A DNA stretch of 52,855 nt from an uncultured Clostridia bacterium. Lineage in GTDB: Bacteria; Bacillota; Clostridia; Lachnospirales; Anaerotignaceae. The translations under genes were made by a program, and so were the position numbers. This document shows positions 1 through 52,855 of the stretch, in pieces; within the stretch, counting starts at the first letter, position 1, and the number at the start of each line of letters is the position of its first letter. Where the stretch lies: assembly GCA_944377425.1 (NCBI GenBank), contig CALWEX010000097.1, positions 1 to 52,855 on the forward strand, written 5' to 3'. Under the pieces are notes generated by a model. The model searched no databases and was not told where the DNA came from. It saw only the letters and a list, made by a program, of their open reading frames with translations.

Positions 1-1
1 T

Positions 2-718
2 TTAAATTATTGGTTTTTTGCCTGCTGTACCGGCTTTTCTTGGGTAAGTTTTAGGCACTGGTTTTATTTTTTTTATAACTACAGCGCTGTGGGTTATGTC
101 GCTGTTTGGTATAGCTATATCAACAACTTTTTCAACACTTCCGCCTAATAGAGTTATGGCTTTTTGAGCCTCTGCAAGCTCCTCTGTAACATCAGGGCCT
201 TTAAGTGATATAAAATATCCTCCTACAGCAACAAAAGGCATACAGTACTCACAAAGCACATTTAAACGGGCAACAGCACGGCTTACACATAAGTCGAACT
301 TTTCTCTGTAAAGAGAGTTTCTTCCCCCGTCTTCGGCTCTTGAATGAACACACTCTACATTATCAAGCTTAAGCTCTTTTTTAACTTCTTCAAGAAAATT
401 AATTCTTTTGTTAAGTGAGTCAAGAAGTGTAACTTTAATATCATTTCTGGCTATTTTAATTGGTATTCCCGGAAAGCCTGCGCCTGTTCCCACATCAATC
501 ATTGATACATTACTTTTATCAATAAGCGGCAAAACGGAAATACTATCGGCAAAATGCTTTATGGCAATGCCTTCCTCATCGGTTATAGCCGTAAGGTTTA
601 TTTTTTCGTTCCACTCCAAAAGAAGCTTTTTATAAGTTTCAAAATCATTAAGGGCTTTTTCGCTTAGCTCAATACCCATTTTTCCGGCGCAGTCATTTAA
701 AATTTCTTTTCCGTTCAT
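2..718 (-). CDS. rsmG: 16S rRNA (guanine527-N7)-methyltransferase RsmG
   Basis: RsmG (GidB) methylates N7 of G527 in 16S rRNA using S-adenosylmethionine, in the cytosol. The protein has the family's Rossmann core with the motif DVGTGAGFPGIPIKIA near residue 75 and the early motif EWNEKINLTAI. I chose the ATG at 718, giving 238 residues, because an AGGAGAGG ribosome-binding site lies just upstream; an in-frame upstream start at 763 would run deep into mnmG. The gene directly follows mnmG with one base between, the order usual in Firmicutes, and ends at the window edge with its own TAA. Identification is secure. Confidence 0.96.
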   Translation of the reverse strand: MNGKEILNDCAGKMGIELSEKALNDFETYKKLLLEWNEKINLTAITDEEGIAIKHFADSISVLPLIDKSNVSMIDVGTGAGFPGIPIKIARNDIKVTLLDSLNKRINFLEEVKKELKLDNVECVHSRAEDGGRNSLYREKFDLCVSRAVARLNVLCEYCMPFVAVGGYFISLKGPDVTEELAEAQKAITLLGGSVEKVVDIAIPNSDITHSAVVIKKIKPVPKTYPRKAGTAGKKPII

Positions 719-719
719 A

Positions 720-2642
720 TTATTCCTCTCCTTCTGTTTTAGAAGCCCTTTTAATCTGTTCAAGGTATATCATAAGTACGGAAATATCCGCCGGGGAAAC
801 ACCGGCTATTCTAAAGGCATGGCCTATATTAAGTGGTCTAATGTCATTAAGCTTTTGCACTGCCTCAAGTCTTAAGCCTTTTACGTCGTTATAGTCTATA
901 TCTTCCGGCAGAAGTCTGTTTTCAAGCTTTTTAAACTCTTTAACCTGATTATACTGCTGTTTAATATAGCCTTCGTATTTTATCTGTATAGCCGCCTCGT
1001 GAGCCGCCTCGCTGTCTATATCCGGCCTTGTAGTATCTATTTCGGCTAAAATATCATAATTAAGCTCAGGACGCTTTAAAAGCTCGCTTAAGCGTGCTCC
1101 GCTCTTTAAAGGCGTGCTGTGGTGTCTTTCAAGAAATTCCTGTATTTCAGGTCTTAAACCTATTGTAACGGAATTTATACGCTCTTTTTCCGCCGCAATA
1201 AGTTCCTGTTTTTTAAGAAATCTCTGGTATCTTTCATCAGAAATAAGGCCAACCTCATGGCCTATAGGTGTAAGGCGTTCGTCAGCGTTATCCTGTCTTA
1301 AAAGAAGCCTGTATTCAGCTCTTGATGTCATCATTCTGTAAGGCTCTTTGCTGCCTTTTGTTACTATATCATCTATAAGTACACCAATATAAGCATCAGA
1401 ACGGTGAAGTATAACAGGTTCTTTACCCTGCAACATTCTTGCGGCGTTTATTCCGGCTATAAGTCCCTGTGCCGCCGCTTCCTCATAACCACTTGTGCCG
1501 TTAAACTGACCAGCACCAAAAAGACCTTTTATATTTTTAAACTCAAGGCTCAGTTTAAGCTGGGTTGCGTCTATGCAGTCATACTCAATAGCATAAGCTG
1601 TACGCATAAACTCGCAGTTTTCAAGGCCAGGTACTGTACGGTAAAGAGCTATCTGCACTTCTTCTGGCAGTGATGAGCTCATACCCTGAACATAAAGCTC
1701 ATTTGTGTTTTCCCCTTCCGGCTCAACAAATATCTGATGACGCTCTTTATCGGAAAATCTAACAACCTTATCCTCTATAGAAGGACAGTATCTTGGGCCT
1801 GTACCCTCTATAACACCAGCATAAAGCGGTGAGCGGTGAAGATTATTTCTTATAATCTCGTGGGTTTGGTTATTTGTATAAGTAAGATAACACTCCACCT
1901 GAGGCCTTGCTATATCCTCTGCCTTATCCTCAAAAGAGAAAGGCACTATTTTTTCATCGCCATACTGAGGTGTCATTTTTGAAAAATCAACTGTTTTTTT
2001 GTCTATTCTGGCAGGTGTACCTGTTTTAAACCTGTAAAGCTTAATACCCAAATCCATAAGGCTCTGGCTTAATTCCGAAGCCGCTTTTAAACCATTAGGG
2101 CCTGACTGTATTATAGTTTCGCCAAAAAGACAGCGAGCCTTTAAATATGTGCCTGTTGAAAGTATAACAGCTTTTGCCTTATAAACAGCACCAGAAGAAG
2201 TTACAACACCTGTAACAGCTCCGTTTTCAGCCAAAACTTTTGTTACTTCTGCTTGTTTTATTTTAAGGTTAGGCGTTTCTTCCATAACCCTTTTCATTTC
2301 TTCTTTATACCTGTTTTTATCAGCTTGTGCCCTTAATGAATATACCGCCGGACCTTTGCTGGTATTGAGCATTTTTATCTGAAGGTATGTTTTATCTATA
2401 TTTTTGCCCATTTCACCGCCTAAAGCGTCTATTTCGCGCACAAGATGGCCTTTAGAACTTCCGCCTATAGATGGGTTGCAAGGCATCATAGCTATAGAAT
2501 CCAGATTAATGGCAAAAACAACGGTTTTAAATCCAAGCCTTGCTGAGGCAAGTGCCGCTTCACATCCGGCATGTCCAGCGCCTACAACTACTACGTCGCA
2601 TTCATCGGCAATATATGTTTTTTCAGCGTTTATATCACACAT
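720..2642 (-). CDS. mnmG: tRNA uridine-5-carboxymethylaminomethyl modification enzyme MnmG (GidA)
   Basis: MnmG is the FAD-binding partner of MnmE. Together they install the carboxymethylaminomethyl or aminomethyl group at C5 of wobble uridine 34 in tRNAs. The N-terminal dinucleotide-binding motif [13 protein letters not shown] is visible near residues 17-29, and the MnmG signatures CNPSIGG and TGTYL follow. The length of 640 residues fits the family (about 620-640). The ATG at 2642 has an AGGAG site 9 bases upstream. It sits 15 bases after mnmE, consistent with co-transcription of the two subunits of one complex. Confidence 0.97.
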
Positions 2643-2657
2643 TAATATTCACTCCTG

Positions 2658-4049
2658 TTATTTACCAAGGCAGAATTTTTCAAATATTCTGTTTATAATA
2701 TCTTCCTGAAGGCTTTCGCCTGTTATTTCACCCAAAAAGTCTATAGCCTGGGAAATATCCATGGATACAAAATCTTCCGGCATACGTATTTCTATTGTAT
2801 TAAGGGCTTTTTCAAGGGCCTGGGCGGCTTTTTCAAGGGAATTTTTATGGCGTACATTACTTACCATAACTCCGTCACCTGCTTCAACTGTGCCACTTGT
2901 AAGTATTTCTTCAAGAAGTTTTAAAAGCTCCTCTGTGCCCTTTTGCTCCTTAACAGAAACACGCAGTATATTTTTGCTCTCCAAAAGAGAATTTATTTCG
3001 TTTTCTTCCGCCTTTTGGTCTAAATCAGTTTTATTAAGAAGCACTATATGCTTTTTGTTTTTAATAAAATCAATAAGTTTCTTATCATCATCATCTAAAA
3101 CACGGGATAAATCCAGCATAAGCAGTATAATGTCGGCATTTTCCGCTCTTTGTACAGAGCGCTCAACGCCTATTTTTTCTACCACATCATCGGTATCCCT
3201 AACACCAGCTGTATCTGTTATTCTTACTGGTATACCTGCTATATTAAAGTATTCCTCAACAGTATCTCTTGTAGTTCCCGGCACATCTGTTACAATAGCC
3301 CTTTCCTCTTTAAGAAGAAAATTTAAAAGTGAGCTTTTGCCTACATTTGGCTTACCAAGTATAACCATATTAACGCCATCACGAACCATTTTGCCCATAT
3401 CCGCCGTATCAATAAGCTTTTGAACACTGTTTAAGGCTTGGTTTACTGTTTTATTAAGTGAGGCATAAGTTTCTTCTTCAATATCGTGTTCCGGGTAATC
3501 AATAGCCGCCTCTATTGTGGAAACTGCATCTATAAGGCCGCTTCTTATTTCTTTTACTTTTTCAGAAAGAGCACCGGAAAGCTGATTTACGGCATTTTTC
3601 ATAGAAAGCTCAGTTTTGGAATTTATAATATCAATTACGGCTTCGGCCTGAGAAAGGTCTATACGGCCGTTTAAAAATGCTCTTTTTGTAAATTCGCCAG
3701 GCTCTGCTGTTCTTGCCCCTGCAAGTGTTACTGTTTCCATAACTTTTTTAACTGCCGCAGTACCGCCATGGCAGTTTATTTCCACAACGTCCTCTTTTGT
3801 ATAAGACGCTGGGCCTTTCATAATACTAACAAGCACTTCGTCTACTGTATTTCCGTTTTTGTCTATTATATTTCCATAAGTTATAGTATGAGTCGGCTTA
3901 TCTTTTAACTTAACGCCTGAAACACTTTTAAATATTTTATCAGCAATATCTATACTGCCTTTACCGCTTATTCGTATTATACCTATGCCTCCAGAACCCA
4001 TAGGTGTTGAAACAGCGGCTATTATATCATCTAAAAAGGCTGTTTTCAA
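2658..4049 (-). CDS. mnmE: tRNA modification GTPase MnmE (TrmE)
   Basis: MnmE is the GTPase half of the wobble-uridine modification complex with MnmG. Domains in order are an N-terminal formyl-tetrahydrofolate-binding domain (STPMGSGGIGIIRISG), a helical domain, and an inserted G domain with P-loop GKPNVGKSSLLN, DTAG and NKTD. It ends in the C-terminal CLGK that carries the catalytic cysteine. I placed the start at a TTG at 4049, giving 463 residues, because AAAGGAG lies 9 bases upstream and the homologous region begins there. A longer reading from 4073 has no such site. A terminator separates it from the jag operon, so mnmE probably has its own promoter. Confidence 0.95.
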   Translation of the reverse strand: MKTAFLDDIIAAVSTPMGSGGIGIIRISGKGSIDIADKIFKSVSGVKLKDKPTHTITYGNIIDKNGNTVDEVLVSIMKGPASYTKEDVVEINCHGGTAAVKKVMETVTLAGARTAEPGEFTKRAFLNGRIDLSQAEAVIDIINSKTELSMKNAVNQLSGALSEKVKEIRSGLIDAVSTIEAAIDYPEHDIEEETYASLNKTVNQALNSVQKLIDTADMGKMVRDGVNMVILGKPNVGKSSLLNFLLKEERAIVTDVPGTTRDTVEEYFNIAGIPVRITDTAGVRDTDDVVEKIGVERSVQRAENADIILLMLDLSRVLDDDDKKLIDFIKNKKHIVLLNKTDLDQKAEENEINSLLESKNILRVSVKEQKGTEELLKLLEEILTSGTVEAGDGVMVSNVRHKNSLEKAAQALEKALNTIEIRMPEDFVSMDISQAIDFLGEITGESLQEDIINRIFEKFCLGK

Positions 4050-4101
4050 ATTAAACGCTCCTTTACAAAACACAAATAATCGTATCTATACTACAATACA
4101 C

Positions 4102-4146
4102 AAAAAAAGCCCGATTTTCAAGTTATAATATCTGAAAATCAGGCTT
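4102..4146 (-). terminator. Rho-independent terminator of the rpmH-to-jag operon
   Basis: On the minus strand a 14-base stem (arms 4107-4120 and 4133-4146, one G-U pair) is followed by a run of seven T residues. It lies directly after jag, so it should end the rpmH-rnpA-yidD-yidC-jag transcript and separate it from mnmE. Confidence 0.88.
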
Positions 4147-4162
4147 AAAGAGCCGAATATTA

Positions 4163-4780
4163 TTATTTAAGGGCAATTACTACATTTCTGTATGGTTCTT
4201 CACCCTCGGAATATGTAGTTACGTATTTATTGTTCTGAAGGCTTGAGTGAATTATCCTTCTTTCGTAAGGGTTCATAGGCTCAAGAACAACTTTTTTACC
4301 TGTCTGTTTAACTTTTTTAGCAAGGTTATAAGCTAAAGACTCAAGAGTTTCTTTCCTTCTCTGGCGGTAGTTTTCAGTATCTATTGTAATTGAAAGATAA
4401 GGTGCGTCGCCTTTGTTTACAACAAGGTTTACAAGATACTGTATAGAGTCAAGTGTTTGACCTCTTTTACCTATAAGTATTCCCATATCACTGCCGGAAA
4501 GGTTTATTAAAAGCTGTTTTTCTTTAAGCTCAGTTTCTATATTAACTATTATACCCATAGCTACAAACATTTCCCTAAGGAATTCTTTAGCTACTTTTTC
4601 CGGATTAAACTTAACGGAAGCCTTTATAACTGCGTCTTTTGAGCCAAAGCCTAAAAAGCCTTTTGCTGCTTTTTCTACAACCTCTATATTAAGCTCATCG
4701 GCGGAAGAAACATTAAGTCTGCGAACGGCTTCTTCAATAGCCTTTTCCTCTGTTTTAGCTGAAACTTGTATCTCCTGCAT
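4163..4780 (-). CDS. jag: Jag/KhpB, KH and R3H domain RNA-binding protein
   Basis: Jag (KhpB, EloR) is a cytosolic RNA-binding protein linked to cell elongation and sporulation control in Firmicutes. The 205 residues show the Jag-N domain (first 50 residues), a KH domain with GILIGKRGQTLDSIQYL (about residues 94-110), and a C-terminal R3H domain starting at RQRRKETLESLA. Its ATG overlaps the yidC TAA (TAATG), which indicates translational coupling. The gene order yidC-jag is conserved in Firmicutes. Confidence 0.94.
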   Translation of the reverse strand: MQEIQVSAKTEEKAIEEAVRRLNVSSADELNIEVVEKAAKGFLGFGSKDAVIKASVKFNPEKVAKEFLREMFVAMGIIVNIETELKEKQLLINLSGSDMGILIGKRGQTLDSIQYLVNLVVNKGDAPYLSITIDTENYRQRRKETLESLAYNLAKKVKQTGKKVVLEPMNPYERRIIHSSLQNNKYVTTYSEGEEPYRNVVIALK

Positions 4781-5787
4781 TATTTATTCTCCTCCTCAAG
4801 CTTAGCTTCTCTCTTTTTAAGGAATTTAACTACAAGCAGTGTCTGACCAGCTTGAATAAGGTTACTTACTGTCCAATAAACACCAAGACCAGCAGGAAGA
4901 CTTATAGTCATAACACCCATCATAATAGGCATCATATAGTTCATTATCTTCATTGACTGCATAGTAGGGTCCTGCGCTGAAGCGCCTGCCTGTGCCGATG
5001 AATTTCTTGTAAGGGCATAGGTTTGGAAGAATGTAGTAGCACCAGCCGCTATAGGTACAAGTATACCTGGAAAACTAAGGCCAGGGTTTGTAACCATGCT
5101 AATGCCAAGGAAATACTCCATTTCTGTCTTAACATCAAGAAGTGGTGAAAGCTCATTGGCAAAACTGCCTATTGAATTTAAAACAGTATTCCAATCATTA
5201 AGTGTAAGCTGGCTTATAAGGTTTTTAATATCTGCTGCCTGAGCTACGTCAACTGTAAGCTTGTGCTGCATTATAATATCAGAAAGAGCCGCAAGCCTTG
5301 TATCAACAGGTATGCTCATAATTACGTTTGTTATAGCGTCATAGTTCTGGCCTACAACGTCAACGTATACATATGCCTGCTGAAAAATATAGAATAAAGC
5401 ATAAAGAATAGGAAGCTGTATAAGCAAAGGAAGACATCCGCCAAGCATGCTTACGTTATTGTCTTTTTGAATTCTTTGCATTTCAAGAGACATTCTCTGC
5501 TGGCTTTCCATATCTTTTTTGCCTTCATATTTCTTTCTTATTTTCATTAACTCCGGCTGTATTTTCTGCATAGCCATTGTTGACTTCTGCTGTTTAATAA
5601 GCAGCGGAGTAAATATAAGCTTAACTATAATAGTAAATAAAATAATGGCCATACCCAACGCGTTTACCGGACTTATGGAATATATAAAATTAAAAAGCGC
5701 GTTGTAAACTATTCCTAATAAGCTTGCTATAGGCCCAATTATTATACCAGGCGTTCTAGCGGCGAGTAATGCAAAAGTTGTACTCAA
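4780..5787 (-). CDS. yidC: Membrane protein insertase YidC/SpoIIIJ
   Basis: YidC inserts membrane proteins alone or with SecYEG; the sporulation form is called SpoIIIJ. The five-helix core is visible: a first helix near residues 30-55 with a charged face (FTIIVKLIFTPLLIKQQKS), then the cytosolic coiled hairpin rich in K, E and Q, then LPLLIQLPILYALFYIF and later hydrophobic segments. I prefer a TTG start at 5787 because the GAGGGGG site is 8 bases upstream; the TTG at 5793 would be only 2 bases away. There is no obvious lipobox, so it is unlike lipoprotein YidC forms. The TAA overlaps the jag ATG. Confidence 0.93.
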   Translation of the reverse strand: MSTTFALLAARTPGIIIGPIASLLGIVYNALFNFIYSISPVNALGMAIILFTIIVKLIFTPLLIKQQKSTMAMQKIQPELMKIRKKYEGKKDMESQQRMSLEMQRIQKDNNVSMLGGCLPLLIQLPILYALFYIFQQAYVYVDVVGQNYDAITNVIMSIPVDTRLAALSDIIMQHKLTVDVAQAADIKNLISQLTLNDWNTVLNSIGSFANELSPLLDVKTEMEYFLGISMVTNPGLSFPGILVPIAAGATTFFQTYALTRNSSAQAGASAQDPTMQSMKIMNYMMPIMMGVMTISLPAGLGVYWTVSNLIQAGQTLLVVKFLKKREAKLEEENK

Positions 5788-5818
5788 AACCAAATCCCCC
5801 TCGATTTATTGTTGTCTT

Positions 5819-6040
5819 TCATGGCACAGGGTCATATCCTCCCTTATGGAACGGATGGCATTTAAGAAGTCGGCGAACACCAAGATACCCGCCTTTAAAA
5901 ACGCCATATTTTGTAACAGCCTCATACATATACTGAGAACAGGTTGGAGTAAACCTGCAGCATGGGCCGAAATGCGGCGATATACAAAGCTGATAAAACC
6001 TGATTAATAAAAGAAGAATTTTTTTAATCATATCAATCAT
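5819..6040 (-). CDS. yidD: Membrane protein insertion efficiency factor YidD
   Basis: YidD is a small membrane-associated protein that assists YidC-dependent insertion. The 73 residues contain the family core [19 protein letters not shown] and the end HKGGYDPVP, with all conserved cysteines. An alternative ATG sits three codons in. It lies between rnpA and yidC in the usual order. Confidence 0.95.
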
Positions 6041-6099
6041 ACTTCTTTCAATACCAATACAAACTTCTGTTACGGACGATTATAAAAAGCATGCCTTTG

Positions 6100-6450
6100 T
6101 CAGGATTTTTTTGTCAGCAGGTCATGTTTTTTCAATAAACTTAAAAGAGCTTTGTTTATTTGGCTATAGTCGCACTCAGCAGCTGAGGAGCGGGCAATAA
6201 CTACTATATCATATCCCCGCTGAATATCTTCTTCCATAAGCCTGTAACTTTCTTTAATAAGTCTTGTAACTCGGCTTCTTACAACGCTTTTGCCGACTTT
6301 TTTGCTTACGGATATGCCAAGACGATTAGAATCCGGATATTTCTTATTTTTAATAACGTACATAACCAAATAGCGGTTTGCCAAAGACTTACCCTTATTG
6401 TATACAAACCTGAACTGAAAATTCTTTTTAATGGACTGTGTAAATTTCAA
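6100..6450 (-). CDS. rnpA: Ribonuclease P protein component
   Basis: RnpA is the basic protein subunit of RNase P, which matures the 5' ends of tRNAs with the RnpB RNA. The 116 residues include the family signature [18 protein letters not shown] (about residues 43-60) and N-terminal aromatic residues that line the substrate cleft. The start reads TTG with a weak AAGG upstream. It follows rpmH, the universal arrangement. Confidence 0.95.
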
Positions 6451-6482
6451 TTTATCACAACCTTAACGCTTTAAAAATTAAA

Positions 6483-6501
6483 AGGCCACTATCCGCGGCC
6501 T
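6483..6501 (-). other. Small GC hairpin between rpmH and rnpA
   Basis: Arms AGGCC and GGCCT pair around a 9-base loop, followed on the minus strand by TTTT. It is short and could be a weak attenuator that lets more rpmH than rnpA be made, or an RNA-processing site. This is inference from shape and position only. Confidence 0.4.
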
Positions 6502-6525
6502 GTAAATACAAAGTATTTGATTTAA

Positions 6526-6660
6526 TTATGCAGATAATACTTTTCTTCCTTTTCTTCTTCTTGCAGAGAGAACTTTTCTGCCGTTGGCAGTAGCCATTCT
6601 TTTTCTGAAGCCGTGTACTTTGCTTCTCTGTCTTTTCTTTGGCTGGAATGTCATCTTCAT
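6526..6660 (-). CDS. rpmH: 50S ribosomal protein L34
   Basis: L34 is a 44-residue, very basic large-subunit protein. The reading begins [20 protein letters not shown] and ends GRKVLSA, matching the family over its whole length. A GGAGG site lies upstream of the ATG at 6660. It heads the minus-strand operon behind a strong promoter. Confidence 0.97.
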
Positions 6661-6720
6661 GTCTTACGCACCTCCTTAAACTACTTTTTTGCGCCTGTCC
6701 TGCACAAAAGCACTGCTACC

Positions 6721-6749
6721 ATTATAATAAATAAAACCCCTTGCGTCAA
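6721..6749 (-). promoter_or_regulatory. Sigma-A promoter of rpmH operon
   Basis: On the minus strand TTGACG (6744-6749) and TATAAT (6721-6726) are separated by exactly 17 bases, about 60 bases before the rpmH ATG. This near-consensus promoter faces away from dnaA. Confidence 0.8.
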
Positions 6750-7273
6750 GAAAATTAAATTGAAATATACCAATAAATAGTATAAATTAAGCATTTTTAT
6801 TATACAAAAAATTACAAATTTTATATTTTTGTATATATAGTGCTTAAATTAAAATTATACACATTATATTGAATTGTTAATAATTCTGCCATAAAATCTC
6901 TCCACATTTAAAGCCTCTAATATGTTGATAAGAAATAAATATTTTGTTATATTATAGTGGATAACTCAGGATTGCGGTTTATAAAAGCCACATAAAAAAT
7001 ACAAAATACTAATATTTCACATTTTGTGTTTTATTTTAATTCAAATTCCACATAAAAAGACAATATTAAAAATTAAATATGTGGATATTTTATGTTGATT
7101 TTTGTTGAAAAGTGTATAACATATATATTTGTCTTATTTTTTAGCCTATATATTGATTATTTAATGATTTTACCACTACAAAACCGATATTTTTCCAAAA
7201 AGTTATCAACAGCTTGTGCACAACATTGTTGATAACTTATAAAAATGTGATTTGTATAGTTTTAAAATTATTA
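6750..7273. other. oriC: Origin of replication oriC, upstream part
   Basis: This gene-free, very AT-rich stretch separates rpmH from dnaA, the usual site of bacterial oriC in Firmicutes. Perfect TTATCMACA DnaA boxes are at 6923-6931 (minus), 7203-7211 (plus) and 7227-7235 (minus). The last two face each other around the palindrome TTGTGCACAA (7214-7223). Near matches are AGTGGATAA at 6956-6964 and TGTGGATAT at 7080-7088. Gene orientation diverges here, as expected for bidirectional replication. Confidence 0.85.
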
Positions 7274-7302
7274 TTTACACATTTATTATTGTAATATGTA
7301 AT
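7274..7302 (+). promoter_or_regulatory. Predicted dnaA promoter
   Basis: TTTACA (7274-7279) and TGTAAT (7297-7302) are spaced 17 bases apart, about 95 bases before the dnaA ATG. Facing DnaA boxes at 7203-7235 lie immediately upstream, which suggests DnaA autorepression. This is a motif-based prediction. Confidence 0.5.
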
Positions 7303-7395
7303 ATATATTTTCACTTTTTTAACTATTCTGAATTTTTAAATTTTTATGCGGCTTTAAAATGACTTTTTTTACACATAAAAACAAAGGAGGAAAAA

Positions 7396-8721
7396 ATGGA
7401 CGATTTATATTTAAGCTGGCAGAAGGCTCTGTCACTTATAGAAAAAAATCTTGAGGACCCTATAAGCTTCAATACATGGATAAAGCCTCTTAAAATACAT
7501 GTCTGCGATGGCAGAGACCTTGTTTTAAAGGCTGAAAACGACTTCAGCAAAACTCAGGTAGAAAACAAGTATCTTTCACTTATTAAAAACGCGCTTATAG
7601 AAGTTACGCATATTGAATACAACATAATGCTTATAGGCTCATCCAACATATCATCTTTAAATAACCAGCAGTCAAAAACAAATGACCCTATAGCAGCAGC
7701 AAACCTTAATCCTAAATATGTTTTTGAATCTTTTGTTGTTGGAAACAGCAACAGAATGGCTCATGCAGCTTCTTTAGCTGTAGCCGAAGCTCCGGCTAGT
7801 GCATATAACCCGCTTTTCCTTTACGGAAATGTAGGTCTTGGCAAAACACACCTTATGCATTCAATAGCGCATTATATTTTGCAGAAAAAGCCAGACACAA
7901 AAGTTTTGTATGTTACAAGCGAAACTTTTACAAATGAGCTTATTAATTCCATTAGTACAAACAAAAATGAGGAATTCAGAAACAAATACCGCAACATAGA
8001 CGTGCTTCTTATAGACGATATTCAGTTTATAGCTCAAAAAGAACGTACACAGGAAGAATTTTTCCATACATTTAATGCTCTGCACAGCAGCAACAAACAA
8101 ATTATAATTTCATCTGACCGTCCACCTAAAGAAATCAAAACACTTGAAGAAAGACTTAAAACACGTTTTGAATGGGGACTTATAGCTGATATTCAGCCGC
8201 CTGACTATGAAACAAGAATTGCAATTTTAAGAAAAAAAGCAAAGCTTGACTCCATAGTAGTTCCAGACAGTGTTATGAATTATATAGCAAAATACATAGA
8301 TACCAATATTCGAGAGCTGGAAGGCGCTTTAACAAGAATAGTAGCTTTTGCCAAGCTTACAAACAGAGAAGTTACTGTTGAGCTGGCAGAAGAAGCAATG
8401 AAAGACATATTCGAAAGAGCTTCCGAAAACAAAATGACAACTGAGTTTATTCAGGAGATAGTAGCAAACTACTATAAAATTACTGTTGCAGACCTTAAAG
8501 GAACCAAAAAACCTAAAAACATAGCATATCCAAGACAAATAGGTATGTATCTTTCAAGGAAACTTTTGGACATATCACTTTCAGCCATAGGTGAGGACTA
8601 CGGCGGAAGGGATCACACAACAGTGCTTCATGCATGCAATAAAATAGAAAAAGATTTGGAAAACGATTCAAAGCTTTCAGAAACACTTCTGGAGCTTGAA
8701 AAGCGTATAAAAGGGCTTTAA
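7396..8721 (+). CDS. dnaA: Chromosomal replication initiator protein DnaA
   Basis: DnaA binds TTATCMACA boxes, oligomerises on ATP and opens the origin. The 441 residues show domain I (1-75), a short linker, the AAA+ domain with Walker [10 protein letters not shown] (144-152) and Walker [10 protein letters not shown] (203-211), and the C-terminal helix-turn-helix with the signature [15 protein letters not shown]. The ATG has AAGGAGG 6 bases upstream. It is flanked by origin DNA on both sides and followed by dnaN. Confidence 0.98.
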
Positions 8722-9055
8722 CACTTGTTATTATTTTAACATATAACTTATCAGTGTTATAATTATTATATTTTCTTATTTTTTCTAACACTTTATATTG
8801 TTTTCGATGTTAGAAAACTATTAACATAGCTATGTGGATTTGATGTTAATTAATTGTTTATAACAGCCAACATTTTTAAGCCATGTTAAAATTGTGGACA
8901 ACCGGTAAATTAATATAAAACTTATATACATCATTATCCAGAAATAATTTTACGCTTTTTTATGGCTTTTTTATACTTATCAACAAATTAACAGCCACTA
9001 CTACTATGATTACTAAAAAGAACTTATTTATATATGTATTGCGCACAGAAGGGAG
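8722..9055. other. oriC: Origin of replication oriC, downstream part (dnaA-dnaN spacer)
   Basis: This AT-rich spacer corresponds to the side that carries the unwinding element in Bacillus-type bipartite origins. A perfect TTATCAACA box lies at 8977-8985. Weaker ones are TGTGGATTT (8831-8839), TGTGGACAA (8892-8900) and TTATCCAGA (about 8934-8942). No gene is visible. Unwinding activity here is inferred from position. Confidence 0.65.
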
Positions 9056-9067
9056 TTGTCAACAAAC

Positions 9068-10165
9068 ATGAAATTAACATTAGATAAGGATTTGCTTATA
9101 GAAGGAATAAACACTGTTTCAAAGGCAGTAAGCACCCGAACAACCCTCCCGGTACTGGAATGTATACTTCTTACTGCTCAAAACGATACACTTACTCTTA
9201 CTGCCAGTGACCTTGAAATAAGTATTAAATCTGCACCTATTTTGGCTGATGTTTCGGAAAATGGCTCAACAGCTATAGAAGCAAAACTTTTTTCAGAAAT
9301 TATAAGACGTTTAAATGGTGATAAAGTTACAATTTCTGTAAATGATAAAGAAGCAATTATAAAATGTGGTTTTTCTGAATTTACTGTTATGATTCAGCCA
9401 GCAGAAGATTTTCCTGATATTCCGGAAGTTGAAAAGGAATATTCTTATAAATTAAAGCAGAATGATTTAAGAGATATGATAAATTCTACTATTTTTTCTG
9501 TAGCAATGGATGAGTCAAAACCTTTTCTTACTGGTGAACTTATGGAATTTAAAAAAGACAGAACAAATGTTGTTTCTGTAGATGGATTTAGAATTTCATA
9601 CAGGTCTCAGAGTACTGATAACGAAAAAGAATCAAAAGTTATTATACCAGCTAAAACAATGAGAGAAATAAGCAGAATTCTTTCAGGCAATGAAGAAGAC
9701 GAGACTGAAATTTTTGTTACAGAAAAACATGTTCTTTTCAGTATAAATGGAAACACAGTAGTTACAAGAACTATTGAAGGAGATTACATAAAATATGAGC
9801 AGACATTTACCGACGAGTATAAAACAAAAATTGTTTTAGACCGTGCAGAGATTATTTCATCTCTTGAAAGAGCATCTCTTATATCACGTGATGCAAGAAA
9901 AATGCCTGTTAAGCTGGAAATAGGCGGAGGAAAAGTTATTATAACTTCACAAACCGAAATAGGTAAGGCTTATGAAGAAATAGATTCTGTAACTGAGGGT
10001 GAGGAGCTTAAAATTGCTTTTAATCCAAGATATTTAATAGACGCTTTAAAAGCTATTGAAGATGAAAGGGTTACAATACAGTTTAATTCTCCTTTAGGTC
10101 CTTGTATTATTAAGCCTCAGGATGGAGATTTGTATAAATATTTAATTCTTCCTTTAAGAATTTAA
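9068..10165 (+). CDS. dnaN: DNA polymerase III beta subunit (sliding clamp)
   Basis: DnaN forms the dimeric ring that tethers DNA polymerase III to DNA. The 365 residues contain the three clamp domains and begin MKLTLDKDLLIEGINTVSKA, with the family motif TRTTLPVLE soon after. I chose the ATG at 9068 because an in-frame TTG at 9056 abuts the GGGAG site with no spacing. The protein ends in the typical YLILPLRI. It is co-oriented with dnaA, the S4 gene and recF. Confidence 0.97.
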   Translation: MKLTLDKDLLIEGINTVSKAVSTRTTLPVLECILLTAQNDTLTLTASDLEISIKSAPILADVSENGSTAIEAKLFSEIIRRLNGDKVTISVNDKEAIIKCGFSEFTVMIQPAEDFPDIPEVEKEYSYKLKQNDLRDMINSTIFSVAMDESKPFLTGELMEFKKDRTNVVSVDGFRISYRSQSTDNEKESKVIIPAKTMREISRILSGNEEDETEIFVTEKHVLFSINGNTVVTRTIEGDYIKYEQTFTDEYKTKIVLDRAEIISSLERASLISRDARKMPVKLEIGGGKVIITSQTEIGKAYEEIDSVTEGEELKIAFNPRYLIDALKAIEDERVTIQFNSPLGPCIIKPQDGDLYKYLILPLRI

Positions 10166-10177
10166 GAAGGTGTTTTT

Positions 10178-10396
10178 ATGGAAACAGTGCGTATAAAAGA
10201 TGAATATATAAAATTAAATCAGTTAATGAAATTATGCGGCTTTGTAGGACGCGGTTCTGATGTAAAACTTCTTGTTGATGATGGCCTTATAACACTTAAT
10301 GGCCAGGTAGTTACAGAGCTTAGAAAAAAAATACATCCCGGAGATATAGTTAACGTGCAGGGGATAGGCGAAGTTAAAGTGGAGGAAAATATTTAA
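10178..10396 (+). CDS. yaaA: S4 domain RNA-binding protein YaaA
   Basis: This 72-residue protein is almost entirely an S4 RNA-binding fold, with IKLNQLMKLCGFVGRGSDVK and later HPGDIV. In Bacillus the equivalent between dnaN and recF is YaaA (RlbA), linked to large-subunit assembly. It starts 12 bases after dnaN and ends 4 bases before recF, so all three are probably one operon. Confidence 0.92.
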   Translation: METVRIKDEYIKLNQLMKLCGFVGRGSDVKLLVDDGLITLNGQVVTELRKKIHPGDIVNVQGIGEVKVEENI

Positions 10397-10400
10397 TAAA

Positions 10401-11486
10401 ATGTATATTAAAAATATTTCCCTGTCTGACTTTAGAAATATACAAAGAGCCGATGTTGAGCTAAAAAACGGCATTAATATTTTTTACGGAGCAAACGCTA
10501 ACGGAAAAACAAATTTTTTGGAGTCAATTTATTTGTGCTCTACAGGCAGAAGTCACAGAACGAAAAATGACAAAGAACTTATAAGCTTTAACTCTGATGA
10601 AGCACATATACGGGTATTTATACAAAATGAAAACATCACACAACGTATAGATGCTCATATACGGCGAAATGATAAAAAAGGTATTGCAGTAAACGGAATA
10701 CCGCTAAAAAAAAGCAGTGAGCTTTTTGGTACACTGTATACAGTAATATTTTCGCCAGAAGACCTTCAGCTTATTAAAGATTCACCTTCCCAAAGAAGAC
10801 GTTTTATTGATATAGAGCTTTGTCAGTTAAGCAAAGTATACTGCTATAATTTACAACAGTATATGAAGGTACTTAAACAAAGAAATAATCTTTTAAAGGA
10901 AATTCAAAAAGATGCTTCTTTAAAGGAAACTCTTTTTGTTTGGGATAGTCAGCTTGTGGAATTTGGCAGAAATATAATTAAAAACAGAAAAAAATTCGTT
11001 GAAGAGCTGAGTTATAAAGCTTCTTTAAGACATAAACAGATTACATCAAGTAAAGAAGAATTATCTGTTTTATATAACCCCAGTGTGGATGAAGAAAGTT
11101 TTGACGAAAAACTTTTTTCTTTTTTAAATCGTGATATAATAACAGGCAGTACGTCTATAGGTCCTCATAGGGATGATATAAGTTTTTATGTAAACGAAAA
11201 TGATGTTAAAATTTATGGTTCCCAAGGCCAGCAAAGAACGGCAGCTGTATGTGCTAAACTGGCGGAAATAGATATTATAAAGGAAAGCTCTGGTGTTAAT
11301 CCGGTTTTACTTTTAGATGATGTTTTGTCTGAGCTTGATAAAACACGTCAGCATATGCTTATGGATTGTATTAATAATGTTCAGACCATAATTACATGTA
11401 CAGGTATTGAGGATTCTGTTAAGTCATATGCCGGAGGCGCAGCAGTATTTAATGTTAAAAATGGTATTATAAATCGTGAAATTTAA
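10401..11486 (+). CDS. recF: DNA replication and repair protein RecF
   Basis: RecF is an SMC-like ATPase that helps RecOR load RecA at gaps. The 361 residues show Walker A GANANGKTNFLESI (about residues 28-41), the ABC signature GSQGQQRTAA (about 273-282) and Walker B LLLDDVLSELD. A terminator directly follows, so gyrB and gyrA are not in this operon, unlike in Bacillus and many Clostridia. Confidence 0.96.
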   Translation: MYIKNISLSDFRNIQRADVELKNGINIFYGANANGKTNFLESIYLCSTGRSHRTKNDKELISFNSDEAHIRVFIQNENITQRIDAHIRRNDKKGIAVNGIPLKKSSELFGTLYTVIFSPEDLQLIKDSPSQRRRFIDIELCQLSKVYCYNLQQYMKVLKQRNNLLKEIQKDASLKETLFVWDSQLVEFGRNIIKNRKKFVEELSYKASLRHKQITSSKEELSVLYNPSVDEESFDEKLFSFLNRDIITGSTSIGPHRDDISFYVNENDVKIYGSQGQQRTAAVCAKLAEIDIIKESSGVNPVLLLDDVLSELDKTRQHMLMDCINNVQTIITCTGIEDSVKSYAGGAAVFNVKNGIINREI

Positions 11487-11497
11487 ATTTATTCAGT

Positions 11498-11526
11498 AAA
11501 AAAAGCGCTTAAAAAGCGCTTTTTTT
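11498..11526. terminator. Bidirectional terminator between recF and the XRE gene
   Basis: A perfect AAGCGCTT-type stem is flanked by A-runs on one side and T-runs on the other, so it can end transcripts from both strands. It overlaps the last codon of the converging XRE gene. Confidence 0.85.
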
Positions 11527-11860
11527 ATATTGATTTTTTGTATTTTTCTATGTCATCAATTATTTTTAAAAGGTACTCTTGCTGTGTTTTGGTATAGCAG
11601 CACAGCCTTTCGTAAAGCTCGTTTTTTTCACCTACTTTGGTAGGGTCATTTGTTGTGCAAAGCAGATAATCAAGGCTTACATTAAAAAAATCAGCTATTT
11701 TTTTTAAATCACTTATTGATGGTTCGTTCCTTCCAGATTCATAGTTTGATATAGCAGTATAACCATAACCAAGTATATTAGCTAATTGTGTTTGAGTAAG
11801 TTTTTTACCATTTACATAATAGTTTTCTCTTAAAAATTTAAGTCTTTCGCGGAATTCCAT
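11525..11860 (-). CDS. XRE-family helix-turn-helix regulator
   Basis: This 111-residue protein has an N-terminal Cro/CI-type helix-turn-helix (about residues 6-65), with KLTQTQLANILGYGYTAISN, YESGRNEPS and a conserved SLDYLL end. The C-terminal 45 residues look helical. It resembles SinR-like stand-alone regulators, but its targets cannot be named. It converges on recF, and the region upstream holds a 30-bp perfect palindrome. Confidence 0.85.
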   Translation of the reverse strand: MEFRERLKFLRENYYVNGKKLTQTQLANILGYGYTAISNYESGRNEPSISDLKKIADFFNVSLDYLLCTTNDPTKVGEKNELYERLCCYTKTQQEYLLKIIDDIEKYKKSI

Positions 11861-12215
11861 ATTAAATCACCTATAAAAATATCATAATTTTGTAATTATA
11901 AATTCATAATTTGTGTTATATTTTTATTATATCAACTAATTTTATAAAATTCAACACAAACAGTACAAATAACGGCTGTTTTTTTCTACATAAAACTACA
12001 AATATTAATTAATATTTCACTATATCTGAATTTATTTTGATATCCAATAAATAATTATGCATAATTATTTATTGTTAAATTCGACATAAATCAGTTTATT
12101 TTTTTCCGTAAATGTCGTTTTATAATTTAATATTGTATATGAAAGTATCTTTAAAGGCTAATTAACGCAATATATAATATTTTCAAGGGTGAAAAATTAG
12201 CGGAGGTGCTTTTAT
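11861..12215. other. Gene-free AT-rich spacer between XRE and Noc-like genes
   Basis: No coding capacity is visible. The stretch must hold the divergent promoters of the XRE regulator (minus) and the ParB/Noc-like gene (plus). Its only clear structure is the palindrome at 12045-12074. Confidence 0.6.
12045..12074. repeat. Perfect 30-bp palindrome
   Basis: Positions 12045-12059 are exactly the reverse complement of 12060-12074, centred on ATGCAT, with no loop. It lies between two divergent regulator genes and about 140 bases before the Noc-like start. It could be a dimeric repressor operator. It has no GC arm or T-run typical of a terminator. Confidence 0.85.
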
Positions 12216-13070
12216 ATGCTGAATTTAATAAAATTTTCTGACCTATGCGGAAAGAAAAATGTAAAATGTGTATGTGAAACTGAAAAAGAAAGTATGGTTT
12301 GCCAAATACCAGTAAATGAGATAAAGCCAAATCCAAACCAGCTCAGAAAATTTTTTAAAAGAGAGTCTATAGACGAGCTTATATGCTCTATAAAAAAGTT
12401 CGGTGTGTGCCAGCCTATACTTGTAAGAAACATAAATAATAAGTTTTATGAGCTTATTTCTGGTGAAAGGCGGCTTATGGCGGCAAAAGGAGCTGGTCTT
12501 GATAAAATTCCGGCTATAATTTTAACTGTAAGTGATAACAGAAGTGCTGTTATATCGCTTCTTGAAAATACACAACGCCAAAATTTAAGCTTTATAGAAG
12601 AAGCTGAGGGATTTTACAGTTTAAAAGAAGATTATGGTTTCACGGAAGATGAAATAGCTGCTTCATTTGGTTTAAGGCTCAGCGATGTAAACAGAAAGTT
12701 ACGTTTTATGACATTTACTCCTGAATGCAGAAGAATTATAGCTGAAGGCGGCATAAGCTCTGAACATGCGGCATTGGTATTAAAAATACCAGACGATGTA
12801 ATAAGAAAATCAATACTTAGAAGAATAAGTGATATGGGGCTTTCAATACAAAAAACAGCAGAAATAGTAGAAAGCGAAATTGAAAAGCTCAAGGCTGATG
12901 ATATTATATTTTCTGAACAAAAGGAGAAAAGAAACTTTTCGGATATGCGTCTTTTAACTAATACAGTAAAACGTTCCGTGGAGTTGATGAACCGCTCAGG
13001 AATAGGTGCTGGGTATGAAGTAGAAAACGGTGAAGGCGGAACAAAGATAATAATTTCAATTCCTAATTAA
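12216..13070 (+). CDS. noc: ParB/Noc-like nucleoid occlusion protein
   Basis: The 284 residues show the ParB CTPase core with QIPVNEIKPNPNQLRKFF, GERRLMAAK and ENTQRQNLSFIEEAE, then an HTH region (DEIAASFGLRLSDVNRKLRF) and a C-terminal dimerisation segment. It is a second ParB paralogue next to the canonical soj-parB pair 6 kb away, the pattern expected of Noc, which blocks division over the chromosome. The N-terminus MLNLIKFSDLCG could form the short amphipathic membrane helix used by Noc; that is inference. A GGAGG site precedes the ATG. No Noc-binding motif is visible in this window. Confidence 0.8.
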   Translation: MLNLIKFSDLCGKKNVKCVCETEKESMVCQIPVNEIKPNPNQLRKFFKRESIDELICSIKKFGVCQPILVRNINNKFYELISGERRLMAAKGAGLDKIPAIILTVSDNRSAVISLLENTQRQNLSFIEEAEGFYSLKEDYGFTEDEIAASFGLRLSDVNRKLRFMTFTPECRRIIAEGGISSEHAALVLKIPDDVIRKSILRRISDMGLSIQKTAEIVESEIEKLKADDIIFSEQKEKRNFSDMRLLTNTVKRSVELMNRSGIGAGYEVENGEGGTKIIISIPN

Positions 13071-13168
13071 GTTTACATAATATTTTTGATATTCTGAATT
13101 GAAACTATAATATTTCGTTTTATAAATGAAATATTTCGACAAAATAATATATAATTTTTCATAATAAT

Positions 13169-13210
13169 AAAATCCTTGCACTAAAATTATTTATTTAATA
13201 CAAGGATTTT
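13169..13210. terminator. Bidirectional terminator between noc and the DMT transporter gene
   Basis: AAAATCCTTG (13169-13178) pairs with CAAGGATTTT (13201-13210), giving a T-run on either strand between converging genes. Confidence 0.78.
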
Positions 13211-13213
13211 ATT

Positions 13214-14161
13214 TCATATAGATGCGTCTTTAATTTTGTTTTTGTTTAGAAATTTTATACTTTTGTCAGGTATTTGGGCCAGTGTTACTGCGGCAAATAC
13301 TATTATACAGCCAATAGTTTCTTTAAATGTAAGAACCTGATGAAGCACAACCCAACCGGCAAGAACTGAAAATACCGATTCAAGGCTCATTATAAGAGAG
13401 GCTATAACTGGTTCTGTATACCGCTGACCGAATATCTGGAGTGTATATGCAACACCGCTTGAAAGAACGGCGGCGTATAAAATAGGGCCCATACTCTTTA
13501 ATATATCCGCTACAGCCGGCATTTCAATATAAATCATAGGTATTGTTGATATTAAGGCACAAACTAAAAACTGTATGCAGCTTAAAACAACACCATCAAC
13601 TTTAGGTGAGAAATGGTCTATTGTAAGTATATGAAATGCATTGCAGAAAGCACAGAGTAGTATATAAAAATCGCCTTTTGATATACTTTCTAATCCTTCT
13701 GTTATACATAAAAGATAGAGACCGAAAATAGCGGCTATTAAGCTTATTATAATTTTTAATCCAATGCGTTTTCCTACAAAAAGTCCAAGCACAGGTATTA
13801 TTATTACATAAAAAGTTGTTATAAAACCGGCTTTGCCTACAGATGTATACTTTAAACCTATTTGTTGGAAAGAACTTGCTAAAAAAAGCATACAGCCACA
13901 GCATATACCAGCTTTTATTACGTCTTTTTTAGATGAGCCTTTTATGTAAGTGGAATTTTGACCACTCGAAAATTTGCGTATTATAAATATAAGTGGAATA
14001 AGTACTATAAATGCTACATAATTTCTCATGGTGTTAAATGTAAAAGGGCCTATAAAATCCATTCCTTTGCTTTGAGCCACAAAAGCTGTGCCCCAAATAA
14101 AAGCCGCCATAAGAAGCATAAAGTTGCCTTTAATAGCTTTTTTCTTAACTTGATTTCTCAT
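13214..14161 (-). CDS. EamA/DMT-family transporter
   Basis: This 315-residue protein has ten hydrophobic segments arranged as two EamA repeats and the typical early motif AAFIWGTAFVAQ. The second repeat ends in GCIIVFAAVTLAQI. The family exports or imports small metabolites such as amino acids; the substrate cannot be read from sequence. The ATG has AAGGAAA upstream. It is the last gene of a minus-strand group with the thioesterase, although a hairpin separates them. Confidence 0.9.
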   Translation of the reverse strand: MRNQVKKKAIKGNFMLLMAAFIWGTAFVAQSKGMDFIGPFTFNTMRNYVAFIVLIPLIFIIRKFSSGQNSTYIKGSSKKDVIKAGICCGCMLFLASSFQQIGLKYTSVGKAGFITTFYVIIIPVLGLFVGKRIGLKIIISLIAAIFGLYLLCITEGLESISKGDFYILLCAFCNAFHILTIDHFSPKVDGVVLSCIQFLVCALISTIPMIYIEMPAVADILKSMGPILYAAVLSSGVAYTLQIFGQRYTEPVIASLIMSLESVFSVLAGWVVLHQVLTFKETIGCIIVFAAVTLAQIPDKSIKFLNKNKIKDASI

Positions 14162-14193
14162 TTTAATTTTTTCCTTTGTTTATTTTTAATTAT

Positions 14194-14240
14194 AAAATAC
14201 AGACAGCTTGTTTAAGTAAAAAACATGCTGTCTGTATTTT
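14194..14240 (-). terminator. Hairpin terminator downstream of the thioesterase gene
   Basis: A perfect 14-base inverted repeat (14194-14207 and 14227-14240, arms AAAATACAGACAGC and its complement) follows the thioesterase stop. The trailing bases are T-rich but interrupted, so termination may be partial. Confidence 0.65.
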
Positions 14241-14246
14241 AGTTGT

Positions 14247-14729
14247 TTATTTTTTATTGTCAAATATTTCGGATGTTTTACCGTTAAGTATTATAAATGT
14301 AGTTGTAGCTGAAGCAGCTAAAATCATATCGCGGTTTACGGCACGCAGTTCTCCGGTATAACCGGCAAGTGTGCGGCCTAAGTGGTTGGCTTTTACTGTT
14401 ATTTCTATTTTATCGCCTAAATATACTGGTTTATGAAAATGTACTCCAAGCTCAACCGTTGTTATAAAACTTTCCTGTGCGAAAAAATGTGTCAGTATTC
14501 CAAATGCGTTGTCAAAAGCAGTTGTTATCATACCACCATGCATTACGCCTTGTGGGTTAAGTTCCCATTCTGCTACATCATAGCCTATTGTAAGGGATTT
14601 TTCTTCATAATTACACCTTATAAAATATGGGTTCATCATTTTTTCAACATCATTTCTGCGGTCTTCACCAGCTAAAAGTGTTAATATTTCTTTTATTTTG
14701 TTTTCCATTAATAACTGTTTGTCTTCCAT
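14247..14729 (-). CDS. PaaI-family hotdog thioesterase
   Basis: This 160-residue single hotdog-domain protein carries the signature NPQGVMHGGMITTAFDNAFG and VHFHKPVYLGDKI, typical of PaaI/YbgC-type acyl-CoA thioesterases. The substrate is unknown. The ATG at 14729 has GGGAG upstream. It lies 24 bases after the alpha/beta hydrolase gene, so the two are probably co-transcribed. Confidence 0.88.
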   Translation of the reverse strand: MEDKQLLMENKIKEILTLLAGEDRRNDVEKMMNPYFIRCNYEEKSLTIGYDVAEWELNPQGVMHGGMITTAFDNAFGILTHFFAQESFITTVELGVHFHKPVYLGDKIEITVKANHLGRTLAGYTGELRAVNRDMILAASATTTFIILNGKTSEIFDNKK

Positions 14730-14753
14730 TAATTTTAAATCTCCCGTTATGTT

Positions 14754-15698
14754 TTATCTAAAAAAGTCTTCAGCTGAATTGGCAAATTCAACACTGTTTT
14801 CAATATGAGGGAAAAGGCGTGTTTTTTCAAATATATAATACCTACAATGAGGCATTATTTCACGCATTTTTTCCATATTGTCTATAGAGTTAATTAAGTT
14901 TTCCTCACCCCAAGCAACGCATATAGGTGTTTTAATATCGGCTATATACTGCTTAATGTCCATATTCATAAAGTTTGTTATAAGGGACGCAAAAGCATAG
15001 CGTGCATTGCCTTTTTCGGAATGAGCGCTTTTGTAAAACTGGTTTATAATTTCAGCATAGCTGTTTTCTTTAGCAAAAAAGCCGTAATTATTAATAAATG
15101 CTTTTACTGCTGGCTTAGATGTTTTGATATTGTAATAAGCTGTACCTAAAAGAGGTATTTCCATTAAAATTCTCTTGAATTTGCTTGCGTTTACTGCCAT
15201 AGGGTCGTTAATGCCGTTTGGTGAAACAAGCATAAGCTTAGTAATGTAGTTTTGGTATATTTTTGCGCATGTAACAGCGGCAGCGCCTGAATTATTGGCT
15301 GCAATTACAAAGCATGGCTCCTTAATAACGTTTTCTATAAAGTCCTTAATTAAAGAAGCATAAATAAAAGCCGTATATGTCATTTTTGGTTTGCTGCTCA
15401 TACCGTAGCCAAGCATATCTATTGTATAAATTTTGTATTTAGTTGAAAGCTCGTCCACTGTTTTGTCCCATTCGGCCATGCAGCATGATGTATAAAGGCT
15501 GTGTATAAGCAAAAGCGGCTTACCATGGCCTTTTACTTTATAATATATTCTGCCGTAAGACCAGTCGTAATACTCGCCGTCAATATCGTTGTTTTTTCCG
15601 GCAGCCATGTATGATAATTGGTTAAAAATTTTAACCGCGCCTAAAGAAGCCGCAGCTATTCCGGCTGATTTTAAAACGGATTTAAGTTTTTTATTCAT
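14754..15698 (-). CDS. Alpha/beta hydrolase-fold protein lacking the catalytic serine
   Basis: The 314 residues follow the alpha/beta hydrolase pattern: an oxyanion region LLLIHSLYTS (62-71), DMLGYGMSSKP (94-104), then the position of the nucleophile elbow. Instead of G-x-S-x-G the elbow reads ANNSG (134-138), putting Asn136 where serine is expected. The acid region reads WGEEN where WGxxD is usual. A candidate histidine remains in FPHIE near the C-terminus. A weakly hydrophobic N-terminal segment (10-30) may anchor it. It could be a pseudo-enzyme or use different chemistry. Confidence 0.82.
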   Translation of the reverse strand: MNKKLKSVLKSAGIAAASLGAVKIFNQLSYMAAGKNNDIDGEYYDWSYGRIYYKVKGHGKPLLLIHSLYTSCCMAEWDKTVDELSTKYKIYTIDMLGYGMSSKPKMTYTAFIYASLIKDFIENVIKEPCFVIAANNSGAAAVTCAKIYQNYITKLMLVSPNGINDPMAVNASKFKRILMEIPLLGTAYYNIKTSKPAVKAFINNYGFFAKENSYAEIINQFYKSAHSEKGNARYAFASLITNFMNMDIKQYIADIKTPICVAWGEENLINSIDNMEKMREIMPHCRYYIFEKTRLFPHIENSVEFANSAEDFFR

Positions 15699-15886
15699 AA
15701 AGACACCACCTTTATTTATTTATGGCTTATACTTAATATTATGATACAAAACTGCCGAAATGAAAAGATAAATTTTTAAATGCAGGCAAATAAATTATTG
15801 TATGTATTAAATTGCTTTTGAGCATAATTCTTACATTAATATATGTAAAATAAGTTGAATTTTAAATTGTATTATGATAAACTCGA

Positions 15887-15908
15887 TTTACACTGTTTTT
15901 GGTGTAAA
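15887..15908 (+). promoter_or_regulatory. Inverted repeat upstream of argS
   Basis: TTTACAC (15887-15893) and GTGTAAA (15902-15908) are perfect arms around 8 bases, ending 26 bases before the argS ATG. A weak promoter-like TTGAAT (15855-15860) lies upstream. It may be an operator or a small leader hairpin. Confidence 0.35.
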
Positions 15909-15934
15909 GTAGTAAATCTGAAGGGAAGATTTTA

Positions 15935-17623
15935 ATGGATTTTAAATATGAAATAGCTAAAGCTATTGCCCAATGCTTTGAGCTTGATATAAATGAGGTT
16001 TACAGTGCTATAGAAATACCACCTGATAAAAAGATGGGTGACTATGCTTTTCCTTGCTTTAAGCTTGCTAAAGTTTTAAGAAAAGCTCCGCCTGTTATTG
16101 CACAGGAAATACTTGAAAAAATACAAAAACCGGATTTTGTTAGTACAATAGAGGTAAAAGGGGCATACCTTAACTTTTTTGCTGAAAAGAGCTACTTTGT
16201 TAAAGAAGTTCTTGAAAAAGCCGGAAATGAGAATTACGGCAAAAGCACAAAAGGAGAGGGCAAAACAATAGTTATAGACTATTCTTCACCTAATATTGCT
16301 AAGCCTTTCCATGTTGGCCATTTGCGTTCAACAGTTATAGGCAACGCCCTTTATAAAATATACAGTGCTTTAGGTTATAAATGTGTTGGTGTTAACCATT
16401 TGGGCGACTGGGGAACACAGTTTGGTAAGCTTATATCAGCATATAAAAGATGGGGCTCAAAAGAAGCTGTTGAAAAAGATGGCATATCTGAGCTTATGAG
16501 AATTTATGTTAAATTCCATGATGAAGCTGAAAAAGAACCTTCACTTAACGACGAAGCACGTATGTGGTTTGTTAAAATGCAGGACGGCGACGACGAGGCT
16601 ATTACTCTTTGGAAATGGTTCTATGACCTTTCAATTAAGGAATTTGAAAGAGTTTATGATATACTTGGTGTTAAGTTTGATGCTTATACAGGCGAAAGCT
16701 TTTATAACGACAAAATGGACGCAGTTGTTCAAGAGCTTAAAGACAAAAAACTTCTTACAGAGAGCAACGGTGCTCAGATAGTAGACCTTGAGGACTGCTC
16801 AATGCCTCCTTGCCTTATTATAAGAAGCGATGGTGGCACACTTTATGCCACAAGAGATATTACAGCGGCATTATATAGAAAGAAAACTTATGACTTTGAT
16901 AAATGTATATATGTAACAGCTATAGACCAAAATCTTCACTTTGCACAGTGGTTTAAAGTAATTGAAAAAATGGGATATGATTGGGCAAAAGACCTTGTTC
17001 ATGTGCCTTTTGGTCTTGTAAGCCTTGAAAGCGGAAAACTTTCAACACGTCACGGAAATGTTGTTCTTATGGAGGACCTTCTTAAAGGCTCCATAGATGA
17101 AACAAAGAAAATTATTGATGAAAAGAACCCGAATCTGCCAGACAAAGAAAATGTTGCAAAACAGGTTGGTATAGGTGCTGTTATATTTAACGACCTTTAC
17201 AATGGCAGAATTAAAGATGTTGTTTTCTCTTGGAGCAGAATGTTAAACTTCGATGGAGAAACAGGACCTTATGTTCAGTATACCAATGCTAGAGCATGCA
17301 GCGTTATTAAAAAAGCTGGAGATGTTGATTTAACTAAGGCTGGTTATTCAGCTTTAAGCGATGAAGCTTCATTTGAAGTATGTAAGCTTTTAAACAACTA
17401 TCCAACAAAAATACAGGATGCTGCTGATAAATATGAACCTTCAGTAATTTCAAGGTATCTTGTAGACCTTTCACAGGCATTTAACAAGTTCTACCATGAC
17501 AACCCTATAATTGTAGATGATGAAGGTGTAAAGGCAGCAAGATTAACACTTGTAAAAGCAGTAAACAGTGTACTTGTAAATGGTTTGGCACTTTTGGGAA
17601 TATCTGCACCAGAACAAATGTAA
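15935..17623 (+). CDS. argS: Arginyl-tRNA synthetase
   Basis: ArgRS charges tRNA-Arg. The 562 residues contain the N-terminal Add1 domain, the class I signature SPNIAKPFHVGHLRS (near residues 114-128), KLSTRHGNVV in place of KMSKS, and the anticodon-binding end NKFYHDNPI. GAAGGGAAG precedes the ATG. The gene is monocistronic, ending in a terminator set between two parS sites. Confidence 0.97.
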   Translation: MDFKYEIAKAIAQCFELDINEVYSAIEIPPDKKMGDYAFPCFKLAKVLRKAPPVIAQEILEKIQKPDFVSTIEVKGAYLNFFAEKSYFVKEVLEKAGNENYGKSTKGEGKTIVIDYSSPNIAKPFHVGHLRSTVIGNALYKIYSALGYKCVGVNHLGDWGTQFGKLISAYKRWGSKEAVEKDGISELMRIYVKFHDEAEKEPSLNDEARMWFVKMQDGDDEAITLWKWFYDLSIKEFERVYDILGVKFDAYTGESFYNDKMDAVVQELKDKKLLTESNGAQIVDLEDCSMPPCLIIRSDGGTLYATRDITAALYRKKTYDFDKCIYVTAIDQNLHFAQWFKVIEKMGYDWAKDLVHVPFGLVSLESGKLSTRHGNVVLMEDLLKGSIDETKKIIDEKNPNLPDKENVAKQVGIGAVIFNDLYNGRIKDVVFSWSRMLNFDGETGPYVQYTNARACSVIKKAGDVDLTKAGYSALSDEASFEVCKLLNNYPTKIQDAADKYEPSVISRYLVDLSQAFNKFYHDNPIIVDDEGVKAARLTLVKAVNSVLVNGLALLGISAPEQM

Positions 17624-17627
17624 TAAA

Positions 17628-17643
17628 TGTTTCACGTGAAACA
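17628..17643. promoter_or_regulatory. parS: parS centromere site 1
   Basis: The 16-base palindrome TGTTTCACGTGAAACA matches the bacterial parS consensus exactly. It lies immediately after argS and 188 bases before parA. Confidence 0.95.
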
Positions 17644-17651
17644 CAAATTAT

Positions 17652-17685
17652 AATCCGGTTTAGAAATAAACCGGATTCATTTTTT
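17652..17685 (+). terminator. argS terminator
   Basis: An 11-base perfect stem (17652-17662 and 17667-17677) with a 4-base loop is followed by T-rich DNA. It lies between the two parS sites. Confidence 0.85.
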
Positions 17686-17701
17686 GATTTTTATGTTAAA
17701 A

Positions 17702-17717
17702 TGTTTCACGTGAAACA
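17702..17717. promoter_or_regulatory. parS: parS centromere site 2
   Basis: A second exact TGTTTCACGTGAAACA palindrome, 74 bases after the first and upstream of parA. Paired parS sites beside soj-parB should nucleate the ParB complex near the origin. Confidence 0.95.
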
Positions 17718-17815
17718 TTTTAATAAATATTAGTATTTTTAGTTTATTTTTCAATTAAACTGTGATAGAATAATTAAAAACTTAGTATATGTTACAGTAA
17801 GGAAGATGTAATTTT

Positions 17816-18589
17816 ATGGGCAAAGTTAGAATTATAGCGGTAGCTAATCAAAAAGGCGGAGTTGGCAAAACAACAACCGCTATAAATCTTTCGGCGTGTT
17901 TGGCGGAAGCAGGTAAAAAAGTTCTTATTATAGATGCTGACCCTCAGGGAAACTCCACCAGCGGTCTTGGTTTTGAAAAAAATGAAATTGAAAACACTAT
18001 ATATGAAATACTGCTTGATGAAATTAAAATTCAAGATGCTATTTTAAATACATGTGTTGATAATCTTCAAATATTGCCTTCAAATATAAACCTTTCCGGA
18101 GCTGAAATAGAGCTTATAGGCAGAGATAAAAGGGAATATATACTTTCAAATGCCGTAGACACAATAAAAAATAATTATGATTTTATAATTATAGACTGTC
18201 CTCCTTCACTTAATTTAATAACAATTAATGCCCTTACATCATCAGATACGGTTCTTGTACCTATACAGTGTGAGTATTTTGCACTTGAAGGTTTGGAACA
18301 GCTTCTTCATACAATAGGCCTTGTTAAAGACAGGCTTAATCCTTCACTTGAAATGGAAGGAGTTGTTTTTACAATGTATGACGCAAGAACAAACCTTTCA
18401 ATGGAAGTTGTAGAAGAAGTAAAAAAAGATTTGGGCGAAAACATATACAAAACAATAATTCCACGAAATGTCAGGTTAGGAGAGGCGCCAAGCCACGGAT
18501 TGCCTATTATTTTGTATGACAGCCGCTCAAAGGGTGCTGAAAGCTATCGCCTTTTAGCGGAAGAAGTTATTGAGAAGGAGTGGAATTGA
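17816..18589 (+). CDS. soj: Chromosome partitioning ATPase ParA (Soj)
   Basis: ParA/Soj is a deviant Walker ATPase that works with ParB-parS in origin segregation and modulates DnaA. The 257 residues carry the deviant Walker A KGGVGKTTTAINL (about residues 13-25), DADPQGNSTSGLG and Walker B FIIIDCPPSL. GGAAG precedes the ATG. The TGA is followed after one base by the parB start, indicating translational coupling. Confidence 0.96.
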   Translation: MGKVRIIAVANQKGGVGKTTTAINLSACLAEAGKKVLIIDADPQGNSTSGLGFEKNEIENTIYEILLDEIKIQDAILNTCVDNLQILPSNINLSGAEIELIGRDKREYILSNAVDTIKNNYDFIIIDCPPSLNLITINALTSSDTVLVPIQCEYFALEGLEQLLHTIGLVKDRLNPSLEMEGVVFTMYDARTNLSMEVVEEVKKDLGENIYKTIIPRNVRLGEAPSHGLPIILYDSRSKGAESYRLLAEEVIEKEWN

Positions 18590-18590
18590 T

Positions 18591-19484
18591 TTGGCTGTAA
18601 AAAAAAGCGGCCTTGGGCCAAAGGGAAAAGGTCTTGAGGCTTTGTTTGAATCCAGTAAAAAAGAAGCAGTTAAAAAGAATACTGAAAATTCAGACGGCAC
18701 AGTTGTGCTTTTAGATATAAATAAAATAGAGCCTAACAGAAATCAGCCAAGAAAACAGTTTCAGGAAGAATCCCTTGAGGAATTGGCTGAGTCAATTAAG
18801 AACTACGGCGTTATACAGCCTATAGTAGTTAAGCAAAATGAGGATTACTATGAGCTTATAGCTGGAGAAAGAAGATGGCGAGCATCTAAAATTGCAGGTC
18901 TTAAAGAAATACCAGCAATTATTAAAAAGTACGAGGATGAAAAGCTTTTTGAAATAGCTCTTGCCGAAAATCTTCAAAGGGAAGACTTAAACCCTATGGA
19001 AGAAGCGGCAGGATACAGTAAACTCAGTACAGACTTTAATTTAAGTCAGGATGAAATAGCTAAAAGAGTAGGAAAAAGCCGTTCTGCGGTGGCAAATGCT
19101 ATGAGACTTTTAAATCTTGACAGCCGTGTTCAGGAGCTTGTTAAAAACGGTAAACTTTCACCAGGCCATGCCAGAAGTATACTTCCTATTGAAAACAGTG
19201 ATGAGCAGTTTGAACTTGCTGAAAGAATAATTGACGAGGAATTAAGTGTTAGAGAAACTGAGAATATAGTAAAAAGGCTTTTGGAGAAAAAGCCGGAAAC
19301 TGCTGAAAAGAAGTCAAAATTCAATACCGACGGATATAATAAAATAGAAGAAAGTTTAAGAGATATTTTAGGTACTAAAGTTAAACTTAAAAGCGGCAAA
19401 AACAAGGGAGCTATTGAAATAGAATACTATTCGGATGAAGATTTAGACAGAATTATGGCTCTTATGAATAAAATAATAATATAA
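18591..19484 (+). CDS. parB: Chromosome partitioning protein ParB (Spo0J)
   Basis: ParB binds parS and spreads as a CTP-dependent clamp. Visible motifs are DINKIEPNRNQPRKQF, the CTP-binding GERRWRASK, ENLQREDLNPMEEA and the HTH region SQDEIAKRVGKSRSAVANAM. I chose the TTG at 18591, giving 297 residues, because AAGGAG lies 10 bases upstream; an in-frame start at 18570 would overlap parA and lacks a site. The N-terminus KKSGLGPKGKGLEALF is the arginine-finger-type segment that stimulates ParA. Confidence 0.96.
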   Translation: MAVKKSGLGPKGKGLEALFESSKKEAVKKNTENSDGTVVLLDINKIEPNRNQPRKQFQEESLEELAESIKNYGVIQPIVVKQNEDYYELIAGERRWRASKIAGLKEIPAIIKKYEDEKLFEIALAENLQREDLNPMEEAAGYSKLSTDFNLSQDEIAKRVGKSRSAVANAMRLLNLDSRVQELVKNGKLSPGHARSILPIENSDEQFELAERIIDEELSVRETENIVKRLLEKKPETAEKKSKFNTDGYNKIEESLRDILGTKVKLKSGKNKGAIEIEYYSDEDLDRIMALMNKIII

Positions 19485-19501
19485 GGACGTGATTTCAAAT
19501 A

Positions 19502-20134
19502 ATGGAAGGTTTAAGTGCGCTTATAAACCAAAACCTGCTTACAATAGTAACTGTCCTTATGGCTCTTGTGTGTGTTGTTTTAATAGTTGCTGTAATTGCT
19601 CTTGCTGAAATTATAAAACTTAAAAAGAGTTATAATAAAGTTTTGGGTGAATGTAATGACACACAAAGTCTTGAGGAAAAATTTAAAGAATTTTACGAAA
19701 CTTCATCGGAAATTAAAGAAAAATACGATAAAATATCAGAAGCCGTTATGGATTTAAGTAAAAATATGGATAAATGCATTCAAAAGGTGGGTATAATAAG
19801 ATATAATCCTTTTGATGAAGCAGGCGGAAATTTATGTTTTGCCATAGCGCTTTTAGACAGTGAAAATAACGGCGTTATTTTAAATGGAATACATAGCCGC
19901 TCAGGTTGCTATACATACGCTAAACCTGTTGAAATGGGTGTAAGCGAATATGTTCTCTCTCAGGAAGAAATGCAGGCACTTAATATGGCTCTTGACGGTT
20001 CTTATGTTTGTGATGACAGAAAAGAAATAGTTAAAAAAATAGAAGAAAGATATGAAAGTGAGATACTTCCTAAAAGGAGCAGAAAAAAATCTGGAATATT
20101 CCACAAAAAAAGCTCTAAAGTATCAGCACAATAA
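19502..20134 (+). CDS. DUF4446 family membrane-anchored protein
   Basis: This 210-residue protein has one N-terminal membrane segment (about residues 13-38), a coiled-coil stretch (55-90) and the DUF4446 core VGIIRYNPFDEAGGNLCFA and YAKPVEMG. The basic tail is KRSRKKSGIFHKK. The family often follows soj-parB in Clostridia and its function is unknown. It starts 17 bases after parB and is probably in that operon. Confidence 0.88.
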   Translation: MEGLSALINQNLLTIVTVLMALVCVVLIVAVIALAEIIKLKKSYNKVLGECNDTQSLEEKFKEFYETSSEIKEKYDKISEAVMDLSKNMDKCIQKVGIIRYNPFDEAGGNLCFAIALLDSENNGVILNGIHSRSGCYTYAKPVEMGVSEYVLSQEEMQALNMALDGSYVCDDRKEIVKKIEERYESEILPKRSRKKSGIFHKKSSKVSAQ

Positions 20135-20139
20135 AAAAG

Positions 20140-20246
20140 CCGGAAATCGGGGGGAATGATTTCCGGACTAAAAACATTTCAACCCTGAAAACTTAATTTT
20201 CAAAACTGAAATGTATAGAAGTATTATGGCCGGTTTATCGGTTTAT
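20140..20246 (+). promoter_or_regulatory. Structured leader upstream of serS
   Basis: Two hairpins lie in tandem. The first has 9-base arms CCGGAAATC at 20140-20148 and GATTTCCGG at 20158-20166. The second has arms ACATTTCA (20174-20181) and TGAAATGT (20207-20214) enclosing an inner TGAAAA/TTTTCA stem. A direct repeat CGGTTTAT occurs twice at 20231-20246. There is no T-run after the first hairpin and no T-box motif. This may be a cis-regulatory leader, or a read-through terminator followed by an unrelated promoter region. Confidence 0.45.
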
Positions 20247-20293
20247 ATTCAAAAAATTAAAAATTTGTATAAATAAAATTGGAGGATTTAAAA

Positions 20294-21568
20294 ATGTTAG
20301 ACGTAAAATTATTAAGGTCAGATATGGAAAGCATTAAAGCCGCTCTTGCTAAAAGAAACAAAGATTATCACCTTGAAGAATTTACAGAGATGGACAAGGT
20401 AAGACGTGAGCTTATAGGCAAAACAGAGGAGCTTAAACAGAGACAGAACGCTGACTCCAAAGAAATTCCTAAGCTTAAAAAAGAAGGTAAAGACACATCA
20501 GCGCTTATGGCTGATATGAAAGAGCTTTCAGACAAAATTAAAGAGCTTGATGCTCAGATTTCAGAAGTAGATGAAAAGCTTAATAAATTCCTTCTTACAA
20601 TACCTAATACACCTTATAAACTTGTTCCAAACGGAAAAGACGATACAGAAAACGAGGAATTAAGAAAATGGGGCGAGCCAAGAAAGTTTGACTTCGACTT
20701 TAAGCCTCATTGGGATTTAGGCGAGGATTTAGGCATACTTGACCCGGCTACAGCAGGTAAAATAACAGGCTCAAGATTTACAGTTTATAAAGGTGCCGGA
20801 GCAAGACTTGAAAGAGCTATAATCAACTTTATGCTTGACCTTCATGTAGACAAACAGGGATACACAGAAATATTCCCTCCATTTATGGTAAACAGAAAAT
20901 CAATGACAGGTACAGGCCAGCTTCCTAAATTCGAGGAAGACGCATTTAAGGTAACAGGTACAGACTACTTCCTTATACCTACAGCTGAGGTTCCTGTTAC
21001 AAATATGTATTCAGATATGATACTTGACGGTAAAGACCTTACTATTAAGCATTGTGCTTATACAGCATGCTTTAGAGCAGAGGCAGGCTCAGCCGGAAGA
21101 GATACAAGAGGTATTATCCGTCAGCACCAGTTTAATAAAGTAGAAATGGTTAAGTTCTCAAGACCTGAAAACTCTTACGAAGAACTTGAAACTCTTACAA
21201 ACGATGCTGAACAGATTCTCCAGATGTTAGGCCTTCCTTACAGAGTAGTTAGACTTTGCGGCGGTGACCTTGGCTTTAGTGCAGCTATGACTTACGATAT
21301 TGAAGTTTGGATGCCAAGCTATAACAGATATGTAGAGATTTCAAGCTGCTCTAACTTTGAAGACTTCCAGGCAAGAAGAGCAAACATTAAATTCAAAGAC
21401 AATATAAAAGATAAAGCAAGATTTGTTCATACACTTAACGGAAGCGGTCTTGCTGCTGGCCGTACAACAGCTGCTATAATGGAAAACTATCAGCAGGCAG
21501 ACGGTTCTATTATAATTCCAGAAGTTTTAAGACCTTACATGGGAGGAATGGAAAGAATTACAAAATAA
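20294..21568 (+). CDS. serS: Seryl-tRNA synthetase
   Basis: SerRS charges tRNA-Ser and tRNA-Sec. The 424 residues start [18 protein letters not shown], with the N-terminal antiparallel coiled-coil arm (about 30-105). The class II core has [18 protein letters not shown] (motif 2) and [14 protein letters not shown] (motif 3). I chose the ATG at 20294 with GGAGG 9 bases upstream; an earlier in-frame start at 20279 overlaps that site. A terminator follows. Confidence 0.97.
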
Positions 21569-21602
21569 AATACTATAAAACAGTAAAATATATTAAAATA
21601 AC

Positions 21603-21639
21603 AAAATCCTCTGTAAGCGGTTTTACGGAGGATTTTTGT
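21603..21639 (+). terminator. serS terminator
   Basis: AAAATCCTCTGTAA pairs with TTTACGGAGGATTTT around a GCGG loop, followed by T residues. Confidence 0.85.
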
Positions 21640-21683
21640 TAACTGCCTAAAATAGCAATTATTATTAACGGAGTGTGCTTTTA

Positions 21684-22049
21684 TTGAAAAAACTTGACTT
21701 TATTATAATAGCTGTTTTGCTTGTTTGTGCTGGAGGTCTGTATTTTTCAGGCTTTCTTCGTCCGGGTGATGAAGGTGCTTATGCTGTGGTTTATGTAGAT
21801 GGTGAAGAAGTAAAGAGATATGATTTATCTCAAAATACTGAAGATACTATAACTGGCATAAATGGAACTAACCAAATTAAAGTTCAGGACGGCGAAATAA
21901 GCGTTGTTTCTGCTGATTGCCGTGACCAAGTATGCGTTAATCATTTACCTATAAATAGAGAAAATGAAAGTATAGTATGCCTTCCGCACAAGGTTGTTAT
22001 AGAAATAGAAAACGGCGGCAAAAACAGTATAGATGCTGTTGTTAAGTAA
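21684..22049 (+). CDS. NusG domain II-containing protein
   Basis: This is a short protein (121 residues from the TTG at 21684) with one N-terminal membrane segment (about 5-25) and an extracytoplasmic NusG domain II fold: AVVYVDGEEVKRYDL and GEISVVSADCRDQVCV, ending in LPHKVVIEIE. The TTG has GGAG 10 bases upstream, while an earlier GTG at 21675 is too close. It is commonly paired with a Gx transporter gene, as here. The function is unknown. Confidence 0.85.
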   Translation: MKKLDFIIIAVLLVCAGGLYFSGFLRPGDEGAYAVVYVDGEEVKRYDLSQNTEDTITGINGTNQIKVQDGEISVVSADCRDQVCVNHLPINRENESIVCLPHKVVIEIENGGKNSIDAVVK

Positions 22050-22063
22050 AAGGAGTGAATACA

Positions 22064-22555
22064 ATGGCTAAAAAGACTGCCTACTATGGCATATTTGCCG
22101 CTCTTGCTATACTTATGGGATATGTTGAGGCTGTTATACCTATGCCTGTTCCCATACCAGGAATAAAAATAGGCCTTTCAAATATAGTCGTTGTACTTTG
22201 TATGTATGTAATGGGAACAAAAGAAGCCTTTTATATTTCAATAGTCAGGGTTGTAATATCGGCATTGCTTTTTAGAGGTTTTGTTGGTCTGTGGTATAGT
22301 TTATCTGGTGCATTTTTAAGCTATGGCGCCATGCTTGCCGTACATAGGCTTAAAGACGCAAGCATAATAGGTGTAAGCGTAACAGGCGGCGTGTTCCATA
22401 ATATAGGCCAAATTATAGTAGCCTGCATTATTTTAGGCCGTAATGTGGTTTTGTATTTAATACCGATACTTATGGTAAGTGGTGTTGCCGCTGGTTTTGC
22501 TATAGGCCTTGTATCTAAGTACTGTTTAAATTATTTGGAAAAAAAGAGAGAATAA
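22064..22555 (+). CDS. Gx transporter family protein (HepS/ThiW-like membrane protein)
   Basis: The 163 residues are almost all hydrophobic with about five membrane segments and the family motif PIPGIKIGLSNIVVV. Such proteins are annotated as Gx transporters or heptaprenyl diphosphate synthase component I and resemble ECF-type substrate-binding subunits. The ATG at 22064 has AAAGGAG upstream, 14 bases after the NusG-II gene, so they are likely one operon. The substrate is not known. Confidence 0.83.
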   Translation: MAKKTAYYGIFAALAILMGYVEAVIPMPVPIPGIKIGLSNIVVVLCMYVMGTKEAFYISIVRVVISALLFRGFVGLWYSLSGAFLSYGAMLAVHRLKDASIIGVSVTGGVFHNIGQIIVACIILGRNVVLYLIPILMVSGVAAGFAIGLVSKYCLNYLEKKRE

Positions 22556-22564
22556 TAATTGTTT

Positions 22565-22597
22565 AAACCGTAAAGTTTAAAAGCTTTACGGTTTTTT
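22565..22597 (+). terminator. Terminator of the NusG-II/Gx operon
   Basis: AAACCGTAAAG pairs with CTTTACGGTTT and is followed by seven T residues. Confidence 0.88.
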
Positions 22598-22669
22598 TCG
22601 TATTGTCGGTATAAATTAACTGAAAAGGTTTATATTATGTTATATATAATAAATGTGGAGGTTTTACCT

Positions 22670-22909
22670 ATGAAAAAGAACAAAGCCGAAAATGATTTAT
22701 TAACAAGTATTGAAGATTTAAGGAAAGAAATGAGTATAGTGAAAAGCCGCTTTGACATGGAAACAGATGAATGCCTTATTGACAGCTATATATACCAAAT
22801 GGAGGCACTTAATAAAAAATATCAGTATTTTCTTAAACAAGCCAAAAAAACAGGCGTAAAAGCTAATGTTTTTGAAGGAGGTTGTGAGTTGTGCAGTCGT
22901 CTTTTGTAA
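22670..22909 (+). CDS. DUF2508 family protein (YaaL-like)
   Basis: This 79-residue, charged, helical protein matches the DUF2508/YaaL pattern: LLTSIEDLRKEM, then ECLIDSYIYQMEALNKKYQY and FLKQAKKTG. The ATG at 22670 has GGAGG 9 bases upstream. As in Bacillus it directly precedes bofA, overlapping it by 19 bases, although recR, which precedes this pair in Bacillus, is absent here. The function is unknown. Confidence 0.82.
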   Translation: MKKNKAENDLLTSIEDLRKEMSIVKSRFDMETDECLIDSYIYQMEALNKKYQYFLKQAKKTGVKANVFEGGCELCSRLL

Positions 22910-23157
22910 TGTTCGCCATGATAATGGCTTTTGCTTTTTTAATGCTTATAGTCATTGTTTCCGGCCCGCTGTCTATGCTGCTTAAATTTATACTGCGTTC
23001 GGCAGTGGGCGCCGGTATACTATATGCTTTAAATATAGTTTTGGCGCCTTGCGGAATATACATAGGGGTAAATTTGTTTACATCGTGTTTTGTAGGCTTT
23101 TTAGGCTTGCCGGGTATAGGCAGTTTAATGATTATAAGTCACTTGCTTGGTGTTTGA
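22891..23157 (+). CDS. bofA: BofA-family pro-sigma-K processing inhibitor
   Basis: BofA is a membrane protein that restrains the SpoIVFB protease during sporulation in Bacillus. The 88 residues contain two to three hydrophobic segments and the family C-terminal pattern YIGVNLFTSCFVGFLGLPG. The GTG at 22891 has AGGAGG 9 bases upstream, inside the DUF2508 gene, so the two are translationally coupled. Its presence supports a spore-forming lineage. Confidence 0.88.
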   Translation: MQSSFVMFAMIMAFAFLMLIVIVSGPLSMLLKFILRSAVGAGILYALNIVLAPCGIYIGVNLFTSCFVGFLGLPGIGSLMIISHLLGV

Positions 23158-23208
23158 CATTATATTGCCCACAGTGTAAAATTTAAAATACAACTGTGAG
23201 GTGATAAA

Positions 23209-24267
23209 GTGTATTATAACTTTTTTGTAAATAAAACTTCTTCTATACTGCTTGATAACGGCTTTTATAAAGGTCCGGAGTATAATGGAGAACAGTGGTA
23301 TTTAAAAATAATGCCGCCAGTTTTATACGCTATACATATAACAGATAGTAATAATTATACTCAAGATAGTAAATATATTTCATATATCAATAGTTTATAT
23401 GAAAAATTAAAGGACTGTCGGTGCGAAAATTTAGTATGTCTTAATATTAATTTTAGTATAGATATTACTTCTAAAAACGAAAAAGAGTTTGCTTATAACT
23501 ATTTTTCTAACTATTTTTATAACTCTTTTTCTAACTTAGATGTAAATCCAAATATACATAATGTGTATTGGATATTTAGTGCGGATGAAGAAAGGCTGCT
23601 TTTTCCAAAAGGGCAGCCTACAAAATTAAAAGGAATAGAGCTGTATTTTAATTGGAAAAAGTATGAAAAAAGCGAAACAAGCAGCATTAAAATATATGAT
23701 AATAAACCTTATATAACTTATGCTGTTATAGTAATAAATGTTTTGATTTGGGCATATATAAATTTAAAAGGCGGAGAAAATTTTATATATAATTTTGGTA
23801 CAAGCCGGCAGGGGCTTTTGTCAGGACAAGTTTATAGGCTTATAACAGCTGTGTTTATGCATCAAGAGCTGGGGCATTTGTTCTTTAACTGTTTTTCGCT
23901 TTATATATTCGGTCGAGAAACAGAGAGAATACTTAGCAGGTTTAATTTTGTAGTTATATACTTGTTAACAGGCTTTTTGGCATCACTTTTCAGCGCATTA
24001 ATAGGCGGAAGCTTAGCTATAGGCGCATCTGGGGCAATATTTGGTGTAATAGGTGCTTTAGCAGCTGTAAGCCGTATGAAGGCATACGAAGCGCAGTTAA
24101 TGGATTATTTTACTTTAGTTCTTTATATAGCAGTTTCTATATTAATAGGCTTTTCAGACCCAAGAATAGATAATACAGCACATGTATTTGGTGCTTTAAG
24201 CGGATTTATAAGTCAATATTTGTATTTTAAATATAAATACTCGCATAAAAATAATGAGCAAAAATAG
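23209..24267 (+). CDS. Rhomboid-family intramembrane serine protease
   Basis: The protein has a soluble N-terminal domain (about 165 residues, not recognised) followed by six or more membrane segments. The rhomboid motifs are HQELGHLFFN (218-227), the catalytic GASG with Ser274, and His325 in AHVFGALSG. Rhomboids cleave within membrane helices. The GTG start at 23209 has GAGGTGAT upstream. The DNA after its stop is the dense DnaA-box cluster. Confidence 0.9.
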   Translation: MYYNFFVNKTSSILLDNGFYKGPEYNGEQWYLKIMPPVLYAIHITDSNNYTQDSKYISYINSLYEKLKDCRCENLVCLNINFSIDITSKNEKEFAYNYFSNYFYNSFSNLDVNPNIHNVYWIFSADEERLLFPKGQPTKLKGIELYFNWKKYEKSETSSIKIYDNKPYITYAVIVINVLIWAYINLKGGENFIYNFGTSRQGLLSGQVYRLITAVFMHQELGHLFFNCFSLYIFGRETERILSRFNFVVIYLLTGFLASLFSALIGGSLAIGASGAIFGVIGALAAVSRMKAYEAQLMDYFTLVLYIAVSILIGFSDPRIDNTAHVFGALSGFISQYLYFKYKYSHKNNEQK

Positions 24268-24301
24268 TTAATAAATCGACGTATTACTAAATTCAATAAA
24301 G

Positions 24302-24750
24302 TTATCAACAGCTTTTTTGTGGATAAAGTGCATAACTTTTAAAATTAGTTTACATAAAATATAAACATTTGGTTGGCAAAAAAAATTACGATTTTATTTT
24401 TATTGTAAAAACCTTGTAAAATAAAGGTTTTTAAGGGTCAAAAACAAAAATGCTGATAAAAATGGGCTTAAATATGTTTACAATAATTTTTGCCGTCGAT
24501 GTTGATTTATTTGTGGAGTAAAAATGGGGAAAACATCGAATTTAATATGGATATGTTGATAAATTTAGATAAATTAAATTAATTACTATATTTTGAGTTT
24601 AAAATGATGTTTTAACCAATATAATGTGGTAAAATAAATGTTGATAACTTAATTGTATGTTGATAAATAAAAGTTATCAACAAAATTATGTGTATAAGAC
24701 TTTATTATTGTTGATAAGTGACGTTATTTTAGAATTAAATATGTTGATAA
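24302..24750. repeat. Dense cluster of DnaA boxes
   Basis: Eight perfect TTATCMACA sites lie in this gene-free stretch: 24302-24310 (+), 24318-24326 (-, the TGTGGATAA form), 24554-24562 (-), 24639-24647 (-), 24658-24666 (-), 24674-24682 (+), 24709-24717 (-) and 24742-24750 (-). One-mismatch sites occur at 24451-24459 and 24689-24697. The whole spacer 24268-24792 is AT-rich and has no gene. DnaA should bind here strongly, whether for titration, for regulation of the flanking genes, or as an auxiliary origin element. Confidence 0.85.
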
Positions 24751-24792
24751 CCGTAAATAAAATTCTGTTTTTACAAAAGGGGAAATGAAAAA

Positions 24793-25350
24793 ATGGACAA
24801 TTTGGAAAATATGAAAAACGAATACATACAAAAATACAATGATAGAAAACTTGTTTTTGGTGAAGGCAAAACAGACGGCGGAATAATGCTTATAGGTGAA
24901 GCTCCTGGTGGTGAGGAGGAAAAAATGGGCAGGCCGTTTGTTGGCAAAGCCGGAAAAAATCTGGATGAGTTTATAGAATTGGCTGGATTGAAAAGAGAAG
25001 ACCTTTATATAACAAATGTGGTAAAATTCAGACCTACTTCAATAAGTGAAAAAACAGGAAGGAATGTAAATCGTACCCCAAGCAGAGAAGAAATAGAGGA
25101 TTTTGTGCCTTTGCTTAAAAATGAGATAAGCACTTATAAGCCTTATCTTATAGTAACATTGGGTAATGTGCCTTTAAAAGCTGTAACAGGAAATAATCGC
25201 CTTTCTATAGGTGATTGCCACGGAAAAATTATGCAGTTAGAAGGTTTAAATATATACCCGCTTTATCATCCTGCATCGGTTATATATAACAGAAACCTTA
25301 AAAATGTGTATGCTTCAGATGTAAAAAACATAAAAGAATATATAAAATAA
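24793..25350 (+). CDS. Uracil-DNA glycosylase, family 4/5 type
   Basis: This enzyme removes uracil from DNA. The 185 residues show motif A GEAPGGEEEKMGRPFVGKAG (about 36-55), the ITNVVKFRP segment and motif B YPLYHPASVIYN. The four cysteines that hold the iron-sulphur cluster in many family 4 enzymes are not evident, so cluster binding is doubtful. The ATG has AAAGGGGAAA upstream. The last DnaA box lies only 42 bases before the start, so DnaA could influence its expression. Confidence 0.88.
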   Translation: MDNLENMKNEYIQKYNDRKLVFGEGKTDGGIMLIGEAPGGEEEKMGRPFVGKAGKNLDEFIELAGLKREDLYITNVVKFRPTSISEKTGRNVNRTPSREEIEDFVPLLKNEISTYKPYLIVTLGNVPLKAVTGNNRLSIGDCHGKIMQLEGLNIYPLYHPASVIYNRNLKNVYASDVKNIKEYIK

Positions 25351-25393
25351 AACTGTAGCGTAATAAAATAATAAACAATAAAAAATAAATATT

Positions 25394-25430
25394 AAAAAAG
25401 CGGAATATATTTAAGTATATTCCGCTTTTT
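25394..25430. terminator. Bidirectional terminator after the uracil-DNA glycosylase gene
   Basis: AAAAAGCGGAATATA and TATATTCCGCTTTTT form a perfect stem with a 6-base loop between converging genes. Confidence 0.9.
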
Positions 25431-25499
25431 GCTGCATTTTATCTGAGTTTTAAAACAATATTGAAAAGTAAAATCAGAAAATATTAAACATTATTTATT

Positions 25500-26609
25500 T
25501 TACTCCAAAGGAACTTCAAACTTAAGCATACCGTTTGAGTATGCAGAAATAGAACCGGCTGAAGCAAATACTATTATTTTTCCATCTCCTAAATAGCATC
25601 CATAATTTCCAGCTTGGTTTTCTTTAATAAATTCTGCGGCATTATCAAAATACTTATCTGGATGAGCTGCTATTTCTTCGCTTAAGTAATTAACGGCTCT
25701 TTGAATATCCGAAATATTATTTTCGCCTTCTGCTCCGGCTAAATCGCTTAAGTTAATTTCTTTGCCTGTCTTAAGGTCTAAAGTCATTCCATAGCCGTAT
25801 GTAACAGGGTGCGCTCCACCGGTATATACCATAAATGTGGTAAGGTAAGATAAAATACCGTTTGTATCATCATGATAAAGGTCTTCATAAGAGATATAAA
25901 TTTCGTTTGTTCTGTAATCGCTGCCTAAGTCATAAAGAGTTTTAAGCATTGCTTCCTGATTTTCCTCAATATATTTTGTAGCCATTGCATGAACGTAAGA
26001 TGAAATATAGCTATTTATACCGCTGCTTGATGCAGACTTATCATTAAGCTGAGGATATACAAGTGTAACTTTTAAAACTTCAGTACCGTTTTCGGTTTTA
26101 AGCATCCAGTTTTCAGTTGCCTTGCTGCTGAAATTATCTTCTTGCGCTTCATAAGTTACATCGCTTTTATCAAGTATTGTTTTTTCTTCAGGCATATTAA
26201 TATCAACAGTTTTTGTATTTTCGTCCCATAAAACTTCAGCACCAAAGGCTTCTGCTATTGCTCTTATAGGTACCATTGTTCTGTCGTTTATAATAACAGG
26301 CGCCACATCAAGTTCCTTTTTTTCGTCGTTTATGCTAATAACATTATCGCCTATTTTAAGAGTTACATCTATTGTGCCTTTTTCTATGCTTACTGTTTGT
26401 ATAGAATCAATATAATAAACTTCAGCACCCATTTTTTCCATAACACCGCGTAAAGGAATAAGGGTTCTGTTATCTTTAATAACTGGTTCTTGGTCTTCAA
26501 AAACAACTTTTTCGGAATTAACATTAACTGTTATATCCGAAGCGAATACAGGTACAGATGATGAGAAGACAGCAAGTGCTAAAACCAAAGGTAGTATATT
26601 TTTTTTCAT
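25500..26609 (-). CDS. Secreted protein with copper-amine-oxidase-N (stalk) and DUF3298 domains
   Basis: The 369 residues begin with a clear signal peptide (MKKNILPLVLALAVFSSSVPVFA). Two repeats of the stalk domain follow, with LIPLRGVMEKMGAEV and MVPIRAIAEAFGAEVLW (about 45-130). The C-terminal part has the DUF4163/DUF3298 pattern, including GGAHPVTYGYGMTLDLKTG and a DUF3298-like end. It is probably cell-envelope associated; the function is unknown. A GGAGG site precedes the ATG. It is divergent from the lysR gene. Confidence 0.86.
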   Translation of the reverse strand: MKKNILPLVLALAVFSSSVPVFASDITVNVNSEKVVFEDQEPVIKDNRTLIPLRGVMEKMGAEVYYIDSIQTVSIEKGTIDVTLKIGDNVISINDEKKELDVAPVIINDRTMVPIRAIAEAFGAEVLWDENTKTVDINMPEEKTILDKSDVTYEAQEDNFSSKATENWMLKTENGTEVLKVTLVYPQLNDKSASSSGINSYISSYVHAMATKYIEENQEAMLKTLYDLGSDYRTNEIYISYEDLYHDDTNGILSYLTTFMVYTGGAHPVTYGYGMTLDLKTGKEINLSDLAGAEGENNISDIQRAVNYLSEEIAAHPDKYFDNAAEFIKENQAGNYGCYLGDGKIIVFASAGSISAYSNGMLKFEVPLE

Positions 26610-26809
26610 AAAAGTGCCTCCTTAAATTTCTCTTATTAGTATATGGATATTATACCTCTTGTAAAATTATTAGACAATAGAAATGAAATATATAAGAAAG
26701 AATTAATAATTTTGTTAAATATTACAACAAATATTCAATTTTTTATAACATATTGGTAATTTTTGTGATATACTGTGAGGAAAGGTCTGCATTTGGGAGG
26801 AGGGCAGAT

Positions 26810-27730
26810 ATGACGTTTTTACAGCTTAATTATGTGGCAGAAATATATAACTGCGGTTCAATAAATAAAGCGGCTCAAAATCTTTTTGTATCGCAGTCAA
26901 GTCTTTCAAGCTCCATTCGTGAGCTGGAGGAAGAATTAGGAATACAGATTTTTATAAGAAGCAACAGAGGAATAGTATTAACTGAAGACGGACAGGAATT
27001 TTTAACTCAGATAAGACCTATAATAGAACAACAGAAAAAAGTAGAGCGATTTTACAGTGATAAGGGATTGAATCAATGCGCGAAGCTTAGTATATCTGCT
27101 CAAAGGTATCCGTTTTGCGCTAAGGCATTTGTAAAGCTTCTCGAAAGCCATGATTACGAAAAATTTGAATTTTCTTTTAAAGAGATAGATATGGACAAGG
27201 TTATAGAAAATGTATCACAGCGCAAAAGTGATATAGGCATTATATTCCTTTCGGACATGACAGAAAAATTTATGAATAGGACATTAAGTGCCAACGACTT
27301 AGAGTATAAAGAGATAACAAGATTTAGGCCAATGGTATTTTTAAATAGCCAACATCCACTGGCCGAAAATGAAGAAATAAGTCTAAGCGACCTTACAGAG
27401 TATCCATATGTTGTTTTTTCTAAAAAAGACAATACCAGCGCTAACTTTTCTGAAGAAGCAGTATTTTCAGGTTCACTGGACTTTAATAAAATAATATATA
27501 TAAACGACAGGGCAACAGCTTATAATATCTTAAGCCATACAAACGCCTTTACAACAGGCAGCGGTCTTTTGCCAAAAGGTTATTGCCCGGATAATATAAA
27601 GACCGTTCCTATTAAAGATAATATAGACTATATGCGTCTTGTTTGTATAAAGCTTAAGGATTTAAGTATAAACCCATTTGCTGAGGAATTTATAAAAATA
27701 CTATCTGAACTGCTTAATAGTACAGATTGA
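26810..27730 (+). CDS. LysR-family transcriptional regulator
   Basis: The 306 residues show the N-terminal winged HTH (FLQLNYVAEIYNCGSINKAA, SQSSLSSSIRELEEELG, FIRSNRGIVLTEDG) and a periplasmic-binding-like effector domain. I chose the ATG at 26810 because GGGAGGAGG precedes it; a longer frame from 26753 has no site. It converges on the nhaC-type gene and diverges from the stalk-protein gene. The effector is unknown. Confidence 0.9.
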   Translation: MTFLQLNYVAEIYNCGSINKAAQNLFVSQSSLSSSIRELEEELGIQIFIRSNRGIVLTEDGQEFLTQIRPIIEQQKKVERFYSDKGLNQCAKLSISAQRYPFCAKAFVKLLESHDYEKFEFSFKEIDMDKVIENVSQRKSDIGIIFLSDMTEKFMNRTLSANDLEYKEITRFRPMVFLNSQHPLAENEEISLSDLTEYPYVVFSKKDNTSANFSEEAVFSGSLDFNKIIYINDRATAYNILSHTNAFTTGSGLLPKGYCPDNIKTVPIKDNIDYMRLVCIKLKDLSINPFAEEFIKILSELLNSTD

Positions 27731-27757
27731 AGTTATAAAAAATAATATTCGAAATAT

Positions 27758-27792
27758 AAAAAAATGACGGTGATGACACCGTCATTTTTTAT
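27758..27792. terminator. Bidirectional terminator between lysR and the nhaC-family gene
   Basis: AATGACGGTG and CACCGTCATT pair around ATGA, with A-run and T-run flanks. Confidence 0.9.
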
Positions 27793-27843
27793 AGGGGTAC
27801 AGGGGTAATGCGTATATTTATATATATTATGGAAATTATGTTT

Positions 27844-29226
27844 TTATTTTGCTGCTGTTTCTTTAGCTTTCCAGTTTTTGTAATCCCAAGGTCTCTTCTT
27901 AATTATACCATCAGCAAACGGTATAAATATTGAGATTATAGTAAATACTGCTAAAAGCTGCTGATACCATAATAATGGGAATAAGCTTAATGGGCTTATT
28001 TGTGTGCTGGCCTCAGCTGTAAGGCTGCAAGCCAAAAGTACCTGAGCACCGTAAGGAATGAAGCCCTGGAAAATACAAGTCCAGATGTCAAGGAGAGAAG
28101 CGCTTCGTCTTGGGTCAACATGGAACTCCTCACATATACCTTTTGAAATAGGACCAGTAATAATAATTGCTACTGTGTTGTTGGCAACTGCCATATCTGC
28201 AACAGAAGCTATAGCTGCAATACCTATCTGAGCTGATTTTTCGCCTTTTATTAAGCCTTTTATCTTAACAAGGAGCCATTCAAGACCGCCGTTTTTGGTT
28301 ACCATGTATGCTAATCCGCCTGTCATAAGTGAAAGAAGGAAAATTTCTGTCATACCTGTAAAACCGCTGTATATGCTCTGAACAAATCCAAGAGGAGCAA
28401 TATCTCCGTAAGCTATACCTATAATGCCGGCTATAACTATACCTGAGCCAAGAGTCATAAATACATTAAGACCTAAAACAGCCATAACAAGTACAAATAT
28501 ATATGGAAGAACTTTAATAAAGTTATAATCAAGTTTATCAAGAGGAACTATTGTTTCCGGTCTGCCTAATATAAGTAAAAGTATAAATGTGATAATAGCT
28601 GCCGGAAGAGCGATAAAGAAGTTTACTTTAAATTTATCACGCATTTCGCAGCCCTGTGTTTTTGTAGCTGCAATAGTTGTATCAGAAATAATTGAGAGGT
28701 TATCGCCGAACATTGCGCCGCCAATAATAGCTGCAACCATAAGAGGCATGTTAAGACCAGCTTTATCTGCTGTAGTAATGGCTATAGGTCCTATAGCGCC
28801 TATAGTACCCATTGATGAACCTGTGGAAACAGCAAGAAAGGCACTTATAACAAACATTCCGGCTGTAATATAGTGAGCCGGTATAATGGAAAGACCGAGG
28901 TTAGCTGTTGCGTCAACGCCACCCATAGCACTTGCTACAGAAGCGAAGGCACCGGCGAAAAGGTATATAAAACACATAGTAAGTATGTTTTCGTCGCCAC
29001 AGCCTTTAATAAAGTCCGCCAGTTTGTCGTCTGTTTTGCCTTTAAACATAACAAAGGCAACAATAACTGCTATTAAAATAGCAACAGGAGCCGGGAACTG
29101 ATAAAATGCCATTTCAACGCCTTGAGCCTGAAGTATAATTCCGGCACCAAGATATATAAGTATAAACACTAGAAACGGGATTAAAGCGGAACCACGGGCG
29201 TTAGTGGTATTTTTGTTATTATCCAT
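27844..29226 (-). CDS. NhaC-family transporter (Na+/H+ antiporter superfamily)
   Basis: This 460-residue membrane protein has about eleven hydrophobic segments and the family motif region STGSSMGTIGAIGPIAITTA, then GGAMFGDNLSIISDTTIAAT. NhaC proteins exchange Na+ for H+, but relatives such as MetT carry methionine and others carry organic acids. Divergence from methionine gamma-lyase 374 bases away makes a methionine or related amino-acid role worth considering; this is inference. A GGAGG site precedes the ATG. Confidence 0.85.
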   Translation of the reverse strand: MDNNKNTTNARGSALIPFLVFILIYLGAGIILQAQGVEMAFYQFPAPVAILIAVIVAFVMFKGKTDDKLADFIKGCGDENILTMCFIYLFAGAFASVASAMGGVDATANLGLSIIPAHYITAGMFVISAFLAVSTGSSMGTIGAIGPIAITTADKAGLNMPLMVAAIIGGAMFGDNLSIISDTTIAATKTQGCEMRDKFKVNFFIALPAAIITFILLLILGRPETIVPLDKLDYNFIKVLPYIFVLVMAVLGLNVFMTLGSGIVIAGIIGIAYGDIAPLGFVQSIYSGFTGMTEIFLLSLMTGGLAYMVTKNGGLEWLLVKIKGLIKGEKSAQIGIAAIASVADMAVANNTVAIIITGPISKGICEEFHVDPRRSASLLDIWTCIFQGFIPYGAQVLLACSLTAEASTQISPLSLFPLLWYQQLLAVFTIISIFIPFADGIIKKRPWDYKNWKAKETAAK

Positions 29227-29599
29227 ATTACAACCTCCTTATAAATAGAAATGAATTATAAAATTGCTGAAAAATTTTATCCTCCCTTCAAAATTTATTT
29301 TTCAATAAATATTTTTTTATTTGATTATAATATATCATATAATTGACTATAAGTGATAATCTGAAAAATATATAACTAGTTATCTGATTTGCCAATAATA
29401 ATTATATACTATTTTAATTATAAAATATGATGATTTATTTTGTGTGGTAAAAAATGCACATAGTTATAGTGAAAAGAGATAACCAGATATACATTTTAAC
29501 TATTAACACTTTGCCGATGATTTATGGTATTGTGTATGTAGAAAATAAAAAAAAGTTTATTTAACTACTGTTTATTAAAATTAGAAGGAGTGTTGAAAT
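29227..29599. other. Divergent promoter region between nhaC-family gene and mgl
   Basis: No gene is visible. The stretch contains the 12-base palindrome ATAACTAGTTAT (29371-29382) and an AT-rich inverted repeat at 29258-29280 that overlaps a poor CodY-like match. Both flanking genes must be driven from here. Confidence 0.5.
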
Positions 29600-30796
29600 A
29601 TGGAAAATACAAAAAATTTAGGATTCAGTACAAGAGCTATTCACGCAGGCAACGCTAAGGATACAATTTATAATGCACTTACAATGCCTATTTATCAAAC
29701 ATCAACATTCTATTTTAATAGCTGCGAAGAAGGCGGCAGACGTTTTGCTGGTGAAGAAGCCGGATTTATTTATACACGTCTTGGTAACCCAACAAGCACA
29801 GTACTTGAAAAGAAAATAGCTGACCTTGAAGGTGGAGAAGCAGCAGCTGCAACAGCCAGCGGTATGGGCGCTATATCTTCAACACTTTGGTCAATAGCAG
29901 GAGCAGGAAAACATATTATAGCAGACAGCACATTATACGGTTGTACATTTGCTCTTTTAGCTCATGGCCTTCCAAGATACGGTGTTGAAGTAACATTTGT
30001 AAATACTTCTAACCTTGACGAAATTAAAGCTGCTCTTAAAGAAAACACAGTAGCTGTTTACCTTGAGACACCAGCTAACCCTAACCTTAAAATAGCTGAT
30101 ATAGCAGCTATCGCTGAGCTTGCTCATGGATATAATAAAGACATTAAAGTAGTATGCGATAATACATTTGCTACACCATATCTTCAGAGACCACTTTCAC
30201 TTGGTGCCGATGTAGTTGTTCATTCAGCTACAAAATACCTTAACGGCCATGGTGATGTTATAGCCGGATTTGTAGTAGGTAAAGCTGACTTTATTAACGA
30301 AGTTAAGATGTTCGGTATTAAAGATATGACAGGCTGTGTTCTTGGACCACAGGAAGCATTCCTTATTTTAAGAGGTCTTAAGACATTTGAAATAAGAATG
30401 AAACGTCATTGCGAAAACGCAAGAGCTATTGCCGAATTCCTTGAAAAACACGAAAAGATAGAAAAAGTATACTATCCAGGCCTTGAAAGTCATCCAAACC
30501 ATGAGGTTGCTAAAAAACAGATGCGTGATTTCGGCGGCATGATTTCATTTGAAGTTAAAGGCGGAAAAGCAGCCGGTATGAAACTTGTAAATTCCCTTAA
30601 ACTCTGCACAATAGCTGTAAGCCTTGGCGATGCTGAGACACTTGTTGAGCATCCTGCAAGTATGACACACTCAACATATTCAGCTCAGGACCTTAAAGAC
30701 GCTGGTATACCTGAGGGCCTTGTAAGACTTTCAGTAGGTCTTGAAAATGCAGAAGATATTATAGCTGACTTAGCTCAGGGACTTGAACAGATTTAA
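29600..30796 (+). CDS. mgl: Methionine gamma-lyase
   Basis: This PLP enzyme splits methionine to methanethiol, ammonia and 2-oxobutyrate. The 398 residues show the Cys/Met-metabolism fold with YTRLGNPT (58-65), the PLP lysine Lys212 in HSATKYLNGHGD, and Cys115 in YGCTF. That cysteine, equivalent to Cys116 of the Pseudomonas enzyme, separates gamma-lyases from cystathionine enzymes. An AGAAGGAG site precedes the ATG. It is monocistronic, followed by a terminator. Confidence 0.92.
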   Translation: MENTKNLGFSTRAIHAGNAKDTIYNALTMPIYQTSTFYFNSCEEGGRRFAGEEAGFIYTRLGNPTSTVLEKKIADLEGGEAAAATASGMGAISSTLWSIAGAGKHIIADSTLYGCTFALLAHGLPRYGVEVTFVNTSNLDEIKAALKENTVAVYLETPANPNLKIADIAAIAELAHGYNKDIKVVCDNTFATPYLQRPLSLGADVVVHSATKYLNGHGDVIAGFVVGKADFINEVKMFGIKDMTGCVLGPQEAFLILRGLKTFEIRMKRHCENARAIAEFLEKHEKIEKVYYPGLESHPNHEVAKKQMRDFGGMISFEVKGGKAAGMKLVNSLKLCTIAVSLGDAETLVEHPASMTHSTYSAQDLKDAGIPEGLVRLSVGLENAEDIIADLAQGLEQI

Positions 30797-30865
30797 TTAA
30801 TTAAACTTTATATAAGCTTAATATTAAATATTCCCCTAAAAAAATTAAAACCTCACACCCCAACA

Positions 30866-30906
30866 AAAAGACATCCTTTGCTATATGGCAAAGGGTGTCT
30901 TTTTTA
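30866..30906 (+). terminator. mgl terminator
   Basis: AAAAGACATCCTTTGC pairs with GGCAAAGGGTGTCTTTTT (one mismatch), ending in a T-run. Confidence 0.88.
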
Positions 30907-30981
30907 TGTTTTATAATATATAATAAATTTAAGTTATTTTCAAAACAAAAAGCAATGTAAAAATAAAGGAAGGCGATTTTT

Positions 30982-32529
30982 ATTTATACTTTAGGTGATT
31001 TTTTAAAAAATAACCCATTTTACGGCATAGAACTTATAACAGATAATACGGATTTTAATAAAATACCAGTTGAGTCAGTATCAGTAATAGAGCTGCCGGT
31101 GGATGACTTTGTTAAGGAAAATGACTTTGTGCTTTCAACAGCTATAGGCTGTTTAAATAACAGTGCCGCTTTTTGTGAATTTATAACAGATATTAAAAAA
31201 TCCAAAGCCTCGGCGCTTTTCCTTTCATTTAAAGATAATAATTACACTCTGCAAAGTGATGTTTTAGCTGCTGCAAATAATGTGGGGCTTCCTGTTTTTA
31301 CAGTGCCTTGGAGATATAAATTTTCTGATATATCTGATTTTGTAATTAAGAGTATATACGAGAAAAAAACAGAGCTTTATAAAAATATACAAGATAAGCT
31401 TTTTAATGCGTACTTTACATCAAAAAGTTTGAGTGATGGTGTAAAAATAATTTCTTCATTTTTGTCATTGCCGGTAGCTGTTGCTGATAAATTTGGTGAT
31501 ATAAAAGCACAGTGCGGCAATATTGAATTTAATAATAATACAGATTTTAAACAGATAGAAATAAGAATAAACCGCTTTTTAATGGGATATTTGTATGTTT
31601 ATGATATAAGCAATAATTTGGATAAATGCGATATATTAAATAATAATAATATAGCACAGAAATATATCTGCCTTCCGCTTTCGCTGTGGTTTAACAGAGA
31701 AAGTATAGAAAATATGCTGCTTTTTAAACTTAAAAATGATTTTGTTTGGGATATTGCAAATGGCAGTTATGAGTCTTTTGCCGAAATGTCGAAGCAGGGG
31801 GTTAAACTGGGATTTAATCTTTATAAGCCATACACATGCATTGCAATTAAAATAACATCAAAAGATAATAACGAGTCTTTTAATGAATACAGCCATAAAG
31901 CGGCTATTTGGGCCTCACAGATAGAAGATATAATACGTGAATGCGGTATAAAAAGCGGCAGAACAGTAATGCATGCCAATAGAGGTCTGCTTTTTGTAAT
32001 TTATATTGAAAATTCAGGAAATGAGGCGCAAAAAGCTGTTGACGCCTTTGCGGAAAGTATAGAAAAATCCGTTATAAAAGCTATAAAGGATATAAAAATG
32101 TACTGCGGCATAAGTGAAGTAAGCCTTGAAAACGCTGACTTTTCCGCTCTTTATAACCATGCAATGCTCTCACTTCATTACTGCGAAAACTCAAAAGATA
32201 ATACATATCGCTTTACTTATAGAGATACTAAAATACTGCGTATAATTTCGGCTTTGCAGAAAAACGAGGATATACGCCAAATGGCTTTTGATATGGTAAA
32301 TAAGCTTTTAGATTACGATAAAAATTCAGATATAGACCTTATGGGAACACTTATAGAATTTATAAATTGTAATTACAATACAAGCCTTACAGCCAGAAAA
32401 CTGCATATTCACCGTCAGTCGCTTTTGTATAGACTGGATAAAATAGAGTCAGTTACATCAATGAGCCTTCAAAGCCGCAAAGACTTGTTTCTGCTTGAAA
32501 TTTTTACAAGAATATACAGAGATTATTAA
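30982..32529 (+). CDS. PucR-family transcriptional regulator with an apparent ATT start
   Basis: PucR proteins have an N-terminal ligand-binding domain and a C-terminal HTH. The C-terminus reads NTSLTARKLHIHRQSLLYRL, the family HTH_30 motif. The first ATG/GTG/TTG in frame is the GTG at 31099, but the open frame upstream encodes the conserved start of the domain (YTLGDFLKNNPFYGIELIT) without a stop. An AGGAAGG site at 30967-30973 sits 8 bases before ATT at 30982. From there the protein is 515 residues. The ATT start is inferred. It may regulate mgl or the nearby transporters. Confidence 0.82.
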   Translation: MYTLGDFLKNNPFYGIELITDNTDFNKIPVESVSVIELPVDDFVKENDFVLSTAIGCLNNSAAFCEFITDIKKSKASALFLSFKDNNYTLQSDVLAAANNVGLPVFTVPWRYKFSDISDFVIKSIYEKKTELYKNIQDKLFNAYFTSKSLSDGVKIISSFLSLPVAVADKFGDIKAQCGNIEFNNNTDFKQIEIRINRFLMGYLYVYDISNNLDKCDILNNNNIAQKYICLPLSLWFNRESIENMLLFKLKNDFVWDIANGSYESFAEMSKQGVKLGFNLYKPYTCIAIKITSKDNNESFNEYSHKAAIWASQIEDIIRECGIKSGRTVMHANRGLLFVIYIENSGNEAQKAVDAFAESIEKSVIKAIKDIKMYCGISEVSLENADFSALYNHAMLSLHYCENSKDNTYRFTYRDTKILRIISALQKNEDIRQMAFDMVNKLLDYDKNSDIDLMGTLIEFINCNYNTSLTARKLHIHRQSLLYRLDKIESVTSMSLQSRKDLFLLEIFTRIYRDY

Positions 32530-32575
32530 AAAACCGTGGTTTCGGATTTATTTTCCGAAATCACGGTTTTTTATT
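32526..32575. terminator. Bidirectional terminator between pucR and aspS
   Basis: A long stem, AAAAAACCGTGGTTTCGGA against CCGAAATCACGGTTTTTT, separates two converging genes. Confidence 0.92.
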
Positions 32576-32588
32576 TTTAAATACAGCT

Positions 32589-34340
32589 TTACTGTCTTAC
32601 TTTAATATGAACTTCTCTTAACTGCTGTTCTGTTACTTCGTTAGGAGCGCCGCACATTAAATCCTGAGCATTGCCGTTCATAGGGAATGGTATAATTTCA
32701 CGAATGTTTTCTTCGTTTCTAAGGAGCATAATCATTCTGTCTACACCAGGAGCCATGCCTGCATGTGGTGGAGCGCCGAACTGGAATGCCTGATATAAAG
32801 CGCCGAATTTCTGCTCTAAATCCTCTTTTGTATATCCAGCTATTTCAAAAGCTTTAACCATAATGTCTATATCGTGGTTTCTTACAGCGCCGCTGGAAAG
32901 CTCTACACCATTACATACAATGTCGTACTGGTAAGCAAGAACATCAAGAGGGTTCTGCTCCTCAAGGGCCTTAAGTCCGCCCTGTGGCATAGAGAACGGA
33001 TTGTGTGTAAATATAATTTTCTTTTCTTCCTTGTCGTACTCATACATTGGGAAGTCGTTTACAAAACAGAAACGATAAGCGTTTTTCTCTATAAGGTCAA
33101 GTCTTTGGCCTAACTCATTTCTTAACTGGCCTGCGTAAAGGTTGGCATGTTCTTCTTTATCAGCTATAAAGAATATTGTATCGCCAACTTCAAGAGAAGC
33201 AAGCTCAGCAATTTCGCCTTTCATATCTTCTGGTATAAACTTATCAATAGGTCCTTTGTAGCTCTTATCCTCAAGAACTTCAAGGTATCCTAAGCCGCCC
33301 ATACCTATAGATGTAGCAAATTTAAGAAGCTTTTCATGGAAGCCTTTTGACATATTTGCATGAACCTTTATAGCACGAACTGTTTTGTTGTGGAAAGGCT
33401 TAAATGTGCATCTCTGGAAGAACTCTGTTAAGTCAATAATTCTTAATGGGTTTCTAAGGTCAGGTTTATCTGAGCCAAACTCAAGCATAGCCTGTTTGTA
33501 ACTTATAACAGGGTAAGGTGCCTGAGTAACAACACTGCCTTCAGGAGCGAATTTTTCAAATGTAGCTGTTAAAACTTCCTCACCAATACGGAAAATATCT
33601 TCTTGTGTGGCAAAGCTCATTTCAAAGTCAAGCTGATAAAATTCACCAGGTGAACGGTCTGCTCTTGCGTCTTCATCTCTAAAGCATGGCGCAATCTGGA
33701 AATATTTGTCAAAACCAGAAACCATTAAAAGCTGTTTGTACTGCTGTGGTGCCTGTGGAAGGGCATAAAATTTGCCTTTGAATTTTCTTGATGGAACAAT
33801 ATAATCCCTTGCGCCTTCTGGTGAAGAAGCACAAAGTATAGGTGTCTGAATTTCTAAAAATCCCATTTCTGTCATTTTCTGACGAAGGTATGAAATTACT
33901 TGACTACGGAATACAATACCGTCTTTAACTTTTTTGTTTCTTAAATCAAGGTAACGGTATTTAAGTCTTAAATCCTCACGGATTTCTTTTGATGTAACAA
34001 TATCAAAAGGCAGCTGCTGGCGTACTTTGCCAAGCATTTCAACTTTGTGTGCCTCAAGCTCTATTGTGCCTGTAGGTATTTTAGGGTTGTATGTTTCCTC
34101 ATCGCGGTGGTCCATAACACCCTCGATAGAAATACAGTCCTCTTTGTTAATGCCGTCAAGAAGGCTTGTGTCGCGCATAACAACCTGTAATACGCCGTAC
34201 ATATCTCTTAAGTCGATAAATGAAACACCGCCGTGGTCACGGATATTTTCTACCCAGCCGGCTACTTTAATTGTTTTGCCAACATCACTTTCGGAGATGT
34301 TGTCTAATGTTGTTGTTCTGTAAATAGTTGATAACTCCAT
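32589..34340 (-). CDS. aspS: Aspartyl-tRNA synthetase (probably non-discriminating)
   Basis: The 583 residues form a bacterial-type AspRS: an N-terminal OB-fold anticodon domain (WVENIRDHGGVSFIDLRD), class II motif 2 FRDEDARADRSPGEFYQLDF, an inserted GAD domain, and motif 3 GMAPGVDRMIMLL. It charges tRNA-Asp. Because its T-box leader appears to sense tRNA-Asn, it may also charge tRNA-Asn with Asp for the GatCAB pathway; this is inference. GGGAGAG precedes the ATG. hisS, often its neighbour, is absent. Confidence 0.96.
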   Translation of the reverse strand: MELSTIYRTTTLDNISESDVGKTIKVAGWVENIRDHGGVSFIDLRDMYGVLQVVMRDTSLLDGINKEDCISIEGVMDHRDEETYNPKIPTGTIELEAHKVEMLGKVRQQLPFDIVTSKEIREDLRLKYRYLDLRNKKVKDGIVFRSQVISYLRQKMTEMGFLEIQTPILCASSPEGARDYIVPSRKFKGKFYALPQAPQQYKQLLMVSGFDKYFQIAPCFRDEDARADRSPGEFYQLDFEMSFATQEDIFRIGEEVLTATFEKFAPEGSVVTQAPYPVISYKQAMLEFGSDKPDLRNPLRIIDLTEFFQRCTFKPFHNKTVRAIKVHANMSKGFHEKLLKFATSIGMGGLGYLEVLEDKSYKGPIDKFIPEDMKGEIAELASLEVGDTIFFIADKEEHANLYAGQLRNELGQRLDLIEKNAYRFCFVNDFPMYEYDKEEKKIIFTHNPFSMPQGGLKALEEQNPLDVLAYQYDIVCNGVELSSGAVRNHDIDIMVKAFEIAGYTKEDLEQKFGALYQAFQFGAPPHAGMAPGVDRMIMLLRNEENIREIIPFPMNGNAQDLMCGAPNEVTEQQLREVHIKVRQ

Positions 34341-34410
34341 AATTCTCTCCCTGCTTTATATATTAATCATGTTTTAAGTTTCGGATTGGATTTAAAAAAT
34401 TTTTAAGCAA

Positions 34411-34665
34411 ATAAAAAAATCCGCCCATCCCAAACTAATTTCAGGACGAACAGATATGTCCGCGGTACCACCTGATTTACTGATTAAACAGTCTCTCTTA
34501 AATGCCAAATATCGCTTGGCTAACGGCGCACCTACTGCCTAAAAATAGGGTTCGGATTGCGGCTGTTAGAGTGTTATTCGCGCAAATTCATTCTGCCGGG
34601 TTTACACTGTCTCCGGCTCACTGTAAGCGATAAAATGCGTTACTTCTCTCCGTCATTGCCATTAG
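34411..34665 (-). ncRNA. T-box riboswitch upstream of aspS
   Basis: On the minus strand the leader has the canonical T-box sequence AGGTGGTACCGCGG (34460-34473) and an upstream stem I with GAGAGAAGTA. The terminator at 34411-34455 has stem UUCGUCC/GGGCGGA followed by a T-run. After the stem I helix the specifier region reads CGAATAACACTC, aligned with CGAAAGGCATTC of the Bacillus glyQS T-box. This places AAC (complement of 34573-34575) in the specifier position, an Asn codon rather than Asp. Confidence 0.92.
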
Positions 34666-34669
34666 ATGT

Positions 34670-34698
34670 ATTATATAATAGGGTTTTTGTGTTGTCAA
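34670..34698 (-). promoter_or_regulatory. Consensus sigma-A promoter of the aspS T-box transcript
   Basis: TTGACA (34693-34698) and TATAAT (34670-34675) are both perfect and 17 bases apart on the minus strand. They place the transcript start just before the T-box stem I. Confidence 0.9.
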
Positions 34699-34891
34699 CG
34701 GCTATAAAGGGCTTAAAATAAGCAAAAAATCAATTTTTTGACGTAAATATATTAATTTAAAACTGTCTATAACTTTTTAAATGTGCTTTGATTTAATATT
34801 TTACCAAAATGCTGTTATATATACTTGTTTTTGGCTTCTTTTCTGCTAAAATATGAATTAAATAAACTAATTCAAAAAAGGATTTGGTTAA

Positions 34892-36394
34892 ATGGAAAAA
34901 AATAATGATATTCAAATTCGGCAGATAGCCGAAGATATTATTAACTTATCCAGAAATACTTTAATACTTAACCTTAGGTTTTTAGATAGGGCAATAGGCT
35001 CTTTAAAAACGGCAGAAGGCGAAGTGTTTTCAACAGACGGGCAGAATATATATTTTAACAGTTTAGAAGTGCTTTTAGGCTACAAAGAGAACAGGTGTAA
35101 AGTAACACGAAATTTTCTTCATGCTATTTTGCACTGTGTACTGCGTCACTTGTTTATAAGCGGTAAAGTAGATAAAAATTTATGGAATGTTGCATGTGAC
35201 ATAGCAGTAGAAGCCGCAATTAACGGCATGGATTTAAACTGTGTTAAATTGCCTAAAGAAAAAGAACAGGAAAAAATAATATCAAAGCTGAAAGATGAAA
35301 TAAAATTTATAACAGCCGAAAAGATATACCATTACTATAAAACTAAAGGTCTTAGCCAAAACGAAATACAGTATATTAACAGCATTTTTAAAGCCGATGA
35401 GCATGATAACTGGTACAGCGATGATACAGGTGATGACGAAAGCGTAAAAGACCAGCAGGAAAGCGATGACTTGGATATTGAAAGTTATAAAGAAAAACAA
35501 TCCGACGGAAGCGAAAACGAAGACTCGGATTTAGGCAGTGAGAAAGACAAAGACCAAGGAGAGGAAATACAAAGAAATGCTGAAATAGAAGAAGAAAAGC
35601 AAAAATCCGATGGTGGCTCTTCAGAAGAATACTCACTTAAAAACAGCTCTGAAAGCTCTTCAGACTTAAGCCAAATGTGGGAAGATATATCCCAGCAAGT
35701 GCAGACAGATTTGGAGACTATGTCTAAAAAATGGGGCGATAAAGCCGGGGAGCTTACTCAAAGCCTTAGGGAGTGCAACCGTGAAAAATATGACTATACA
35801 GAATTTCTGCGGCAGTTTTCTTCTTTAGGTGAGGAAATAACTGTAAATGATGACGAGTTTGACTATGTATTTTATACTTATGGCCTTGAGATGTACGGCA
35901 ATATGCCCCTTATAGAGTCTTTGGAATATAAAGAAATGAAAAAAATAAAAGACTTTGTTATAGCTATAGATACTTCCGGCTCAGTTAAAGGTGATATTGT
36001 TCAAAAATTTATAACCAAAACTTATAACATACTTAAGCAAAGTGAAAGCTTTTTTACAAAAGTAAATATTCATATTATACAGTGTGACTGCCAAATTCAG
36101 GATGACAAAAAAATAACCAATGCTAAAGAATTTGATGAGTACATGGCCAAAATGACACTTAAAGGCTTTGGCTGTACGGATTTTACACCGGTATTTGAGC
36201 ATGTGGAAAAGCTTATTAACGAAAAGGATATTACAAACATAAAAGGGCTTATATACTTTACAGACGGATATGGAAAGTTCCCTGTAAATGAGCCTAAATA
36301 CAGTACGGCATTTGTTTTTGTTGATGATAACTACAGTGATTTTAATGTGCCTTCATGGGCTATACGCCTTGTTTTAGGCACAGAAGACATATAA
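34892..36394 (+). CDS. VWA-like / DUF2201 putative metallopeptidase-domain protein
   Basis: The 500 residues have an N-terminal DUF2201-type domain with HAILHCVLRH (77-86). The usual HExxH reads HAxxH, so the catalytic glutamate is missing. An acidic, low-complexity linker (about 170-260) follows, then a C-terminal VWA-like domain with the metal-binding MIDAS motif DTSGS (360-364). AAAAGGA precedes the ATG. It leads a tight operon with a MoxR ATPase and a leucine-rich-repeat protein. Such VWA-MoxR pairs usually act together in protein or cofactor maturation, or in conflict systems. Confidence 0.85.
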   Translation: MEKNNDIQIRQIAEDIINLSRNTLILNLRFLDRAIGSLKTAEGEVFSTDGQNIYFNSLEVLLGYKENRCKVTRNFLHAILHCVLRHLFISGKVDKNLWNVACDIAVEAAINGMDLNCVKLPKEKEQEKIISKLKDEIKFITAEKIYHYYKTKGLSQNEIQYINSIFKADEHDNWYSDDTGDDESVKDQQESDDLDIESYKEKQSDGSENEDSDLGSEKDKDQGEEIQRNAEIEEEKQKSDGGSSEEYSLKNSSESSSDLSQMWEDISQQVQTDLETMSKKWGDKAGELTQSLRECNREKYDYTEFLRQFSSLGEEITVNDDEFDYVFYTYGLEMYGNMPLIESLEYKEMKKIKDFVIAIDTSGSVKGDIVQKFITKTYNILKQSESFFTKVNIHIIQCDCQIQDDKKITNAKEFDEYMAKMTLKGFGCTDFTPVFEHVEKLINEKDITNIKGLIYFTDGYGKFPVNEPKYSTAFVFVDDNYSDFNVPSWAIRLVLGTEDI

Positions 36395-36410
36395 TTAAGC
36401 GGGGTGCGGT

Positions 36411-37931
36411 ATGAACATTAAAGAAGCTAAGGAACAGATAAAAAACGCCGTTACGGCATATTTTTCTAAAGATGAGTTTGGCAATTACGAAATACCTGTT
36501 GAGCGCCAAAGGCCTGTATTTTTAATGGGTGCGCCGGGAATAGGCAAAACGGCTATTATAGAGCAGATAGCGCAGGAAATGGGCATAGGTCTTGTTTCAT
36601 ATTCAATGACACACCACACAAGGCAGAGCGCCTTAGGTCTGCCGTTTATAATTCAAAAAGACTACGGCGGCGAAAAATACAGTGTTTCGGAGTATACCAT
36701 GAGCGAAATAATAGCTTCTGTTTATGATTTAATAGAAGAAACTGGTGTTAAAGAAGGAATACTGTTTTTAGACGAGATAAACTGTGTTTCAGAAACACTT
36801 GCTCCGTCTATGCTCCAATTTTTGCAGTATAAAGTATTCGGCAGACATAAAGTGCCTGATGGCTGGATAGTAGTAACAGCTGGAAATCCGCCGCAGTACA
36901 ACAAATCCGTAAGGGAGTTTGACATTGCTACATGGGACAGACTTAAAAGAATAGATATTGAGCCGGATTTTGAAACATGGAAGGAATATGCCTTAAAAAA
37001 GCGTATGCATGGCAGTGTTGTTACATATTTGGACATTAAAAAAGATAATTTTTATAAAGTGGAAACTACTGTAAACGGCAAAAGCTTTGTAACAGCCAGA
37101 GGCTGGGACGATTTATCCCAGATGATTAAAATTTACGAGAAAAAGAAATTAAAAGTTGATATAAAGCTTATAGGCCAGTATATACAAAACAGCGCCGCTG
37201 CCCGGGACTTTGCACTTTACTACGACCTTTACAATAAATATAAATCCGATTATGAGATAGATTCAATATTTAACGGCAGTGTATTAAAAGACATTGTTCA
37301 AAGAGCGCAAAAAGCTAAGTTTGACGAAAGAATGGCTCTTTTAGGCCTTTTAAACGATAAAATTACAGAAAAAGCTGCTGATGTAATATCAAAAGAAAAT
37401 ACCGTTAAAAGCTTAATTGATATTATAAAGAACATAGCATTTGAAATAAACCAAAATAAATTAAGTGTAAGCGATATTATTGACAAAAGTGTTGAAACAG
37501 AAAAAGAGAAAATGGCTGTGCTTAAAAAGTCAAATTCTCTTTCTTACGAAAAAGCTATTAATTTTGAAAGGGTAATTAAATTTTTAACCTTAGCTCAAAG
37601 TGAAATTATAAAGAGTAATAAAGCAGATAGCGGCAAAGAATCTCTTGATGTTTTAAAATTAATGTTTAAAGACATGGCAGAAGGCTTAAAGGCACAGGCG
37701 CAGGAAACAAAGGAAAGCCTTAACAATATGTTTAAATTCTGCGGCGAAGCCTTTGGAGAAGGACAGGAAATAGTAATACTTGTAACAGAGCTTACGATGG
37801 GCCATTATGGCTCAGCGTTTATAAGCCGTTATGGCTGTGAGGAGTACTTTAAATATAATAAAGAACTTCTTTTTTCCGAAAGACAGAAAGATATAGTTAA
37901 GCGTATAGACTCTCTTGAGCTTGATTTGTGA
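36411..37931 (+). CDS. MoxR-family AAA+ ATPase
   Basis: The 506 residues carry Walker A GAPGIGKT (40-47), Walker B ILFLDEIN (117-124) and sensor segment VVTAGNPPQYN, as in MoxR/RavA ATPases that partner VWA proteins. The C-terminal 200 residues are helical and not recognised. It starts 16 bases after the VWA gene and ends 10 bases before the repeat protein, so the three are co-transcribed. Confidence 0.88.
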   Translation: MNIKEAKEQIKNAVTAYFSKDEFGNYEIPVERQRPVFLMGAPGIGKTAIIEQIAQEMGIGLVSYSMTHHTRQSALGLPFIIQKDYGGEKYSVSEYTMSEIIASVYDLIEETGVKEGILFLDEINCVSETLAPSMLQFLQYKVFGRHKVPDGWIVVTAGNPPQYNKSVREFDIATWDRLKRIDIEPDFETWKEYALKKRMHGSVVTYLDIKKDNFYKVETTVNGKSFVTARGWDDLSQMIKIYEKKKLKVDIKLIGQYIQNSAAARDFALYYDLYNKYKSDYEIDSIFNGSVLKDIVQRAQKAKFDERMALLGLLNDKITEKAADVISKENTVKSLIDIIKNIAFEINQNKLSVSDIIDKSVETEKEKMAVLKKSNSLSYEKAINFERVIKFLTLAQSEIIKSNKADSGKESLDVLKLMFKDMAEGLKAQAQETKESLNNMFKFCGEAFGEGQEIVILVTELTMGHYGSAFISRYGCEEYFKYNKELLFSERQKDIVKRIDSLELDL

Positions 37932-37941
37932 GGCGATATAA

Positions 37942-39231
37942 ATGGATTTTGTAATTAAAGACAAATGCCTTGTTAAATATACCGGAAACGGCGGTGTGGT
38001 TAACATACCAAAAGGAATTGAGATTATAGGCGAAACAGCTTTTATTAAGTCTGCCGCAGAGGTAATAAATATACCCAAAGGCGTAAAAAGCATAAATTCC
38101 GGTGCTTTCTGCGCCTGCACAAAGCTTAAAACAGTTAATATTTCCGAAACGATTGAGTTTATAGGTGACAACGTATTTTACGGCGATATTTATTTAACTG
38201 AAATTAATGTTTCATCTAAAAATCCATTTTTTAAATCAATAAATGGTGTGCTTTACGACAAAGAAATAAAAACTCTTTTGGTTTGTCCTAAAAAGGTTTC
38301 AGGCGTTTTTGCCGTACCGGAAGGAATTGAGGAAATTAAAGAGCTGTCTTTTGATACATGCAGCGGTATAACAGAAATTAAACTGCCGCTAAGTGTAAAT
38401 AAAATAGGAGGCAGGGCATTTTGGGGCTGTGCTAAGCTTGAAAAAATAAATATAAGCGGAAGTATTAAAAAACTTCCAAACAGTGTTTTTTATAACTGTG
38501 CCGCTTTAAAGGAGTTTGCTGTGCCAGAAGGTATAGAAGAAATAGGTGATAGAGCCTTTGGGTATTGTTTTTATTTAAAAAAAGCGGTTATAGCTAGTAG
38601 TGTTAAAAAAATAGGTGAAAACTGTTTCAGGGACTGCTTTAGGCTGGAAGAAGTAATTCTGCCGGAAGGCCTTGAAAGCATAGGCTCGTGGGCTTTTTTC
38701 GACTGCTATAAGCTTAAAAACATAACCATTCCCAAAAGCGTAAAACATTTGGGTGAAGATGTATTTGGTTACTGTAAAGAGCTGATAAAAGTAGAGATTT
38801 TATCTGAAAATTTGGATGATGAGTCATTTTTTGCCTTATCCGACTTAAAAGAAGAAACAGATGTAAGTATATTTTCTGTGCCGCCAGAGAGCGTATGGGA
38901 AAATTTAGACCAAAACAATAAAAACAGATTTATTAAGTATGCACTTAAAAATATAAAAAGCCTTAAAAACGAAGTAAAGCTGAAATATTCTCAGTACATA
39001 AAAGAAAATACCACAGCGTTTATACCGCATTTATGTACTTTTGCAGATATTAGTATTCTTGAGTTTTTAGCCCAAGAAAATATTATAAATAATGATACCA
39101 TGGATTTGTTTTTGGAATTTACAGAGGAAAACCCTCAGGCTAAAGCATGGATTGTGGACTATTTGGGAAGAAATGTACAAAGTGTACCGGATTTATTTGA
39201 GTCTGCACTGGATGAAATACTTTCTCTTTAA
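37942..39231 (+). CDS. BspA-type (LRR_5) leucine-rich-repeat protein, cytosolic
   Basis: The 429 residues contain about ten BspA/LRR_5 repeats (about 15-290) of the form F..C..L..I..P.S...IG..AF, for example GGRAFWGCAKLEKINISGSI and GDRAFGYCFYLKKAVI. A different C-terminal domain (300-429) is rich in D, E and N. There is no signal peptide, anchor or sortase motif, unlike most BspA proteins. As third gene of the VWA-MoxR operon it may be the recognition or adaptor module; that is inference. Confidence 0.87.
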   Translation: MDFVIKDKCLVKYTGNGGVVNIPKGIEIIGETAFIKSAAEVINIPKGVKSINSGAFCACTKLKTVNISETIEFIGDNVFYGDIYLTEINVSSKNPFFKSINGVLYDKEIKTLLVCPKKVSGVFAVPEGIEEIKELSFDTCSGITEIKLPLSVNKIGGRAFWGCAKLEKINISGSIKKLPNSVFYNCAALKEFAVPEGIEEIGDRAFGYCFYLKKAVIASSVKKIGENCFRDCFRLEEVILPEGLESIGSWAFFDCYKLKNITIPKSVKHLGEDVFGYCKELIKVEILSENLDDESFFALSDLKEETDVSIFSVPPESVWENLDQNNKNRFIKYALKNIKSLKNEVKLKYSQYIKENTTAFIPHLCTFADISILEFLAQENIINNDTMDLFLEFTEENPQAKAWIVDYLGRNVQSVPDLFESALDEILSL

Positions 39232-39609
39232 AAAATACTTAAACAGAAGAAAATGTAAATGTATGCCATTATTTATAACAAACTTATTATTTTTTGATAA
39301 TAATAGATATATCGATGTAAAATTTGTCAAAATAAGTTGTTCTTTTAATTGAAGTACGCTATACTGAAGATATATGATTAAACGAATATTAAAAAGTTTC
39401 AATAATTACTTTCTGAAATAATTTTATTACAGAACAAAAGCAGATGTTAATTCTGCCTTTTTTGCGTATAGCTATTTAGGATTGTAAAAAATTATTGGAT
39501 TTAACAAGCATTAGAAAATTTTTTGTATTTGTTTGAGCGGATGATTTAACCAAATAAAATATACTTTTTATGTCAAGTATGTATAATCACAGAAAGGATT
39601 TTGATTAAA
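39232..39609. other. AT-rich spacer between the LRR operon and the PAS-MCP gene
   Basis: The spacer holds the operon terminator at 39438-39463 and presumably the promoter of the PAS-MCP gene. I see no gene. Confidence 0.5.
39438..39463 (+). terminator. Terminator of the VWA-MoxR-LRR operon
   Basis: GCAGA and TCTGC pair around 7 bases, extended by A/T pairs, and are followed by TTTTTT. It lies 200 bases after the last stop, so assignment to the operon is tentative. Confidence 0.6.
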
Positions 39610-41097
39610 ATGAAACTATTTTCAGACAAGCAAATAATCAATTTTTTAAAACAAGTTGAGTTTAATCAATTTACTGACATACATGAAATTCCATCTGAAC
39701 TTGAATTGGCGTCTTCATCAGCTCTTAGTGAAGAGTTAAATCGTGTCCTTAAGTTATACTATAATAGAATTCTTTGGGAAAGTAATAATGTAAATCTTGT
39801 AAACCAAACAATTTCGTCAGGATTATGGAATATGGATATTGGCCCTGGCAATAAAGTTATTGCAGCTTATTGGTCCGATGATTTTCGCCATATGATAGGC
39901 TATAATGATGTAAATGATTTTCCTAATAAACTTGAATCTTGGTCAGATTTGCTCCATCCAGCAGATAAAGAACGTACTATAAATCTGTTTGTTAAGACAT
40001 TAGCTGATACTACAAATAAAACAAAGTATGATTTAGAGTACCGTTTAAAGACTAAAGACCGTGGATACAGATGGTATAGAGCTGCTGGTAATGTAAAGAG
40101 AAATCAGGCAGGAGAAGCAATTCAGTTTATTGGTATATTTGTAGATATAACTGATGAACATATAAGCAAAAACCAAATAAATAGCCTTCTTCAGCGACAT
40201 TCTGCCATTGACCATATATCAACAGAGGGTTCTATCTATATCAGGATGCAAAGAAATAATATTAGTGATTTGGAAAATGCTGTGTGGTTTTCAGAACAAT
40301 TTAGAAAGCAGCTTGGTTTTTCTAAAGAGGACGATTTTCCGAATCGTGCTGATTTCTGGCTTGATAGAATTCACCCGGAAGACTTTTCATTATTCATTAG
40401 CAAGGTAAAAAATGCTATTTCTATGCAGAGCGGATTGTTTGAAACAGAGTATAGAATTAAGCATAAGAGCGGTAAATATATTTGGATTCGCTCTGTAATA
40501 TATGTTGGAAAAATAGAAAATAGTGGAACATTATTCTTTACAGCTGTAACAAACGATATTACAGAACTGAAACATACACGAGAACTGGTTCAGCAAAATA
40601 TGAATACACATGTTCATTCTTTAATGGAAAGATTAGAACAAATCAACCAGACTATAAATGAAAATATAAATGCTATGAAGCTTGTTATGTCACGTCAGGA
40701 ACAGTTATCTCAAGTGCTGACAGATTCCCAGACACAGATGGAGCAAACATCATCGGCAGTTAAGTCTATACAGAATATTTCACGTCAAACAAACCTGCTG
40801 TCTTTAAATGCTTCGGTAGAGGCTGCACGTTCAGGCAATGCTGGAAAAGGATTTGCTGTTGTTGCAGGAGAAGTAAGAAGTCTTGCGCAAAACAGTGACA
40901 TTGTTTCTAAGCAAATTTCTGCTGATTTAGGTAAAATGAAGGAATATGTAACAACAGTTGTTGACCAGTTCTATTCACTGAATCAGGAAATATCAGAGCA
41001 GAATGTTAAAATAAATACTATTAAAGAGATTGTTAAAGATATTAATCAATCTGTTAATACAATCCAAGAAACTATGGATATGCTTTTAGAGCAATAA
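39610..41097 (+). CDS. Soluble PAS-PAS methyl-accepting-chemotaxis-type signalling protein
   Basis: The 495 residues have two PAS_3 domains, the first with [13 protein letters not shown] and the [19 protein letters not shown] segment, the second with [12 protein letters not shown] and [17 protein letters not shown] short MCP signalling domain follows with the hairpin tip [20 protein letters not shown]. There is no membrane segment, so it is a cytosolic sensor. I chose the ATG at 39610 with AAAGGA 11 bases upstream; a TTG at 39601 is too near that site. No chemotaxis genes are nearby. Confidence 0.9.
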
Positions 41098-41170
41098 CTA
41101 TCAAAATATTTAATTTTTTAAGCTGCCTTTATTAATCTAAAGACAGATTTTTTATTGGTAATTTAGAATT

Positions 41171-41280
41171 ATAAAACCACTGGTTCTGTTAGTGTCAGAT
41201 AAAAATTGTTAAAAGAAAACCTCCATAATGCAATTAAAATGGCTTGGCAGCCGCATAAAAAAAGTATTATGGAGGTTTTA
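41171..41280 (+). mobile_element. IS200-type left-end relic (copy 1)
   Basis: This segment matches the left part of the relic at 45523 (about 110 bases). It has the subterminal hairpin CCACTGG at 41177-41183 with a degraded partner arm, and a 14-base perfect inverted repeat (41216-41229 and 41266-41279). The right arm of that repeat contains GGAGG, so the ribosome site would be sequestered, as in IS200 leaders. Nothing of the transposase remains; the larA-like stop lies 38 bases on. Confidence 0.72.
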
Positions 41281-41317
41281 AACTATATGAAAAACAAATA
41301 TTTACTATGGGTTATGA

Positions 41318-42598
41318 TTAAATTACGGTTTTCATATTTCCGTTGGAATCGAATTCAATGTAAAATTTATCTTCTCCGACTGTAAGCTGAGGTATGTTTT
41401 CAGTTTCAGGTATCATAGCTTCGGATATTAAAATATTTTCTATTTCCAGTGAATTATTAACAATAATAATACGTGGATTTTCATAATCAATGTCTAAACA
41501 GGAGGCGACGGCGGCCTTCATAACTTCTTCTTCATTATCAACAATAATAGGTATTTGATACCCAACAGGTGAATATCCTGTTATAAAATTAGGGTATGTT
41601 TCATCAAAGCTGATTTTATGAAAGAATTTTTCAGTAGCTAAATCTGCTCTGCCCATTCCAGTGGCGTTTCCATGGGATTCAGCCGTTAAATCAAATATAC
41701 CAAGTCTTTGAGAATCAATGCCTTTATGAAGTTTAGGATTTGCACATCTGCCTGTTACATTTGGGTCCATGCCTGCACCACTGTAATTTTTTCCAAGTTC
41801 TTTTACAATAAGTACATCGCAGGAATTAAGAAAAATCCTTCCCATTTCTTTTTTGGCTTCTTTTAATAATTTGGGTTCTTCATCAGGTATTTTATTTGCA
41901 GGCATAACAACTACTTTGCATGTTTTATCAAAAGCATTTTCTATAAGTCCCACACCAATACGAATGTTAGCGTTTTTTATCATTTCATTTCCTATAAGAA
42001 AAATTCTGTGGGACATATAATCATCGCCTTTAGCATGGCAAATATGTGCTCCGTACTGTTTGCCAAGGCCAATAGCCATCATTTTCATAAGACCGCTTTC
42101 AACAGGACCTTCAAAGCTTGTATGTGCTTTTATGCGGTTAAGAACAATAACGCCGTCAGCTTCAAAAGCATTCTTATCCATATTGACGGAAAAATCCTCA
42201 ACCTCACTTATTTTTACTGTTTCCATGGAAGAAAGTATAGGACATCCTATTGAATCTTCAGTAATTCCAAGACTTTCAAGTATTTTTTTCTGTCCCTCAG
42301 CTGTTGCTCCGCCATGGCTTCCCATAGCAGGAACCAAAAACGGATATGCACCCAATTCCTTTACTTTATCTGCAAGCCAGCGAGTTACAAAAACCATGTT
42401 TGAAACACCGCGGCTGCCGCAAGTAATGCATATTCTTTCTTTTGGTTTAATGGCATTTTTAATTTCCGGCTGTGAAAAATAGTTTTCTAATATAATTCCT
42501 ATTTCTTCTCTGCTTAATTCATTATGAGGAAAAGATTGGTGAACCCGTACAAAACGCGGCAAATTTATATGGTTTACTAAGTTTGTAATTCCAGACAT
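41318..42598 (-). CDS. LarA-like lactate racemase domain protein (DUF2088)
   Basis: The 426 residues belong to the nickel-pincer LarA/DUF2088 superfamily, with GSRGVSNM, AMGSHGGATAEGQ and RIKAHTSFEGPVESGLMK. The family epimerises 2-hydroxy acids, but many members act on substrates other than lactate, and no larB/C/E genes for the cofactor are in this window. A GGAGG site precedes the ATG. A predicted GntR operator lies 71 bases upstream. With the GntR regulator and NhaC transporter it probably forms an uptake-and-conversion module for a hydroxy acid. Confidence 0.85.
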   Translation of the reverse strand: MSGITNLVNHINLPRFVRVHQSFPHNELSREEIGIILENYFSQPEIKNAIKPKERICITCGSRGVSNMVFVTRWLADKVKELGAYPFLVPAMGSHGGATAEGQKKILESLGITEDSIGCPILSSMETVKISEVEDFSVNMDKNAFEADGVIVLNRIKAHTSFEGPVESGLMKMMAIGLGKQYGAHICHAKGDDYMSHRIFLIGNEMIKNANIRIGVGLIENAFDKTCKVVVMPANKIPDEEPKLLKEAKKEMGRIFLNSCDVLIVKELGKNYSGAGMDPNVTGRCANPKLHKGIDSQRLGIFDLTAESHGNATGMGRADLATEKFFHKISFDETYPNFITGYSPVGYQIPIIVDNEEEVMKAAVASCLDIDYENPRIIIVNNSLEIENILISEAMIPETENIPQLTVGEDKFYIEFDSNGNMKTVI

Positions 42599-42668
42599 AA
42601 CTTACCTCCATAAAAAAATACAGTACTCAATTATTCCGCCGTAAATATTATTATACCAATTTAATAAT

Positions 42669-42679
42669 TGGTACAACCA
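42669..42679. promoter_or_regulatory. Predicted GntR/FCD operator before larA-like gene
   Basis: TGGTACAACCA fits the FadR-subfamily pattern TNGTNNNACNA. It is embedded in a wider palindrome (TACCAAT...ATTGGTA at 42653-42673). Motif-based prediction. Confidence 0.5.
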
Positions 42680-42732
42680 GTATATATCTTTTTATAAAAG
42701 TTTTCAATACCTTTATATTTGCCATATTATGC

Positions 42733-42764
42733 AAAAATGCCTCGGATATTTTCCGAAGCATTTT
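42733..42764 (-). terminator. gntR terminator
   Basis: On the minus strand AATGCTTCGGA pairs with TCCGAGGCATT around a short loop and is followed by TTTTT, 10 bases after the gntR stop. Confidence 0.85.
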
Positions 42765-42773
42765 GATATATTT

Positions 42774-43469
42774 TTATGGTCTGTATAGAGTTCTTAAAAT
42801 ATGATGCCTTGTAAGCATACGTACTTTTTTTACATCACGCAGTTCAACAGCTTTTACAATTTCCTCATGTTGTTTAACTCCTGTTTGCGGCATTCCTTCA
42901 ACAGAAAACGATAAATTTACAGTATAAGCATAGAGACTGGCACAAATGCCAACTAAATTAATAAGAACTACGTTATTAGTTGCCTTAGCCAAAAGCATGT
43001 GAAATTCCTCATCGTATTTTGCATATGCTTCAGCACCTTCATTTAATTCAATGCTTTCTTTCATTTTAGATATATTGTCTTTCAGTGCCTGAAGCTGTTC
43101 TCCCGTACGTCTAGCAGCAGCTAGGGCACCAACTTCTGAATCTAAAATAAACCTTACTTCAATTACGTCGCAGTTCATTATTTCACCATTAAAAAGTGCA
43201 TTTGAAAATGTTTCTGCCATGTGAGTCATATCCAATGCTTTTACATAGGAACCGGCGCCTATTCTTGTTTCAACACATCCTATAGACTCTAAGTATCTTA
43301 TTGCCTCACGTATTGTTGTTCTGCTTACAGAAAATTTTTCTGCCAAAAGTCTTTCGGAAGGCAGCCGTTCTCCTGATGAATAAACATGGGCTGTAATATC
43401 CTGAAGCAGCTGTTCAGCAACATATTTATATATATTTTTTCTTTTGGCTTTTTCCTCTACTTTTCCCAT
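42774..43469 (-). CDS. GntR-family regulator, FadR/FCD subfamily
   Basis: The 231 residues show the winged HTH (SGERLPSERLLAEKFSVSRT, TTIREAIRYLESIG) and the all-helical FCD effector domain with a metal-binding pattern (D...H near DEEFHMLL and a later QHEEIVKAV). AGGAG precedes the ATG. It lies between the larA-like gene (same strand) and the transporter (opposite strand), each of which has a TNGTNNNACNA site upstream. Confidence 0.9.
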   Translation of the reverse strand: MGKVEEKAKRKNIYKYVAEQLLQDITAHVYSSGERLPSERLLAEKFSVSRTTIREAIRYLESIGCVETRIGAGSYVKALDMTHMAETFSNALFNGEIMNCDVIEVRFILDSEVGALAAARRTGEQLQALKDNISKMKESIELNEGAEAYAKYDEEFHMLLAKATNNVVLINLVGICASLYAYTVNLSFSVEGMPQTGVKQHEEIVKAVELRDVKKVRMLTRHHILRTLYRP

Positions 43470-43907
43470 ATCAGTTCTCCTTTTTTAGGCCTTTAATAAT
43501 TAAAAGTCTAAAATACTTCACTACCAAATATAATTATTTTAATAATTAAAGTCCTTACACTACTATTTCGGTTTAGAATTAACCCTATTATTAATTTTGA
43601 ATCAAAACTGCATAAAATTCAAGTTATATTTAAAATGATTTTTCCACATATCAACAACCATGCATGTTACATACAATATTTGTGAAAATCTACCATATTA
43701 TTATTGACAATTGGTGAATATTTAATATACAATATTAAATAATTGGTCTTACAATTATATTGCTTTATTACATATTTGCTATTCCAATCCAATATTTCTT
43801 TTTAAATTCTGATTTTTATACAATTTAGGCGTCTTTAAACTTTTTGGTCAGAATTGCTTTTTAATATATTTAAAAAAAGAGAAAAGAGAAAAGGAGACTG
43901 ATGTATT
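43470..43907. other. Divergent regulatory spacer between gntR and nhaC-family gene
   Basis: No gene is visible in these 438 AT-rich bases. The stretch contains the predicted operator at 43744-43754 and the inverted repeat AATATTTAATATACAATATT near 43726. A GGAG site precedes the transporter ATG. Confidence 0.5.
43744..43754. promoter_or_regulatory. Predicted GntR/FCD operator before nhaC-family gene
   Basis: TGGTCTTACAA fits TNGTNNNACNA, matching the site upstream of the larA-like gene, 154 bases before the transporter start. Motif-based prediction. Confidence 0.5.
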
Positions 43908-45395
43908 ATGAATGAAACCACAAAACGCAAACCAACCATGTTTGAAGCTCAGTTTACCGTTTGGGTAATTGTGGCGATTATAGCTGTCGGAATGATTCTC
44001 CAACTTCGTGTTGAGTTTTTGATGGTTATATCATCAATTGTAGCACTTTTAATGTCTTTCCGTTTGGGGTATAAATGGAGCGATATGGAACAGGCAATAG
44101 GTAAAAGAATAGGCAATCTTACATCAACAATACTTATTATGTGGGTAATTGGTATGCTGCTTGGTGCAATGATGTATAGCGGTACATTGCCTATGATAAT
44201 ATGCTATGGTTTTGAGCTTATCAATCCTAAATTCTTATATTTGAGTTCATTTTTAGTTTGCTGTATAATGTCTGTTTTGACCGGTTCATCTTGGACATCA
44301 GCCGGAACTGCTGGAGTAGCATGTTTGGCGCTTGCAAGCGGTCTTGGACTTTCACTTCCAATTACAGTTGGTGCTGTTATTGCAGGAGCTGTTTTCGGCG
44401 ATAAAATCTCACCTCTTTCAGAAACAACAAACCTTGCACCGGCATGTGCAGGCACAGAGCTTTATACACATATCAAGTCACAGCTTTGGACTACTATACC
44501 AACATGGATTATATGCGTTATAGTATATACAATCCTTGGCTTGGGAACACATATTGAAGATGCTTCTTTACCTGAAAACGCAGTTACTCTTATAGAACAG
44601 TTAAATCAGCTTTACAACTGGAATATTCTTTTAATTATTCCACTTGTTTTTATATTAGTTGCTGCTTTAACTAAAAAACCTGTTGTACCTACACTTGTAA
44701 TTGCAAGTCTTATTGCCGGTATTCTTGGTGTTGTTATACAAGGTTTTACACCTTCAAATGCAACAATAGCAATGATAAAAGGCTTTACAGTTGACTCAAT
44801 AGCTCCTGAGGGAATGGAAATTTCTCCACTTGCCACTTCACTTTTAAACCGAGGTGGAATGATGTCAATGGCATCTATTGTATTAATTTGTTACTGTGGA
44901 TTTTCACTTACAACAATAATGATACATGCCGGATTTTTGGATAAAGCCATTGAGCCTCTTATGAAAGACCTTAACTCAAGAGCAAAAACAATGCTTACAG
45001 CTGAAATAGCTGTATTTGGTATTCATGCCATTGCCGGAAACTCTTATGTAAGTTCTGTATTTGTAGGAAACACATGGAGAAAACCATTTATATTAAACCA
45101 AATGGGCAGACCTTGCCTTTCACGTACACTGGAAGATGTAGGCACATGCGTTTCATGTTTGTTCCCTTGGGGAAATTCAGGTGCATTTTATTATACTACC
45201 CTTGGCGTTGCTGCATGGGGCGCAGGTGGATATGCGTTTTATACAATATTCCCGTTTGCCTGTCCTATTATAGCATTTATTTTAGCAGTTGCAGGCATAG
45301 GAATAAGCAAGCTTTCACCAGAGCAAGTTAAAGAAGAATTGGCACTTATTGAAAAAGAAGAAGGCGAAGGTTCGTTTATTTCTGACATAGCATAA
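43908..45395 (+). CDS. NhaC-family transporter, second copy
   Basis: The 495 residues form about eleven membrane segments with the NhaC motifs LTGSSWTSAGTAGVACLALA and GAVFGDKISPLSETTNLAPA. It is clearly diverged from the NhaC-family protein at 27844. Linkage to a LarA-like enzyme and a GntR regulator suggests uptake of an organic acid such as a hydroxy acid by Na+/H+ exchange; the substrate is inferred. AAGGAG precedes the ATG. Confidence 0.86.
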   Translation: MNETTKRKPTMFEAQFTVWVIVAIIAVGMILQLRVEFLMVISSIVALLMSFRLGYKWSDMEQAIGKRIGNLTSTILIMWVIGMLLGAMMYSGTLPMIICYGFELINPKFLYLSSFLVCCIMSVLTGSSWTSAGTAGVACLALASGLGLSLPITVGAVIAGAVFGDKISPLSETTNLAPACAGTELYTHIKSQLWTTIPTWIICVIVYTILGLGTHIEDASLPENAVTLIEQLNQLYNWNILLIIPLVFILVAALTKKPVVPTLVIASLIAGILGVVIQGFTPSNATIAMIKGFTVDSIAPEGMEISPLATSLLNRGGMMSMASIVLICYCGFSLTTIMIHAGFLDKAIEPLMKDLNSRAKTMLTAEIAVFGIHAIAGNSYVSSVFVGNTWRKPFILNQMGRPCLSRTLEDVGTCVSCLFPWGNSGAFYYTTLGVAAWGAGGYAFYTIFPFACPIIAFILAVAGIGISKLSPEQVKEELALIEKEEGEGSFISDIA

Positions 45396-45473
45396 ATTTT
45401 TAAATATTACAATTACTTATACATCTAAAGCATGAAGAAAAGACTGTAAATAGAAATTTTATATAATGAAATT

Positions 45474-45508
45474 GGGTGGAATGAAAAATTGGTCATTCCA
45501 CCTTTATT
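45474..45508 (+). terminator. Terminator after the second nhaC-family gene
   Basis: GGTGGAATGA (45475-45484) and TCATTCCACC (45493-45502) are perfect arms with an 8-base loop, followed by TTTATT. Confidence 0.82.
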
Positions 45509-45522
45509 AGTGATTTAACGTA

Positions 45523-45790
45523 ATAAAACCACTGGTTCTGCCAGTGGCAGATAAAAATTTGTAAAAGAAAACCTCCATGATACAATTAAGATGGCTTAGT
45601 AGCTGCATCAAAAAGTATTATGGAGGTTTTAAGTTGTATAAAAAGCGAAATAAAATAAATATCACATTCAAGTTATCATTGTGAATACCACATATTATTT
45701 GTACCCAAATACAAAAGAAAAGTTATATATAAATTATTAAAAAAGATATAGGCCAGATATTTAGAAAAATATATATTGAATTAAATATGG
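45523..45790 (+). mobile_element. IS200/IS605-family relic with left end and decayed tnpA (copy 2)
   Basis: The left end keeps a perfect hairpin CCACTGG-TTCTG-CCAGTGG (45529-45547) and the GGAGG-sequestering inverted repeat (arms near 45568 and 45618), the features of IS200 ends and leaders. Downstream codons still read HCEYHILFVPKYKRKVIY. After a frameshift they read KDIGQIFRKIYIELNMEIL, the N-terminal TnpA sequence. The HUH and tyrosine region is gone. It is not functional. Confidence 0.78.
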
Positions 45791-45917
45791 AAATATTAAA
45801 GGCAGAAGCAAAGAAACAGGAAAAAATAAAGAAAGACTAAATACCATCCTGAATTTGAAATTGCTATTATTCCAGATTTAGAATACAATATTGTTTAATA
45901 AGATGGGAGAAATATTT

Positions 45918-46310
45918 GTGAAGTTCATGTCCGCAAGAGAGTCAGAATATAAAAGGGCAGGTGGCAAAGGTAAGCTTGTAAGCGAAATTGAAAAACAATA
46001 TCCTTTTGAGGAATGAAAAATTACAAAGTATGCAGAGCCTTTTGTCAGCGGCGGAACAACACTGGTTGAGGCAAAACTTCCTAACAGAGATATTATTGCT
46101 ATTGATGTAAATTATGTTGAATTTTATGCCAACTTTATGAGTTATATAATGAAGAAAGAATGAAGAAAGGCTGTATGATACCAATGTAATTTGATGTAAT
46201 AAAAGTACTTCAGGACAATGGGTTTAAGTTAAAAGAGCTTATAATAAAAGAACAGCATAAAATAAAATTTTTTGCTTATTGCTCATGGATATTTTCGTAT
46301 TCAGAAAATA
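45918..46310 (+). pseudogene. Chimeric relic of Dam and a second DNA methyltransferase
   Basis: The first part (from a GTG at 45918) copies the start of the intact Dam gene at 47203 (KFMSARE), jumps over about 150 bases to AGGKGKLVSEIEKQYPFEE, meets a TGA (46014-46016), and continues ITKYAEPFVSGG. At that glycine motif it switches to GGTTLVEAKLPNRDIIAIDV, typical of N4/N6 DNA methylases. That enzyme's tail follows with stops and frameshifts (VLQDNGFKLKELIIKEQH, then NFLLIAHGYF). No product is expected. Confidence 0.78.
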
Positions 46311-46462
46311 AGCTGTTTGTGCAAACATTAGACTTTTTGCATAGATTAGGTAAATTGTTAAAAATAAAAGTGTATTTCAACTGCAATTAAATATATACAG
46401 TTATAGAGCTATTAAAAATAAATATGGTTTAGTAAAAATAAATTTTATAAGGAGAGTATAAC

Positions 46463-46714
46463 ATGGATTTTATCAAAGAGCCAAACAGAATTTATGCAGA
46501 AGACGAAAATGGAAAAGTAATTGCGGAAGTTACTTTTCCACAATCAGAAGAAGGAGTTTGCACAATAGACCATACTTTTGTAGATGATTCATTAAGAGGT
46601 CATAGTGTTGCCAGCAAACTGGTTGAAGCGGCAGTTGAGCAGATAAAAGAGCAGGGCAAAGAAGTTAACGCTACCTGCACATACGCACAGGCATGGCTTA
46701 AAAGACATGTGTAA
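46463..46714 (+). CDS. Small GNAT-type N-acetyltransferase (YjdJ-like), copy 1
   Basis: The 83 residues form the minimal acetyltransferase fold of the YjdJ/COG2388 family, with the acetyl-CoA-binding segment VDDSLRGHSVASKLVEAA and the end CTYAQAWLKRH. The substrate is unknown. AAGGAGAG precedes the ATG. It differs from the copy at 49065 at 5 of 83 positions, and the upstream sequence is also shared, so both arise from one duplication. Confidence 0.88.
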   Translation: MDFIKEPNRIYAEDENGKVIAEVTFPQSEEGVCTIDHTFVDDSLRGHSVASKLVEAAVEQIKEQGKEVNATCTYAQAWLKRHV

Positions 46715-46829
46715 ACAGAGTTGTTGTGTTAGAAAAATATAGAAAATAATATATAGAAAATCAGCTTTTAGCATACTTTAAGACCAGCTTGAATATAAAT
46801 TATTAATCATGTCTTAGGAAGCTGATTTT

Positions 46830-46961
46830 TTGAAGGAGTATATTGAAGAAAGAGCTGTTGAGATAGCAAATTATATTATAAAATACAACGCCACAGTTCG
46901 CCAGACGGCTAAACAGTTTGGAATCAGCAAAAGCACGGTACATACGGAAGTAACAAAATAG
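46830..46961 (+). pseudogene. Truncated spoIIID-like gene
   Basis: SpoIIID is a mother-cell sporulation regulator of about 80-90 residues. This frame begins TTG with AGGAAG 8 bases upstream and reads KEYIEERAVEIANYII, then the HTH KQFGISKSTVHTEV. It stops after 43 residues. Reading one base over continues KIERL, so an A lost from an A-run probably caused the early stop. The rest of the gene is missing and a terminator follows. Confidence 0.75.
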
Positions 46962-47031
46962 AACGGTTAACTTTTATAATAAAATAATAAAATCCGCTTG
47001 TTTTAAAATAAAGAAAACAAGCGGATTTTTT
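46935..47031 (+). repeat. spoIIID tail plus terminator repeat, copy 1
   Basis: This segment recurs at 51044-51132 with few changes and an 8-base length difference. It includes the last codons of the spoIIID relic and a strong terminator stem, CCGCTTGTTTT against AAAACAAGCGG, followed by TTTTTT. Confidence 0.88.
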
Positions 47032-47202
47032 GTCATAGTATACAGCAGCATTATAGTTATTCTTGGAATATATAAAAGCAGTTTTTACAGAAAGGCAAAA
47101 AGTCATTTATCACATGAAGTTGATAGATGATATATGAAAATGACATTGCTATTATTCTAAAATTAGAATACAATATTGCTTAATGAGATGGGAGGTATTT
47201 TT

Positions 47203-48273
47203 ATGGAGTTCATGTCCGCAAGAGAGGCAGCCGATAAATGGGGAATCTCTCAAAGACGTGTTGCTGTTCTTTGTTCTGAAGGCAGAATAAAGAATACTGA
47301 AATGCTGGGGAATATGTGGCTTATACCCCTTATGGCACAAAAACCTGCTGATGCAAGAAGCATTAGATATATAAAAAATGATGATAAAAAGGTTAAGCCT
47401 TTTTTAAAATGGGCAGGGGGCAAAAGTCAGCTTATAAGCGAAATTGAAAAATATTATCCTTTTGAAGAAGGAAAAATTACAAAGTATGCAGAGCCTTTTG
47501 TAGGCGGCGGAGCTGTGCTTTTTGATATTTTAGGTAAATACGATTTGGAAGAAATATATATAAGCGACATTAATGCAGAGCTTATAAATACATATAAAAT
47601 TATAAAAGATGACATTGATGAGCTTATTTCAATGCTTTCGGTTATGCAGAGTGAATTTGTTCCTATGGATACCGAAGAAAGAAAAAAATATTACCTTTCA
47701 AAACGTGAGCGTTTTAACTATTTAAAAGTAAACGGTGACGAAAATATAAATATTGAAAAAGCCTCTCTTATGATATTTCTTAATAAAACATGCTTTAACG
47801 GGCTTTTCCGTGTTAATAAAAAAGGTATGTTTAATGTGCCTATGGGCTCATATAAAAAGCCTTTAATTTGTGATGAAGCTAATCTTAGAGCTGTTTCGGA
47901 AAAACTTCAAAATGTGAATATTGTCTGTGGTGATTACAGAAAATCTGCCGACTTTATAGGGGAAGATACATTTGTATATATAGATCCCCCTTACAGACCT
48001 ATTACAGAGAGTGCAAGTTTTACGGCATATACTGAAAATTCATTTAATGATGAAGAACAAATTGAGCTGGCTGAATTTGCAGACAATATACGTCAAAAAG
48101 GTGCAAAAATTGTTTTAAGCAATTCAGATCCTAAAAATATAGACCCAAAAGACGAATTTTTTGATAAACTGTATTCAGGTTATAAGATTAAAAGGGTTGA
48201 TGCTTCACGCGCAATTAACTGCAAAAGTGATAAAAGAGGTAAAATTAAGGAATTGCTTATATCCAATTTTTAA
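47203..48273 (+). CDS. HTH-Dam family DNA adenine N6-methyltransferase
   Basis: The 356 residues have an N-terminal HTH of excisionase/MerR type (SAREAADKWGISQRRVAVLC) and a MethyltransfD12 (Dam) domain with FLKWAGGK (67-74), AdoMet motif EPFVGGG (97-103) and catalytic DPPY (261-264). It should methylate adenine in a short site, possibly GATC, but specificity cannot be read. The ATG at 47203 has GGGAGG upstream. An unrecognised gene follows 43 bases later. The methylase may be an orphan or half of a restriction-modification system. Confidence 0.9.
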   Translation: MEFMSAREAADKWGISQRRVAVLCSEGRIKNTEMLGNMWLIPLMAQKPADARSIRYIKNDDKKVKPFLKWAGGKSQLISEIEKYYPFEEGKITKYAEPFVGGGAVLFDILGKYDLEEIYISDINAELINTYKIIKDDIDELISMLSVMQSEFVPMDTEERKKYYLSKRERFNYLKVNGDENINIEKASLMIFLNKTCFNGLFRVNKKGMFNVPMGSYKKPLICDEANLRAVSEKLQNVNIVCGDYRKSADFIGEDTFVYIDPPYRPITESASFTAYTENSFNDEEQIELAEFADNIRQKGAKIVLSNSDPKNIDPKDEFFDKLYSGYKIKRVDASRAINCKSDKRGKIKELLISNF

Positions 48274-48316
48274 AGAGTTTTAACGTAAATGAAATTTTCG
48301 AACAAGAGGATTTTGT

Positions 48317-48883
48317 ATGATTAATAAAAAATTTAAGCACAGTGTAAATTTAGTTCCGCTGAAACTTGATAACAAAGAGCAAAATACTTTTAGAGATGAA
48401 CTGCTTAATATACCGTATCTTTTATATGAGGTTGAAAATTTGTCTACAGGCGAAATAATAGCTATAAATAAACCTGGAGGCAAAAGAAATTTTGGCAGGT
48501 TATCCCGAAACGACTTTATGGTTTTTATTTATAACCCCGATGAAGAAAGCCTTTGGTTAATAAGTCATCAGGAAATAAGTGATGATATAGCGGCAAAATA
48601 TGAATATGACAGCTCAAGTGCTGTTTTGCTTATTAAAGCGTTATATCGTGTCTGCTGTGGTGAAGAGCCGGACTATGTTATTAGTGAAATGTGTCTTAAA
48701 GATAGTGTGGGAATTAATGTTGAAACTATTCTTAAGGTTTATAAATGGATTTGGGGTCAGGAAGACTGCAACTATCCTACAAAAATGGGAAGGTGGCTTT
48801 CCATGAACGCTCTTTTGGACAGATTTGGACTTAATGCCGTGGATTTGGAGTTATGGCAGAGAAGATTAAAAGATGGTAAATAA
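48317..48883 (+). CDS. Unrecognised 188-residue protein next to the Dam methylase
   Basis: I do not recognise this family. It is soluble, without signal or membrane segments, mixed alpha and beta, with distinctive stretches KRNFGRLSRNDFMVFIYNPD and SLWLISHQEI, and a C-terminal KMGRWLSMNALLDRF. No clear PD-(D/E)xK, HNH or GIY-YIG motif is visible. Its position right after a solitary HTH-Dam gene makes a cognate restriction enzyme or controller possible. AAGAGGA precedes the ATG. Confidence 0.7.
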   Translation: MINKKFKHSVNLVPLKLDNKEQNTFRDELLNIPYLLYEVENLSTGEIIAINKPGGKRNFGRLSRNDFMVFIYNPDEESLWLISHQEISDDIAAKYEYDSSSAVLLIKALYRVCCGEEPDYVISEMCLKDSVGINVETILKVYKWIWGQEDCNYPTKMGRWLSMNALLDRFGLNAVDLELWQRRLKDGK

Positions 48884-49064
48884 ATAGTTTAAGCTGGAAA
48901 TAGCTGCTTACTAGCTTTTTCCCAAGTATGATGACCGGACAACTTACAATGATTATATTTAAGAATATTTTGAAAAAATAAAACTGTGTTTCAGCTGCAA
49001 TAAAATATCTGCGGCCATATAGCTTTTAGTTATCAGTAAAAATAATTTTATAAGGAGGCTTTAT

Positions 49065-49316
49065 ATGGATTTTATAAAAGAACAAAACAGAATTTATGCG
49101 AAAGACGAAAATGGAAAATTAATTGCAGAAGTTACTTTTCCAGAATCAGAAGAAGGGGTTTGCACAATAGACCATACTTTTGTAGACGATTCCTTAAGAG
49201 GTCATAGTGTTGCCAGCAAACTGGTTGAAGCGGCAGTTGAGCAGATAAAAGAGCAGGGCAAAGAAGTTAATGCTACCTGCACATACGCACAGGCATGGCT
49301 TAAAAGACATATTTAA
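49065..49316 (+). CDS. Small GNAT-type N-acetyltransferase (YjdJ-like), copy 2
   Basis: Second copy of the 83-residue acetyltransferase with the same VDDSLRGHSVASKLVEAA motif; 78 of 83 residues match copy 1. AAGGAGG precedes the ATG. Both copies look intact and neither has a frameshift, so both may be expressed. Confidence 0.9.
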   Translation: MDFIKEQNRIYAKDENGKLIAEVTFPESEEGVCTIDHTFVDDSLRGHSVASKLVEAAVEQIKEQGKEVNATCTYAQAWLKRHI

Positions 49317-49347
49317 GTATAAAAATTTATTTTAGGAGTAAGCTCAT

Positions 49348-49676
49348 TTTGACACACTCAGCAAGTCAGATTTTCGTGTTGTTAAGGTAAAGGAATGTGT
49401 GGCTGTAAAAAAGAGCAAAAAGCTTCTTCACAGTTTACATTAGATGACGGAACAGGCACAGGCCGTACAATACTCAGCGGAATACATGAATACTACGAGC
49501 CGGAAGAACTTGTAGACAAAACATTGTTTGCAATTACAAACCTTCCGCCAAGAGCCATGATGGATATTGAATCATGTGGAATGTTGCTTTCTACAATATA
49601 TTATGTAAATGGTGAGGAGCGCTTGAAGCTTATTATGCTTGATGACAAAATTCTGGCAGGAGCAAAGCTTTATTGA
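49348..49676 (+). pseudogene. Frameshifted tRNA-binding (MetRS C-terminal/Trbp111-like) domain protein
   Basis: Codons from 49348 read FDTLSKSDFRVVKVKECVAV and stop at a TAG (49441-49443). In a second frame the sequence continues FTLDDGTGTGRTILSGIHEYY and ends AGAKLY, the OB-fold of Trbp111 and the MetRS C-terminus. Two extra bases near 49428-49432 explain the shift. No usable start codon precedes the first part. An ATG at 49395 opens the second frame but would miss the domain's first strands. Confidence 0.78.
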
Positions 49677-49710
49677 TAATTTTTATAATTAAGAAAGAGG
49701 AAAATAATTA

Positions 49711-50697
49711 ATGAGAAAGAAAAATTTTGTAGTATTAATTACACTTGTTTTGCTTTTTGCCTTATCTGGGTGTAAAAGCAGCAGTGAAACATCTGTATAT
49801 GCTGATAGAGAAAACTGGGTTTATCTGGAAGATGATAAAGCGGCTTCGGCAGATGTATTTTTTATCTGCCCTACGGTTTACAGCGGTACTGATGACAGCT
49901 TTAATATGGATATGAACGACGAAAAAGTAAAAAGCGATTTTCTGGGAGCAACTAACATGGAAAAGGGCATATATGATGAGAATTGCAGTTTTTTTGCGCC
50001 TTATTACCGTCAGGCCGGTTTAAATGTATATGAAATGCCTGAAGATGAGAGAGAAAAATATCTTGATATTGCATACGAAGATATAGAAGATGCATTTTTA
50101 TATTATATTGATAACTACAATAACGGTCAGCCTATTATTTTAGCCGGATTTTCACAGGGGGCAGATATGAGTATACGCCTTTTAAAGGAATGTTTTGCAG
50201 ACGAAGATATAAACAGTCTTTTGGTGGCCTGCTATGCCATTGGCTGGAACATTACCGATGAAGAAATAAATGAATATCCTCATCTGAAATTTGCCACAGG
50301 TGAAGATGATACAGGTGTTATAATATCATTTAACAGTGAGGCCGAAGAAGTTACGGACTCCATAATGATACCTGAAGGTATGCACACACTTGCAATTAAT
50401 CCGCTTAACTGGAAAACCGACAGCACAACTGCTTCAAAGGAAGAAAATATGGGCGCATGTTTTACAGACTATGATGGAAATATAGTTTCGGAAATTCCTA
50501 ATCTTACAGGAGCATATATTGACCCAGTAAGGGGAGCTTTAAAGGTAACAGATGTTAAGCCTGAGGAATATCCTCCTGTACTTTCAATTTTTGAAAGTGG
50601 AATTTATCATATTTACGATTACCAGTTTTTCTACCGCAATTTACAGGAAAATGTAGGTGTTCGCCTTGAGTCTTACTTAAAAGACAATACGGATTAA
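49711..50697 (+). CDS. DUF3089 family lipoprotein, alpha/beta-hydrolase-like
   Basis: The 328 residues begin with a lipoprotein signal ending in LFALSGC (cysteine 21), so the protein should be anchored outside the membrane. The DUF3089 core has VFFICPTVY, APYYRQAGL and a nucleophile elbow AGFSQGADM with Ser148. It ends with DYQFFYRNLQENV, usual for the family. The substrate is unknown. GAAAGAGGA precedes the ATG. Confidence 0.86.
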   Translation: MRKKNFVVLITLVLLFALSGCKSSSETSVYADRENWVYLEDDKAASADVFFICPTVYSGTDDSFNMDMNDEKVKSDFLGATNMEKGIYDENCSFFAPYYRQAGLNVYEMPEDEREKYLDIAYEDIEDAFLYYIDNYNNGQPIILAGFSQGADMSIRLLKECFADEDINSLLVACYAIGWNITDEEINEYPHLKFATGEDDTGVIISFNSEAEEVTDSIMIPEGMHTLAINPLNWKTDSTTASKEENMGACFTDYDGNIVSEIPNLTGAYIDPVRGALKVTDVKPEEYPPVLSIFESGIYHIYDYQFFYRNLQENVGVRLESYLKDNTD

Positions 50698-50773
50698 AAT
50701 TATAAAGCCGGTTAAGACGTTTTATAGCGGCAATGTATTATGTTTTATTTATTTGCTTCAGCTGTTATGAATA

Positions 50774-50953
50774 TTAAAATTCATAATTAAAATGCCAGTA
50801 AATTCCGTCAGAGTCATGTTCTGCACTGTCAATTATTGTGTTTATTATTTGTGAAGGTGTTGTTTTATTGTATATGCAAAAACAGCTGAAGGCTATACCT
50901 ATAATAAAACAAAGAGCAATCCATATTTTTATTAATTTTTTCATGTTTAACAA
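50774..50953 (-). CDS. Small single-pass membrane protein
   Basis: This minus-strand frame encodes 56-59 residues: a basic start MKKLIKIW, one membrane helix (IALCFIIGIAFSCF), then a polar tail ending IYWHFNYEF. GGAGGA (50961-50966) sits 7 bases before a TTG at 50953 and 16 before the ATG at 50944, so I prefer the TTG. No family is recognised. It is the only minus-strand gene in this accessory stretch. Confidence 0.5.
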   Translation of the reverse strand: MLNMKKLIKIWIALCFIIGIAFSCFCIYNKTTPSQIINTIIDSAEHDSDGIYWHFNYEF

Positions 50954-51043
50954 TTTCTTGTCCTCCTATAAATTTAGAATATTATTCTACCATATATATT
51001 ATAATTCGTCATTTGTTTTATAAAATGTTTCCATTTAGTATTA

Positions 51044-51132
51044 ACGGTACATACGAAGGTAACAAAATAGAACTGTTAACTTTTATAATAAAATCCGCTT
51101 GTTTTAAAATAAAGAAAACAAGCGGATTTTTT
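51044..51132 (+). repeat. spoIIID tail plus terminator repeat, copy 2
   Basis: This copy matches 46935-47031 almost throughout. Here only the last nine or so codons of the spoIIID relic remain before the terminator stem (CCGCTTGTTTT against AAAACAAGCGG, then TTTTTT). Confidence 0.88.
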
Positions 51133-51192
51133 ATGAATAATAGTAGTTTAGCACATACAAAGTGGGAATGCAAATATCATGTTGTATTTGCA
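51133..51192 (+). mobile_element. IS200-type transposase N-terminal scrap
   Basis: The ATG at 51133 is followed by codons reading NNSSLAHTKWECKYHVVFA, the start of IS200/IS605 TnpA (SLAHTKWxCKYHxVF). Homology then ends abruptly. It begins directly after the repeated terminator and differs in sequence from the relic at 45523, so it is another IS200 subgroup. Confidence 0.75.
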
Positions 51193-51257
51193 ATGATATT
51201 TTCAATCACACATCACTTTATCAATACCACCATGGAAAGCTGCTCCTTCATCTGACA

Positions 51258-51689
51258 TTGGCATTTGAAACAAAACCAAAGAGCAATCAACCGGGAGAGT
51301 ATCTGCGTTATTATCGGATACGAAATAATCTTACGACCAGACAACTTGCCGAGCAGATAAGTATTGTTCCGGCAACTTTGCTGAAATATGAGCAGGGGCT
51401 TACTCCGATACCATATGATACCGCTGTGAGATTCTCAGAACAGCTGAAAATTGATGTGTCGCTTCTCTGTGATTATTCATTTGCTGCGTTCATTGCATCG
51501 CCTTATACAGAGGCTTTAAAGGCAATCAGAGAAGAATTAAAACTGAATCAACGTGAGTTTGCCGAGCTTGTTGGCTTGAAAGCAAGCTACTGCTATCAGA
51601 TGGAAAAAGGAAATCGCAGACTTTCCAGAAAAGTCTATCAGCAAATTATGGATGCCGTAAATGCAAAGCAATCGACAAACTTCACATAA
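51258..51689 (+). pseudogene. 5'-truncated protein with two XRE helix-turn-helix domains
   Basis: From LAFETKPKSNQPGEYLRYYRI onward there are two Cro/CI-type HTH domains: LTTRQLAEQISIVPATLLKYE, and later LNQREFAELVGLKASYCYQM. No start codon with a ribosome site is visible, and the upstream frame merges with the IS200 scrap. The gene probably lost its 5' end. A TTG at 51258 is the first possible start near the homologous region. Confidence 0.6.
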
Positions 51690-51744
51690 GGATATAAACA
51701 GGCTACAATAACTTTAGAAATAGAAATTGATTGTAGGTATCCTT

Positions 51745-52095
51745 ATGGAACAAGAGTTTAGATATTATAAGTGTGGCGATTATTTTATTCCTGACATCCA
51801 GTTGAGTCCATACAAACACAAAGTGTTGGGCAAATATGGTAGAATGAGGAGAGCATATTTGCAAGAGAAGAATCCGATGCTACTAAATGACCTGATTCTC
51901 AGGGAGCAACTATTTCCGTATCTGTGGGAGATTGATGAAACGGCACATTGCAGAGTAGAGAAGTTGATGACTGAATTACTTAAGAGAAATCCAATGCCAA
52001 ACAAAGCTACACATCAAATGGAATGGGTACAACACATGAACAGCCTAAAAGCGCAGGCAGAAGAAATAGTTTTAGCGGAGTTAATTTATAGTTAA
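51745..52095 (+). CDS. tnpV: TnpV family transposon protein
   Basis: The 116 residues match TnpV, found on Tn4451/Tn4453-type and related clostridial elements: RYYKCGDYFIPDIQLS, GKYGRMRRAYLQEKNPMLLN and MNSLKAQAEEIVLAELIYS. Its role in transposition is unclear. The ATG at 51745 begins the conserved region. It marks this end of the window as part of an acquired element. A terminator follows. Confidence 0.88.
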   Translation: MEQEFRYYKCGDYFIPDIQLSPYKHKVLGKYGRMRRAYLQEKNPMLLNDLILREQLFPYLWEIDETAHCRVEKLMTELLKRNPMPNKATHQMEWVQHMNSLKAQAEEIVLAELIYS

Positions 52096-52096
52096 G

Positions 52097-52132
52097 AAAA
52101 AATGGGTTGCTTTAATTTGCAGCCCATTTTTT
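52097..52132 (+). terminator. tnpV terminator
   Basis: AAAATGGGTTGC pairs with GCAGCCCATTTT (one mismatch) and ends in T residues. Confidence 0.85.
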
Positions 52133-52141
52133 ATGTGGAAA

Positions 52142-52182
52142 GACAGTTCTTGAATTGTCTTTTTGACAATTCAAGAACTGTC
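52142..52182. repeat. Perfect 18-bp inverted repeat
   Basis: GACAGTTCTTGAATTGTC (52142-52159) and its exact complement (52165-52182) flank five T residues. It directly follows the tnpV terminator. It may be an element end, a recombination site or an operator. Confidence 0.9.
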
Positions 52183-52197
52183 AAAAGCACAAGGTAA

Positions 52198-52242
52198 TAA
52201 TACTGATATTAATAATACTGAGTATAGTAATACTGATCCTAT
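52198..52242. repeat. Three 15-bp direct repeats (iterons)
   Basis: TAATACTGA starts at 52198, 52213 and 52228, exactly 15 bases apart, each followed by six variable bases. The array lies about 100 bases before the XRE gene. Evenly spaced repeats suggest a cooperative protein-binding site. Confidence 0.8.
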
Positions 52243-52343
52243 CTTATCCGGAGGTAAAGAAGTAAGTATATCGGTTGACACAGTTGAGCAAACAGTATAA
52301 AATAAGTATGTAAGCTAACTAACTTATAATGGAGGCGATAAAG

Positions 52344-52724
52344 GTGGATGATTTTAATTTGAAAACGGAAAATGCTGAATTTGGTCAATATTTGCGTTCC
52401 GTCCGACAAGCAAAAAAAATATCAATTCGTCAGCTTGCAAAAGCGGTGAGTAAAACACCTACATATATTAGTGATATTGAAAAGAGTAATAATAAACCTC
52501 CCGAAAGAGAGTTGTTGGATAGAATAATTGCAGAATTGCATTTAGAAGAATTTCCAGATATAAGGAACAGGCTATATGATTTAGCTGCAAAAGAAAGAAA
52601 AGATGTTCCAGCAGATATTAAAGAATACCTAATGGAAAATGAATCAATATTAAAAATTATTAGAACGGCAAAAGAAAGCCCAAATGAAAAACAAATCTGG
52701 GCAAAAGTATCGCAGATTATTTAA
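52344..52724 (+). CDS. XRE-family regulator upstream of hsdM
   Basis: The 126 residues have an N-terminal Cro/CI HTH ([40 protein letters not shown]) and a helical C-terminus. I chose the GTG at 52344 because GGAGG lies 8 bases upstream; an ATG at 52329 would overlap that site. It ends 16 bases before hsdM, so it is probably co-transcribed and may control expression of the restriction system. Confidence 0.88.
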
Positions 52725-52740
52725 TGGTGGAGGAATAAAA

Positions 52741-52855
52741 ATGGCTGAATTAAGAAAAGAAGATTTGTGGGTGATGGCGGATAAACTCCGTAATAATATG
52801 GATTCTGCAGAGTATAAGCATGTATGTCTTGGTCTTATATTCTTGAAATATATTT
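52741..52855 (+). CDS. hsdM: Type I restriction-modification methylase HsdM, 5' part
   Basis: Only the first 38 codons are in the window and the frame is open at the edge. They read [19 protein letters not shown], then [16 protein letters not shown], the HsdM N-terminal signature. GGTGGAGG precedes the ATG. hsdS and hsdR would be expected beyond the window. Confidence 0.88.

Follow-up and report, generated by a model that had tools for sequence, protein, structure and literature searches.

The rhomboid-UDG locus

The window analyzed here is a 52,855-nucleotide stretch of DNA (contig C97) from a 2.4-Mb genome, assembled in 107 contigs, of an uncultured Clostridia bacterium. It encodes a rhomboid protease, a family-4-type uracil-DNA glycosylase (UDG), and the initiator DnaA (Table 1). 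The 525-bp noncoding gap from the rhomboid stop (24267) to the UDG start (24793) houses eight exact matches to the DnaA box TTATCMACA, all within 449 bp (positions 24302 to 24750) and six of the eight on the minus strand. Because domain IV of the window's DnaA carries GGRDHTT, the standard DnaA box is its expected target.

Table 1. Coordinates of the genes, DnaA boxes, and promoter-like motif in the window
Feature	Position	Strand	Evidence
dnaA	7396..8721	+	Domain IV GGRDHTT signature
Rhomboid protease gene	23209..24267	+	PF01694 E=1.2e-31; synteny
Distal module box I', TTATCAACA	24302..24310	+	Box search, genus alignment
Distal module box II', TTATCCACA	24318..24326	-	Box search, genus alignment
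Weak box abutting II', TTATGCACT (2 mismatches, conserved in genus)	24327..24335	-	Alignment
Middle box, TTATCAACA (TGTKGATAA in 6/6 genus members)	24554..24562	-	Alignment
Promoter-like TTTAAA-16-TATAAT	24598..24625	+	Motif search; TATAAT-type block conserved in alignment
Proximal box, TTATCAACA	24639..24647	-	Box search, alignment
Proximal box, TTATCAACA	24658..24666	-	Box search, alignment
Proximal three-box core, box I, TTATCAACA	24674..24682	+	Alignment, locus scan
Proximal core box II, TTATACACA, 15 bp after I	24689..24697	-	Alignment, locus scan
Proximal core box III, TTATCAACA, 20 bp after II	24709..24717	-	Spacing invariant across genera
Box preceding UDG ribosome-binding site, TTATCAACA	24742..24750	-	Box search, alignment
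Family-4-type UDG gene	24793..25350	+	PF03167 E=1e-32; TIGR00758 above cutoff

The original prediction, made from this DNA alone, described eight exact boxes in about 450 gene-free bases, most in the same orientation, some 15 kb from dnaA, with three perfect boxes upstream of that gene and one downstream. Our recount agrees throughout: 15.6 kb separate the end of dnaA from the first box of the cluster, and the exact boxes flanking dnaA start at 6923-, 7203+, and 7227- upstream and at 8977+ downstream. Near matches had also been mentioned; a ninth good site, box II of the proximal core at 24689-, does exist, with one mismatch to TTATCMACA and a fit to TTATNCACA, but it had been missed, as had the fixed spacings and the conservation described below.

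The boxes include two modules. A distal pair (24302/24318) lies just past the rhomboid stop; it is convergent, with starts 16 bp apart and a 7-bp spacer, and is invariant in all six genomes of the genus. A proximal core of three boxes (24674/24689/24709) stands before UDG, and five of the six genomes of the genus keep the last box of the cluster, beginning at 24742, with ≤1 mismatch. AT-rich blocks conserved in the genus (GTTTACATAAAATAT at 24342 to 24356, GTTTACAATAATTTTT at 24475 to 24492, and CTATATTTTG at ∼24582 to 24593) lie beside boxes.

As for the UDG itself, it is of family-4 type yet has a single cysteine. Since the 12 orthologs that we checked carry only 0 to 2, the family-4 iron-sulfur cluster is probably absent from the window's enzyme. 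A second UDG paralog retains three cysteines in its aligned part.

Box density against background

Genome wide, exact TTATCMACA occurs 129 times, compared to 132 for the reversed control; because the total is no higher than the control, ∼0.02 boxes are expected per 449 bp. Among the boxes listed (all but ∼5 of the genome total), the next densest site holds 3 in 390 bp, on contig C2, and the cluster is without near equal elsewhere in the 2.4-Mb genome; equal density does not recur at many loci. Spacings of 15/16 bp and 20 bp occur within the window only in the cluster.

The AT-rich context noted originally was borne out (GC of the rhomboid-UDG spacer, 0.22), and composition this skewed might by itself make an AT-rich 9-mer dense by chance. 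In 3,000 draws from a first-order Markov model of this spacer, however, boxes averaged 0.036 and never exceeded 2, against 8 observed, and the boxes are kept in relatives even where the GC content of the upstream region is 45 to 53%. The model and the conservation in GC-richer genomes together rule out chance or AT-richness, to which we assign a negligible probability.

Conservation and geometry across the family

We assembled a family set of 58 genomes, located the UDG gene in 53 of them, and read ≤700 bp upstream in each. The position of the cluster between the rhomboid protease and family-4-type UDG genes holds family wide, and the rhomboid 3′ end directly precedes the element in nearly all relatives. 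The convergent pair TTATCMACA-N7-TGTKGATAA (≤1 mismatch) is present in 47 of the 58 genomes, with one to four copies per genome and nearly always at this locus; its reversed control gave zero matches in 56 genomes. Exact convergent pairs were found in 31 of 58 family genomes; outside the family, 10 of 334 genomes of the order have one. Close to the start of UDG, a third box oriented like box II usually trails the pair.

A locus scan scored this layout over 27 box positions: I(+), II(-) at 14 to 16 bp, and III(-) at a further 20 bp. With ≤3 mismatches of 27, it is present in 44 of 55 loci, while all 1,100 shuffled loci showed ≥6. In the scan, a convergent spacing of 16 bp occurs in 46 loci from 14 genera and spacings of 17 to 22 bp in none; the same-direction spacing is 20 bp in 43 loci from 13 genera and never 13 to 18 or 22 to 30 bp. 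In the window's genus, among others, boxes I and II of the proximal core start 15 bp apart. The core spacings are retained in 13 to 14 of 17 genera, with inter-box sequence that is near random. A genome-wide search for the three-box motif (≤3 mismatches) gave matches in 34 of 58 genomes, almost all of them at this locus, and none in the control; a class-wide search for the exact three boxes found them in 4 of 393 genomes. Followed to the same locus in relatives, the boxes are thus conserved across the family at fixed spacing.

Spacing also appears to be held between modules. In genera g33, g7, and g11, 16 genomes have distal box II' and proximal box II exactly 158 bp apart, and three others have 156 or 160 bp between them, whereas identity between g33 and g7 is 0.74 in the boxes and a near-random 0.32 in the spacer. 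The 158-bp distance corresponds to ∼15 helical turns, and a looped or continuous complex may span the two modules.

The arms of the distal pair make an inverted repeat immediately past the rhomboid stop codon, as would a hairpin or terminator of the rhomboid gene whose likeness to DnaA boxes is incidental. However, in 21 of 36 exact pairs the variable position breaks the complementarity although each arm remains a perfect box, neither a terminator-like site nor an Rfam match was found, and the same-direction boxes at fixed spacing would be left unexplained. We consider this reading highly improbable and reject it because of the noncomplementary arms and the lack of a terminator-like site or Rfam match. 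Judged by sequence comparison, the cluster is real, conserved, and constrained in geometry: it is a spacing-locked element, more than a dense patch.

Several occurrences of the boxes elsewhere deserve mention. One genome (G018; L196, 1111 to 1175) has a second three-box motif near an SmpB-like gene. In another (G054, contig C1), the UDG locus with its boxes appears in an identical second copy (311145 and 464918), reflecting either duplication or an assembly artifact. Two genomes, G423 and G492, contribute to the class-wide search one contig each, sharing a single sequence. G259 of family f5 (L220, 8576 to 8632) has, between divergent genes, an exact copy of the three-box layout extended by a fourth box (+0, -16, -36, -48). 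The N7 convergent pair also precedes a thymidine kinase gene in family f22 (L213 to L218; G205, G217, G131, and G233); tdk was confirmed downstream of the pair in L213, L214, L217, and L218. The distance from the convergent pair to dnaA is about 93 to 105 kb in G205, G217, and G223.

Boxes and UDG can occur apart

Boxes do not always accompany UDG: genomes with boxes and no UDG exist, as do genomes with UDG and no boxes. In G055, a genome of one contig, there is no UDG match; the exact three boxes after the rhomboid gene are retained, as is the distal box at 158 bp, in a spacer with an identity of only ∼0.3 to that of its genus. In G065, UDG is absent from both the locus region and the family UDG search. 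Its boxes, at 0, 16, 28, and 37 bp, fall where rhomboid and ATPase-like genes converge, in the 190 bp that separates the two, so that there is no downstream gene for them to control; this genome is 78% complete, with a contiguous box locus. The element is INDEPENDENCE from UDG, as these two UDG-less genomes retain boxes. Conversely, genus g3 has rhomboid and UDG genes and no boxes, and G020 likewise has UDG and no boxes; the element is therefore dispensable. Boxes and UDG are separated by ∼570 bp in G019 and by an additional gene of ∼220 codons in G010. Because boxes and UDG occur apart and extra sequence can intervene, the association of the element with the rhomboid 3′ end is no looser than that with UDG. 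In genera g3 and g6 (L111, L128, L130, and L149), the rhomboid and UDG genes flank an extra gene of ∼220 to 237 codons; boxes at extra-gene loci are absent in g3 and follow the rhomboid gene in G010.

These observations bear on whether the element is primarily a DnaA-controlled UDG promoter, one of the readings offered originally and one that we regard as possible, at odds clearly short of even. DnaA on the proximal boxes would block transcription just past the −10 motif, and UDG would be expressed once free DnaA falls after initiation. The proximal boxes stop just short of the UDG ribosome-binding site, and the TTTAAA-16-TATAAT motif stands before them, which places a predicted transcription start just ahead of these boxes. 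In g33, a nearly invariant TATTGGGGTATACATAAAAAG directly precedes box I; it is missing in the UDG-less G055 and G065. Repair and nucleotide genes are among the known targets of DnaA regulation (PMC11317965, PMC8203912), and at DnaA-regulated promoters (uvrB, nrdA, mioC, and dnaA), as at the promoter predicted here, boxes lie beside a repair or nucleotide gene. The promoter match is weak, since the region holds 10 such matches (this one scores 10/12) versus 6.5 expected. Also counting against a primarily promoter role are the distal module at the rhomboid end, lying as much as 490 bp away from the window's UDG gene, and the sequence that intervenes before UDG in G019 and G010. Unlike at the known promoters, boxes here outlast the gene in two genomes: boxes and spacing survive UDG loss in G055, and G065 still has its boxes, set between converging genes. 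A pure UDG-promoter role is thereby ruled out, and the promoter cannot be the whole explanation. What stands of the original suggestion is a plausible second role, control of UDG where that gene is present, given the TATAAT upstream of the proximal boxes and, in other genera, a conserved promoter-like motif at that place; in UDG-bearing genomes, the promoter-like motif beside the boxes favors a transcriptional role. The fixed spacing would fit cooperative binding for any purpose, repression included.

Position relative to the origin

Where dnaA and a box-bearing locus share a contig, most are ∼5 to 55 kb apart, with the locus on either side of dnaA and in both orientations. Box-bearing loci lie farther away in G041 (∼115 kb) and G063 (∼125 kb), and the second identical copy in G054 is ∼200 kb from dnaA; in G007, which has lost the boxes, UDG is ∼350 kb away. 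We treat proximity to the origin as supporting evidence only, because inherited synteny and origin-symmetric inversions may confound it.

An auxiliary replication origin, also proposed originally, would be in keeping with a noncoding, AT-rich cluster of many DnaA boxes, and in three genomes outside the family the same convergent pair adjoins dnaA. However, the sign of the GC skew switches near 7 to 8 kb, at dnaA, and not at the cluster. Moreover, a DnaA-trio, TAGTAGTAG, which likely marks the unwinding site of the origin, lies between dnaA and dnaN (8998 to 9006, minus strand); it is the only one in the three regions scanned, and the cluster has none. With both marks in the dnaA region and neither at the cluster, we set the auxiliary origin aside as very unlikely.

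Comparison with known DnaA-regulating sites

In Escherichia coli, sites outside the origin turn DnaA off (datA) and on (DARS). The DARS sites, located about halfway from the origin to the terminus, promote ADP dissociation from DnaA, and DARS2 has IHF and Fis sites; datA requires an IHF site between its DnaA boxes and acts through DnaA-ATP hydrolysis.

By kind, the nearest relative of the cluster appears to be the Bacillus subtilis DnaA-box cluster (DBC), and we take as our best reading that it works likewise. DBCs are noncoding, contain ∼4 to 11 DnaA sites outside oriC, and in several cases lie near the origin; deletion of six DBCs causes early initiation (PMC4447404, PMC13220808). The cluster here is similarly a dense, noncoding set of boxes outside oriC and near the origin of a Bacillota genome, with box density far above background. 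One DBC lies downstream of two genes, gcp/ydiF (PMC4447404), as does the box site in G065. Here, in contrast, each genome has a single main cluster, strictly spaced and beside rhomboid and UDG genes.

The layout resembles that of E. coli DARS cores, in which box I points against II and III, the spacing is the same in DARS1 and DARS2, and I and II are in head-to-head contact (PMC5742627). The MG1655 sequence agrees with this description: both cores read +, -, -, the boxes starting at 0, 14, and 26. The same topology, with convergent boxes I and II and fixed spacing, is found in the window (24674+/24689-/24709-) and in 44 of 55 loci, but with starts at 0, 15/16, and 35/36. The genes downstream of DARS1 and DARS2, uvrB and mutH, likewise serve DNA repair (PMC11317965), a suggestive parallel to UDG. 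If the element were a true DARS-type site, DnaA bound head to head on boxes I and II would drive ADP release and reactivate DnaA. We think this unlikely: start spacings are 15 to 16 bp and 20 bp rather than the 14 and 12 bp of both E. coli sites, the element is mostly origin proximal and not midway to the terminus, and, according to a 2026 review, B. subtilis lacks datA/DARS loci and is not known to control the DnaA nucleotide state (PMC13220808). Because its starts differ despite the shared topology, we reject strict membership and class the element as at most DARS-like.

With datA, the likeness is one of setting: both are noncoding box clusters near the origin. datA lowers DnaA activity, and we propose a similar effect here. 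A Gram-positive counterpart of DARS/datA is conceivable, albeit doubtful. In such a counterpart, a spacing-locked head-to-head DnaA complex, conserved in the family, would change DnaA nucleotide state or activity in trans, and its layout would be convergent with that of DARS cores. Our literature search found neither a DnaA-box cluster with a uracil-DNA glycosylase nor DARS in Gram-positives or Clostridia.

A proposed DnaA-regulating site near the origin

The explanation that we prefer is that the cluster is a chromosomal DnaA-regulating site near the origin whose primary role is control of initiation; we put its probability at roughly 0.57, a figure that overlaps with our estimate for a true DARS site, as the latter would be a special case. 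Its architecture (a convergent pair, a third box 20 bp on, and often a second module) is nearly unique in each genome. Since this fixed layout recurs in most of the family, even without UDG, the element probably helps to control the timing of chromosome copying, although loss of UDG is seen in two genomes, one of them 78% complete. The original idea of a titration or reactivation site thus gains support from uniqueness in the genome, fixed geometry, proximity to the origin in most relatives, and persistence beyond UDG.

We propose that DnaA would bind boxes I and II face to face and then spread along the same-direction boxes. The resulting defined complex would keep DnaA from oriC or alter its activity. 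Because the site is so close to oriC, it would be duplicated soon after initiation, so that the sink would double each round and restrain reinitiation. Where UDG is present, the same complex may also couple its expression to the replication cycle, since the apparent UDG promoter sits just upstream of the proximal boxes.

Implications

The element suggests that in Bacillota an ordered layout of DnaA boxes, beyond their density, is under selection outside the origin. It also suggests a link between the initiator DnaA and a base excision repair gene. Present once per genome, exact and testable in its geometry, found family wide in gut Clostridia, and separable from UDG, it would offer a concrete substrate for the question of DnaA nucleotide-state regulation.
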